Assembly (NCBI RefSeq): GCF_019649055.1 | Contig: NW_026570321.1 | Coordinates: 434,001 to 498,000, forward strand | Direction of reading: 5' to 3' | DNA from: Paramacrobiotus metropolitanus | Lineage: Eukaryota > Tardigrada > Eutardigrada > Parachela > Macrobiotidae | DNA length: 64,000 bases | Part shown: positions 1-64,000 of the stretch, piece after piece | Numbering within the stretch: position 1 is the stretch's first letter | Layout: each line of letters opens with the position of its first letter | Translations under genes and position numbers: made by a program | The notes under the pieces: model-generated | The model's database searches: none | Seen by the model: the letters and a program-made list of their open reading frames with translations, nothing else | What the model was told of the DNA's origin: nothing

Positions 1-12
1 GACTTATCCTAC

Positions 13-3000
13 CTTGAGCGTCTTGAGCTGCTTGCGAGCCAGGTGCCGGCGGATGCAGCACTGCACCAGCACAATTCTCCGCAGCGTTTTCTGGTATTTT
101 CTGCGCGCCAACCATCCACGCACGTGTTTCTGGATGACGATGGCTTTCTTGTGCCGTAATGCCGACATATATCGCAGTCGAGCCGCTCGTCCACGCGCCA
201 GGGATTGCAGTAATACTGTGGCTTTGTGGATTTTCGCATAGCGCCGCCGAGCCAAAAATCCCCGTATCGCTGCTTGGATGGTGGTAGCAGCGGCAGTGCG
301 GCGCATCTCTTGATAATGCCTGTAATTTGAAAAGTTTAAGTTACCATACTTTTACAGTGACTTACAACAACAAATTTGAAAAACTGACGTGGAGGTATGA
401 AAAAAATTGTAAATTCATATTTTTTTCTTAGACTACACATCCAGTCGCTGTTTTAAAATGATTACTGACCTCATTATTATTTCAATAACATACATTTAAT
501 CTTAAATTATTTCACAATAAAAAAGCCTCAGCCGGCAGATACCGCGTAAATAAAATAGCAAAAGGTCACAACTGCAAACATATTCACATGATCATACCTT
601 CTGGCAAGATATCCGCGCGCCATAGTTTGGATTTTGATCGCTATACTGCGTAGCTGCAGGAACTTCTTCCTGGCCAACCACCCGCGAATGCTCTTTTGTA
701 TGAGCAATCCACAGGCCATGCGGCGTTCTGACCGCAGTTTCTCCATGTAAGCGACTTGTCCAGCACGGAAGAATATCATGGTTTTGCCGAGTTTGTACTT
801 ATCCGGATCCGTAATCAGTTTCCGCACAATGATCTCCACGGTCTTGCGGATATTCTTCCGGTCAATCTCCTTGCTGTGGCACATGGCGCGATAGCGCAGA
901 AAGAAATCTTTATACGTCCATCTGTGAAAAAGTAATGCGCAAATTACAGATCTGATATGAGACAAGCAAAAATTAGCCATGTCAAAAATATTTCAATTTT
1001 TCGGAAACCAAACTGTGATCGAGTCTGTAATGAAACGCTTTCGAAACAACTTGACATGCAGGTCGTATTCATCCATTATCCACTGTTCTACTGTTTCCCC
1101 ATCAATAACAACAACCATTATTACTGTGTCCTAGTTTCAACTGCACAGTTTACGGGCGAAACAGGTAAGAAATAAAAAAACGCACAAATACAAATTTCTA
1201 TATCTGTATCGCCCCCAGATAAATGGAAAGTTAGAAAGTGCTACGAAAAAACACGACAAAAACCGTTAAAAGACCATGATATCGACGCATAACGGATAAA
1301 AAACATCACCTAGACCGAATAACACAATCCGAAACCGTACCTGGAGGGGAATCCCGCCGCACTGATCCTAATGGTCTCTAGCACACCACACGCTCTCAGC
1401 TGCTGAATAGCCCGTTTAGGATCGAACTCAAAAGCAGCTTTCTCGTCATTGGGCTTGATACAGCGGACATAATGCGGCGTCGTCTTGGTCATCGTTGCCA
1501 TCAACGCCTTCAGCGAATCCTCAAACTGCGACCCCACCGACTGCGTGTTCATCTTCTGCCCTTGACCGCTCTTCTGCGGGACGACTTTCGTCTTGTCCGG
1601 CGTCTTACCGGCACTTTCCGGGGTGTCGGCAAAGAGTTGTGCCACCAGGGTGTAATCACTGGCGCGGAGAAGGTTGACGAATTCCTCGTTCATCGTGTCG
1701 CGGTTCTTATCCAGGAATCCATTGCAGTCGTACTCTACTTTGTCGGCGAAGTGGACGACGATGAAGGATTCGTTGGAGAAGCGGGGTTTTTCGAAGTACT
1801 TCCAGGCTTTGTCGGATTTTTCGCGCTCCTTGGCGGTGGTGTACATCTTCTGCACCCAGGACTGATCGGAGCCTTTCGGAACCTTCGTACAAAAAAACAT
1901 AAGGAATTAATAAAAATTGCCGTTTTCATTAATCGATACTGCGTAATATACAGTTCGAATGAAATTTCAGCCGGCTCAGTGGAAATTACGAGCGCCTTAG
2001 ATCGTTAAAGAATTTGCAATCAGTACAAGCAGTAAAGTGCTAATCACGAATTACTGTATCTGACCATTCAATAAAATGCTATCTGCGTATAAATTGTCTT
2101 GCATACAGTGCAACGATACAACATCGTTCTATGCTTTTGCACACATCTTTATCGTTCTTTCCAGTTTGCAAAGCGTTATCTTATTATTAACAACTGGTTT
2201 CCGTTTTCAACAACGTTGCTGGATTAACAACATATCCCTATTGACCAGCATTCTTGATACTCATGGGTTAACGTAGGAAAGTGGCTGTCCATCCTGTCCA
2301 CTAAATGCGCCTTCCGATAGCTACGTACTCTAGAGTCAAGATGTTAAAAAATCGAAATGTTCATTTTTTCAGTTTCAAAACACCCATAAACAGGTTAACA
2401 TTAACTCAATGAGAAAACCTCTTTCAGTTTTAACTTAAATTCAAGCGCTCTCACACGCATACAGCTTTCCCGCTTCCGTATCTTACTTTGCATTCCTCAT
2501 CGAGGAGATCCAGAATACCCAGTTTCCCTTCAATCAAATCGATGCAGGGTTGGTTGTCGAAGAAATCAATCATCACCCATTCGATTTCTTCCTTAATGTA
2601 TTCCTCTTGTTCCAACTTGAATACATGGATAACGAACTGCTGTTGGAGCTTCTCGTTGACGTAATTGATACAGAACTGCTCGAAACTGTTCCGCTCAAAC
2701 GTCTCGAACCTGAACGAAAGACACACACAACCTCCATTATTATCGGTTTATAGATACTTAGAAAATAGAGTATGCGTTATAAGTTACGGAGCAAAAAAGC
2801 TGCATTAATCGGTTAAATGACATGCACTATTCATTTTCAACAGATTATTGCATGGAGACAATTAATTATTTCGCAACCTGAAAATGAGTGGGATACGAGC
2901 CATTTTACTACGGCCAATGTTCAAAAGATAAGTTCGTCTAGAATCTTGACCAATATGATAAAAGAGCGACTAAACTTCGCTTTAAGCGATCGTCAGCACA

Positions 3001-6000
3001 GGATAACATTAAATCCAAGTAAAATCACTACAACCATGCCGTGAAATACATATTCAAATGCGGAGAATAATTACTATAATGTACTGGACAAGGTTCACAG
3101 AAAATACAAATCAACTAAAACACTAGGGAATTTTATATCAACAGTAATTAGCTTATCGAAATATTGTTGCGAAACGAAATTAAAAATCGTGTGCTGCGAA
3201 ATTTCGCCGTTTTAAAAGCTGAAAAAAAAACCAAACAAGCTTTACAAAACGTACCCGTAAATATCCAGAACACCGATGAAATGGTGCGGTTGGCGTTCGG
3301 GAATGAGTTTCTTATTGACATGCGCCACCACCCAGTTGAACAATCGGGCATAGATATGCTTGGCGAATGCATCGCGACCCGCTTCCGCCTGTATTGGCAC
3401 AACAAATAACAATTGCATTACTGCATTCAGTTAAATCCATTGTTGCTGGTGTGTTCGCGGCATGTAATCGCCCAGTGTGATTTGTGAAACGCAATGCCGG
3501 CGCACAAACCTCTTGCAGCTTTAGCGGCTTGATCATCTGTTCGCGTCCGGTGACCAGTTTGCGCCGCGTCAGCCACGTGCTCAACTGGTTGGCGTTGATG
3601 CCCAGGAGTTGGGAAAAAATGGCCAAATGCACATCATCAATCTAATACACAAAAAATCGAACATTTTTGGATGCGAGTAACATCTGAAAAGGCTGTCGCA
3701 CAGCAATAATTATGTAAATTTAACTGTCACAAAAATATTCAGTACAAATAATCGTGAAATCATCAACCTAAACTGTGAAACGGAACGATTTAAACGCTCA
3801 CCAGTACCTCAAAAAGGCTGCCGCGCTCACATAATATTTATAACGTCAAACTCAAACCACAAAAAACTCTCCAGAAGTACAGAATTGCAAAAGTTTAATA
3901 TCGTTACCAAAACAAAACAGTTTGAACGAGTTAACAGGTATAGTATTAAATAAGGGTTTCATTGTCGTGAGAATCGAGGCGCCATGCTATGTGGGATGCC
4001 ATTTTACTACAACCAGCCATACTAACACACCTCTAATGAATGTCCAACAAATCTACCGATCAGAGATGCACACAACCTTCTTACGGAAATTATTCGTTTT
4101 CTAATGCGGATATCTCTGCTCGGCTGTAAAAGCGTTCAGCTTTAACTTCGAAAGTCTCCGGGAACGATTTCCGAAAACTTTATTTAATGTCTTAATCTAA
4201 TACGAAAATTTGCATTCTGAAATGCGGCGACTCAGTGAGGTGATATTCTTTCGCAAATGTTGTTAACAAAAGACGCTAAAATAAAAACATCAACCACTAG
4301 CGTACGCCATTACATACCTCTATGGAACATGTTTCATGATCCTTGGAAAAGAATCGAATATCACCCAAATGCAGAATGGACGCCAGTATGCGGAAGACAA
4401 CGTCTTGGTCACCCTTGGGAAAGGCCAACAAGTCCAGTGCATCACAGGTCGTACGGAAATCTTCGTAATCATCCACACCGTCGATTTCCGTGTTGCCGCC
4501 TTGATTGGTATAGCGAAACTGTTCGGCTGCGCCTAAACACATTATTGGGATGACTAAATAATAAAACTAAATGTTAACAATAATAATCGCACTAAATGTT
4601 AAAAACCAATCTCGTAGACATCATGCAATGATTGTAGTAGTGGTCGAAATCTCCTAACAAAAGGAACGGAAATCTGCTTTATGAGTTTCCAAAATTAAAA
4701 ACATATGTCGTGAATTGTGGAATAATATCAAGATTTTTTTGCGCTCCTTTGAAAGTGTAAAATTACAACGATGTCCCTCACTCACTCAAAAAGTTGTTAA
4801 CGCGCCTGCATGCGACATGCAGTTAAACCAAAGACGATTTTGCGATCATTTTCTGCAGACATTTGCAAATTTCATTCGCAAATTCAACTGTAAAATTCTC
4901 GTGCAAAGAAAGAACGAAACGTGAGGACAATATACCTAAATGCAGATCCGGGAGATCGTTGGCGGCGGCACACAACTGATAAAAAATATGATAGTTCCTC
5001 TCTTGTGCGCTCTGAAAGACTACACGGGACTTTTCCAGCAGGTACGTCCGCATTTTCGCTCCGGTAATGGTGAAACGCTTATCGAAGTCAATCTCGATGA
5101 ATTTACCAAACCGACTGCTGTTGTCGTTACGGGTTGTTTTGGCATTACCGATAGCCTGCAAAGGCCATAATTAAACCAGTGAAAAACAGCGCTGCCAACG
5201 AACAGCTGTCCCACCTCCATGATGGGATTTGTGGCCAAGACACGTTTCTCCACGTTGGTCTCCGTGGTGGAACCGTTGACGGAGGCGAAGTAACGCATGG
5301 CATATTTGGCACTTTACTGACCGTTTACCGCGCAATCTGATCAGGATCCGGTCGACGATCTTCAAATTGATACAGCATCTGTTTCAGCCATGTGAATCAA
5401 ACTTCTGCACTCCGATACATAAAATAATTATAAACTACACAAACTGCTAACTCACTAAACTAACCAACTAGTAAACTTCTAAAAAATGCAGAACAGTGAG
5501 TCGAGTTTGCGGCTGCATAAATGTACAGTCTGCATATCCAAAATGCGTAGGAATCCAATACTGGGCAATCAGCACCGAATGCGTCATGTTAAGTCGAAAA
5601 AACCAAGCAACTAAACAACTTCAGCACCAAAAATTCCCATAAATGTGTAGAAAATACATGGAAAATTAAAACAGCAGAATGAGTCTCAAATCAGTTCGCA
5701 ACTGTTGAAAAAAAGGCCTTTCAAAGCTTTTAGCGAGAAGCATTTAAACAGCTTTTTCAAAACGAAAGTTATTCATACACCGTTTTTGGTGGAAATGTGT
5801 ATGCAGCATGGAGATGAAGATGCAAGTAGTTTCAAATAAAAACAAATTCAACAGATATTCAAAATTCCTACACTTTCAAATGACCTGTGTATTGTGGAGG
5901 TTGCATCGGCTAATATACACTGCACTACAATCATCTCAAATTACGGACGAAAAACCTTGGTGTTGGCTGTGCGCACAAGACGCCTCTCGTTTCAAAAAAT

Positions 6001-9000
6001 TAATGTTACGTTTTCCAAAATTAAAAACCGCACCTCTCCATTTTCGTATAGGCCTCCTCGGCAATGGCGAAGATGTGGGGATCTAACTCGTCCATAGCAC
6101 TGCCGCGGTACGTCTCCATGGTGTTCTGGTCGTAGATAAAGAGCTCCTGATACGGATTGATGGCCACCAGAACAATGCCGCAGTAGGTGTAGATGGAGTT
6201 GTGCTGGGTGAAGCGCACTTGCAAATTGTGCAGCACTGTCAAAATGGAACAACAGTGTATAGATTACTAACACCAGGGAGCCATTACAAAATCAGCAACA
6301 CCGAACACAGCAAAAGGCATCCGTACCTGCCGGCTCGTGCAGATAACTGAGCTGCGTCAGGTCGTTGTGACCGGAGAAGATGTCGGGATTGCGCAGCGGT
6401 GGAAGATCCTTTTCCGAGCTTATCTTCAAGCTCCGCGTCTGTAGATTTGAATTACATTCCATGAGCACGTTCCCAAAATACGAAACGATCATATACAAGA
6501 AAATCTCCAAAAATGCGAAATACTGCTACGAATTTTTAACTCACTCGTGTATCTGAAAAAATCATCAAATCCCAAATCGTCAAATTAATGTTAAAAGCCA
6601 TATCGAAATATGTGTCATTTAAAACAATATCGTGAGATTTGAGTTTTTTGCCAGAAAGCGGGTGAGCAGACTATAAGCACACTTCCCTACGATGGTCTTA
6701 CTCTTGCAACGATGTTTGACTACAGTATTCTAATAACGTAAGTTAAAATTATCCAAATATTATCAGCAATTTACAAATCAATGAAAACAAATGCGAACCA
6801 AATAAGATACATGTTCAAAATTTAACTAACATTACGAATACACTATTTTTTTTTTAAATTGACCACATTCTGATGCAAACAGGGCGGGTGCATGATACCA
6901 TAAAACTACTGGAATTTTTTTGTACAGTTGTAACATTAGTAAATCCAAATGACTTCAGTCCAAAACATAAGATCAGACGCATAAACATATACTGAATTCC
7001 TGAAGAAACATATATTAGTGCATTCCAATTTTGTACCGCAGCATCCTCCAGCCTGACATCCAGCGTCTGGCTTCCGGTCCGATAGTCCTCCAACAGAGTG
7101 GCCGTCTGCCACACGGTCTCCTCGCTGGGCACCCATACCGGCGTTCCCTGCCAAAGACACACAAAGCACACATTAATGTACCTTCCGAGCCGATGAGCAA
7201 TCTGCACAAACAAGCCAGTCAGGTGGAGAAATATGCCAGAAAAAATGACGTGTCATTTGGTATCCCATAAAGGATGCCCTTGACTCACGCCTCTTCACCT
7301 GGCCACCGGTGTCAGTCAATAATCGCACGGTGCCGCCGTAATATATGTACGCAGCCAAATCATTACTTGTGTGTTTATTCATCAAGCGGATGGGTTACGC
7401 TTGGAAACGTTTGAACACGATACAAAATGTGGTGACTTGAGAAAAGCGCTGCGCGATACACCGCCGTGCTGACAAAGTGGACAGACCTACCTGTGTGATA
7501 ATTTACACAGATATTTTAAGAACAACCGGGCGTTAACTCATAATATGTAAAAGTGGACACAATTTAAAATTTTTTTCAAAAATACTGATAACGTAATTAT
7601 AAGGTGCAATTCAATGCGCAAAAAATGTACACAGCCAGAAACGATTCTTGGCGCAAAAAGTTAACACAACAATAAACTTGTCAACGAAACAAGAAAGGTA
7701 GTAGTACAAGGAATATTAAAAACCAACTAACTGCTCACTTTGCAATGTACTGCAACAGCGAAGACCAAATTCTGCATGACCATACAGTATTGGACTTTTC
7801 ACAATCATTCGTTACGCTAACACAAGCTGGCGGTCTTTCAGTCGCAGTCATTTTACAGCTGATAATTACCTATGTAAATTTCTTCAACACAAAAATATGT
7901 ACAAATACTAAAGATACATTAAGGTACATTAAGGACACTAAAATACCAAATTCTATATTGTAATTGTTTTGCTGGATAATTCTATGCAGCAAGTTTAATC
8001 ATTATCAATCGCAATGAAACCGAAACCATACAAATCAAACTCGCTCTGCCTGCATTCGATCAATACTTTGTTGCTCAATGCATGAAACTCTTCAAAAAAC
8101 ATCTTTCAACAAGCCATAATGCAGAACGATATGGTTTCATCACATTACCCGTAGCGCACTCATATTTTGCGGATATTTTGTGCTCGACTATCGCCTCTCT
8201 TACCGAAGACTACTTAACCAAACAGACGCGACGACACACGAGCGAAAGTAATCGATTTTATGGTAAATATTCTGATAAAATTTGACAATTGTCATCCTCA
8301 CTGCACATCGGTCTTCCGTGTTTGTGCTGGCGGGGATGAAATTTGTATCGACAATCGTTAATTCTATCCACACTGTGCGCTCTGATAAGAAGAGTCAATG
8401 TAAAGAGAATAAAAGTGGCGTTTTTACAGCGGCGAACGGTGTTAGCTGTAAAATCTACGCAGCCAAATAATGGCCGTATTAATCGACAATAAATGTACTG
8501 CAAACCAGGCCATCGTAACGAATAGGCTTATTTTCATCGATGATTATTATATCAAAAATTCAGAATTCAATAGAAAAAGGATTCATGCACTAATTCTGGT
8601 GGAAAACGAAGCCAAACCCCATAAAAACGAATTTGCACAGCCAACTTCCGCTACGGAAGTAATCCGCAATAAAAATCAACCTTCAAATTTTTATATAAAC
8701 AGTCACTTTGCCAAATCCACAAAAAAATCAGAATTCAAATAAGTTTAGTTTTTATAAACGTGAACTGAGTTGGCACAAAAATACATGCAGTAACCAGCAG
8801 CACTGAGCAAATGCCGCACTGCGAAGCAAAAACAAGAAAAAAATCAGAAGAAAATTCCTACAGTACCGAAATTTAAATTGAATTAATTTTTAACAGCCAC
8901 GACTCATAAATACTCTTTTTGTTTTCATTATTGCCTATTGAAAAAATACATCATCATTGTGGCCTTTTTAATTTCTTATAAAATTATCAGCAACCCAATA

Positions 9001-9291
9001 TTAACCGTGAAGTTCACAAAAAAACAGATGAATAATTTCCTTGAACAAGCGAAACACGGAAGAGTCTAGCTTAATTGCTTATGTATTTCATAATAAAAAT
9101 CAAAATTTTATTTGTTATACAAATCAAAATTACCCGCACTGGCAAAAAAAGCGATCATACAAAATTCCACGCACGAAAATCACAAAAACAAATCTCCTCA
9201 AGTCGGAGATTAATGAGTTAATCGTGTGCAACCAGACTGCGTCACTGATTTAGTGGTTAGTTACCTTGGAATACAGTTCCTGTGTTGTCAT
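13..9291 (-). CDS. Class V myosin heavy chain, 5' part (motor and IQ motifs), runs off left edge
   Basis: Actin-based motor that moves cargo using ATP. Exons, 5' to 3' on the minus strand: 9291-9265, 7147-7037, 6438-6327, 6235-6034, 5311-5215, 5155-4936, 4532-4318, 3641-3510, 3388-3255, 2709-2487, 1882-1341, 921-598, 319-13. Joined, they give 882 codons in one open frame with matching phases. The start is a 9-codon exon reading MTTQELYSK, followed by [13 protein letters not shown], the usual myosin V beginning. Visible motifs: [14 protein letters not shown], switch [10 protein letters not shown], switch II LDIYGFE, the actin-binding segment ending [14 protein letters not shown], and then several IQ motifs ([36 protein letters not shown]). 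The coiled coil and cargo-binding globular tail lie beyond the edge. Oddity: the P-loop GESGAGKT, expected between the exon ending at 6034 and the one starting at 5311, is absent. Myosin V is favoured over other classes by the N-terminus and the IQ series. Confidence 0.93.
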
Positions 9292-11463
9292 CGTGGCTGG
9301 TTAGTTTTGCTCTCACTTCCACATGCCACACAGTTTCCCAGCGAAAAGCCTCCCTGTGCAAAGACCATGCAGATTCTTACGTAAAACCGTCATTAGTAGA
9401 CCTGGCGAAACTAATTAGTGCAATTAGCCATGTCATACATTGCGTTATACACGTTAAAGCGGAGTGCATAACAGCGAAGCGAATTACTAAACTAAATAAA
9501 ATTTTACGGTTTTTACCTTGCTACTGCTTGCTTTCTGATCGCAAGCTTCACTTCATTTTCTTGAATTTGATTGTCGTGGTTTGTTTGATAATCCACAAAT
9601 CCACAAAGCTGATCAACAAAAAAATCTCAGCGCAACGATCGCGTATTCCTGTACCACCAACGCGTAATCAGTGCAAATCAACAGCAAAATTAGTGTTCAT
9701 GAAGGAATAAACTGCGGTTTATCCGTTTCGGTGATAATTTCCAGATGAATCGATACGAATCAAAATTCCACAGCGGAACGCGTATAAAACAGATGAAAAT
9801 AAAAATTCCGATAATTTCCCAGCCGCAATCACGTTGCGAAAGGGATGATGAGGACGTCAAACGTTTGCTTATTAGACGGTCAAGTTCCAGCTGTGGTAAT
9901 TTCTGGGTGTCGATCCATCGACACACAAGATAATAGTAGCAGACCACTCAATGGAGACATGCAGGCTAATAATTGCGGCAGTCAAACAAGTTTTAAATCT
10001 CTGTAAAGAGCCGAAAGAGTGACTGCTAATATGAAATGAGGTTTGTGAAGAAAACGGACCGTGAAAGAAAAACACGACGCAACAGACCAACTTTCCCCTT
10101 TAAACCGAGTGGTAAATGGCTAAATGCAAATTGAAAAATCTCACAAGTGAATACACGCCAAACAGGTTTGTTTACATGGTCCGCCCACGTACAAAGTCCA
10201 ACCCACTTCCAGTACAACTGGAAGTAGACGTCCGTGCTTTGCTTTCTGAAATTTTTCGCCCAAAATTGCACAAAAATACTTATTTTAAAAGTATAAAATT
10301 TTAAAATTATTTTCTATAAGGTCCAAAAACAACCAAAAAGTCTGGAGAAGAGCCTGCACTCTTCGATTCGACAACTTCCGTTTCCAAATCCACTAAATTA
10401 TCAACGAGGGATTCCAATTCCATTCGTGCGGTGCTGGTGTTGTCGTTTGTTTGCTCATTTTGGCACGTTGCGGCGGGTTTACTTTTTTGGGTTTTCCCGA
10501 AATCCTTGCGCATCCCGCAGAATTCCTCTTTTTGTGGATAAATATCACTGAATCTTATCGTTGCATGAATTGAGATGTTGTTTGCGATCCACTAAGCCGA
10601 TTAGCCTGCACCTTATATGACGCCGCCGCTGAGTCATCACTCATTTCACCGATACAATTTTATGGCCAGTCTCGGGCAGAAATCATAAAGCGATAGATTA
10701 TAGTGCATCCCATCCATCCTCAGGCGCTTTTTCATCCAAGCTCGCCCAGAGACGTGAGTGTTTCCGGACGTTTTATCCTGCTTTTAGATCGACAATTGTG
10801 GATTTAATCTCTTGGATGCTTGCGCCTGGATCTTGTGCTGAAAAGACGAGCTAACCAAACTGCAGGTACGAAGACTGTTTGTCAAATATTTTGGCTCGCC
10901 TCCGACTTTTGCTTCCAACCTGCTTTTTTGTGTTCTTCCTGATATTTCTGGCTTTCCTAACTTGCCATTTAACCAGTATTCTTTTTGGTATACTTCACGT
11001 TTTTTTATGCTCTTGGGCCACTTGAATTAATTCCATTTTTGTTCTGGTAATTAATTGGGTGATTTAAAACGAATTTGAATTTGTTTTATAATTTTTATTA
11101 ATTACAAATATTATTGGAGCCCGTAATTGTGCCGCTGTTCGCTTTCGCAAACATTTTAATCCTTATTTTTTGTATTTTGTCGTATTTCCCGATTTTGATG
11201 GGTTACTTCGAATGATAACGATTTCAGCCATTCCATTGCTTTCAATAGAAATTTAAAAGAGCAATCCTAACGCAGTTTTGAATTTATTTTATTTAATAAC
11301 TGAAATATGAAATCCGCATTTCGGCAGTTGTATCGCTTTCTCAAACATTTGACAGTTGTATTTTGTTTATTTTTTCGTATTTTCCGATTTGATAAGCTGC
11401 TCGGGACTGGGATCATTTCAGTCATTTCAATAACAAAATTTTAGTAGAATTTCGCGTACATAG
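9292..11463. promoter_or_regulatory. Divergent intergenic region between myosin V and CNNM
   Basis: No convincing coding exon is visible here. It should contain the 5' leaders and promoters of both divergent genes. On the CNNM side there is a TATA-like CTTATATGA near 10612-10620 and an AP-1 consensus TGAGTCA at 10630-10636. A splice-donor-like CAG/GTACGA lies at 10865/10866 and an acceptor-like TTTTAG ends at 11444, so a 5'-UTR intron of about 580 bp is plausible. Transcription starts cannot be placed from sequence alone. Confidence 0.4.
11104..11440. repeat. Diverged tandem duplication in the CNNM 5' region
   Basis: Two adjacent segments of about 165-170 bp (about 11104-11270 and 11275-11440) share ordered blocks: a GCTTTC-CAAACATTT block, a TTTTGT-TATTTTTTCGTATTT-CCGATTT block, then GAT-ATTTCAG-CATT. 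They are clearly diverged. The duplication lies inside the proposed 5'-UTR intron, and no coding potential is seen. Confidence 0.5.
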
Positions 11464-14400
11464 ATGATTCCCTTCATAATTCGCTCGCAATGCCTGATCA
11501 TCGCTGTCATCATCCTGCCGCTGACCATCTCCCCCGCCATCCCGGACATCCCCGCACCCCTCCCGAAATCTCGCCAACTGCGCGACGCTCCCACCACCCC
11601 CAGCAGCAGCACCGCCCCGCCCCCGCCCGTGGTGGAAATTAACGGCACGGTGCACGTTAGTGGGATCCGCGTGGAATCCGACAACGCCAAGGGCTTCGAG
11701 CACGGCGTGGTCAAGGTGGTGGCCGACGAGGAGACGGCCATCCGGCTGTTCGGCAGCGGCTTTATCAACTCCACCTCGGTCAAGTTCACCTCGCATAGGG
11801 GACTGCGCGGGGAGGATTGTGTGCGGTATCCCACCGGGGATGTCTTTGAGCTGCGACGGGATGCGCCGGATGCGGAGACGGATGATGTGGCCAGTGCGAC
11901 GGTGGTGCTGAATGAGGGCCATGAAAAACCCTGTAAGTTTCGTCGGTGCTAGGGATGGTGAACACTGAACATCAAATGAGTGACAGCTGAAAGCGGAATT
12001 CTTTTTGTGCTTAAGATATTCCGTGAATTGCCGCGAACGTGGTATAATGGCTTAACCGATCCTATTAACAGTTCACTTAGTCGTTCACTTAGTTGTAGAC
12101 GGAAATATTGCAATGATACGTTTGGTGAATGTGTTTTAACAATCGAATTTTTGTTCTTGTTTCCTCAATGCTTTAGTGAAAATACTGCACGCGATTTGTA
12201 TAAAAATGCATTCTGAACTGCAACATTATACAAGCTTTCAGTGACATTTTTTTAACTGTTGTAAATGCTGCAGGCGGCAAGGAGTTTGTATTTATTTTCT
12301 CGTCATGGTTGGTAATCTGTTAGTATTCTGGATTATGATGCACTGTCATTCTTAAAACATTGTATAATCAAAAATACGCGCAATCTGCAAGAAATAGCCA
12401 GTTATATTTCCTCGCATCTTTGGTTGTAGGGATCTACTACATGTGCGTGAAGCATCCCACGGAGAACAGGTGGCTGCACCAGGGCGCCGGCTCCGCCGTC
12501 CAACTGCAGGCGATTCCTAAATACTGGATACCGCTGTGGATCCAGATCCTCATCATCATCGTGCTGCAGTGTTTATCCGGCCTGTTCTCTGGCCTCAATC
12601 TGGGCCTCTTGTCACTCGATCCCACCGAGCTGCAGATTGTGGCCAGTGTCGGGGCACCGCAGGAGAAGAAGTATGCCAAGAATATCATTCCGCTGCGGAA
12701 TAAAGGCAACTTTCTCCTCTGCTCCCTGGTTATCGGCAATGTGTTGGTCAATAGTACGCTGACCATTTTCCTGGATGATCTAACGTCGGGATTGTATGCG
12801 GTTATTTTCTCCACGGTGGGGATTGTGTTGTTTGGTGAGATTGTACCGCAAGCGCTGTGCAATCGGTTTGGATTGGCGATTGGATCGGCAACTCGATGGA
12901 TAACATGGGTAAGTTGCTGTTAATTTTGCTGTTGCCGTCAGCAATTGTGCATCGTGGATCAAACTTTTTTATAAAATTAAAAAATATTATTTTTCAGTTG
13001 TTTAAAATTAGTATACTACTACAAAGGTGTTAGGCTGTTAATTGGACAGTTTTTTCTTTGTGATTAGGCAGTTATAGTGGATTTTTATTTATTGTTATTT
13101 TATGATACTAATTTCAATCTTTTGTTACTTTTGTTCCATGTTGAATCAAAAATAAAAGAAATAAGAGATCCTGTGTTGGTGCTTTTCTTTCTTTTCTATG
13201 GTGCTTCTCTTTCCGATTTGTTCGCTTTCTGTGGAATCTGCAATGAAACACGTGATGGTTTTTTCCGAATTCCTAATGATTTTAACAGTAGTCGGAAATA
13301 GGGTTTTATGCTGAAGATAGTCTGATATGAAATTACTGACAATGCATTTAAATAACTAGTGGTCGTAGCACTTTGGCTTACGTAGTCATTCAAGGCGTGT
13401 GATTTCTGTGGTGCCCGTGCCAAACGTTATAACTGAATTATCAGTCGAGCAAACTCTGAATATAAATTTTTGTTTAATTAGGTCGTGATGGGCATTACGG
13501 GTGTTATTTCCTGGCCGTTGAGTAAATTACTGGACGTCCTCCTGGGTCGGGAAATCGGCACGGTATACGATCGTGAACGTCTGGTGGAGCTGATCAATGT
13601 CACTAAGGAGCATAATCTGTTGGAAAACGACGAAGTCAACATCATTTCGGGAACGTTAGCGTTGAAGAGGAAGACGGTGGCTGAAATTATGACGGCGATT
13701 GATGAAGTTTATATGTTGCCGTACGACGCTGTACTGGATTTTGATACATTAGCAGAAATTACTCGCGAAGGTGCGTACCAGGGATGGTTTTAAAAAATAA
13801 AAAACTTTATGTGAATAGTGGTGGTAAAATCATCTTGCAGCACCGATATTTCGAAATTCGGTTGCCAGCTTGCCATTATGTTTTTATGTTTCCATTTTTA
13901 ATTCAGGCCTGTTACTCTGTTTTACTCATTTCAACTGAGATTAGAGATTTGACAGATACTCCAGGAACCGTAGTGTGATGGCATATACAGCGCGGCGTGA
14001 GCCTTTCCCCATCGTAATGCAATTGCGTTTTGAGTATTGCAGAGTTGACTATGATCTTTTTGAAAATTTTTTACTTACGTACTTTTAGGCTACACCAGAA
14101 TTCCCATTTACGAAACGAAGCGGGATAATATTGTCGGTCTGCTCAACATCAAGGATATGGCGCTACTGGATCCGGATGACTGTACTTCCGTCAAGACATT
14201 GTGCAAATATTACGGCTATGAGCTGCGCTTCGTGTTCGAAGATACCACTCTCGATGTCATGCTGCGTAAGTTGGGATGATCAGTACGAGAATTCTCTATA
14301 GTTTCTTTGAATTTTTCCCAGTTCTCCGTGGATTTGGTGTTATCGAGTTGTCTGACCCTGGAATAGTGAAATTTTAGTGTAATCGACCACCATTCAATCG

Positions 14401-16427
14401 TTTTTTAAATAGTAAGTGTTCTTTACTCTGTATTGATTAGCAGGGGAGTTTTAGGTTGGGTTTGGAAACATACTGCAGTTAGTGTAGTGTAATGGACATT
14501 ATGGACTATGGCAGGTTAAATTAGAAAGCCTTTGCGTCTATATAAACGCAAACTATGCCAGAAAAATCAGTATTTTGTTCTCTTGAAATCATCTTTTTTA
14601 TTCTGCTTAGTGGAACCGCTGAATTTTGGAACTTTTTTTTTCCTGATTTGTAAGTGTGCTGCAAATTAAAGATCGGATAAATGCTGAGAAGTATCAGCAT
14701 AAAAATTGTGCTGGTGGTTGATTAATAAATGTATATTAAAAATATTATATTAAATATTTGTGTTTATTTTTTACAATATTTATTTTCTGACTTCTTGCAG
14801 AGGATTTCAAACAGGGTCACTCGCACATGGCCTTCGTTCAGAAGATCTCCAACCCCGAAGGTGGTGACCCAGTGTACGAGACCCTCGGCGTGGTCACCCT
14901 GGAGGACATCATCGAAGAAATGATCCAATCCGAGATTCTCGACGAGTCCGACCGAGATGCCCGCGGGAAGAAGAACCTGAAAAAGGACTTCACCGTCTTC
15001 CAGGCGCGTCCCATGTACACCTCTCTCATCACACCGCAACTGCAGCACGCCTCCTTCCAGTTCCTCAGCACCTCGGTGGACCGGTTCAGTGAGACGTTGA
15101 TCAGTGAACACATTTTGCGTCGGCTGATCCGCCACCCGGAAGTGGCCCGCATGATCAAGAAGAAGCCCAACGAGGTGACGCCGACGTTTGTCTACAAAAA
15201 GGGCCGGCCGGCGGATTTCTTTGTGTTGGTGCTGGAGGGTCGCGTGGAAGTGCAGATTGGCAATGAGGATCTTGTGTTCGAGAGTGGACCGTTTACGTAC
15301 TTTGGCAAGACGGCGTTGGGCGGCGAGTTGGGTTTGAAGCCGGAGGAAATTGCGCAATTAGTGAAAGCGCCGTTTCCGGCGTTGGCCACCGGGAAAGCCA
15401 GCTTGCCGGGGGCGCGGATCAGTTTGGACAAGTCGAAGATGACTGGTAAGACGGGCATTTTGTCCGTTGTTTTGTTAGCTGCTTGTTGAAGCGTACTAAA
15501 ATTTGGAAAAATTTATGAACTGCGCATTTGTAACGCACTTTGCTTTGCTACAAGGTGCTCGTTAATTTATTCCGTTGTTGTGACTTTTTTCCTACCTGGT
15601 GGTGAACAGGGGCACTAGCGGTTTTTTCGACTTTTGACTTTCGTTAGCGAGGCTTGCGCACGGTTTATTCGTACGTTGTGTTGGCGACAATTATTTAAGT
15701 GGTTGTGCGACTGTTTTTTTACAACCGGAAACGTTCAAAAATTTTCCCTCTGTAAACTCTGCGGATTGAAAACGATTTAGTCATTTGTTGTAGCATTTTC
15801 AAGTTTACGATTGATGTAGTATTAATTGATTGCTAGCATAGTGCAGTGGCCCATAAACGTTCGTCCTTGAGCGTGGTGCACAATCAGAACTTTCTATGTT
15901 ACTATTATTTGCTATGTAGTAATGCATACTTTTTTTCAGGCACCTTTACTCCCGATTTCACCGTATACGCCACATCCGACGTGCTATTTTTGCGTATCAA
16001 ACTGGCCCACTACATCGCGGCCTTGCGCGCCACCGCCCTGGAACGACAACACCGCCCCTCCGGCCTGATCCCGTCCAGTCCCTCCGCGCAGAACATGCCC
16101 ACGGAGATCGACACCTTCGGGCAGGAGATGGAGCGCGTCCGGACGGACGACCTGAACACCACGGAATTCCTGCCGGCCGTCACCGCTACCACTCCGACCG
16201 GCGTGGCCGCTGATCCCAACGGGTCCGCGGTCTTCATTAAGATGTCGGCGCCGCCCAGTGCGGATAATCTGCTGCGCACGCCCAAAGGTGAACGGGCGCA
16301 CCGGTCGCGCTCGCGTTCCTCCTCACCGTCGAGGCGGGACGATGAACGGGATCAGCTGCTGCCGCCGGCGGGAGCACCGAAGGAAGAGAGACAACGATCG
16401 CCGAGGAAATCTCCCGAACGAAAATAA
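11464..16427 (+). CDS. CNNM/ACDP family metal (Mg2+) transporter
   Basis: Cyclin-M family membrane protein involved in divalent-metal (magnesium) transport or homeostasis. Six exons join in consistent phase: 11464-11932, 12430-12908, 13482-13770, 14089-14265, 14801-15445, 15940-16427, giving 848 residues. Domain order: hydrophobic signal-like N-terminus (residues 1-25); extracellular segment to about 160; DUF21 membrane region in exon 2, with [40 protein letters not shown] and [19 protein letters not shown]; a CBS pair across exons 3-5 (for example [36 protein letters not shown]); a cyclic-nucleotide-binding-like domain (about residues 560-720, [15 protein letters not shown]); and a Ser/Arg/Pro-rich tail. 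Length and architecture match animal CNNM2/CNNM4. The start was chosen because it gives the signal-like peptide immediately. AATAAA overlaps the stop region. Which vertebrate paralogue it matches best cannot be told. Confidence 0.96.
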
Positions 16428-17518
16428 ATTGACGTGATGCTATGTTTCCTGTTTTCCACTGTATTTTGTATTATTGGTGATATTTATTTTGTTATATTGC
16501 TTTGTTTTATAATAGTTTCGATGCATGTTTTTAATGAGTATTAATGTTTCTTATTCGCGTGATTATTCTGTCACTTTTGTGATTGTGGTTCTCTTCCAGA
16601 TATGTATTAATCAGATGTTATTGCCTTATTGGTAGATTATTTCACGTTAGTAACCAGTACAGTGCTGTAAATAAATCTGAAAATTTGCAGTTGGTTGCGG
16701 GGCCGCGACTTGGGACCGCCTTTAATTGCGAGAGGCGGTCAGTGTGCCAAAAGAATAACAACCATAATAAATTTATGAATGAAGACTACTTTCTTCTGTC
16801 TTCAAAATTAACACAATAACAAACCGAACAATCTCGAAATTGATTCTTGTATCAGTGTACACCAATATTGTTCTGTAGTGAGAGCAGTGACTCAATGTAC
16901 TGTACCTAAGTACGTACTTTGTTGCATACGTGACCACTAAACGGTATCGCATTATTTTCGCGGAATTTTGATCCAGCATGTATGTGGCCGAAAAAAACCT
17001 GATCGGATGGCGTGATAAGAGGCTTTCTCCATAAACACCCCAAACAAAACCGCCTAATAATCCTATTCTTATGGCCTGGGCCGCCTGGCCAATCAACGCT
17101 CGTACTCTTGCACCCACATGCTCTGCGCACCGTTGATAAACTGTACGTACCGCTCGTTACTCTATCCACTGTCCAGACTTCTTCGGTCAACGACTCAAGA
17201 AGCCCGCGACTGGTGCAGTATGAATTTTTTAGCACTTACTGTCTACGGGAATTTCCCGAAGAACATCGTCTTCTTTTCTCTTCGAGGGCGCTCTTGACTC
17301 ACATCCCGCGCGCTACATCATCGAAAAGCGTCTAACATTTTCCTCTCTTTTCATCTCGATTCTTTCATCAAATCGGTTACAAGTTGTGTGGAAATTTAAA
17401 TTCTGAGCCGCAGCCGATCAGTGTGAACGAGGTTTTCATTGTACTGTTGTTTGCACACGATTTGTTCAAGCAGCGACAAGGACCTTCTTGACATTATTTC
17501 AACAAATCTCCTTCAAAC
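16428..17518. other. Intergenic region, CNNM 3' flank and FAXC-like 5' flank
   Basis: No exon I can support. The last 120 bases before 17519 are presumably the leader of the FAXC-like gene. A plus-strand open stretch at 17012-17335 has no recognisable domain and overlaps unrelated open frames on the other strand, so I do not call it. Confidence 0.5.
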
Positions 17519-19538
17519 ATGGCTGCCGATACGCCGGTAATGGACAGCAGCGTGGTAACGGAGACGGCCACCACAACGGTGGACACCACCACAACGGAGG
17601 CACCCAGGACGACGCCGGACGTGGTTCTTCATCATTTCGGACGCACGGCGGTGGTGCCCGACGTGTCGCCGTTTGGACTCAAATTGGAGACCTATCTGCG
17701 CATGACCAAAGTCAATTTTGAAGTAAGATCGAAGAAGAGAGCAGAGTGCCTCTCAATTTCATTATGGTTTTTAGAAAGAAGATTTTGAATATTAGGAATT
17801 TTTGAAAATCTTACTCGTGACCCTGCTTCGTAGTGCAAAATTAAAATACGAATAATAAATATAATTTTGGTGTTTAAACAGACTAAACTGAACCAATGTT
17901 TCCGTAAATAGCAATAACAGTTACCGATATTAATAATAATTCCTAATTAGACTAAGCGATAACTGCAAACAGTAACAAGATTTTTACGGTTTTTGATTTT
18001 GTTGTGATTTTTATCTTGACGAAAATTAATCATACGGATTAAATGTGCGATGAACGGTAATACAGGTGCGGCTTCGCTTTGGCACAGCATAGCAGGAAGT
18101 TTCGTGTTGTGAATTATACGACTCAATTTGCAATTCGGTATTTAACACATCAGTTCAGATTTCAATGGTCATGCCAAAAATTTGCATTCTGTCCCGAGAT
18201 TGTTGTCCAATTTTGTGACTGAACTCATGCTGCTAAACAGACTTGTGTCATAGCTTTCTTAGTAACTGAGATTGGTATGAAGATACAGTACAAATATTGC
18301 ATGATTCAATGGTAAATAAGTTATAAGCCATAAATTAATTTAACCATAATACCAGTTCTAAATGGAAATTATATTTACAGTAATTGCACTTGATTTGGCA
18401 AAGGTCACGCAGAAATTAAATCAGAAAATTATCAATAGCGTATGAAGTAAGTATCAGCGTTGTTTCGGTTTTCTTGATTTTGTGGGTGTGACCCGGAGTT
18501 AGATATTCTTATTCGGGAAACAATAGATTTCATGGAGTGTTTAAAGAGGGACGTTTGTTTCAGACGAGAAAAGCTTATTTGTCGTGTTTTTGTTTTTCAG
18601 AACGATTTCGCGAAGCCGCATTCGAGCAAGACGGGCAAAGCGCCGTGGCTGACGTACGCCGGACAGGATGTGAGCGATTCATCCATGTGCATTGACTTTT
18701 TGAAACTGAAGACCGGACTGGATCTGAACAGTACGCTGACGCCGAGCGAAAAGGGAATTAATCGGGCCTTCCAGAAGCTCGTGGAAGAGGAACTCTACTG
18801 GTTAGTCACACTCAATTTACATCTGCGCCGCTGTCCACACACACGGGCAGTAGCTCCCGTAATTATCTTTCCCATTATTGAATTTTTAACCTATTTTACT
18901 CTTCATTGCCTAACACTTTGTGGGATCGGTGAAATAATTCAGTGTCAGTTTTCGTGTGAAAAGTTTTGTCGTGTGATACTCACTTCTGGATCTCAGAAAG
19001 TTGCAAGCATTCAGGCCAGAAGTCGGTTTTCCCCGGGTCGATTACTGCGCGCTAACTAATAGCATATTTTATTATCACATTCTGCAATATCTACGTTTAC
19101 ACATCAGCGCCCTTAATCTTAATTTAATGGTTAATTCCACTAAATGTAAGCTAAACGTGTTGGTCATACCTTGAAGTACGCACAGCTCACTGTACCAGGC
19201 TAAACTTTTTTCTACTTTTAAATTTGGTACATAAGTTACTGTAGTGCAGTGGCAGAGTTGCAGTATAATGCAGTGCAGGCAAAATTTCACTGCGGCGCTT
19301 ATCATTGTTTTGTTTATTTAGGGTGCTGGTGTTATGGCGCTGGAGCTACGACAAGGAGGAGACCGTGGTCAAGCAGTTCCCGTTCAGCAAACTGAAAGAT
19401 CTGATCCTGCCCAAGATCATCCGCAGCCGGCTGAAGGCGCAGGCGCATGCCCATGGAATTGGACGCTTCACGGCCCCGGAAGTGATGAAGATGGGCGAGG
19501 ATGATGTGACGGCCATTGGCGAGTATCTGGGTAAGTGA
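17519..19538 (+). CDS. Failed axon connections (FAXC)-like glutathione-S-transferase-fold protein, C-terminally short
   Basis: FAXC/metaxin-like proteins have a GST fold and are linked to axon development in Drosophila. Exons 17519-17722, 18601-18800 and 19322-19530 join in phase. A Thr-rich N-terminus (residues 1-35) leads into the thioredoxin-like half (VVLHHFGRTA, VSPFGLKLETYLRM). Exon 2 carries GKAPWLTYAGQDVSDSSMCI and FQKLVEEELYW; exon 3 carries VLVLWRWSYDKEE through MGEDDVTAIGEYLG, which enters the helical half. Exon 3 ends at a textbook donor (GTAAGT, 19531). No later exon encoding the rest of the GST C-terminal domain is visible before the next gene. Reading through the donor gives only K and a stop, so the protein as seen is about 206 residues, clearly shorter than the family. 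Family call firm; completeness doubtful. Confidence 0.85.
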
Positions 19539-19966
19539 ATTGGGGGGAGTGGATGCAGCGATTAAACGATGAGGGGTGCTAATGGAAACCGGGCGCGATA
19601 AGGCTTCGTTCTAAGTTTTAAAATTCTTACTTTGCATGATCACGGATCGGAATTGATGAGTGTTAACTTGATTCCGTTTAGATAATTTAGGGTTTATTTA
19701 AAAATCGAGTAAAATTGTTCAGAGCCAATTTATGGCGCTCAGTCAATATCAGCGTAAATTTTAGCTTGTTCGTGTTTAATCACTATTCCGTTTTACATTT
19801 TATAATAAGTAATTTATGGTTCAATATTTAGACAATTTCAATATTCGAAAACTTTGCATTGCAATTCCACCTTCGATTTAACATCGCTACTAAAAATCGC
19901 GAATAAGATATGAGCGCATTATACTTTGAATTAGTAGTACGAGTGAGACAAGTGAAGGAAATGTGA

Positions 19967-19975
19967 TATAAAAGG
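19967..19975 (+). promoter_or_regulatory. TATA box, probably of the ZC3H14-like gene
   Basis: TATAAAAGG in an AT-rich stretch, followed about 25-30 bases later by an initiator-like CTCAGAGTACTTCAG. It is on the same strand and about 240 bases upstream of the first recognisable exon of the CCCH protein gene, so it is a good promoter candidate. It also lies where missing exons of the FAXC-like gene would be expected. Confidence 0.45.
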
Positions 19976-20215
19976 CGGCAGCTCAGAGTACTTCAGCTCG
20001 TTACGCCGCGAAAAAATCCGTGGTTTTTAAATCAGTGGTTTTCAAAAATCCGTCGCTGTCGTATTTGGGTGCGTTGATATCATTCTGGATTTTCCTTACC
20101 ATCTTCTCTGCGATAGTTTTGTGTTAGAGCGCAATCATTTGTCAAATTCCTTGATGAAAATATGTTATTCCTGGCGCTTCCCATCTTGTTGATTCATTCT
20201 TGTTGCGTTTGATAG

Positions 20216-23200
20216 GATGCAATCCACGCCAAGCTGAAGGAAATTCAACAGAAGGATAAAATCAGTGAGCACTGCGCTGCTGTTTTTAACCATCTGTGCT
20301 GCTTTCTGTTGATTTATCCGGATAAAACTATCTTTTTTTTTCTTCCTGATCAGACAAACCCCTCGTGGATTATATCTTCGTGCTGTTTGATCCGTGCAAC
20401 GATGCGACGGTTCTGCGGAGTAAACTGGTGGATTTTCTGGGTGATAAAACGGATGTCTTCGTCGAATGGTGGGTTCTTCGTCGTCGTCGCCACAGTTAAC
20501 GGGCAAAATCCTGACTTTGGCATTTTTCTGAAGGTTTGTTAAAGTGGTGTCACAAGTGGATAATCAAGTGACAAAAGGTATTCAATATTGAGCGATTGCT
20601 TTGCTGTACAAACCGACTGAATGCTGTGCAGTGTTCACTGTTCTGGGATTTTTTATTTTTAGTCATTTATAATGATTTATTTACAGCAGTTTTAATTCAC
20701 TTAATCGGTTGATATGCAAAAAGGTGGATTTGCTGAAATTTTTGACATTTTTTTATCGCTACCCCACTGGAAAGCACTGCGTGTATCACTGTATCTGAAG
20801 ATTTGATAATTATTTTAGTAAGTAATCTAATTTCAAAACTGCAATTTTCTTAAAGTGTTATTTTTGTTATTTGTTAAATTTCGTCCAGTTGACAGTTAGC
20901 TTTTGCTGAATATTCTTTTTCATTTATGTGCTGTCATCTGAATGTATCCATTTTTGATTGAGCATCGTTGTGGTCCTTCTTTTCCTGCACTACCCTAGTA
21001 ATCAAAATCACTGTCGTGTTAAATATTTTTGTTCCTGTGTTGTCAGTCGTTACTGTCAGTCATCTTTGTACGGTACTCGTATACGAAGTATAGTAATACT
21101 TATGGATATTGCCTGTTTACCTCGAAAAGTCAGTTATCCATGGGCAGATCTAAATCACTGCAGTATATTATAATTTGGTCTTTTTCATCGACTGCAGCGC
21201 AATCGGAGATAGCTGGCAAGCAGTCATCTGCTGGCGCCCCGGAAGGCACCGCTGCCACGACCAAACCCACTCCCTGTCCGGAAAAAGGTAATCGCTGAAT
21301 GCAGAGGAGAATGCGATGCAGAGTCTTTCACCGCGATAATTTTTTTTTCAACTTAGTTTCACTCGCATTCATTGTATAGATACATCCACCGTTCCCACTG
21401 TGAAAACGGATCCGCCCAGTGAAGCGCAGCCTCCAGTCCCGGCGGCCACTTCCGGCTCTGAATCTCCACATGTACGTTATCAAAAACGCATATTAATCAA
21501 TTGAACAGATTAATATCTGAACGGGGGTCTGTTTGGGAATTATAGAAAACGGAAGCGGACAAACGGCGTGAGGCGGAAGCAGAAAACGATTGGGAATCCG
21601 ATCCGTCCCGTTCGCGCCACCATCATCGCTCATGTCGGCGCCGGGAACATCGTGGCACCGCGGATCCCAACAGAGAGCAGTAAGTATTTATCGTTGCTTT
21701 TGGGAGTAGCCTGACGAAACTGACAGCTGCTGGGTGTGTTAGGCCGAAATCCGGGGTGTCGCGCATTTCACCAAGGCGGCGCGTGATGCGGTGAAGTCGG
21801 TACAAGCCGTCAGCGCCGCCCAGCAAGATGTTCCTTTGGTGGAGAAGAAGAAAAGCGAAGAAAAAGTGGTCCAACCTTAGGGTACGAAGATTTGCGGTGT
21901 TTCGTTTTGTACGAGTAGAATAAAAAGGCTGCAGAAGCAGCATATTTCTCGGTGTTTACTTTTTTATTTTGTAATCTTCATTTTCTCCTTAAAATTCTTT
22001 CTATATTTTATTTTTCTTGGCAGAAGAGATAATGGTTATTGAAGCCGATGCTATCGAGGAGGCTGTAATGGATCAGGAGGCGTTGAAATCCGACGATGAA
22101 TCTCGGTAAAGAGGATTTTTTATTCTCTTTCGGATATCAAAAGTGCTGTGTTACGTCTGGTTTCTGGTCGTTGATAGTGGTCAACCCATTGCGGTGAAAA
22201 TTGGTCGTGGTGGCGGCCAGAAGCGCGCACATGAAGAACGGGAAAGGGACATCCGCAGTGTCACGGCTCCCGTGCCGGCCCCCGTGGCTCCGACGCGGGC
22301 GGATTCTCCGCTGATTGTCCCGGACTACCGACACCAGGAGGAAACGGAGAAGGTCCTGGATCAGGATTCCGAAGAGTAAGTCGGCACCAACATTGTCCTC
22401 CAGTATTTTTTACAGAATAATTCCTTTGTTGTTAATTAATTTCGTCCTTATCCTTATCATATTGCTTTCACCATGGGATTGAATAATCAATCAACAGCTA
22501 TCGCTTAGCATTGTTATGATTATGGTTTGCTCATTGTAATGAGAGGTGACCACAATAGCAGTTTACGATGACAGTCAGACAAAGCAGTGCTGTTCCGTTG
22601 GTAATTCGAGCTTTGGTAATTCCGTTGGTAATTCATAATTTTATAACATCTTTTTGCTGTGGGCATATTTAACGCTTTACTCGGTAAATGTTTTAAATTT
22701 TGTCAAATACTAACTTTGTTGGTCCCTGGCAGAGCAAAGATCGTTGCGTAGGCGATATTTTAATTTTGTTTTCGCCTTTCTCCTTACGACTAAGTTGTTG
22801 CCGTTGCAGAATTCCAGGGTTGCTGGTGGCTGTGCCGTCCCATTCGTTCAGCGGTGTTATCATGGGTCAGCAAGGCTTCGGACGCAATTGATGGGGCACG
22901 TTCGCCCTGCCGGAGTTCACGTGTCCGGCATCGGCCGAATAACATTCCAATCTCCTTCTCAACACGGTGGAGATTGCGATGCACTGCCGCATTTTACTGT
23001 TCGTTGACGATAGTTTTTTACAGCAATGGGCGGGGATGAAATGGATGTCGATGGACCGCCACCTGCTAAACGGATACGTCCGGGAGTCATACCGGTATGA
23101 CCTGTTTCGAATTATTAATTAATCGCAATTTATTCGTTTTGGGTAATTGCTGATTATTCGTTATCTGTTTAGGCAACGATTTACCTTACTGGTTTAATTT

Positions 23201-24036
23201 CACAAATGCCTTTTTAACAGCTTTGACCTTTTTATTTTTAAGTCATGAAATGTATTGTGTGAAGTATTCTTCTTTTGAGCAAAGGGCAGGGCACACTACA
23301 TCGAAGTTAAAATAATGTTGATCACGTAATTAGAGACTAATAAGAAGATTTTCAATCATGATTCGATTACAGTTCGTTTAAATTTGTGCGACATTTTTCA
23401 CCACATGATTATCTGTTTGTGGATTTTTGCCACACTGTGCTAAAAAAGCAAAAATCTGTCCGTATTTCCATCCCGTCTGCCGGAACGGAAAACATTGTCG
23501 CTTTGGGGCGACGTGTGTGTTCGATCATTCAGGAGCATCACCGGCGGAAGGACCGAATAAACGTATGCATTTTCCCGTCGACATTTTCTAAAGCATTCTT
23601 ACATTGTGATCGTTTTGCAGAAGCTCCTCCCGTGCCGACCAAAATCCCGTTCTGTATCTACGCACCGTTTTGCACGCAGCCGCGCTGCAAGCTCCTGCAC
23701 AAGCAGCCAGTGGTAAGAATTCCCTATATCGTATACTCTGAATCAGTTTTTGTATTAAAGCTACTGTAATTTCTCGTGGTGACCGTGTAGGTATGCACGT
23801 TTGGCGCGCAGTGTCGCATGGGAGCCGCACGCTGCGCCTTCCTGCATCCGGAAGATCTGGCCGACGGGGGATCGACGGTCGGGGACCGGAGTGATCTGCA
23901 GATAACCGATCTGGAGGAGGACAGTGAGTTTGAGGCGGACGTGACGGGGGGCGATGCGGAGAGCGTGGAGGGTGGACAGTTCACGGTGTCGGCGCCGCAT
24001 CCCGAGATGGACCAACCGGAACCCATGCCCATTTAA
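20216..24036 (+). CDS. ZC3H14/Nab2-like nuclear poly(A)-binding CCCH zinc-finger protein
   Basis: The family binds poly(A) RNA in the nucleus and controls tail length and export. Supported exons: 20216-20264 and 20354-20468, encoding a PWI-like Nab2 N-terminal fold (IHAKLKEIQQKDKIN, DYIFVLFDPC, VDFLGDKTDVFVEW); 21198-21287, 21380-21471 and 21546-21679, low-complexity and Arg/Ser/His-rich; 22024-22105 and 22178-22375; 23024-23094, containing the NLS-like PPPAKRIRPG; about 23449-23562, CCCH fingers (CPYFHPVCRNGKHC); 23621-23712, CCCH (CIYAPFCTQPRCKLLH); 23791-24036, CCCH (CTFGAQCRMGAARCAFLH) and an acidic tail ending at TAA. No start exon is visible. An open stretch at 21743-21880 (AEIRGVAHFTKAARDAV...) does not join in phase to its neighbours. 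Some small exons are therefore missing from this model, or the locus is damaged. The finger pattern and N-terminal fold make the family call solid. Confidence 0.8.
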
Positions 24037-24980
24037 GAGCGCTGCGGAGGATGCTGGTGCATGGATTATAGTTGTTACTTGTTACTAATAGTGTATTATT
24101 GCATGCGTTTTGAGATGGTTTCTAAAAGAGCATAGTTTCCTGCTGTATTTTGAGCGCTGATATGTGCGATCGAGCGGTTACGTTATCATCAGTTTTTGTT
24201 TGATGGCCGCCAGTCATGAGGTACACAGTACAACCTTCACTGACGGCTAAACCAGTATTGCAGAAGTCCGATAAAAGAATTGTCACTATTGCATATTATT
24301 ATGTTGTGCAGCAGTATTAGTACTACGAGTAGTTCCACAGTTATCGACAGCTTTTAGCTGCCCGAAATAATGCACAACTGTCACAACAACTGTAAGTTGC
24401 AAATATGTTTGACGTGCACAACAAGGTCTGGCTTTACTGCATGCAAGTTTGTGGATTTTTCTGCTATCCTGTTCGGCCGTCGTGCTGGAATTTTGCCTTT
24501 AATTTCTATAGCCTGTAACTGATTTGTTTGATCAGATTCAACATTTTATAACTTTTATAATAATTTTTATAATAACATAATGTAAGCCAGCAAGTTAGCA
24601 CTTGGTACAGAATCATTTTTTGCTATTTTATTTTTATTTTTCATCACCAAATTATGTATATGCACTGTCATTTTGAAATTTATTATTGCAACAGTACGCG
24701 TAGCATTAGATTTGCTGTTTTTTGCATACGGATAACCGAAATAGTGTGACCTCTTAATGTTGGAACTTCTTCATTTTTTATTACTCTGAAACTTTTATTA
24801 CTTTTTTGTTACTTTGGTTTATTCTTTTAAACTCTATGAAAATTTCCAAAGCTGGCCCACTGTAGTCTGTAGTTCTTTCAAAACCAGTACGGTAGCTCTT
24901 GGAGAACAAAAACAAATTCAATGGGTTAATCAGAGAAGCACTGTAACCTAGAACGTAAACCAGGGAGCGAAGACGTCCGG
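24037..24980. other. Intergenic, no gene seen
   Basis: 3' flank of the ZC3H14-like gene. AT-rich, with several short direct repeats of TTTTATAATAA type near 24545-24580. No exon, RNA gene or transposon end that I can support. Confidence 0.5.
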
Positions 24981-24984
24981 TATG

Positions 24985-26055
24985 GGAGTGTTGCATACGA
25001 TTCTGAAGAAAAGCGGTGATCGTTGATGGCGCCACAGTTGGGGCAAGCCGACAGCGCCCGGTCATCACTGGGAATTCGCACCGTGCAACCAATAGTGCCA
25101 CACTTTAAAGGGTTGGTTACCCCCTCCTACGCGGGAGAAATATTTTCTCAAGAAGCGCGCGAATGATCAGCGACCTGAGTAACTTTGATCATATAATTAA
25201 CATCTGCATAATGCATATGCTGCAGGCCTGCAGCTGCCTCCCGAGCAAAATTGCGAATACCATTTGCCAACACAGATGGCTGTTATTACTAAAGGGCTCT
25301 TAATACTAGGGTAGCACTCGATTACAAGACCAGTGATTAACTTCTTGCGTAAATGTGCAGCGGGAATTACAGATTCACGGGTCACGCTATGCTCTATTGT
25401 ATACCGCGGCCTGCCACCGGTCTTGTACACTGCAAATTGTTGTTAGCATTACTTACGTAATTTTCAGTGCACATGCGACATTCACAGAGATGACTGTGGA
25501 TGTCCTGGAATGCATTCTTCTCCCGAAATTAGTCATGCAGCACAAATCAAATGCTCCGACATTATGCAGACCCGGGGTAAATATCTGTAGAAGTATATAT
25601 CTCGCGTAGCATGCACCATCAGGTCCCGTCCTACGAAATCCAGGGTAACGTTGGTATCCCAGCACACTGGCGTCATCCGACGGTGTCGCGCTGGCCAGAA
25701 CAGTCCCGCCCCGAAACTGCAGGGCTTTGTGTGCTTAAGACTAAGCACTAATCGGAAAGGTGATAAGGATGCTTAGACAAAATAATGCTTAAACGGTCTC
25801 GGTACGATGGAACCGGGGCTTTTGACTTCGAGGTAACATTTGACCAGGCCAGTATATGCGCTGCATGCGTGCTAGGATGCTGAAACCTGATGAATGTGAA
25901 AGTCTGTACATGCACAATCAAAGCACTTCATCAATAAACGTTGAAGAAACCGAGGTACAATGTATGCGTACAAGTCGTCCAGTATTTCCGGTTGCGGATG
26001 GGACGGATACATGAGCAGAATTTGTTGGTTTGATATGGCTTCAGCTTGGGTATAC
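24985..26055 (-). pseudogene. SMYD-like (SET and MYND) gene remnant, minus-strand paralogue
   Basis: SMYD proteins are lysine methyltransferases with a split SET domain. On the minus strand, three blocks match the plus-strand SMYD-like locus at 50.6-55.8 kb in order and reading frame: 26052-25940 (ILLMYPSHPQPEILDDLYAY), about 25800-25600 (FGAGLFWPARHRRMTPVCWD and LMVHATRDI) and about 25104-25000 (NPLKCGTIGC, SDDRALSACPNCGAIN, the cysteine-rich segment after SET). Intron sequence between blocks is also related, so this is a duplicated locus and not a processed copy. The frame is broken around 25760, and no MYND finger is found upstream. The SET Asn-His-Ser-Cys motif is replaced by HRRMTPVCWDTN. 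Most likely a pseudogene; a fast-evolving expressed gene is less likely. Confidence 0.65.
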
Positions 26056-26223
26056 GGTAAGTACGTGAAGGTAAGATTAATCTAGCATAGCTATAATAAT
26101 CGCATTGAAAGAGACAACGTTTAAAATACTGTCACGAGTACTCCTCGTGCCATAGCTTGTTTAATGCTTCCCTATATGGTGATGCTCTGTTTGTGTGTGT
26201 CATCCTTCACTGTTTCGAGCTGC

Positions 26224-26289
26224 TAAGTGATTTTGATCATTAGCGCTACTAATGATCATCGCTCGTTGTGCAATCTAGCCTTCGGCTAG
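26224..26289. repeat. Two small adjacent hairpins
   Basis: GATCATTAG / CTAATGATC surround a 5-base loop, followed closely by CTAGCC-TTC-GGCTAG. A short TTTG microsatellite (about 26290-26306) comes next. No associated gene. Confidence 0.4.
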
Positions 26290-26631
26290 TTTGTTTGTTT
26301 GTTTGTTGCCTTCCTGTATAATGCTACCGCTTTGTATGCTACAGCAGAGAGTAGCCAATAAAGGTCCAGCTTCCGTTGTGTCATCCCGCCACGTCAGGGC
26401 ATGCCGCACAGACCGTGCCCTTAATGACAATACGTTTTTGATCTGCTAATATACATTTCCGTACTAATTTAAAATTCGATAAATACAAAACTACCGGTAT
26501 AAGCACTCGTTTACTAATACATATAGATATAATTATTTTGTTTCGAGGCATAAGCTTTCAAAATGACGTTAGCTCCAAGCGCGGGCTTTTTCTTTACAGT
26601 ACTTAAAATATATCTATATATACAGCCCTGG

Positions 26632-26720
26632 GCCAGTGCCGCTCTACAGTAGTACAGGCAACTCTACAGTAGTATAGGCAACTTCGCCAGTTGCCTATAC
26701 TACTGTAGAGCGGCACTGCC
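26632..26720. repeat. Foldback hairpin with a duplicated arm
   Basis: 26662-26683 and 26689-26710 form a perfect 22-bp inverted repeat around a 5-base TCGCC loop. The left side holds a second, slightly diverged copy of the arm (26632-26661) whose outer part (CAGTGCCGCTCTACAGTAG) can also pair with the extended right arm ending CGGCACTGCC. Two mutually exclusive stems are therefore possible. No coding function; probably a small foldback repeat. Confidence 0.75.
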
Positions 26721-28593
26721 TGGGCAGCCAAGTTGGGACAGTAGTAGTGTTAAATAAATTACAAGATTGTTTAACACGTAGCTTTCCTTTTTACACTTTT
26801 CTAGCATAAATTTTTATTGCAGATCTAGCAATATCAAAACCGCAACCATTTGCAGCACCAGTAGGGAGCCGAGGAGTGATTCAGGGGATATGGAGTAGTG
26901 CATGCTTATAACTGACTATAAAATATTCCCAAGCCGATATTTTTTCGTGAACTTTTTTGGAAATCGTTGAGGGACACAAAAGGTGTTCGCTACCGGCAAG
27001 CAACAAAATACTGAGCGATCAGGGTTCAAACTGACGCCCAAAGAATGTGCCATAGACCTGTATGTTATAAAGGACCCGCCGTCGAATACGGTTGCCTAGC
27101 TGACAGATCTAGGTGACCTTGAGCTGACATGTTTTATGAACAAGACATGAGTGTGTGATCCAGTTTTGGTGTGTCGACAAATATCTAACACACCCGTGGG
27201 AAAATGGAAGCGCTGGGAAAATTGCAGAAAAAACCGACAAAGCAGATCGCAAAAAAAGTTGTGGTGCTGTTTATTTCGCTGCAAGTGAGTGATTTAAGCT
27301 CGTTGTATGAACGAAACATTTAAAACTTACAATCAATGCGTTCTAAAAGAAATTTTATCAAGAATAGTTGCCTACGGCAGTCCGCGACTGCACGGTGAGC
27401 TCGAAGAGGAGGTCACTATCCATTTTGGCAGTGCTCGCGGTCAAACTGAAAAGGTCACACTGGCTTGGTTGAAATTCATATAGGTTAGACATGATTCGCA
27501 AGAGCTTAAAATGACAAACAATCTCGACTCATCACAAGTAGAATACAGCCTCAAATGAAAGTTTAAAAACATTTCGCGTGGGAAGAAGGCTACCACTGTC
27601 CACGGGTTGAGCAGTATTTTTAAGCTAGTCAGCTCTAGTTTTGACCTCACTGAAACTCGAAGCAGCTTCAAGCAAGCTCTCGGCGTAGAAACCTTTAGTG
27701 AAAAGATGTTGGACACATGGGCAACTACGTAAAAATTAAATAAGTATCTATTTTATTCACTGCAGCTGGCTTGTACTGGTAATTTGTTGAAAAAAACTGC
27801 CCCAACTTGGCTGCCCAAGGCTGTTCTTGTACACTTATACAGTACGCAAGCCTCGAGATCCACCGTGGTATGCTCAGAACGGTATGCTCAGAGCGTTCTG
27901 GAAACTGTTTCGGTATGCTCAGAGCGTTCTGGAAAACGTCCCGTTTTCAAAATGTATTCCCAGACGTACGGATGTTTCAAGGCTGTATCTCTCACAAACT
28001 TTTAGATAGCTGTAGTATGGGTGCGACTTAAATATTCTAAAGCATACTATAATTTATGGTAATATGTTACTTTTCTGCAGAAGATAAGATTTGTTTAATT
28101 CTGAGCCTGGGCATGTTGTCAGTAAACAGAAAAAACAACAAACAAAAGAATCAATAAACAACAAATGAAAACGCAATGGAAAATAGAACTTTTGAGCTCG
28201 CGATCCTTCAGTTGCTGCGATGCGTTGAATGATCTTTGCGGTTGGGTATTCCCATTTCGATGATATTTGGATTGGCGACACGAGATGTTGAGCACTTCGT
28301 CCTTGTACAACATAAGTCTTAATAAAATTCTTATACGCTGTCAACAAACCAATAAATTAATGAAAAACGTGTGATGTGGCATCATTACGGCGTGTTATGG
28401 TGCAACGTCAAAATGCGCGTCAATTGCTGCCACTGCTAGCTTAGTCAGACTGGACACATGCAGCTGTTTAAGATCAACATCCGTCCAATCGTGTGCGCTG
28501 CCGTCTGGGCGGAAACCACTATACCTGGAAAACCATTACGGCATCAACGGTCAAACTGCAGAAAGATTTACGCAACAGTTGCAGGAAGTCAAC
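26721..28593. other. Intergenic accessory DNA with a short tandem repeat
   Basis: No gene is supported. At about 27868-27935 a unit of about 33 bp (CGGTATGCTCAGAGCGTTCT followed by GGAAA) is present roughly 2.5 times. Small open stretches elsewhere have no splice or domain support. Confidence 0.45.
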
Positions 28594-31277
28594 CTACAGT
28601 TGCAGGAAGTCTCGAATGTGGCTCCATTGATCCGGATACTGCAGCTTGTCCACCCAGCGTCGATGAATGGATCGTACCCGATCACGGACCGTCGCTTTAG
28701 TGGGCGGAAAACTCCTCTCCATCGCCAGCATGAACTGTCGGAGTATTCCGACATCGCCATCAGCAGAATGCAGTATCAAATGCTTGATCGTAACGGGGGT
28801 CTTTCTGTAGGTAGCTGGCGTTCTAGCCTTGGTGAAACCAGCTTCCGTCAGCAAAAAGTCGTCATAAGGAAACAGATCGAGCATATTCATAACGTCGGCG
28901 ATATCCTCTACGGTATAATGACGCAGCACCAGCTGGTGACAAATGGTTATGAGGTTGGTTACATGGACGCAGCGCCACACGCCGTCGTCTTCAGCTGTCC
29001 AGTCGTACCGGTCCGATGAATTGGTAATACCGTCATGTGTCCGGCCATCGCGGAGGAGGATGTAGCGCAACTGCACCTTCTTGGCGGTTAACAGCCCCTC
29101 CACGACCTTTGTCAGTGTACTCAGGCTGGTGCCGTACACGTCATCGAGTATTGTCAGGCTTTCGGTGTGGCCGGTCACGGCGAGATCCAAGCCCCAAGTG
29201 AAGCTGTACACGGCATCGTCGCAAACAGCCGTTGGGAGATCTTCGCTCAGGGTCACGATTGAGCTGTCGATAGTGACGTGTCGGCTAGCACGATTGTCCG
29301 ACAGCAGTTGTAGCCACAATGTGCACACCCTGCAAAGCTTGCTGTTTTGAATTCTCCAGCACAAACTAATCTTCTCGACTTTGAGCAAGCAAAACAGACA
29401 ATTTTTCTGGAAAAATGCCTAACGGCCCAGTACCCCGGGATCGCTTTGTCTTGGAACTAACAGTATTAACATTTGCTTTATAATTTTATAATAAAATATC
29501 TAAAGTGTTTGAAATGCAATATAAATTTTAAAAAAGGAGCTGGACCTTGATTTCACATCACGAAGATCCTCATACTGAGTCATGCCGGTGTCCGGCCAAA
29601 GTTGAAGAGAACCGGTGTGTCTCATTTGGTTCGTATTAACGTTTTCTTAAGGCCAGAATTCCCATGTAGCCTTCCCAGCATGGGATTGCGCGCACGGACC
29701 GTTTCTCACCATGGTTAGCAATATTGTACGAGTTCTGAAGTACTACATTATGTGTAGAAGTAATAAAGGAAGAATGATGTTAGTGATGTCAAAACCACTG
29801 CGCAATGGCTGTGTAATGTATGTAAGGAAAGGCTTTGCAAGTTACTTCCCTTTTGCACTCTGTGAGTGTGCAGTGCAGTACAGATTATGCTGTTGCTTTC
29901 GGTCCAGTCACTTTTCAATGCGTCCGCCTATACTATCGAGTCGTTTCGTGACTAGTTACCTTTTCTTCTGTGCTTGATTATGCAGGTCCATGCTGAAAAG
30001 AATATCAGCCAGAACTGGATGCGTCACGTCACCAATCCATCCGTCAGTGTCTCCTATAATTGCACCGCCTACAATCAATTTTGCAAGATTTTCAGGGTAC
30101 ATTAGAGGTAAATTCATTATTCCACGCCTGCTCCCTGAAACAAGGCTAGTTTGTACCCGTACTGAATAAAATATGTTTCTCGTATTGCAATATACATATT
30201 CTCGATTTGGAAGGTAAAAAAAATCTGATCAGTGCCGGCAAACAATTTCGGGAAGCATGTGAAAATCGAGTTCTAACTTTTCTATAAAGGTTTTGACAAA
30301 AATAATTACCATTTAGACGTATTTTTAGTGGAAAGGTCACGGTGTTGCTTACTACTTATTGTTAGTACAGTTTTGCACGTTCACAGCGCACTGTTGTGTA
30401 GATCTACTTTGCTGACGGTATACATAAACATACTTGGCGTCAGGTCACGCTGAGGGCTTTGCCGTTCATGGTTCAAAATGGACGGAACGGGGTAGCAACT
30501 CGCACACGCTCGTATGAGAGTGTCTGCAGTCCATTCCGCACGTTCATTAGGATGTGTGGCATAGAGTTGGGCGCAGACGAAGAGGAACTTATCTCCGCTA
30601 ATGCTGACGAAGAGACGTTCGGCAACAAAGTCGTTACAAACCGATCGGCCATCTTCATATCCCGGTAACAGCGTGGGCGGGTGTAGTCCGGCCTCATCTA
30701 CGCATCTCAGAATGGCCTCCTTATTCACCACCGTAATCAGGTGAGCATCTCTGAAGGGAACAGTAAACCTGCGGTAGTATAACCCGCGGGTATGGTTAGG
30801 CAGCGGGGGCTCATCTTGAGCCGCTTCCATTTTGGCGGCAATCTGCCACAGGTGAACCACCACAAACTGGGGCGTGGTCGTGTGGTCCAACCTGACGTAG
30901 AATAAGCTTAGGCGGCCCAGTTTCGCCGTTCGCGTCAGCAGACGGGCCGGACGGAAAATGTGCGGTCCGTTTGCGGTGCTGCGCAGCGCCACCTGCACGG
31001 GGCAGCTACCCGTGGCGGCTACTTGCTGGTCCATGGAGTACCACACGTCGTAGTCATCGTTCAGAAAGCGTTGAGCTCGCACGTGTCGCGAGTGGATCCA
31101 TTCGGTGGCGGCTATGCTGCAGTCAAAATCGATCAACATGAGATCGCCCTCAATATCTTGCACGTATCCCAGCCACCATTCACCAGTGTCCCGTTTGACC
31201 AGCACGGTGTTCCCGTTGTTGATTTCGCGAGGGCTCCGTGTTGGGCCTCGAAATAAGTGCGATGGCAAAATGTCCAT
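28594..31277 (-). CDS. Tudor/SH3-like plus degenerate F-box family protein, minus-strand member
   Basis: I do not recognise a named family. Two coding blocks on the minus strand: 31277-30381 (starting MDILPSHLFRG) and about 29388-28594 (ending RDFLQL, stop). The first holds a beta-barrel-like segment (VLVKRDTGEWWLGYVQDIEG, MLIDFD), comparable to Tudor/Agenet-type folds and to the same region of the copy at 44 kb. The second begins with the tail of an F-box-like motif (KLCRVCTLWLQLL) and continues as a Cys/His-poor alpha-helical segment. The first half of the F-box, expected just upstream, is only visible across a frame break (FPEKLSVLLAQSRED, then a stop). The donor of the first block is not clear and about 1 kb separates the blocks. 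Either a diverged gene with unresolved exons or an early pseudogene. Confidence 0.5.
29959..30120 (-). other. Small open stretch coding-like on both strands, between the two blocks of the F-box family gene
   Basis: On the minus strand 30120-29959 reads 53 codons from MNLPLMYPENLAKLIVGGAI to a TAA, with a good donor (AAAAG/GTAACT) just before that stop. On the plus strand 29986-30096 is an exact 37-codon block bounded by an acceptor (TATGCAG) and a donor (AGG/GTACAT). Only one is likely to be real. The minus-strand reading would place it as an internal exon of the 28.6-31.3 kb gene. No domain recognised. Confidence 0.25.
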
Positions 31278-32187
31278 GATGGTGTTAGTACGAAGGAAAA
31301 AGTGCTTCTTCGATATCAATCAGTAAATCGGCTTTTCACGTGCGGTTTAAACATGTTGAATAATATTCCGTTCAACAAATACAAGTCGACCGTTGGAAAA
31401 AGTTTATGTCGCCACTTGAAGAAACAGGCAGCTCTGCATAAGCAATAAAACACCCCATTAACACAATTTTTCTAGCCGACATATTTAGAACCAACTCCTT
31501 TTCAGCCGAAATAGGTACTTGGAAGTTTGAAACTATACGATAGGTCTGTTATCACGGATTAAGGTCAAGTTGCACTTCCCTATTATAGGTTGTCCGTTAT
31601 TCTGTTTATTACAGTGTCCGTCTGTCTGTCTGGCGGAAATTTCTTAATCAGCGAGAACTGTTCATTGGATAATTAGGTTGGGCAAAATATCCTGCTCAAG
31701 GAGAGTGAGTACAGCCTGGACAGACCGTCGTATGCAATCAGACCGTTTACATTTAGGACAAACTTCGTTAAATGCATATTCAGTGATCGTTGTATCGAAG
31801 CAGATATTTTACCGAGCTTCAGCGGTGCTCCATCTCTGAAGCCATATTGATACCAGCAACTAAACTAATTAAACACTCAAAATGTGCCCAGTGACCCTCG
31901 TTACAGTCCACATTTCTATTTCTTAGGAAACCGGTCGCTGGAGCGCAATGGTGTAATGGCCTCTGTCTTCTTTCATGGCCATTCGGATTCTCATAAATCA
32001 TAATCACAAATTCCCCATCGTACAAAAGAATCGCGTTGATGACGAGTCACCACTATAATCTTATTCCATTGCAGCAGACAGCAATAAAACTCGTAGAATA
32101 AAATTAATTTTAAAAAGTAAATTTTACTGAGGAAACAAATAAAGTTATCGACCGAAGCAAAGCGGAGGTCCTCTATGTTCAAGAAAA

Positions 32188-32764
32188 AGAGCGCCTTGGC
32201 TTTGGTACTGTAAGGAGGAGTGGCCTCTCCGTTCACCCGCGCACAGGCGGCTGCTAGGTTGTTTTGCTGTTTTTGCCGTGTTTTTCTCCATCTACCAGAT
32301 TCTAAATCTGATAGATTCTTCAGTTGCTAGATTTCGTCGTCTGAGCTGGATGCTTTTTCCCTTTTGCCCCGCAGCAAGGTGCTGCGGTAACCTTTGATGT
32401 GTTGTATGAGAGAGCGATAAAGTGTGCAGTGTGTTGGCGTTCAGTTTCCGTTTCTGTTCGCGCACAGGGGTGAACTAGCCGTTCATCCCCTGTTAGAGTA
32501 CTGAACCTTAGTAGCTACTAAGCCTTAATGGGAACTTAGCTTAAGTAGTATGTATTCAGACTTAAGTAGACAAAGGCTTATTAAATAATAGATAGTGCAA
32601 CTTACTGAACTTAGTGCGTGACCGACGGACAGATTAGTGCGTGACAGACGGACCCTCTATCTAATAAGCCTTAGTCTACTTAAGTCTGAATACGTACTAC
32701 TTAAGCTAAGTTCCCACTAAGGCTTAGTAGCTACTAAGGTTAAGTACCAAAGCCAAGGCGCTCT
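32188..32764. mobile_element. Foldback/MITE-like element with nested inverted repeats
   Basis: Perfect 22-bp terminal inverted repeats at 32188-32209 and 32743-32764 (core GCGCCTTGGCTTTGGTACT). Immediately inside the right end is a second inverted repeat with long arms (32504 to about 32595 and 32657-32741, containing CTTAGTAGCTACTAAG) around a loop of about 60 bases. The loop carries two copies of a GTGCGTGAC-GACGGAC motif. No ORF inside; non-autonomous. Confidence 0.75.
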
Positions 32765-32934
32765 ATGTTGAGGAAGATGGGAATCCTGTCAATCCGTCGG
32801 TCGTGCCCTAACCTGTCCGTCGGTCACGACCTATGCAAGACAAACCACTAGCCTTTTGGGAGATATGCCTCGACCTTGTACAAAGGACTCGCGCTTGTCC
32901 CTAGCGACGCTGTCCGTATTGTTGCTGACAGACA

Positions 32935-33408
32935 GTGTCAGCAAAATCAGTTGCCATTTTGTCGAGCTACTATTCACAAATTAAGCGGTACTATTCCCGG
33001 TTCGATTTCGTAAAAAGGCATTCATGGATTAGATGTGCCGAGCACCGTCAAAATACGGAGCCAGGACGGATGCGTTTTAATTGTAACAATTTCGTTGTAA
33101 TTTTACGTAGTCTACGTACTCCAGACGTACCAATTAACGTCATACATTGCGCGATAACTCTACTTAAACATACTGTCGCCGTCACGTCTCGGGTCTGCAC
33201 AACACACGTCAAAAAAGTGCTACCTGGCGAACCGGGATTCCCACATATACCACACATTTATTTACCTAACAAGTACAGCACAAAACCAGCCTTAAATGCA
33301 TCACCTGATACTAGTACTGTGAAGGGAAGGCCTCTTGCGGCAGAAAAAAATAGTCAGTCGGTTTTATTACCAGGTGACACTACAGGCACCGCGAGAACCC
33401 CCGTTTAG
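32935..33408 (+). other. Open frame of 157 codons, no recognised product
   Basis: A plus-strand open frame starting MSAKSVAILSSYYSQIKRYY, with a Pro/Thr-rich end. It has no recognisable domain, no clear promoter and lies among repeats just upstream of a LINE fragment. Its composition does not look strongly like the confirmed genes. Recorded because of its length; I would not annotate it as a gene on this evidence. Confidence 0.15.
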
Positions 33409-33836
33409 TATAGGCACCCCTTTTCCGCACCCTGTTAATTAGAGTCACCCTAAATTAAAGACACAATCTATACTGAGGGCTAATTCACAAGAGGTGCGGT
33501 TTTTACAAAGATCGGAAGAGCATCAAAATGCTTAGCAGATGCGCTGAACAACGAGGAGATTACCGCGACTGGTGTCCGAAGAGAACCGGCAAACGAAATT
33601 GCGATTGCGAAAGGAAACAATAAATTTAATTCTGATAGTACCATCCGCACTGGATTTGCTGTAAGTTAGCAGATCAAGGTCACCGCCCGACAATCGGATG
33701 GAATGCTTGCTTGTGTCAGCATGCGGGTGCACTGTCTTGATACTACGCACCCATGTAGAAATTATTAACATATTCTTTATTCGAAATACATAAGCAAACG
33801 AATTAAACAGATTGTCTATGGAACACATTACCGGAT

Positions 33837-33885
33837 GTTTCAATGTAACTAATAGAAAAACGTGTTTCAATGTAACTAATAGAAA
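33837..33885. repeat. 22-bp direct repeat at the 5' edge of a LINE fragment
   Basis: GTTTCAATGTAACTAATAG plus AAA occurs at 33837-33858 and again at 33864-33885, a period of 27 bases. The LINE-derived coding sequence starts directly after the second copy. It could be slippage or untemplated sequence made at the 5' junction of a truncated LINE insertion. Confidence 0.6.
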
Positions 33886-34400
33886 GTGCGGCGATTCGAC
33901 CTGACGGCATGACGCTTATTCCTGTCCGTCAGGGAAAGTTTGTTGTATGGGATGTCACAAGTTGGTGTACAGTAGCCGATTCCCATGTCCACGGGAGTTC
34001 GAAAAAGGCAGGAAGTGTGGCTCACCTGGCAGAAAATGAAAAACGACGGAAATACTCTCCACTGGAAAGTAGACACCTGTTCTATCCCTTAGTTGTTGAA
34101 ACGTTTGGTGTTTTCGGCCCAGCTTTAAGTGAATTTGTACATTTTATGGGCCGTAAAACTCGTGAATTAACTGGAGAAGCGCGTGCTACTGCTTTTATGA
34201 AGCAACGTTTTAGTTTGGCTGTCATTAAGGGAAATGAAACTGCTGTGTCAAGTACATTGCCTTTTAACCCACGGGCGGATAGAGATTTTGGTTGTTTTTT
34301 TAATGTTTAAAATTTACAATTAAAATTTAATTTTAATTGTAAAGTAGTGTGCCCGCGCTTGCACTTTTTGTTGTTTTGGCAGCTCTTGCCCAATAAACAT
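33886..34400 (+). mobile_element. 5'-truncated LINE (non-LTR retrotransposon) tail
   Basis: The open frame from about 33886 to 34310 reads as the C-terminal tail found on some non-LTR reverse transcriptase ORFs (GMTLIPVRQGKFVVWDVTSW, LFYPLVVETFGVFGPALSEF, then GRKTRELTGEARATAF and QRFSLAVIKGNETA). The polymerase domain itself is missing. An AT-rich 3' UTR with AATAAA near 34392 follows. Relatives of the same tail lie at 55.8-56.1 kb and, as 3' UTR only, at 51.5 kb. The element family is judged from memory of such tails, not from a search. Confidence 0.65.
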
Positions 34401-35104
34401 AGAAAAACATGTCTATAAAGAAAAGTAAGGGGTGCGAAAGGGTATTGACGAGGGTGGAGTGGACTGCCTAGACTGATTTGTTTTAATATTAGCGTACCAT
34501 TGTTTACCTTAGAAGCTCGACAGGGTTCTTCATATTTCACGCTCGCATGCAGCAGTACTCCTGGAAATAGAATGAAATCAAAAAGCGAAGAAAACATGGA
34601 TTTATAGTAGATACTCATGGTCTAATCATAATAAACCTTACTACCCTGCAACGTTCAAAAATTTCAATTGAAAGAATTAATTACGAAAATTCACCCTGAG
34701 TAATTTATGCTGGCCCTTAACAAAAATATTGATTGGAGAATATCAAGCATACATACTTGCAAGGACACAATCATATTCTCATTCAGCTGACAGTCTTGCA
34801 TGCCTTGAAAATGCAGTTGCTGTACACCCCTTTATTATGGCGATCGCCGAGTATTTGACAAATTTACGTATGCAAGGCAGTATGATTACAAAGTATAAAT
34901 TTTTTTATAATTTTTTCCCGCAACGTTTGGTGGTTTACTATCGTGCACCACAAAGGCTGTACACATATTATCGTGCCAGCGAATACATTCCCTTATGCAT
35001 CATAAAAACCGCATCTCGCTCCCAAAGTTCGCGCTTGTTCTGAAATGTGGATGCAGTCAATGTGCAGCGCTTTGTATGTGTAAAACCTGTGGTAAAACTG
35101 TGTC
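34401..35104. other. Intergenic, nothing recognised
   Basis: AT-rich sequence between the LINE tail and the next F-box family remnant. Short open frames only. Confidence 0.5.
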
Positions 35105-36706
35105 ATGGCTTCCGAACATAACGTCCCATTGATACTAAACCTGATACCCACACCGCATTACTGTGCTAGGGGGCACTATGCCGTGGACATTGTAAGCGAC
35201 AACGGAACTCTCATTCGTGGGTATGTGTGTGACATGACAGATGGCAATCTTTCCGTAAAGACCATCTTCTGGGATAAGAAGACCACACGATCCCGTTTAA
35301 TCGCCTGCTGGTGCGGGCGAGTGGTGGGTGACGGCACGTGGCTCAAGTTGTGTTTGCCAAGACCACCCGGAGCCAGATGGAGGCGTTAATCAGTCTCGGT
35401 CCAGACCAGCCAGCCGTATGGCAGAAAGCACGCAGTATTCAGCAAACGAGATTCAGACCGAAGGATTTCCGTTGGCTTACCTGGTGGCTACTCAAGGTTA
35501 AAGTTGGTGAGAAAGGTCAGCAGTACCTTATCAGCGTCCTTGGCCACGCGGATGCAATATCGTCTGCGGTATTGCGGAGTCGGTCTCTCGACTTTGACCC
35601 CGCAGACGTTCTGTAAGACAATCGCCCGATAATCGACTTTGCTCGCCTGATAATCTATGCCTGAGGTTCTCGCGAGGTCTCCCGATGACCTTTAAAGATA
35701 TTCCCTCTCGACTAATCCTTTTGACTTTTTCGTACCTTGATATTTTTGACCGAAAACTTTTACAAAGGTAAGACAATCTTTTTCTGCTTAGTGTCAACCA
35801 TGAGTAAAGACTGCCAATTTACGTTTACTGTAGAGTTTGCATTAAATGGCAATGAGCGCTGAAATCCCCGGTTTTACAATACGACACAATCATTCCCCAT
35901 CGTGATTTTGATCAGGACTTCGCAGCACCGGAATTAGCGTATCGAATTCAGATATCTGTAACAAGCGCAACCAAAATCCTCTATTTAACCGCATCCTGGA
36001 GCGAATGCCTGGCGTCGCTTGTCGTACTGCTTTCCCATATGTCTGTCACACTGCACTGGCTGGTGATTGCCGACTGCCATTGTTTTTGTCTCGGCGATTT
36101 TCTCCGCTTAGATGCCAAAGCTTGGTACAAATATGTCGGAATTTTGCTGTCCAGAAAGGTAGGATGACCCTGTTTTCTTCGGATGGTTGGAGTAAAGGGT
36201 GTATTGGCCGTGACTATCTCTCAGTGGACTTTTCGTTGACCTCTGACTTTAAATACTGCTTTATAAAGAACTTGGGAGGTGACCTGCAGCTGGCCTTTTT
36301 CAGTCATCTGGACGCATGTTGCCCGCCAGTTCCAACAGAAAAATATTGCGAAATACAGAAGTATGGCGCTCTATCAATACAATCAATACACATTCACAAG
36401 AACCGAAAAATATGGAAGAAGTACTACTGGACAAATTTGTGTGCTTGCTTTACAAAGTAAGTGACCGCAGCTGCGTTTATTGTGTTCGATATTTGCGAAT
36501 CGTAGGTTTTGGTTCTTTGCAGATGGAGAGTAGAGCCGCCAAAATCAATGAAATGCTTTCAAAAATTTTCACTTGACGATATTCCACGAAAAAATTTAGT
36601 GCTACAAGTGCTCACCTTTTGGGCGGACAATTTCGCTTACAAACTGAGTCTCGACTATCACGTCAAGTTATTAACCTTTGATCCAGCAGCATGGCTGCCA
36701 CCGTGA
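35105..36706 (+). pseudogene. Tudor/SH3-like plus F-box family remnant, frameshifted copy
   Basis: Third member of the local family. 35105 starts MASEHNVPLILNLIPTPHYC and runs through a barrel-like segment (YAVDIVSDNGTLIRGYVCDM) in one frame. Near 35335 the homologous reading moves to another frame (AQVVFAKTTRSQMEALISLG, DFRWLTWWLLKVKVGEKGQQ), resembling the 30.4-31.3 kb copy, and then stops at 35616. Further down, 36595-36706 gives an open end (VLQVLTFWADNFAYKLSLDY ... AAWLPP, stop), and 36411-36455 with 36524 onward looks like a spliced pair. A clear F-box is not seen. The frame change within the first exon makes a pseudogene most likely. Confidence 0.45.
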
Positions 36707-38721
36707 AAAGCTGCAATGTGCCTGTCGGAAAAGCGTTAGGTTTGCTCATTTAAAGCTTTGAACCAATAACTTACCGAAAGGTTGTTACAGCAAAGACGAA
36801 CCCAAGCCTCAGCGATACGCAGACCACCCGCACCACGGTGCTGACAGTAAAAAATGGTCAATATATCCCCCGGCAGTTCACTAGTGCGGTGAATGTTTCA
36901 TGTACTTGCATCTTTTTCTGTGCTTGTGGACGTTGTGGTAAGTTTGTACGAGTATTTTTACGGTTGTACACTACGGTTTGTTCCGGTTCAGTCACTTTCT
37001 GTCACATTTTCACGGTTCAGCATTAGCGGCGCGTAACTGAAAATTCAATAACATAATGTTTACTGTTCTCATTGACGTTTTTGAGGTTATGGATGTTGGT
37101 AATATTTTTAATGCAAGTAAAACTGGTAATACTGAATGCTACTTTTTCGGCAATACTGTAACTAATTTATCAAGGAAAAGCTGCGCTGATTTTCCTCGCA
37201 CGTTGACTGATTTGCGCAAGGCCTTTTTTCTCGAATTTTTTTATGTGGGCAGTTGGGCGGTGTGGTCACTGTGACCCTTTGAACGCGCATGTCGCACAAG
37301 GCTGGTGACCTAAACCATCTCAATTCCAGACATCCAGTTGTACCAATCGCGTTGAAGGCAGTGCTAACAGAAACCGAGGTCCTGTTCAGCTACACAGCCA
37401 AAAATTTTGTCTTGTTTAAAAAAAGATACCAATTTACTCGTATTTATGAATTTATTAAAAATAAATTCATTAAAAAGGTTGCTTTTAATATGAGTAACCG
37501 TGGTAGCAGAATAACAGGGTAGTGTGGTGATTTGCATTAACGATCGTATCGTTGAGATCTGGAACGGTACAGTCATCGATACCTACAAGGCTACAACTGC
37601 ATCTACAGTAAGGAAGCGGACGTTATTACAAGGAGTACTGAAAGAAACTTTTAGCAAAAAAATTTTTCCGTATATACGTGTGGTCTCAATAATGTAAAAT
37701 TTACCCCGTCCGCTAATACCGATTCCCGCAGGAAGACCGCGCTCTCCCCCCTCGCGTTAAGTTATAGTCTTGCCATGATCGCGATAGATTCATATAAGAA
37801 TTTCGTGATGATAATAATGAATGGGATGAGGCAATAATAAATCTGTATACGATATTCTCTGCAACTGCAGGCCGCTGTGCTCATCCGTAGGCAGTACCAT
37901 GCACATTCTGGCCTTTCAGTGGCGGTATCAATCGAAAAAGCCATCTAGGCAGTAGGCACTAAATACTACCCGGTCGCTACATGGCCACACCGTCCATGTC
38001 CAGTCTGTTTATTTACTGTATTTACGGATCCTGAGACTTGGGAGTAAACTCAGTAAAGTATAGCAGTATGCTTAAAGTACAATTGCTGAGCTTTTGCATT
38101 TTAAGTTTTTGTGAACTGATAATGCGTTAATGTACCACTGTGCTCACTGCCGCGATAAGTGAATGACCGAACTTATAATTAATAGGTCAGACTGTTAATA
38201 AACAACCGAATAAGTGTATGCATCTATAGTAAAACAGGTACGAGTACTGTACGTTGTACAAGCCGGTCCGGATGATGAGCACGATAAAATACAGCGAAAA
38301 ACGTAAATTAATGGGTTACACCAAAACGTACTCTAGTGTAGTGGCCATCGTGCTAAGCGCTAACAGCGCGCTCAGTATGCATCAGCTGTACCTTTATGCG
38401 TTCATCAGCTGGACCGGCGTGAATAAGAATGAGTCATCCTCTGAACAGTGTCAGCGAGCACGAGCATGTTGACGAAAAACGCTCAACTGGGTTTTATAGA
38501 ACCACAGCTCAGTTGCTGCTGTTGTCGTCAGCGGCAGGGAAAAACGTTGCGTGCTTACTGCCAGGAACTTGAGGTTCAGCATTCTACACTTGAATTAACA
38601 TTGACCTTGTTTCGATTCTGCCGTTGTGAATCCTTAATTACAGTATCTACTTATTGGGCACTTATTGGGCTTCCTGTGCCAGCTGTTCCACTGTCTGGAC
38701 AACGTTTGAGATCGTTTATAT
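36707..38721. other. Intergenic accessory DNA upstream of the LTR element
   Basis: No supported gene. At 37448-37472 there is a perfect AT-rich hairpin (GAATTTATT-AAA-AATAAATTC). The 5' regulatory region of the F-box gene at 43986 would originally have lain here, before the LTR element inserted at 38721/38722. Confidence 0.4.
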
Positions 38722-39180
38722 TAACGCGCTATGCGTAGTATGCGCGTATTACGTACGTGTTATGACGTACGTGTTGTCAGTTCCGTTACGTACGATGTGC
38801 TGTTCTTATCTAACGCATTTGATCGCTGATTCCATCGACGATTCTGGTTGAAGGAATGAGTCTGAAGTTTCTAACTTCAACTAAATCTGTGAGCTTGTTT
38901 CTAGCTGAAAGGTCGTGTGACTCTAGGTTAGAAGGAAGTTCATATCTCGTTCTGTTCTGTTCTGTTTGTTCGTTCGGTTCGGTTTGGTGATTAAACATTT
39001 GGGAAGTTCCTGAGTGTTTTGGTTTCGGTAACTTTCGTTAGGCACAGCAATCCGCTCGTACCTAGCGGAAGTAGGCAGTAGTACCACTTACGGAGTCCAG
39101 AGCATATTCCCACTCTACCGATTGAGTAGGTTTGGTCATCTAGTGCGGTTGTCGCGGTGCGACTTCCGCATAGCATGTCA
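38722..39180 (+). repeat. Left LTR
   Basis: 459 bp, starting TAACGCGCTATGCG and ending GCATAGCATGTCA. It contains dense ACGTACGTG-type palindromes in its first 80 bases and a TTCTGTTCTGTTCTGTTTG pyrimidine run. No difference from the right LTR was found by eye. Confidence 0.92.
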
Positions 39181-39194
39181 TGGCGCCCAACGGA
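39181..39194 (+). promoter_or_regulatory. Primer-binding site of the LTR element
   Basis: TGGCGCCCAACGG directly abuts the 3' end of the left LTR. It begins with the TGG expected to pair with a tRNA 3' CCA end. Which tRNA is used cannot be decided without aligning to the host set. Confidence 0.7.
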
Positions 39195-39546
39195 TTTTAA
39201 CAGCCCCTGGGAATCTGGATCGTCTGGTAAGTGGTACTGTTTTTTCAGCGTTTTGTGTGTTGTGTGGTTGTGTTGGTTGACCGCGTGGATTCTCAGAGAA
39301 TCCCGTGAGGCAAGGTTCCTAAGTGAGAACCAGGTGCTTGCCCGCAGTGACCTTAGAGGGTTGCGCGAGGCACGGTTCCTAAGTGCGAGCCAGGTGCTGG
39401 ACGGGAGTCCGTATACTGTACTCGTACTGGTAATTGGTACGGTGTGTACTGAGAAGTGGTGGCGTAAGCCCTGTTATTGGTGTAGCAGACTTACATCCGG
39501 GTTCGGTGACCTGGATTGCTTGTCTGTTGTTTGTGAAGCAGTTGCA

Positions 39547-42465
39547 ATGGATGGTACAGTCACTGAACCATCAGCATTAACCGCTGAACATGAGGATGGT
39601 GTGGAAGAGCCATCAACGGGAAAAAGTAAACCGCCCCGTCGAAGAGGGATGATTAACGTTGACGAGTTTGAAGCCATGCTGAAGAAGGCGGATTATTTAT
39701 CCCCGCCTACAGTGCAGTGGTTTCTACCAGAAGACGAAAATGTTGGTGAATTTTGTAAGAAGTGGGAAATTGTTCTCCCACGTACTGGAGAATTGAGTCA
39801 GGAGTGGGTAGAATATGATCTTAATGGTGGTAAAAAACCAGGTGGCTATGATCAGTGGATCCAGGCAGGAAGGAAGATCCCCGCCCGTAGAACGATTCAT
39901 CTGACCCTGCATGATTACGATCAGCAGTATGGCACTGAACTGCATGAAAAATGGATGCAGTATCTTGCCAACAAAAAGCCTGTTCAGTCAGCAGCAGATA
40001 GCAGTAAAGCTCGTCCAGGGTCGGATGTGCAGCAAAGCGGCAGTCTGCAAGCTGCAGTCAATGAGGGCAATGCACTGTCTGCCAGTGGCTTGAGGTGCGG
40101 TACTGAAAAGGATACCGTGGTAATTCAACATTTGGACCTGACAGAAATGAATAAGGTTTTGGAGCAAATTAATAATGCTCCAGATTATTCAGCTGTTGTT
40201 ACTCAAGATCATGATGATAGTGATGCGGAACTGGCTGCGGTAGATAATCAGCGTATTGAAGACGCTGATGTTCACTACAGTCAGAAAGTTGGGAAAGAAA
40301 GCGATGAGTCATCAACCGCTGCCGTAGTTGAACAGTTACGTAAAGAACTGGACGCGGAAAAGTTGCGATATCATGCGCTGGTTTTGAAGCATGATGGTTT
40401 AGCTGATAAGCATAATGATCTAGTTGATAAATACGACGGTTTGGTTGATCGTCGTAACGAGTTGGCTGATCAGGTGAACTTGCTTGGCATTATGCGTACT
40501 CGAGACGCAAAGTTGATGCAGGACGCGTTCGAGCACGTAAACAAAGAAAGTGAAAAGTTGCAACTGGAAAAACGAAAGTTCCAGTTAGAGAAGGAGCAGG
40601 CGCAAAAAAGTTTTCAACAAGGCACAGCTGCCTTGAATAAAAAGTATGCGAGTTTTTTGGCTGAACAAACAGCATTTAAAGTTGCTGTTGATAAGTGGAA
40701 AGTTGATCGGAATAGTAGACGCCATTCAGTAAGAGATGACGTCAACTTTGTCCCGCATGTCGAAGCAGATCGACGCAGCGTAGTAGTGCAGGATATGGCT
40801 GAACCTGTACGAAAGCTGTACAGCGCTGTTCATAAACCTGTCTTTGTGGTAAAGGATAACCACAAACTGGAAGATTTTCTGGAGTTACGTGAGCGTGCCC
40901 ACAATTTGCAGGAATGTTTGGGTGAGTCGCGTAGTCCCTCACCAACGATTTCTGAAGTTAGCACGACTGCCTTGAGTAAAATGGAAGCAAAGGTTGCTGA
41001 ACTTGATCGTCGCTTAAAAGAACAGGAGGCCAAGGGCGGTAGTACTGTTTCCGCTCCGTTCGACATGGATAAGTTTACGAATGCTATGAAAGGTGCATTT
41101 AGGACGGATACAATGTATCCGGAGAAATTTGATGGGAAAACGGATACAAATAAGGTGGAACAGTTTATCCAGAGTGTGGATAATTGCAAAAACCACAACA
41201 GTTGGTCTGATGGTGACGTCATTAGTAAATGCCTGTCGCGCTGTTTTACTGGTACGGCACTTACCTGGTATCTCGATAAGTATGATTCCAATAAGATGTT
41301 GAAGTGGTCTGAATGGAAGAAAATGATCCGGGAACATTTCTCGGATGAGAAAGATTTAATGGCCGTTCGTGATAAGCTTGCTGATCGTCATTTTAATAGT
41401 GACGATACACCGAACTCGTATGTGGACTGGTTCACTACGTCGTTCAAGAAGCTGGATCTGAACGAATCTGAACGTGTGTACTACCTGAAGCAGGGATTGA
41501 AGAAGAACCGTTTCTTTTGGTTCAAGTATATGGAAGAGAAAAGAGTGGCTGATGTCGAAGAGTTTTTGTCAGAATTGAAGCTGCAGTATAAACTGCGTAA
41601 TAGTAACCCTTGTGCTGTTTACTCTGATTCAAAACAGTTCGCTGGCAGGAAGCCAGTTGATGCAGATACCAGTGCAGCTAAGGCTGCTAGTAATGAGGCG
41701 AAGAAGTCCGAAGGAAGTGCAGTTGATAATGGTAAGCAGGTCACCATTAATTACGCGAAGTGGTATTTTCCAGATGGACAGCCGATATGTTTTAAATGCC
41801 ATGGTGCGCATGTTGGAAAAAAGTTCACCAGTTCGGAACCGCGTAAGCCGATTACAGCGGGACCGCCGGATCAGGTGATTAAGGCTTACATGTTGAAGAA
41901 GTCAATGGGAAAGAATCCCGAAAGTAATAGTTTGGGATCGTTCTTGATGCGTAGGCCGGAAGTAAATTCTTTCACTGTGCAAGTTAAATGTGCACAAGTT
42001 GCTGAAGGTGACGAAGCTTGCAGTGGGGGCGATGCCGCCCAGGTTAAGTTCTGCTCGGTACGCCATCCGATGGGGCGCTCGCTTTGCAGTGGGGGTGCTC
42101 AGGCTCGTGTGGATTGGCGTCGGAAGCAAAGTGGCAGTGCTTATGTGAAGCGCTTGAAGTTTCTGATCAAGAATCCCGAGGCAGAGATGAGTAGGGATGA
42201 AAAAGAGATCGTGAAAGGATTTCATGTTTATCGTGGTATCGTGTACCGTAGCAAAGGCGGTAGGTACGGTAGACACCGCGTAGTCGTACCGGAAGCTAGC
42301 CGTCAGGACTTGTTGCGAGACTGCCATGAAAGCTTTCATGCTGATAATTTGCATGATTATTGGTCAGTCCGTAAGTATGTTTTGCGGAACTATTACTGGC
42401 CTGGAATGAATGCTGAATTGTGGAAAATCGAAGCACAATGTGAGCAATGTAGTGCTCATGTTTAA
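39547..42465 (+). CDS. Gag-like polyprotein fused to integrase H2C2 zinc-binding module
   Basis: Starting at ATG 39547 (MDGTVTEPS) gives 972 residues; the frame is open upstream to 39157, but that part reads through a repeat-rich leader. In order: an acidic N-terminal region; a long coiled coil (around 40330-40620, with repeated DGLADKHNDLVDKYDGLVD-type heptads and a K/E/Q-rich run); a retrotransposon gag domain (41111 to about 41600, YPEKFDGKTDTNKVEQFIQS, GTALTWYLDKY, WKKMIREHFSDEKDL); a damaged zinc knuckle CFKCHGAH with the final Cys replaced by Phe; then, without any polymerase, the integrase N-terminal module (VYRGIVYRSKGG, CHESFHAD, NYYWPGMN, CEQC) and a stop. The gag-to-integrase join, about 41900-42150, is best explained by internal deletion. 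Confidence 0.85.
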   Translation: MDGTVTEPSALTAEHEDGVEEPSTGKSKPPRRRGMINVDEFEAMLKKADYLSPPTVQWFLPEDENVGEFCKKWEIVLPRTGELSQEWVEYDLNGGKKPGGYDQWIQAGRKIPARRTIHLTLHDYDQQYGTELHEKWMQYLANKKPVQSAADSSKARPGSDVQQSGSLQAAVNEGNALSASGLRCGTEKDTVVIQHLDLTEMNKVLEQINNAPDYSAVVTQDHDDSDAELAAVDNQRIEDADVHYSQKVGKESDESSTAAVVEQLRKELDAEKLRYHALVLKHDGLADKHNDLVDKYDGLVDRRNELADQVNLLGIMRTRDAKLMQDAFEHVNKESEKLQLEKRKFQLEKEQAQKSFQQGTAALNKKYASFLAEQTAFKVAVDKWKVDRNSRRHSVRDDVNFVPHVEADRRSVVVQDMAEPVRKLYSAVHKPVFVVKDNHKLEDFLELRERAHNLQECLGESRSPSPTISEVSTTALSKMEAKVAELDRRLKEQEAKGGSTVSAPFDMDKFTNAMKGAFRTDTMYPEKFDGKTDTNKVEQFIQSVDNCKNHNSWSDGDVISKCLSRCFTGTALTWYLDKYDSNKMLKWSEWKKMIREHFSDEKDLMAVRDKLADRHFNSDDTPNSYVDWFTTSFKKLDLNESERVYYLKQGLKKNRFFWFKYMEEKRVADVEEFLSELKLQYKLRNSNPCAVYSDSKQFAGRKPVDADTSAAKAASNEAKKSEGSAVDNGKQVTINYAKWYFPDGQPICFKCHGAHVGKKFTSSEPRKPITAGPPDQVIKAYMLKKSMGKNPESNSLGSFLMRRPEVNSFTVQVKCAQVAEGDEACSGGDAAQVKFCSVRHPMGRSLCSGGAQARVDWRRKQSGSAYVKRLKFLIKNPEAEMSRDEKEIVKGFHVYRGIVYRSKGGRYGRHRVVVPEASRQDLLRDCHESFHADNLHDYWSVRKYVLRNYYWPGMNAELWKIEAQCEQCSAHV

Positions 42466-43443
42466 GTTTTGGCTGCTACGTTATAAGTCCGCTGTTCTCT
42501 TGTCGGTGGTGTACTGACAGTATAAGTTGCGTTTACTCATAACCGCAGGATTTATCAGCAAAAAAAAGGGATGCTGATTGCTGAAGTGTCAGAAAGTTAT
42601 AAAAACTTGTTGACTGGGGAAAAGAAGTACTTATTAATCGAGTACTGTGTTGTGCGCCGTAGCCGCCGGTGTGGTAGCTACGTGCATGGAAACGCTGTAC
42701 TGTCGTGCGGCGTTCGACTGATTTGGAAATGACTTTTGGCTCCTTTCTGATTTCTGCGTTTGAGCAGTAAAACAATCTCTGTTTGATTTTGATAACTGGA
42801 TGTTTATAATCCATTTGGGATTGAATCAATCATTCGAAAGTAATTGGATAATTTAGGTGGCGTTCTGTTTGATCATTGTTAAGAACCATGCTATCGTATC
42901 GGTTCTTGTGATCTATTTGTGATTGACTGTGTTCCATCGTTTAACTAAAAGTGCAGGCTTGCAGTGGGGGTAATTGCCAGTTATTAGTGGAAATTGAATA
43001 TTCACTTTTTGGTGCACTGAAGATGCTGATAATGATCGGTATTTGCCCGTTCTGATCTGTGTTTTTGATTGATTGGCTGTGGCCTGTGCTTATCGGAATG
43101 CTTGCCATTTCTGATGTAATTGGCCTGTCGGATTGCGGATCCTCGAGCTCTTCGGAGGGAGAGGATTGATAAAAACCTTACCTGGATACGAAACGTTTGG
43201 ATGGACTGACGATAAAACTGGACGCGCATGGAACGAGGAACTTCGGAGGACTTGGACGGAAAACAAACTCCATCAACTTGGACCTCCATTTGAACCCCCG
43301 TCACACCCCGGATTCCACACGCGAATGATGAAACGGATCCTCTAGGATTACGGTACTTCCTGGATTTCGATTTTCTTTGATTTGGGTTTGTGTTTGTTTG
43401 TTTGCTTTGATTAACGCGGACGTTAATTCTGTAGCAGTGGGGG
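42466..43443 (+). other. Non-coding 3' stretch of the LTR element with polypurine tract
   Basis: No ORF. It holds a copy of CTTGCAGTGGGGGTAA near 42959 and another, GTAGCAGTGGGGGTAA, directly at the right LTR (about 43431-43446). The latter is the expected polypurine tract. Confidence 0.6.
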
Positions 43444-43902
43444 TAACGCGCTATGCGTAGTATGCGCGTATTACGTACGTGTTATGACGTACGTGTTGTC
43501 AGTTCCGTTACGTACGATGTGCTGTTCTTATCTAACGCATTTGATCGCTGATTCCATCGACGATTCTGGTTGAAGGAATGAGTCTGAAGTTTCTAACTTC
43601 AACTAAATCTGTGAGCTTGTTTCTAGCTGAAAGGTCGTGTGACTCTAGGTTAGAAGGAAGTTCATATCTCGTTCTGTTCTGTTCTGTTTGTTCGTTCGGT
43701 TCGGTTTGGTGATTAAACATTTGGGAAGTTCCTGAGTGTTTTGGTTTCGGTAACTTTCGTTAGGCACAGCAATCCGCTCGTACCTAGCGGAAGTAGGCAG
43801 TAGTACCACTTACGGAGTCCAGAGCATATTCCCACTCTACCGATTGAGTAGGTTTGGTCATCTAGTGCGGTTGTCGCGGTGCGACTTCCGCATAGCATGT
43901 CA
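43444..43902 (+). repeat. Right LTR
   Basis: 459 bp, apparently identical to the left LTR and followed by the ATAT target duplication. Its end lies 83 bp upstream of the start codon of the downstream F-box family gene, so any outward promoter activity of this LTR would drive that gene. Confidence 0.92.
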
Positions 43903-43985
43903 ATATTTGTGTGCGTAGCTGGGCGGTCATCTTTGGTCGGTACGTGAAAGCTACCGAAGTCAGTCTAAGATTTCAAATCGCCGCA

Positions 43986-45902
43986 ATGCATATTTACGAA
44001 GACCACACCGGATGCGTCAGGCTCGGTGCATGGAATGCAGTGGACGTTCTCGTCGACGGTGGGCTCCAGTACGGTCATATTACCAATGTCGTGGAAGGGG
44101 GACTCATCATCGATTTTGGCTGTGCTACACAGCGGATGCGGTTTGTTGAATACCAGAACATTTTCAACAGCCAGACTGCGAATTTCGTACATCCTCTTCC
44201 AGGAGAGGAGGCGCAAGTACTGCTACGCCATCGACCAGACAGTGCATGGGCATGGTACTCCGGAGCCAGATTGTCCGCTTCGACGGCCAACGGGAAATTC
44301 GTAGAGGTACATTTACCACATGGCACCACGAAAGAGCTTGTGCCGTCCAGTCAAGTGCGTCCGCTCGCCCTCTCACCTACAGTTAGCTCTTTTTCATACA
44401 ATCTGCGAGTACGCGAAAAGGATTTCGTTGTCCGCTCCTGTTCGTTGCCGGCTGATTTTTGGTCAAGAGGATCGCGAGTACTGAGAGAGACCTTTAAGCA
44501 TTTGTTGAATAGCGAACACAAAGTGCTGTGCACACTGCTTAGCCAGATGCTCCTTTACTTGCAACGCGGCACTGACACTCCGTTGCAGCCCGATACAGTG
44601 GTAAGACTTTTTGCGATGGAAGTACAAGTATGAAGTAATCCTCGTAGTTTTAGACAAAATTCGCACAAAAAGCAAATTTATTTTAGGAAACTGGTATCAG
44701 ATTCAACAGAAAGATGCAACTACTTGTTACGCATTAGATCGAATCATCGCTTTTATAAGCTTGAGTCGTGACCGATTGTCATTGGCAGGAAGCGTTGTAT
44801 CTGAAGGCGAAGGATTACGAGAAAATTGGTCGTACTCCACTTTGGATACTGGAAGAAACGGAGACCAAGGAGCCAGACAGAAAACGTAAGACTTGTGGAA
44901 AGCGCAACATCGGTCTGCCTCTATCAGTTGAACTGCTGGTGGAGATCTTCCAGTCACTTGACTCAATTAACCGTTTTCGCTGCCGCCGCACGTGTGGTCT
45001 GTGGAACCGTATTCTCACCACCGCAGCTTATTTCCCGGATGTGTGTGTGGTATGCTATGCCGAGGAAGAGGACTGTTTGAGTTCCGCTGTGAATGCATAC
45101 TTCTCGATGGCGAGCTGCTTATTGAAGTGTACGGACACTCATACCAAGACGCTGGTTTTCGCCCACATGGACTGGCCTCAGTTGCTGAACGCTTCGTCAG
45201 TGTTGGAATCCGACATTTGCATTCCAAAAATAATCTTCTATCACTGTTCATTTGGAGAATATAACTTTGATTGGGGGTCTATGGTGGTGGACGAAATAGC
45301 CACTATGTGTGGAACCTTTGATGCAGTTGTGTTGAAGAAGTGCCATCTGAGCGAGCTTTCGTTATCGGCAACTATACTGCAGCACTCATTCTGCACACAG
45401 TCACCAGAGCGGCTACGGGAGCAGCTGTGGGATCTTTTTGAGAACAACCTTAATCTGGAGGAACCGATTAATCAGACAGCTCTGCGGGAAAAGATCGCCA
45501 ACTGTACAGATTCCTACCCAATTGTGCCGGTGAGTACCAACCGTTTGCATTTTCTAGCTTCAGCCAGTAGATTTTTGTTTTCAGCCTGCGCAACCAAGAA
45601 ACCTCTTCAAAATTTTTAAATAATCTAATTTTAAGACGGTAAACGGTTTGCTCGGGTGCGGTTCATGAATAACCTTCACAAGTTGTTTTATATCGCAAAC
45701 TGGTAACGGTTTGTTTGCTTGCGGTTCATTATTACGAAACCTTTTCAGATTGATAATTCACCGCTGATGCGGCATCAGATTAATGCACTTTTTTTATGGA
45801 TTTTCACAGATTCTTGAGACCTTTCAAAAAATTGACCCACGTTTGTCACTGCTTATCGTGGTCAAGAATGGACGGTATCTACAATTCCCAATCTGGATGT
45901 GA
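43986..45902 (+). CDS. Tudor/SH3-like plus F-box protein, intact member
   Basis: Three exons join in phase zero: 43986-44600, 44789-45529 and 45810-45902, giving 482 residues. Residues 1-100 contain a beta-rich segment (VDVLVDGGLQYGHITNVVEG, LIIDFG) resembling Tudor/Agenet-like barrels. Residues 248-285 are a recognisable F-box (LPLSVELLVEIFQSLDSINR ... CGLWNRIL), the motif that binds Skp1 in SCF ubiquitin ligases. The rest has no recognised repeat (no WD40 or clear LRR). A substrate-adaptor role in protein turnover follows from the F-box only; target and partners are unknown. AATAAA near 46152 may end the transcript. Paralogues lie at 28.6-31.3 and 35.1-36.7 kb. The LTR element sits directly upstream. 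Best evidence that the family is real: all three exons stay open. Confidence 0.8.
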
Positions 45903-46438
45903 ACAAGCTGACAAAGCTAACGCTTGCGGCTTTGAGTAAAATGCTGGAATGATTCATTGACCAGCGGTACAGGTGCTGTAGACAAGTTTGTATGAAGAAG
46001 CAGTTATTTCTCTACGAGGTAGCCATTATAAATACTTTTTTATGTTTTTCTGGTCCTGATCGGTTTCTGAGAGAATCGCAGCAGTGGATGATTGTTCTGT
46101 CATACCGATGGTTCAAATTTAAGTGGGCAAATGCTCGTATGCGAGTACACCAATAAAACTTGTTTAAAATTGTTGAAAAACAAACCTACTTCTAATATTA
46201 TACCACGTTATGTTCTTAAAACAGCTGGCTGATATCTGCTTGCGACAAGTAAACTTTGCCTGACCAAAACAAAGGTGACGAAACCGGTCTACAGATTCAG
46301 ATTGAACCGTGACCGGGTGACATTGTTATGAATTACAGACCTCCGTAAATTAGTTAACGTGCTAACTATCTTTATAATGATGATTCCGTCATAAACGACA
46401 AGCATCAGGTACGGCATAGGTACGTGCGTCACTGCGCA

Positions 46439-47965
46439 TTAATGTCCAATGTCGACTACGGCATCATGCGACACACTGTGTGTCAGGGTCAGCCGCCGCG
46501 GCAGATGGAACAACGGCATCACGCGGAAATTGCCGTCGTTGCGACGGTGTTGAATGGCTCGCCAGACGATCTCCCGAAGATCCGGCAAGGATAGCGTAAA
46601 GATAATGGGATAGATTACCGCTTCCAGCTGGTACAGCATCATCAACCAGAAGACGGTCATGGGGTACTCATCGACTGCCAGAATCGGAAGTGCCACGGCC
46701 GCCGGCGTCCAACAAATGAAGACGGTAATGGTCACTATTGTTAAAAGAAGAAAAGCTTTGCTTTCGGCTCTCACGACAGGGCTTTTCTTCGTGGTAAGAT
46801 GAATGGGACTGATCATGGCTGCCTACAATGAAAAAGAGCAAATGCAGATAGTTTTAACATCCGGGAGATCATGTAAAATGCAAGCTATTGTGTATCTTCA
46901 GTTGTAGTTTTACAGAATGCAATCTTGGCATATATTGCTGCGCTTTGCTGGGACATCTTGATGTAATTACAGTACAATCATCAGAAATACGAATTTTTTG
47001 TTACAGCGAACGCAAAAATTAACATTCTGTTTACTCTTTGCAGTACGTACTGAGGTACGTAGACTTTTGTGTGCAGTGCCCACATTTTCCATTTAAAAAA
47101 TTATAAACTGAAACGTAAAAAATAAAAAAAATAAAAAATATAGCCTTATCTAAAATATGGGCCATGAAAACAGGTTATCAGCGCTTTACTGATACTTAAT
47201 TACAGTATATCTATATACGAGTGCATATGTACTCGTATTTAAGAACAGTACAATACATGTACCTGTACCGGCGTTGTGATGTTCGCTAGATCTTTGCGCG
47301 ATTCCTTGCATTCGCTTGCGACGGAAGTAGACAACCAGTGGATACTGACCAAGCGTTACACCCAGCGTAGCGAGTGAAAGACCCATGTAGAAGTATAGCC
47401 ACACTTGCTGATAGGGCGACAGTGCAAAGTTCAGAACACACCCGGCTTCGGTTTCCGGTAGTCTGTAAACCATCGCGTCCACAACAACCACCGGTACGCC
47501 GATAGCATGACCGGTGATCCAGCAACTACTACATAGGGCAACTGCAATGCATGTGTTATGACGTTGACGGTACTGCACGGGGAAAACTATGGCGCAGAAC
47601 CGGCTAATGGAGATCGTAGTGTGCAGCAGAACTGCGATTCCGGACAGCGTCCAAAAGGCGTACAAATAAAAGGTGCACCAGGAACGACCCCAACACCACA
47701 TTGCGAACAGGCTGTTAATGGCGTCCAGTGGTCCACAGCATATCGCAAACGTAAAATTAGCCAGAAGGAGGGCAAAGGCGTAGACGTGAAATCCACGGCA
47801 GATATGAGAGTTTGCAATGTACACCATTAGCAAACTGCCATTCAGTAGAAACGTTGAAATCGTGATGGGCAGTGATACCGCAGGAACAACTGTCCAGGTT
47901 ACCGGGTTGGTTCCCGAGGCACAAACGTCGGCAGTGAAGTTGGAAAATGAGCTGTTATTCGCCAT
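46439..47965 (-). CDS. Rhodopsin-like (class A) G-protein-coupled receptor, divergent
   Basis: Two exons on the minus strand, 47965-47263 and 46818-46439, join in phase to 360 residues. The start MANNSSFSNFT was chosen because it gives a short N-glycosylatable N-terminus; the frame is open further upstream (to 48169) but adds an atypical hydrophobic lead. Seven membrane segments are visible: about PAVSLPITISTFLLNGSLLM, VYAFALLLANFTFAICCGPL, LYAFWTLSGIAVLLHTTISI, AVALCSSCWITGHAIGVPVV and WLYFYMGLSLATLGVTLGQY in exon 1, then LLLTIVTITVFICWTPAAVA and FWLMMLYQLEAVIYPIIFTL in exon 2. CWTP in TM6 is kept. The TM3 DRY is SRF, and the TM7 NPxxY reads YPIIF. Ligand cannot be predicted; a lineage-specific orphan receptor is likely. 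Confidence 0.85.
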
Positions 47966-48165
47966 TTCGGAAGTCATAAGCCAGTCAAAAATTTTAAAGG
48001 CAAACAAAATTATTTTGGTGAGGTGCCTTATGCAGGGAGGAAAGGTCACACCCTTCGGTGCACACTTTGAACGGACCAGATTTCGCGATTTATAAGGCAT
48101 GATAATTGTATAAGTTTTTGTACCATTTGTACAAACCACGCGGAGAACCGCGACACTGAAACATA

Positions 48166-50621
48166 ACACTCGAGAAAAAATTAGTCGTTTCGAGGCAAAA
48201 TTAGGCAGCTCCGTGCTTATATTTTAATGGTCACCTAGGCTCTGTGCGAAAATTTAAAAACAGCCTCCAGCCCGCATGAGTAGTCCCTGAGACAATGTTA
48301 CCAATTAAACATATGTCAATGCGGTAGTTAAGATCATTAGCCGAATTTCAGGTTTACCCGAAATTATTCAACGGAAACGAGCGCATCCAGACATCGGGCA
48401 TTAAAGGGTATATCATAATTATTTGCGGTGCATAATGATTCCCATGCTTGTTAACACATGCAATGTAGCCCGAATGCATTAACTGACCTAATGGTGATAG
48501 CATGGCAAAATAAACATTACGTAGTGTAGTGTTATGCCTTGGTGATAGTGTCTCTCCTAACGCGGCATATCATATTATTCACGCATGAAACAAACATTTC
48601 AGTTAACGAGCTTTCTGCGAACCAAACCACAGCAGTCTTTATGATGGGCTGTGGTACAGTACAATACTTACCTACAATATATCGTATAGTGTTACAAAGA
48701 CCCATTAAGAAATTATCTAAGGTGCCACTAAGGAAACATGAAAGACCGGGAAGTCTAGAATATCGTTATCCGTACTTCCATTATATAGAATCCGTTTTTC
48801 CTCTTTGAAGACCGTCCAAGAAACCAATAAGAGTACCCACGAATGAGAAATGCTGTAATGGATTACGGGAAACAGCTTTTGCCGGGTGTTTCCTAAAATT
48901 AATGCGCAGATTCGTAATCCGTTAGGCTTTCGTGGCTGTTATACTGACGAAGATGCAGAACGTTGCACTATGCACAGTCCGCAGACAATGAGATACATAA
49001 TTTTAGGTTATCAAGACAATTGTAATGTTCTCCAAAATTTGATAAATAAAAGTGGAATAGGAACGAGTATACAAAACGGGCATACAAAACTCTAGGCTTT
49101 TTTTGTCAGTTTTCGTCATTTGGACAAATGGGGCGTAAGCTGCGTAACTGTTGTGCTTTTGTCATTATGATACAGTCTTCGTTGCTAGTTTTCATAAGAG
49201 TTTTCCGGGGTATTCCGGATTCGTCAAAGATTTTGAATAACACTATCGAATTTGGCTGTTTTTTAATGCTTTTAAAGTTTGAAGCATTTTAACGCGAGGC
49301 TCCCAGCGAGCGGCTCGTTTCCTTTGCGGTAACTCATATTACGCGGTCATAAGACGACGTAACATCGTACGCACCTGAAGATACGTCAGAAAAATGCTCC
49401 CGTGGATAACCTAGATTTAATTAAATTTAAAGTTACTAAAAAATGCACCAGTTCGTTTATGACGGTTTCTGCCGTCTTGGTTTTCAATAGCTTACAAATG
49501 GCAGGTCTCTTCCTTCCGTCAAAAGGTTAATCAGAAATTTAAATTCATATACAGTAGCCGAAACACAAACACAAGCTACTGTAACGTACTAAACTACTGT
49601 AAGGGCGGGACGCTCCGCCCTCCTGAGTAGCTATTCGCTGTTTCTGGGGATTTCCACCCCGCACATTGCTGCGCTGTTTTGACGGATCTGCAACACAGTT
49701 GCACTGGCTGCAGGATCCTTCCTCGTTAGTCTGGTGTTGCTGCGCCACGGTGCGCATTAGATTCGGCAATAAAGCCTCATCCGGGTTCACCGCTGTTCGC
49801 TGTCGAGGATACGCGTGGCGCCCATACGGCCCCGCGTTATACTACCAAAAAGATAATTGTACCGTGCGCAGCCAGATGCTACAATTAAGGCGATTGGCGA
49901 TGCTGGGGCACAGATTCTGCCTGTCGCCTCAAAGTGTGTCCCGTAATACTTGTACTTTTCCATTTCACAAATTCCGATGTTCCATTCTGCAGTGGTACTG
50001 AAACCGCGCTTGATACAAATGCTATTGTTTAATAATTATCCGCTAGTTAATTTTATTAGGGCCGAGGGCGTAGTCTATTCAGCTTGACTACGATAGAAGT
50101 CAAACAGAAACAATGATTTCCTGCTACCAAAATCCATTTGGACGGTTGAACTAAGGCGCCGAGAGGCGGTGAGCTTGTGTCTCACCTGTCTTCTTGCAAA
50201 CCGTGCAGAGCAAACGATAGCCCGCTAATTATTAATCCTTCTTTATTAATTTTCGCATGACGTATGTACAGTATGTGGTAATGTACATACTTATCTAATA
50301 AACTCCTGCTTCGTGTTTACTGGATTGACTCAGAGAATCAGTCTTTACTCTGTCGGCAACTGGCGCCAAAATAATGCACTTAGGCCTGGGCCATTCAGGG
50401 AAGCTCAGGGAAAGTGGTGAGCAATGAGCATCTAGATGAAGTAATGAGAATCTGAAATCGCCATTTATTACAGAATGCTGCAAATGCTTGCCCAGTGCTA
50501 TCGCTAATGTTAAATTTTGCATGACATATCGAAAATCAACAATTCTGCATCTTTCTGGTATTTTTAAAAGCTCAGCATTCCACATTTTTAATATGCATTA
50601 ATTCGGACATATGTTTTTGAA
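48166..50621. other. Intergenic region holding one copy of a partial segmental duplication
   Basis: No gene supported. Two blocks, about 48600-48845 and 49859-50264, recur in the same order and orientation at 57086-57360 and 58233-58786. Sequence between the blocks is not obviously shared. Confidence 0.6.
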
Positions 50622-51514
50622 ATGAGTGTGGCATACCAGATCTCCGACTGCAGCGTTAAAAAGCCAAAATCCTCCGTCCTAAAATCTTTCGTCGCCGTAT
50701 GAGACGAAATATTCCGTTGTACTGCTTGGCTATGGGGCTTCCACCGGCATGCGTATACGAAATACTGTGCTTACTGTTTTGCTCCCGCGAAGGGTGCACG
50801 GTTGCTGCAGTGTGCACGGTGTAAACTGCATCATTACTGCAGCAAATCCTGCAAGGTCTGATAATCTTTACACTGTAACGTTATTGCACATTGTCACTAC
50901 GTCCCGTCGTCCATAATAATGATTTAAGCGTAATTAAGCCCAGTTTATTTACAGACCGCTGACTGGAACAACGGACATTTTGTGGAATGTTGTGTACTAA
51001 TTGACACCCAGCTACCTCAAGTCAATGATTATTGTAAGCAAAACTTTAGCCAAGTCATGTTAAGTTCAGTGGTAAGTGGCAACTCGGGTGGCAACAGTCG
51101 TACTCGTTAGAAGCATTCACAAGCGGTAGGAGCTAACGTTTCTGACGAATTTGTTTCCGGACAATAACCCGTATAACCCTTTTTAATATCAAAACGAACA
51201 GAACCGTGAACGACCAAACTGTATTTGTCATGGTTAATAAATTGAAATGGATTTTAGTTACAGTAGCGATTGTCAAATTTTCACTTTTTAGATTTCCCTG
51301 CCATGGTTATGATGAATAAACTCTCCATACGAATGCAGGTGATCGATTACTTGAGCAACAGTGTACTAGTATGTAATTTACTATTACGTATGGTTATAAA
51401 TGGCTACGCCTCCATAGACTTAATCTAAAAAATGATAGCTTCCATTTAACATAAAAACCAAGAACTCTGAGCAGTACTACCGCGGTACATTGAATCTCGA
51501 GAATTACTAATTAA

Positions 51515-51600
51515 AGCATAAATATAAATTTTGACTGTAAAGCAGTATGCCGGCACTTGCACCTTTTGTTATTTTGATTGCTGTTGAGTACTGACTATTA
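51515..51600 (+). mobile_element. LINE 3'-UTR remnant
   Basis: TGTAAAGCAGTATGCC and CACTTGCACCTTTTGTTATT match, with scattered differences, the 3' UTR of the LINE tail at 34330-34380 (TGTAAAGTAGTGTGCC, GCTTGCACTTTTTGTTGTT). No coding part is left. It lies in an intron of the SMYD-like locus. Confidence 0.5.
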
Positions 51601-53142
51601 TAAAGATGTAGATTAAAGGTAATATGGATACTCGAGTACCGGTAGTTGTGTATTTGTTGAGCGCGAGCTGGTAACACAATCAGTTTATGATTGACATATA
51701 TTTTAATTGCATATAATTATTATTGTAATTTCAAGGGGTCGATTGTCGAATGGTTTGAATAAGTATTGTAATACTTTGTGTTAATAATTAAAAACGCATT
51801 AATAAAATGGACTCTTTCAATGCGATTATTATGCGTTAGTTAAATACTACCTTCTTGAACGTGTGGTATACGAGAGCTGGAGCCACATCAACCCAAGAAA
51901 TTCTGCTCATGTTTCCGCCCCATCCGCATCCGAAAATATTGGACGACTTCTATGCATGCCTCAGTTTCCTCAAGGTGTACTAGCGAAGTACTGTGCTTCA
52001 GTTGGTTGCTTTTGCGTATATAATTAGGTTTCGGCATCCTCTCATCGCATCGCATAAAAAGGCATGGTCATTTATTGCCCCTCCATCTACAACGCCTGTT
52101 TCTTCGTACCGGGAGTGTCTGAGCACCATTTTGTTTAACACCTTTCCGATTAATGAGACCGGTCTTAAACACACCAAAAACTGCAATTTCGGGGCGGGGC
52201 TCTTCTGGCCAGCGCAACACCGCCGGATGACGCCGGTGTGCTGGGATACGAACATCACCATGGATTTCATAGGACGAGAATTGATCGTGCATGCTACGCG
52301 AGATATACAGATACGTACCCCGGGGCTGTGTGATGTACGTAGGAGCATTTGTGCTGCATCCCAAAGGGCGCGAGGAAGACTCTGTTTATCGTGCTTTGTT
52401 TTCAGTTGCGCCACAACGAACTGTTGAATGATTTTGAACTTTATCACCTGACACGCACGGAACGCCGAAAAACATTCCAAGACATCTACGGCTATCCCTG
52501 TGAATGTCGCATGTGCACTGAAGATTACGTAAGTAACGACCTCGCAATTTTCTCGTAGCTTGTCTCAAACCGAAACATCATAATTATAATAAAATCATGC
52601 CATGGAAACGGCACTACTGGTGCTGCACCAAGTATCTGCTATGTGATTAAGCGGCCTATTTCCGCTGTCGCCGAGGCTGTATAATTCAGTAATGACTTTT
52701 GAATTTTGTGTGGAAAACTTTACACGTACAGCATATTGAATAAATATACAAACTGTAAAAAAGTCCTGTCATTGTAACGTAGCGATGAAACTTTGTATTA
52801 TGTGCGAGATATATAAAGTACGAGTAGAAACAATTTGAGTTTTTAACAATTAACAATTGTTTGCTGTTACTTCCGTAACGAACTTCCGTAACGGACACAT
52901 ACATTTTTGCAGTGGTTCTGAATTAAGAGGACGTACGTTGCGTTCCGGTCGAAAATATGAAAGCGTTGTAATAATATCACGTACAATTTAGCGGATTAAG
53001 CATTACAATGAACTTTTTCGGGATAAAACAAGTCATAACAGTTGCTACTCGTATATTATCGTTTTTACAATACTTATTGATCTTGAGTACTTAATTAATC
53101 TTTCTGACTGTATGTCCGTGCTTTAATTTATGGTCAGTGCTA

Positions 53143-53267
53143 TGCGCCCCGACAACCGGGGCGCAAAGCAAATTGGCTGTGCGCCCCGATCGGGGCGCGA
53201 AGTAAAATGGCTATGCGCCCCGTCAGGACGCGCAGAAAATTGGCTGTGCGCCCCGAATATTCGGCGT
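53143..53267. repeat. Array of GC-rich hairpins (GCGCCCC units), left cluster
   Basis: Four units of about 35 bp, each starting TATGCGCCCC or TGTGCGCCCC. Three close on themselves as hairpins (for example GCGCCCCG-ACAAC-CGGGGCGC and GCGCCCCGATCGGGGCGC), separated by AAGCAAATTGGC-like spacers. The same units in the opposite orientation occur at 54886-54970. Confidence 0.75.
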
Positions 53268-54178
53268 AAAAAATCGTGGCTAATTATGGTAAATTTGTTA
53301 GTACGCACTCACAGAACGGTCCAAAGGTTACCAGAATATTTACCTAAAGACACGTGACCTTGAATGCGCATAAATGTTTATGGCTTGTAGGACTGATTAG
53401 AACATTATTAACAAATGAATGAGACACTTATGGGGAAAGAAATCGGATGTACTGCAATTATCGAATTTTTATCACGGTGCGGCAAATGCGAAAGTTCAGA
53501 CGCTCTAGTACAGGTGCGCTTTTTGTCGGGGAGGTGCCGTTACTTCGGCGGGTGCCACTATTTTTTAAACAGTATATTTTGTAGGGGGCCAATATTTTTT
53601 GAAACCAAGAGCGCATCCTGCTCTATAGAAACTGACGCTATAGTTGGTGTAGTTACCGGGTATATGGATACATGCAATTACACAATCACTTGCCTGCAGC
53701 ATCCCGGGCATGCTGCATACAATTGCTTGCTAGCAAATTAGCAACACCACCACGTTTTTGGTTACGGTCTAACTAAGTACTAGTTTACTCCGCTTGACAT
53801 TTATTAACGACGCAATATGCGGCAATTTCTGGGGTGCCCTAATTTTCAAACTTAACAGGGAGTTCGAGGTGCGCATATTACAGGAGTGCCCTTAATGGGT
53901 GGGTGCCACAAATTCAGATAATTCCGTATTGACTTTTTGCGTACTGTTACTCTATCATGGCGATTTGCGCAATGGATTCGGGTCCGAAAATGCATTTCGA
54001 AAGTGCGAAGGAGAACAATGGTGTACAGGAAATGATGAAGCCGGTTTACCTGCGCGAGTATCGGGAAGGCTCTAATACCATGAATGACAAATCCAGCCAC
54101 GAAAAAAATGAAAATTTTGGCGGCAGAAGTTATGTTAATAGTGAAACACAAAAAATCGTGCAAGATTATCCACTGTAG

Positions 54179-54439
54179 GTACAAAGTGGTCCAAGTCTTT
54201 AAAACCCTTGAAACCTTTAAAACCTTTAAAACCTTTAAAACCTTTAAAACCTTTAAAACCTTTAAAACCTTTAAAACCGCTTTTCGAAAAATCACTATCA
54301 AACTATACATTAGTAAAAACCATTAAAACCTTAAAACCGCTTTTTGAGAAATCACTGTCGATCCGATGTATTTATTAAATAAAACGTTTGGTTTTATTAG
54401 TTTTAATAGTTTTAAAATTAGATTTGGACCACTTTGTAC
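54179..54439. mobile_element. Short inverted-repeat element carrying a CTTTAAAAC microsatellite
   Basis: Perfect 16-bp terminal inverted repeats: GTACAAAGTGGTCCAA at 54179-54194 and its complement at 54424-54439. Just inside, a 9-bp unit CTTTAAAAC repeats about eight times (about 54205-54280). A shorter degenerate AAAACC/TTTTAA stretch lies near the right end. No ORF. It sits between the two GC-hairpin arrays. Confidence 0.7.
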
Positions 54440-54885
54440 AAGCTTGTCCGGTAATTTCTGACGAATCAGTACAGCGATTTACACAAATTTGCGTGTTACG
54501 CCAAACTTCACACTACGGCGCGCCACGCCACACCGTTTAAACACGTAACTTGCATGTGGCTGGCTGGTGGCTTGGTACACGCCATATAATTTAATGAGAA
54601 TAATAGTAACTGCCTGGCAGAAGGTGGCTAGAAATTGGTCGGTGCAGTAAGCGACAATCTGACTGCGGAGCGCACTTAAGGAATTTGATGAACGTAGTGA
54701 AGTGGCCATCGTTATAAGCGCAAAATTCGCGCTAGCTGTACCTTTACGTAGGAAATTACCGGACAAGCTTGTACCTACCCTCAGATTATCGGTGTTAAAG
54801 GTTAAATACAAAAAATTCATGGCGCAGAGCAGCGTAATGCCGTGGTCACAAATAGTAATTAATTATTATATCAGGGGCGCACAGC

Positions 54886-54970
54886 CAATTTACTCATTTA
54901 CTTTGCGCCCGGTATACCGGGCGCATAGCCAGTTTACTTCGCGCCCTGATTGTCGGGGCGCACAGCCATT
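54886..54970. repeat. Array of GC-rich hairpins, right cluster, inverted relative to the left cluster
   Basis: Three units, GGGGCGCACAGCC, GCGCCCGGTATACCGGGCGC (a perfect palindrome around GTATAC) and GCGCCCTGATTGTCGGGGCGC, spaced by AGTTTACTT-like AT sequence. These are the reverse complement of the unit and spacer pattern at 53143-53267. Confidence 0.75.
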
Positions 54971-55825
54971 TCGTTAATTTATTCCCATACCACAAAATCA
55001 TGGTATAGGTACCACAAGTTGTTTTCATATTGTTTCTGCTCGTGAGAAAATATTTTTTCATGCGCATAGGAAGCGGAAATCAACCCTCTTAAGTGCGGCA
55101 CTGTTGGTTGCACGGAACGACTTCCCAGTGATGACCGGACTCTGTCGGCATGCCCCCACTGTGGCGCTATCAACGCTGATCGCTTAGCGCAGTACCGGAG
55201 GTTCATGGCGGACTACCACAACACCATTCTGTATATCACAGATAAGCAAGACAAAAATGACAAAAAAACGGAACTCTTTTTGGAGATGGAAGACGCTGGA
55301 ATTTTACATTCCGATGCGCATATACGCTTCGTATGCCAGCCATACCGCGGATGCCAGAAATGGCCCGGGGGAGACGAGGAAAAACTGCATATCCTGTTGC
55401 AGGAACTCATCGTATGCGTGCGGTAATTGCCATATTATAGTTCCAAACCGGTAGCATTTTCTAACAGATTTTAAAAAATTGCAGAAAGCTGTGCCCCAAG
55501 TGGGATGTATGGCGTGCTCACCATATGCTGCACACCAACTCTTATTTATTGAAAAAGGGAAATGGGGCCGGCGACTTAATTGCTATGCTCTCTTTTGCGC
55601 CCTGCAAGAGGGGATTCCAAAGCCAATATAAACGATGCCAGTCCGTTAGCGCTCGAGCTGGCCAAGGAAGCACATGAAATTTTTACAAAACTCTGTGGTG
55701 CGAACTCACATTTTGCAAATCGCACTCTGGGGCAGGTTAAGAACGTTGAAGCAAAAGTCAAACACAGGATGTTTAGCTTGGAAACAGTCCTCCGTAAATT
55801 GTCTGATAAGATTTACTTGATCCGT

Positions 55826-56095
55826 TTCGCCGGCAGGAAGCTCCGTGAAATTACCGGCGAATCTCGATCAACGGCTTTTCATAGGCAACGTTTAAGTCTA
55901 GCGGTAGTCACAGGAAATGCAACGGCGGTTTTGTGCACATTTAGCGCACGTTATAAAATCACTAATGACACTAACGATTTTGGATGTTTTTCGAATGTTT
56001 AAATTTTGATCATTTTACATAAGTAGTATAAATCTGCGCAGGCTTATGTGACGTGAGTACTGGCCGCTGCCGAATAAAGTCACCATTTGCTCGAT
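55826..56095 (+). mobile_element. 5'-truncated LINE tail fused in frame to the SMYD-like remnant
   Basis: GRKLREITGESRSTAF, QRLSLAVVTGNATAV and the ending DFGCFSNV-stop (56002) match the C-terminal tail of the LINE fragment at 33.9-34.3 kb residue by residue at most positions. An AATAAA lies near 56079. The reading frame is continuous with the SMYD-like C-terminal helices upstream (open from 55580), so a chimeric ORF exists. Confidence 0.6.
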
Positions 56096-57085
56096 CGCAC
56101 CAGAGTTATGTTTTTATTTTACTGTGCGTGTTTTCATACGTGTACGTGTTTTTTATCTTACTGTTCTTGTTTTCCCGAAGTCAAATGACTAATTTACTGT
56201 AGATCAGGTATCTGTACAGCTGTGTCTTTTCTGGATCATTATTTAAATCTTTTCACATTCTGCTGATATTGAGACTCGATCTAAACAGTACACGGTCACT
56301 CCAAAGTAAATCAGGCCGGAAAACGGCATTGAAAGTGATAAGTCTAAGGTAGGTCACTGAGCATTTATCTGTTAATTACTTTTAAATCCTCTTTAAACCG
56401 GTATATTTTTATTTGGAACAGGAAATTGAATGAATTGTTGGGAGCTAGTTGTAGGGGTTCAAAGCAGTTTGTGTGGTACTGCAACGAATTATTAACTAGT
56501 GATAACATGTACAATCCGAGTGCCCACATAAAGGCATCGGAATACTCTGTGCATGATACTTGAAATTTTTAATAGTTAATTGTAGTATAATGCAGCTTGG
56601 TGCACCACCAGCGGCAAGTCGCGATGCTGCCTATATTTTTTTGTATGCGAAATGTTTCGGTCGCAATAACTGTTACGATATGCTGCGGTTATATAAGCCA
56701 TGCAATCTCCTAGATTGAGATTTATTCGGATGTATTTCGTCTGTATATTGTACGTATTTAACACGAGAGTAGAGTGAGCAGTTACATACAAAAAAAGCTC
56801 TACGTATAGCCTTTTGTCCTTGCGCTGAAAATTCATTAACGGTGTATCTGTGCTGCGGAGTAACTTTCCTGCTATTAAGCGCCAACATTGAAATGCGTTT
56901 TGATGCGTTTTAATGAAAGTATTGTTTAATGACATTGCGTTTTAATGAAAGTTTCTGGAATATCCCTTCCGTTGCTGGCTTATGCAGAGTAATCAGAATG
57001 CACCAATGATCAACGGGTCATCTCCTAAATTCCTAACCTACCCTAGAATTTTAGAACGTGCACAGTATAAAACCGTTTTGCCATC
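56096..57085. other. Intergenic, nothing recognised
   Basis: AT-rich. A direct repeat of TGCGTTTTAATGAAAGT lies at about 56903-56956. No gene that I can support. Confidence 0.45.
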
Positions 57086-57360
57086 AAACGAGTTTTCTGC
57101 GAATCAAACCAGTCTAAGCATTCATGATAATTTTTATGAACTGCTGCGATGCGTACCTACTGTATGTGTAAAGAAGACGCAGTGACGCGGTCACAAAGAG
57201 CCATTAAGAGTATGATCTAGGGCCGCAAAGATCCTCTGATACTATGAGATACGGTGCAAAAACCCAAAACAGTGGCAGTGAAACCCAGAACCGTATTTCC
57301 ATTAAACTGAAACCGTTTGTTTTCGTTGAAGACGGTCCAAGAAACCAGTTAGAGCAAAGA
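57086..57360 (+). repeat. Segmental duplication block, second copy (matches 48600-48845)
   Basis: Shared landmarks in order: AACGAG-TTTCTGCGAA-CAAACCA, a CAAAGA(C/G)CCATTAAGA block, CCGT(A/T)-TTCCATTA, and GAAGAC(C/G)GTCCAAGAAACCA. The copies are diverged, with insertions, but collinear. Confidence 0.6.
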
Positions 57361-57950
57361 GCATACAAAGTTCGTAGAACCATCGACAGACGATAGAACC
57401 ATCGGCAACGATCTTGCCCAGTTTCTCATTAGTTTATCGCATGCCTGTTTCAGTCCGGTCATTTCCTTGGTCTTCATCTGTCCACCGGCATCAGTGTGCA
57501 CCACAAAGAGAAGATGACCCTTATCTCGCACTTGTTTCCGTTAAGGGAAGTAAGCGGCGTATGTCGGATGGCGCAAGCTGCATGGTATCGGATCTTGTCC
57601 AGCCAAAACGCACTGTGTCTGCCTTTTGCCGCAATCGTATTAGTGCTGGGATTATTCCCAGCATGCCCAAATTGACACCTAAACGGATTCTGAATCTGCT
57701 TATTGATTCTAAAAGAAACATCTGGGAAAACTGTGTCCCATGCTCCGTTACAAATGCAACATTCCGTATTCGTTGGTAACACAATCTGAAAGCCCATTGA
57801 TAAAATTTATGTTCTTTGCAGCTTCGGCTGCTATTCGTGTGTTCATTTTCGTAAGATTTCTAATATTTTTGGGAGTATTGTTGTTAGAGGGATCAGGCTT
57901 GTGGATACCCTCACCGGTCCAAAAGTAACGAGCTGCCCGACCAGACGAGC
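57345..57950 (-). other. Unclassified coding-like remnant
   Basis: On the minus strand, adjacent frames give sizeable open pieces: one ending GHLLFVVHTDAGGQMKTKEM, a second FVTEHGTQFSQMFLLESISR to about 57521, and a third with KNIRNLTKMNTRIAAEAAKN. They overlap end to end with frame changes, as expected of a decayed gene or transposon. I recognise no domain. Confidence 0.2.
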
Positions 57951-58078
57951 AGTGGCAGTCCGAAGCGCAACTTCCGCCGTTATAATAGCTAACCAACGGC
58001 ATTACCGCTTCGGTACAAATCTCTTCGTTTCGACAAAAGATCATTCAGAAATACAGCATCTATATGACCAAAACACAA

Positions 58079-58144
58079 TATTAAGCGACAATATTAAGCG
58101 ACATGAAGCGACATTAAGCGACATGAAGCGACAATATTAAGCGA
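58079..58144. repeat. Short tandem repeat, AAGCGACA(TG/AT) units
   Basis: TTAAGCGACAATA and AAGCGACATG units alternate about seven times over 65 bp. Simple satellite, no coding sense. Confidence 0.7.
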
Positions 58145-58232
58145 TCACGGAATGTAACACCTGGGGCAGTAAATTTAATGCAATATGTTCGAAACGTGCT
58201 ACTAAAATGACTAAACTATCAAAATGTTGACT

Positions 58233-58786
58233 GCACCGAGCGCAGCGAGGTGCTACAGTTACAAATTTTTTCTGCCTCCTCGAAGTGTGTTGCGAATATG
58301 TTAACTACAGATATTTCACAAACTCCACAAGTTAGAGATGGCAGCGGCCGTCTAAACGGCTGACCTTTCGGCTGACGGCCGGCTGACTCATTGCGGCTGA
58401 TGCTCCCAGCCGGCTTAAGCAGCCGGCTTGGGATCGGCTATGGCTTGCAAAAATCCTCAGCCGGCTCTCGGCCGGCCGCTGCCATTTCTACCACAAGTTC
58501 CATTCTCCAGTGGTACGGAAACTGCGCGCTTTGCTACCGTACGCATATTATCGGTTGTAGAGCAGGAGGTAGAAAGTCATGCACGACAGCAAACACAATA
58601 ATTACTATTTTCTGTGCAAACGAAGTCCAGTTGGGCGGTTCAAATAAAGCATAAGCGCCGGAGGGGGTGAGCTTCTGTTTCGGCAGTCCTGACAACCAGC
58701 TTTCTTGCTATGACCGTGCAGAGCAGAGCAACCTTCCAGACAACAGCCACTAATTATTGACCCCTCTCTATTTCGCAATGACTCGT
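58233..58786 (+). repeat. Segmental duplication block, second copy (matches 49859-50264), interrupted by a MITE
   Basis: Shared landmarks: CGCAGC-AG-TGCTACA, AAGTGTGT, TTTCACAAA-TCC, TTCCATTCT-CAGTGGTAC, GGTGAGCTT, ACCGTGCAGAGCA and CTAATTATT. The copy is longer than the first mainly because a 158-bp element is inserted at 58333. Confidence 0.65.
58333..58490. mobile_element. hAT-type MITE
   Basis: 158 bp with terminal inverted repeats TAGAGATGGCAGCGGCCG (left) and TAGAAATGGCAGCGGCCG (right, complement). It is flanked by exact 8-bp target duplications CCACAAGT at 58325-58332 and 58491-58498. The interior is full of AGCCGGC/GCCGGCT palindromes. Eight-base duplications and this kind of terminus are characteristic of hAT transposons. 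The related sequence near 49970 lacks the insert. Confidence 0.88.
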
Positions 58787-58803
58787 GAGTGATATTACAT
58801 CTC

Positions 58804-59427
58804 TACGAGGAGGAGCTACCTTGGCCCGATCAAAGGCATACGCCCGACCATAAACCGATCACTGCTTCCATGTTTGTGCAACACGGCTTACTACCCAGCG
58901 ACGGCAGCCTGCCGCAACAGCATGTAAAGTTTGACCATTCGTTTATTATCTAATTCGAACACCCTCTCTCCTGTATCCTTTGAAATCTTGTTCAACTAAT
59001 ATTCAAAAATTTGGAAAAAAAGGAGACATGCAGATATGTTATATTTCTACCACGAGAACCATGTCAGTTTTCCGTAAATGCAGGCACTTTCTTGGACCTG
59101 TTGACCGAAGTCCTGTGCTATGTCTGTGAGAAATTCCGCCACTCGAAAGTTTCTTGGTTTGCAATGGACCAGCTCCTAACAATCTGCTTAAAATTTTCTG
59201 TTTCCGTAATATTTTTAAACATTAGTTGGAAAGTTTGAAAAGGAGTGGAAATAGCACGGGGTGTAAAAGTTTTAATGAACAACAGATGTGCGTGCCGTAC
59301 GCTGCCATCGCAGGGCGGCGAAGCCGTGTACGAAACCACGTGGCTCTGCGTGTACAGACACGGGCACAGTGATCGGTTTATGGTCGCGCATATGCCTTTG
59401 ATCGGGCCAAGGTAGCTCCTCCTCGTA
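58804..59427. mobile_element. Inverted-repeat element, about 624 bp
   Basis: Long terminal inverted repeats: the left starts TACGAGGAGGAGCTACCTTG and the right ends with its complement at 59427. Pairing continues through CCCGATCAAAGGCATA and GACCATAAACCGATCACTG, then more loosely for another 60-80 bp (CACGGCTT, GGCAGC). TA lies at both outer edges, compatible with a TA target. The interior shows no transposase. Confidence 0.75.
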
Positions 59428-60080
59428 TATATAATCGCGTAAGCCTTAATCTTTGTTGAGTTCGTCAGCTCGACGCACTGATCCAAACTGGCGTGACGAT
59501 GTATATTTGATAGCATTTAAAGTGTAGATTTGCCATCACAAATCAGTTTTTGAAGAAAAAGTTAAATTTGAGAGAAAACTATCAAAAACTTTGACATGCA
59601 AAGTCTATGGGAAAAGCCAAGAACCCACCACTGCTAAACCGACCACCCCATCACTGTCTCAACAGCTAATACTGTACGCTTTTTCGACAGTTTCGCACTT
59701 TCGCGAATTTCACGTCCTATAACAGATACTCACTGTACTAACAATAAGTTTATATTTTTCATCAAATTTTTGTTTTGAGAAGGAAAATAAAACGAAAGGA
59801 AGAAGGCAAACAGGGCTGAGAAATGAGAAGATTCTGGGCTGGGTACGGTTCTAAAGTCTGTTTTCAAGTACCTGACACCCGATGTGGTTTGTTTTGGCTT
59901 AACTATATACCGTAAAGAGCCTTCCCGGGCGGACGCGCTAAATTTTTCGAAATTTGCTACTTTATCGTTTTCGATAAAAAAGGCAAGGTGGTGTTCGAGA
60001 AAGGCAAGCGGGTTAATTTCGAATCTCCAGGTTTTGCTTTGAAGAACAGCAAGCAGTTTACTCCGCATCGTACGCATGGG

Positions 60081-60418
60081 CTATGCGAGGATATTAGCAA
60101 ACCATGGTAGCGGTGGTACCATTGTTTTAAGCAAAAATTTTTTTAACAGCAGATTCGAAATCAGCGTTATTGATTCACCTAGAAAAATTTTCAAACTGTA
60201 GAAAGCACCTTTTTTTGGATTCGACTCTCTTGCTACCACCCACGGTATCTGTAGGGTGCTTGGGCCCCGGCAATCAGAATTTCATTTTGACCTTTTCCTG
60301 TTTTGAAGAATGATTTCTAGATCAGAAAAATGCACTGAAGTTAATGCTGCGGTTAGTTTTTGCTTAAGACAAATTAAGGGTACCACCGCTACCGTCGTTT
60401 GCTAATATCCTCGCGTAG
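60081..60418. mobile_element. Inverted-repeat MITE, about 340 bp
   Basis: Terminal inverted repeats of about 60 bp: left CTATGCGAGGATATTAGCAA then ACCATGGTAGCGGTGGTACC; the right end at 60356-60418 carries the complement with a few mismatches (CTACGCGAGGATATTAGCAA when read back). No ORF. Confidence 0.75.
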
Positions 60419-60695
60419 ATCATGATCGTACGTGCTGTTTGCAATAAATAACGTTTGATACGTACATTTTAACGTAAATCGACCACAGTGCAGCTACTGT
60501 ATCTGTATTCTGTACAATGTAAAAATTATGTTCCGTTTAAGAACGGGTGGAGGGGAGTTGGATGTAGCACGAATTGCATGATATAAGTTTAAAGTTGGAA
60601 TGCTTCATTATTAAATTACAAGGTACAAATAAGTTTTTCATTGTTCGCTATACAGCGTATTGGAAGGCGGAGCCGCAGGCGACGCCGAGCTGCGG

Positions 60696-60712
60696 CGCGA
60701 GCTGAGCTCGCG
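60696..60712. repeat. 17-bp GC-rich palindrome
   Basis: CGCGAGCTGAGCTCGCG is a perfect palindrome around one central base, in an unusually GC-rich patch (60664-60725) within AT-rich surroundings. Confidence 0.6.
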
Positions 60713-61059
60713 GAGCAGCAAGCATGCCAGTGTAGGGATGGCGTATAGAGTGTGTGCTGTACTACTGCGTCCGTACAGCTTCTTATCTGTTCTCTGTCTT
60801 TCCATTGTGTTCTGTTGCGTTGTGTAGACGCGGATGTGATTTCTGATATTTTGTTCTTTTGCATTCGATGTTTGATCATCTCACGCATGTGCAGCCTCAG
60901 CCGCTTGGCTTGCACGCCAGCGTCAGGGCATATTCCCTTCATGGTAGCAGATCATGTTACGATTCTACGGTGTAGCATGGTGGTAGCGTGTGCAAAGTGT
61001 GCACTGAACTAGTTGACCTTTAATGCATTTATAAATGATTGGGAACAATTGCACATTTA

Positions 61060-61309
61060 TTTGCCGGACTCCCAAACCGCAACAGATCGGAAGGAGGAAA
61101 ACCAGGCCATACGATTCCCGGGTCAAAGCAGCGGATGCTCAGCCATGCGAAAAACCGTCATGAATTCCGGACACGTCCGAAGAAGCCCACAGGAATCAAC
61201 GAAGGATTGCCCATCGACGCACGCAGCCCGACTCCAATCGACAACGGATCCATCTTCCGTGCGATTGCCAACGAGAAGCCAGCAGAGGACCAGACACGAC
61301 CAAGCAAGA
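61060..61309 (+). other. Possible exon of an unrecognised gene
   Basis: A plus-strand open stretch with a biased, soluble-looking composition (NRNRSEGGKPGHTIPGSKQR, RPKKPTGINEGLPIDARSPT, AIANEKPAEDQTRPSKI), ending at a possible donor (ATAC/GTGTTT). No partner exon or domain is recognised. Confidence 0.2.
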
Positions 61310-61645
61310 TACGTGTTTCCATAATTTTTATGCGCTGTACGAAACAGTGCCCCAAACCTCTGCCCGAATTTCCAGAAATGCTGACCTTTACATCACGCAG
61401 AAAATCGCAACACGCGCCAGAATTCTGCAGATTTCCTGGTATTACCTGTATCAGCAGTCAGCAGAGAGCGACGACCGAACAATGGAGTCTGGGTCAAACA
61501 GTCACGCGGATACAGCTCTAAAGCTAGATCCAGAATAGATCCAGGAACAGAGACAGAAACAGAATCTATCCTGCGGAGTGAGCTATGCAGTATGGATAGC
61601 GAACTACGCGGAAACACGAAACGTCGCACTGCTAATAGCTGACTT

Positions 61646-62150
61646 TTAATATTGAAAGTCTGGAGAACAGAAAATCAACAACTGATCGGCGCAGCTCGAT
61701 CGTAAAACGTAGAGCCAATTCAACAGCGTGCAGCGCTGTGCAGCACGTGCTATGCCGCGCCCACTATCAGAACGCAAGCCAATCACAAGAGACACAACAC
61801 AGACACGTAGTCCAAAGGCGTAGCGCCACAGGCGTAGCGCCACTGACGTGAACGCTAGTGATCCCGGTCTCACATGCCTCTGGGGGGATGCCGAGCTCCT
61901 GTGAGGCTGGACACACTCCCGGATCCACGAGAAGACGACGGTCGCCGGTGTCTGTGTGCGCTCAAAAACATCAAATTCTCTTAATCCGTTTATCATATCA
62001 CATCAATTCCATAAGGCACAATTCCATTTAATACGATGTGAATAAAGAGATCCGATTATAAAAATACTATCAGAAAACAGATCAACAGTTAAACAGATCA
62101 ACAAAAGTATTAATCAAAATGTAGACTAGGATCCTCCATTTCTGACTCGT
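61646..62150. other. Intergenic; short tandem duplication
   Basis: AGGCGTAGCGCCAC occurs twice in tandem at about 61816-61844. Otherwise nothing recognised. Confidence 0.35.
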
Positions 62151-62151
62151 A

Positions 62152-62585
62152 AAGGTCACAGGTCCTGTCCACCGTTTCCCGCACTTTGGCCCATTCCGCT
62201 CCGTTGAGCAACTTCGCGCATCCATAATGCGACTTCCATCACAATCCGCTTTGAGAATCGGGTGCGTATCAAGTACGACTTAGGAATACTGCTTCATCTT
62301 TGGAATATGGTGCGTATCAATTGTACGACTTAAAAATGAGATCCGTTAAAGGTCATGGAGGGACGTCGTGTAGACAAGCGTAATTCGCTTCCTCCCTGAT
62401 AAAGGTCATCCTTTATTGAGATGATCCGTTGAGATGTGCGACTCGTTATGGGTTAATGGTCCCAAAAGGTCATGCGACTGGAATTCCGGTACGGTGACTC
62501 TCTTGGGCGGTAATGATCCCAAGGGTCATCCAACTTTTCTTCAAACTTCCATTAAAGGTCATGGAGGAACTTAGCCGATTTTTGC
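62152..62585. promoter_or_regulatory. Cluster of AAGGTCA-like half-sites
   Basis: Six occurrences in the same orientation of AAAGGTCA or AAGGGTCA (about 62153, 62346, 62400, 62466, 62519, 62574), several inside larger repeated phrases such as AAAGGTCATGGAGG. AGGTCA is the nuclear-receptor half-site. The repetition may only reflect a tandemly duplicated repeat, since GTGCGTATCAA-GTACGACTTA is also duplicated here. Confidence 0.3.
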
Positions 62586-62682
62586 CGACTTTCAAGCATT
62601 TCTTCGCTTGCCCCCCTGGTAAAACTTTAAGTTGACCTTTCCGTCGCACATCCCACTTCAATATGCCTCGAGCGGCCAGAGT

Positions 62683-63130
62683 GCCGGCAGAGTTTACCGT
62701 AACATCTCTGATGGGGCCGGCTAACTACCGCATTAAATTAACCCCATGACGCTTCCACATTAAATCTTTTACTCTTGTTCGCCGCTTGTGGCCCAGCTTC
62801 CGTACGAGAGATCCGGCTTGATTACCGTTATTTCTCTCGTTAAGTTTTGACACTGAATCGCTTAAGGAGAGTGGCCGGCATAGTACACCGTAGCGTCTCT
62901 GATGGGGCCGGCTAATAGACCGAATCAAATTTAACCCCAATAATATTTCCACCTGTTGTCTTTCTCTTTTTCGCCGCTTATGGCCCATCTTCGTCTTCAA
63001 GAGATCCGGCTTGATTACCGTAGTTTCTCTTGCTAATTTATAACACTGAGTCGCTTAAGGAGGAGAGCCGGCTGACTGCCGTAGCAACTCCTTTGGGGCC
63101 GGCGTAATAGACCGAATCAATTTAAACCCC
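62683..63130. repeat. Three tandem units of about 192 bp with GCCGGC palindromes
   Basis: Unit starts marked by GCCGGC at 62683, 62874 and 63067 (spacing 191 and 193). Each unit continues TA/GCCGTA-C-TCT-TGGGGCCGGC, then AACCCCA, CCACAT/CCACCT, TTCGCCGCTT-TGGCCCA, GAGATCCGGCTTGATTACCG and CACTGA-TCGCTTAAGGAG. The third is truncated. They lie just 3' of the minus-strand ORF at the right edge. Confidence 0.75.
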
Positions 63131-63320
63131 AATCGCTGCTCCACATGATTTCTTTATCCTTTGCGGTTCTGTGCTATAAACGCTGAAAACAACAAATACA
63201 CAAATACAGTTTATGTAGACAAGTCATATCGCCCTCATATACAACACCATTTTTCATTTTTGTGACGTACCGACAAATGCCGTAGACGTCCTTTTAATAG
63301 TGTGATCCTAACGACCAACA

Positions 63321-64000
63321 CTATTCCATTTCATTTGAATCATCTTCGCCGTCTCTCGGCGGACGTTTCTTAGTGCTTTCCGGTTGATTACGGTCAGATG
63401 TTCGGTCGACTGGTTCTGTTGAATCAACCGCCATGACCTTTTCCAGATCAACTTCTCGCTGACCGCGACCTTTCCCTTGGCGGCTGCGTTTAACCGCCTC
63501 TACCCGGTGGCGTGCGTCATTTTCTTCCAGTCGCAGTCTTCGGTTATTAGGGTCGTCCGCCAGTCGCCGTTGCACATCAGCGAGGTTATCGCGGAGTCGC
63601 TGGTTTCTTAGGCCGCGTCGTCCTATCTGGTTAGGGGCGCGTTCTGGGCGTCGGTCGCCTTTATTCACCAGAAATTCGTTGATGTAGACGTCTACTCCGT
63701 CCATTGGTTCAACATAATCGCTTCCCATAGTATCTTTGATCTTATTAATCCGCTCTTCGACCTGGGAGGCATGGCGCTGTGTAAGGTTTCCCTTTTCCCT
63801 TCGTGTCCTACACTTTTTCAACGCCTTCCGAGCCGTGTGGGCTATTCCAACATGTTCCATAGGCTCTCCCAACTTAACCACGTGAGGTCGGAAAAGTGGC
63901 GGGATGTCGTCCTTCATTGTGTTGGAAACCAACTGGTTCTGTGTTTTATAGTGTGCCAATCTCGCAGCGAAGACCTTCTGCCCCATCCTTTTTGCGGCAT
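63321..64000 (-). CDS. Basic, charged protein of unknown function, open to the right edge
   Basis: The minus-strand frame is open from the window edge (AAKRMGQKVFAARLAHYKTQ) to the stop at 63321, at least 226 codons. Visible: a Lys/Arg-rich patch (ARKALKKCRTRREKGN), an Asp/Val segment (YVEPMDGVDVYINEFLVNKG), a long Arg/Glu helix (RRGLRNQRLRDNLADVQRRL) and a charged tail (TKKRPPRDGEDDSNEME). No domain recognised. The neighbouring repeats suggest it could belong to a transposable element whose 3' part lies here, but that is only inference. Confidence 0.4.
   Translation of the reverse strand, partial: AAKRMGQKVFAARLAHYKTQNQLVSNTMKDDIPPLFRPHVVKLGEPMEHVGIAHTARKALKKCRTRREKGNLTQRHASQVEERINKIKDTMGSDYVEPMDGVDVYINEFLVNKGDRRPERAPNQIGRRGLRNQRLRDNLADVQRRLADDPNNRRLRLEENDARHRVEAVKRSRQGKGRGQREVDLEKVMAVDSTEPVDRTSDRNQPESTKKRPPRDGEDDSNEME

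Follow-up and report, generated by a model that had tools for sequence, protein, structure and literature searches.

The window, by which we mean the whole 64-kb stretch of DNA that was analysed (C101:434001-498000), carries a class V myosin gene on its minus strand from about position 7170. The best match of this gene among solved structures was myosin Va (E 1.8e-89), the best 11 rows were all myosin Va or Vc, and a profile search placed a DIL tail domain at C101:427450-428125, about 6 kb past position 1 of the window, which bears out the class assigned in the first-pass annotation. Motor, switch I, switch II, IQ neck and DIL tail follow one another in the same order as in chicken/vertebrate myosin Va (PDB 1w8j, 1oe9, 7plt); unlike in myosin Va, about 20 residues around the P-loop cannot be read in the sequence as assembled here. 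We judged the gene to be an ordinary class V myosin and the P-loop gap not to be a real feature.

Spliced alignment to a vertebrate myosin Va reference gave 12 exons inside the window and one just outside it (Table 1), a count that excludes one spurious piece at 5934-5885 which the aligner was forced to invent at the P-loop. The tail beyond the first coiled-coil exon was read by eye, the DIL domain excepted. The aligned motor and neck were open without a frameshift and 55-60% identical to the reference by eye, IQ repeats were present in the neck, and the sole in-frame stop and the sole unalignable stretch of the aligned gene both fell at the P-loop. Of what had been described before, the joining of the exons in one frame and the normal switch I (NDNSSRFGK) and switch II (DIYGFE) were recovered in the spliced alignment, while the count of thirteen exons was not.

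Table 1. Features of the class V myosin gene within the window.
Feature	Position	Strand	Remarks
Exon 5' of the affected stretch, VLHNLQVRF...EEAYTKMER	6034..6235	-	ends in phase 2 at AG/gtgcgg
Interval without recognisable P-loop coding	5312..6033	-	bulk composition like the gene's other introns; one copy in the assembly
Probable garbled 5' part of the P-loop exon	5312..5378	-	last 50 bases GC 0.52; one copy; left limit 5378 guessed from an AG
GCGCGGTAAACGGTCAG, degraded match to A-G-K-T-V-S coding, then five extra bases TAAAG	5317..5333	-	
Next exon, intact portion (...NPIME), which follows immediately on the P-loop in the protein	5215..5311	-	
Switch I exon (NDNSSRFGK), intact	4936..5155	-	
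Exon ending in switch II (DIYG/FE), intact	3255..3387	-	acceptor 3388 or 3382
Intact exon	2487..2709	-	spliced alignment
Motor exon up to ...ISAAGFPS(R), intact	1341..1882	-	
IQ-motif neck exon	13..306	-	tail runs on beyond the window to the DIL domain

Three further features of the window were read by eye. Open frames at 12339-15489 (plus strand) resemble a gene that we take to be a CNNM-type metal transporter, an open frame of 1111 amino acids at 39130-42465 (plus strand) resembles a retrotransposon gag-pol with an integrase zinc-binding end, and one of 345 amino acids at 47186-48223 (minus strand) presumably belongs to a G-protein-coupled receptor.

The GESGAGKT P-loop expected of a class V myosin was absent from the assembled letters, which are themselves suspected to be wrong, and four kinds of search agreed with the earlier report that it is not found between 6034 and 5311. 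Six-frame reading of 6033-5312 showed no P-loop coding on either strand. A degenerate P-loop DNA pattern with up to 3 mismatches had a single match in the whole window, at 11907 and thus outside the interval, and at least one match was also obtained in 20 of 100 shuffles. Among 52 enumerated candidate exons of phase 2-2 the best ungapped score was 13, compared with a self score of 86, and ungapped scans with four P-loop peptides over the window and 9 kb downstream placed none of the best five hits per peptide in the interval. The best three-frame P-loop score in the interval (16) was equalled by 266 of 300 shuffles. No N occurs in the window; letters are present at the P-loop site but do not code for it.

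The other myosins of the same assembly (169,799,020 bases in 533 contigs as searched) served as controls. Myosin-head matches were found in at least 12 loci, including the gene described here, and a P-loop was readable in all 11 of the other listed loci, as GESGAGKT in five (seven exons) and as GESGSGKT in six; its loss is therefore exceptional in this assembly. A kinesin P-loop pattern had 11 matches, which were not reconciled gene by gene and were not used as a control. No class V myosin besides the gene on C101 was found, and no other listed myosin locus lacked a P-loop. The search of the assembly for another myosin V that had been suggested earlier returned none: the sole other DIL match, on C4, lacked a myosin-head match and is presumably afadin (a guess). 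In one muscle-type locus, recognised by E-N-T-K-K-V (C37:796774-797613), three successive P-loop exons are apparently mutually exclusive alternatives. A comparable cluster is described for Daphnia and scallops in PMC3912159, and the word 'tardigrade' is absent from the text of that paper.

An intact P-loop could have been missed if it were split over micro-exons or lay on a contig absent from the searched copy. Intron positions near the P-loop do vary among the paralogues, and the searched copy has 533 contigs compared with the 684 scaffolds (170,483,395 bp) given in PMC8277472. Together with the lack of any COX1 match in the searched copy, this suggests that some contigs are absent from it, probably including the mitochondrial one; the absent contigs total only about 0.7 Mb. 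No candidate lay within the interval, and all 7 exact GESGAGKT matches in the assembly were in other myosin loci. A 44-residue P-loop query matched 11 places in 9 loci, none of them on C101, although the query was not exhaustive, since it likewise failed to detect the P-loops on C5 and C34. We therefore consider a missed intact P-loop distinctly unlikely. The interval 5312-6033 and its last 68 bases each matched only themselves in the assembly, and there is therefore no second haplotype copy to compare.

We examined the exon edge at 5311/5312; the first-pass annotation had expected the P-loop on a short exon of its own between 6034 and 5311. The last 50 bases before 5311 had the GC content of the gene's exons (0.52 in both), compared with 0.22-0.38 over the final 50 bases in seven other long introns; GC-rich 50-base windows also occur inside other introns (maxima 0.44-0.54). 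Splice dinucleotides are present, GT at 6033 and AG at 5313-5312. The acceptor at 5312 has 6 pyrimidines in 16 positions, the fewest by one base among those scored (7-12 of 16 at ten others, that at 306 being unscored), in keeping with the earlier remark that it has no pyrimidine tract. As judged by eye from the genomic letters, the P-loop shares an exon with the helix that follows it in 10 of the 11 other loci, corresponding to 12 of 13 P-loop exons; in the exception (L007) an intron apparently lies right after GKT. By analogy with this paralogue exon structure, the P-loop would be expected to be contiguous with A-K-Y-A-M at 5311. Contiguity in the paralogues and the exon-like GC before 5311 both speak against a separate short exon.

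A possible remnant of the P-loop lies at this edge. As first noticed, GCGCGGTAAACGGTCAG at 5333-5317 is followed by TAAAG and then by the exon, and when 5333-5311 is divided as GCG-C-GGTAAA-CGGTCAG-TAAAG-T it resembles A-G-K-T-V-S codons, a P-loop-like end just 5' of 5311. Codon-degenerate DNA alignments anchored at the exon edge were equalled at 5 of 800 random sites for AGKTV and at 6 of 800 for GESGAGKTV, and a longer-peptide DNA alignment at 15 of 700 sites. GKTVS with at most one edit occurred at 4 places in 128 kb, one of them the exon edge, and AGKTVS with at most two edits at 14 places in 128 kb. The DNA-level tests came after a protein-level null and involved several motif choices, which makes their small fractions somewhat optimistic; the frameshift-tolerant protein-level remnant test was not significant (reached by 25 of 150 shuffles and 54 of 350 real sites). 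No remnant of D-E-R-N-Q-S-I-I-V was detectable at the left edge, directly after 6034. Because several scorings were tried, we regard the putative A-G-K-T-V-S remnant as suggestive only, though the motif had been flagged before any of them. Paralogue structure, exon-like GC, the low pyrimidine count of the acceptor and the degraded coding match together indicate that the P-loop codons probably make up the 5' portion of the 5311 exon and are scrambled where they stand. Given the paralogue exon structure and the exon-like GC, 5312 is probably not a splice acceptor at all, with no intron there, and the equal phases at 6034 and 5311 are probably coincidental.

Within CTGATCAG (5328-5356, minus strand), in the probably garbled stretch, lie the 6-base palindromes GTCGAC, GGATCC and TGATCA, one of them inside an 8-base palindrome; an equally dense cluster occurred at 471 of 63,981 window positions, and the feature was noticed after the fact and not used. 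A vector or linker insert was rejected, since a comparison of 5312-5400 with plasmids gave 6 records among the matches listed, with E values of 2 or worse, which were taken as chance. A foreign chimera was likewise rejected on the composition of the interval, which resembles that of the gene's other introns.

The most radical reading, a real class V myosin without a P-loop, takes the exon edges at face value. The mRNA would join 6034 directly to 5311 (M-E-S-A-K-Y), the protein would be a non-motor or rigor-like actin-cargo tether, and the old P-loop codons would be decaying. The exons flanking the gap do join in one frame, both edges being phase 2, so that skipping keeps the frame as originally claimed, and the GT and AG needed are in place. 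However, 5312 has the fewest pyrimidines of the acceptors scored and is preceded by bases of exon-like GC, and skipping would remove about 20 residues, presumably including, on structural reasoning, the strand that precedes the P-loop. Both switches are also unchanged, although the constraint of ATPase activity on them would have gone, a comparison that is limited to one sequence and for which no rate is measurable. We consider such a motor highly improbable. Of the interpretation given in the first-pass annotation, the absence of Walker A and the option of a sequence error have stood, whereas the evidence is weaker for a missing or decayed exon and hence for an encodable motor without a P-loop. 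The intact switches and the lack of another myosin V are more readily explained by a local error, or by a lesion of very recent origin, than by repurposing of the ATPase.

We rather favour an ordinary myosin V whose P-loop codons were garbled in place by a local consensus, haplotype-merging or assembly error. In this model the exon that is intact from 5311 onwards would have the P-loop codons in its 5' part, and about 60 bases would have been garbled in the assembly by small insertions and deletions, part of them beyond recognition. The cause would be a local error in consensus, in haplotype merging or in assembly, and the living animal would have a normal P-loop and a normal motor. We infer that the garbling is technical, not biological; a local error is favoured over evolution because everything else needing ATP is unchanged. 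PMC8277472 describes a Paramacrobiotus sp. TYO genome produced from R9.4 nanopore reads with Canu, nanopolish, Pilon and HaploMerger2, and the analysed assembly is probably that one. Against an assembly error, the Illumina polishing at 62x reported in the same paper should have cleared the majority of consensus errors, and ordinary nanopore indels alone would not account for scrambling of this degree; as to an error by chimera, the native bulk composition of the interval points to no foreign sequence.

The same observations bear on a genuine recent lesion, in which a small complex indel would have destroyed the P-loop end of the exon in the strain or in one haplotype, leaving a null or near-null allele and an incipient pseudogene. 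The differences at the exon edge are small and indel-like, the composition of the interval is native, and the rest of the gene is intact, as expected if the lesion were very young. However, no other class V myosin was found in the assembly, and from what is established about myosin V the loss of a sole copy would probably be costly; some 60 bases scrambled without other damage in the gene would also be an odd pattern of mutation. We regard a recent lesion as unlikely, and it keeps what weight it has because of the Illumina polishing and because nanopore errors do not usually scramble a stretch to this extent.

Myosins lacking a usable P-loop have precedents, class XVIII being one example. PMC5583752 records myosins with non-functional P-loops, and the point in common is that no usable Walker A can be read in the sequence as assembled. 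The gene analysed here differs from those myosins in being class V, in its unchanged switch I and switch II, and in having scrambled DNA at the P-loop rather than a substituted but readable loop. It also resembles the 'Partials' described there, which are incomplete through assembly problems, in that the gene is good apart from the lack of a short piece of its motor, although here there is no run of N and letters are present that do not code for the P-loop. A literature search for ATPase-deficient pseudomotor myosins found nothing, and in one for myosin V and tardigrades the latter went unmentioned among the matches listed.

If the gap is an artefact, it serves as a caution that about 60 scrambled bases of conserved sequence in a polished long-read assembly can imitate the loss of a catalytic site. 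There is only a very slim chance that the species makes an ATPase-dead class V actin-cargo tether, other motor features kept, as its only class V myosin. If it were real, an animal whose only class V myosin has no P-loop would imply that cargo tethering can outlive the ATPase, which would be surprising.
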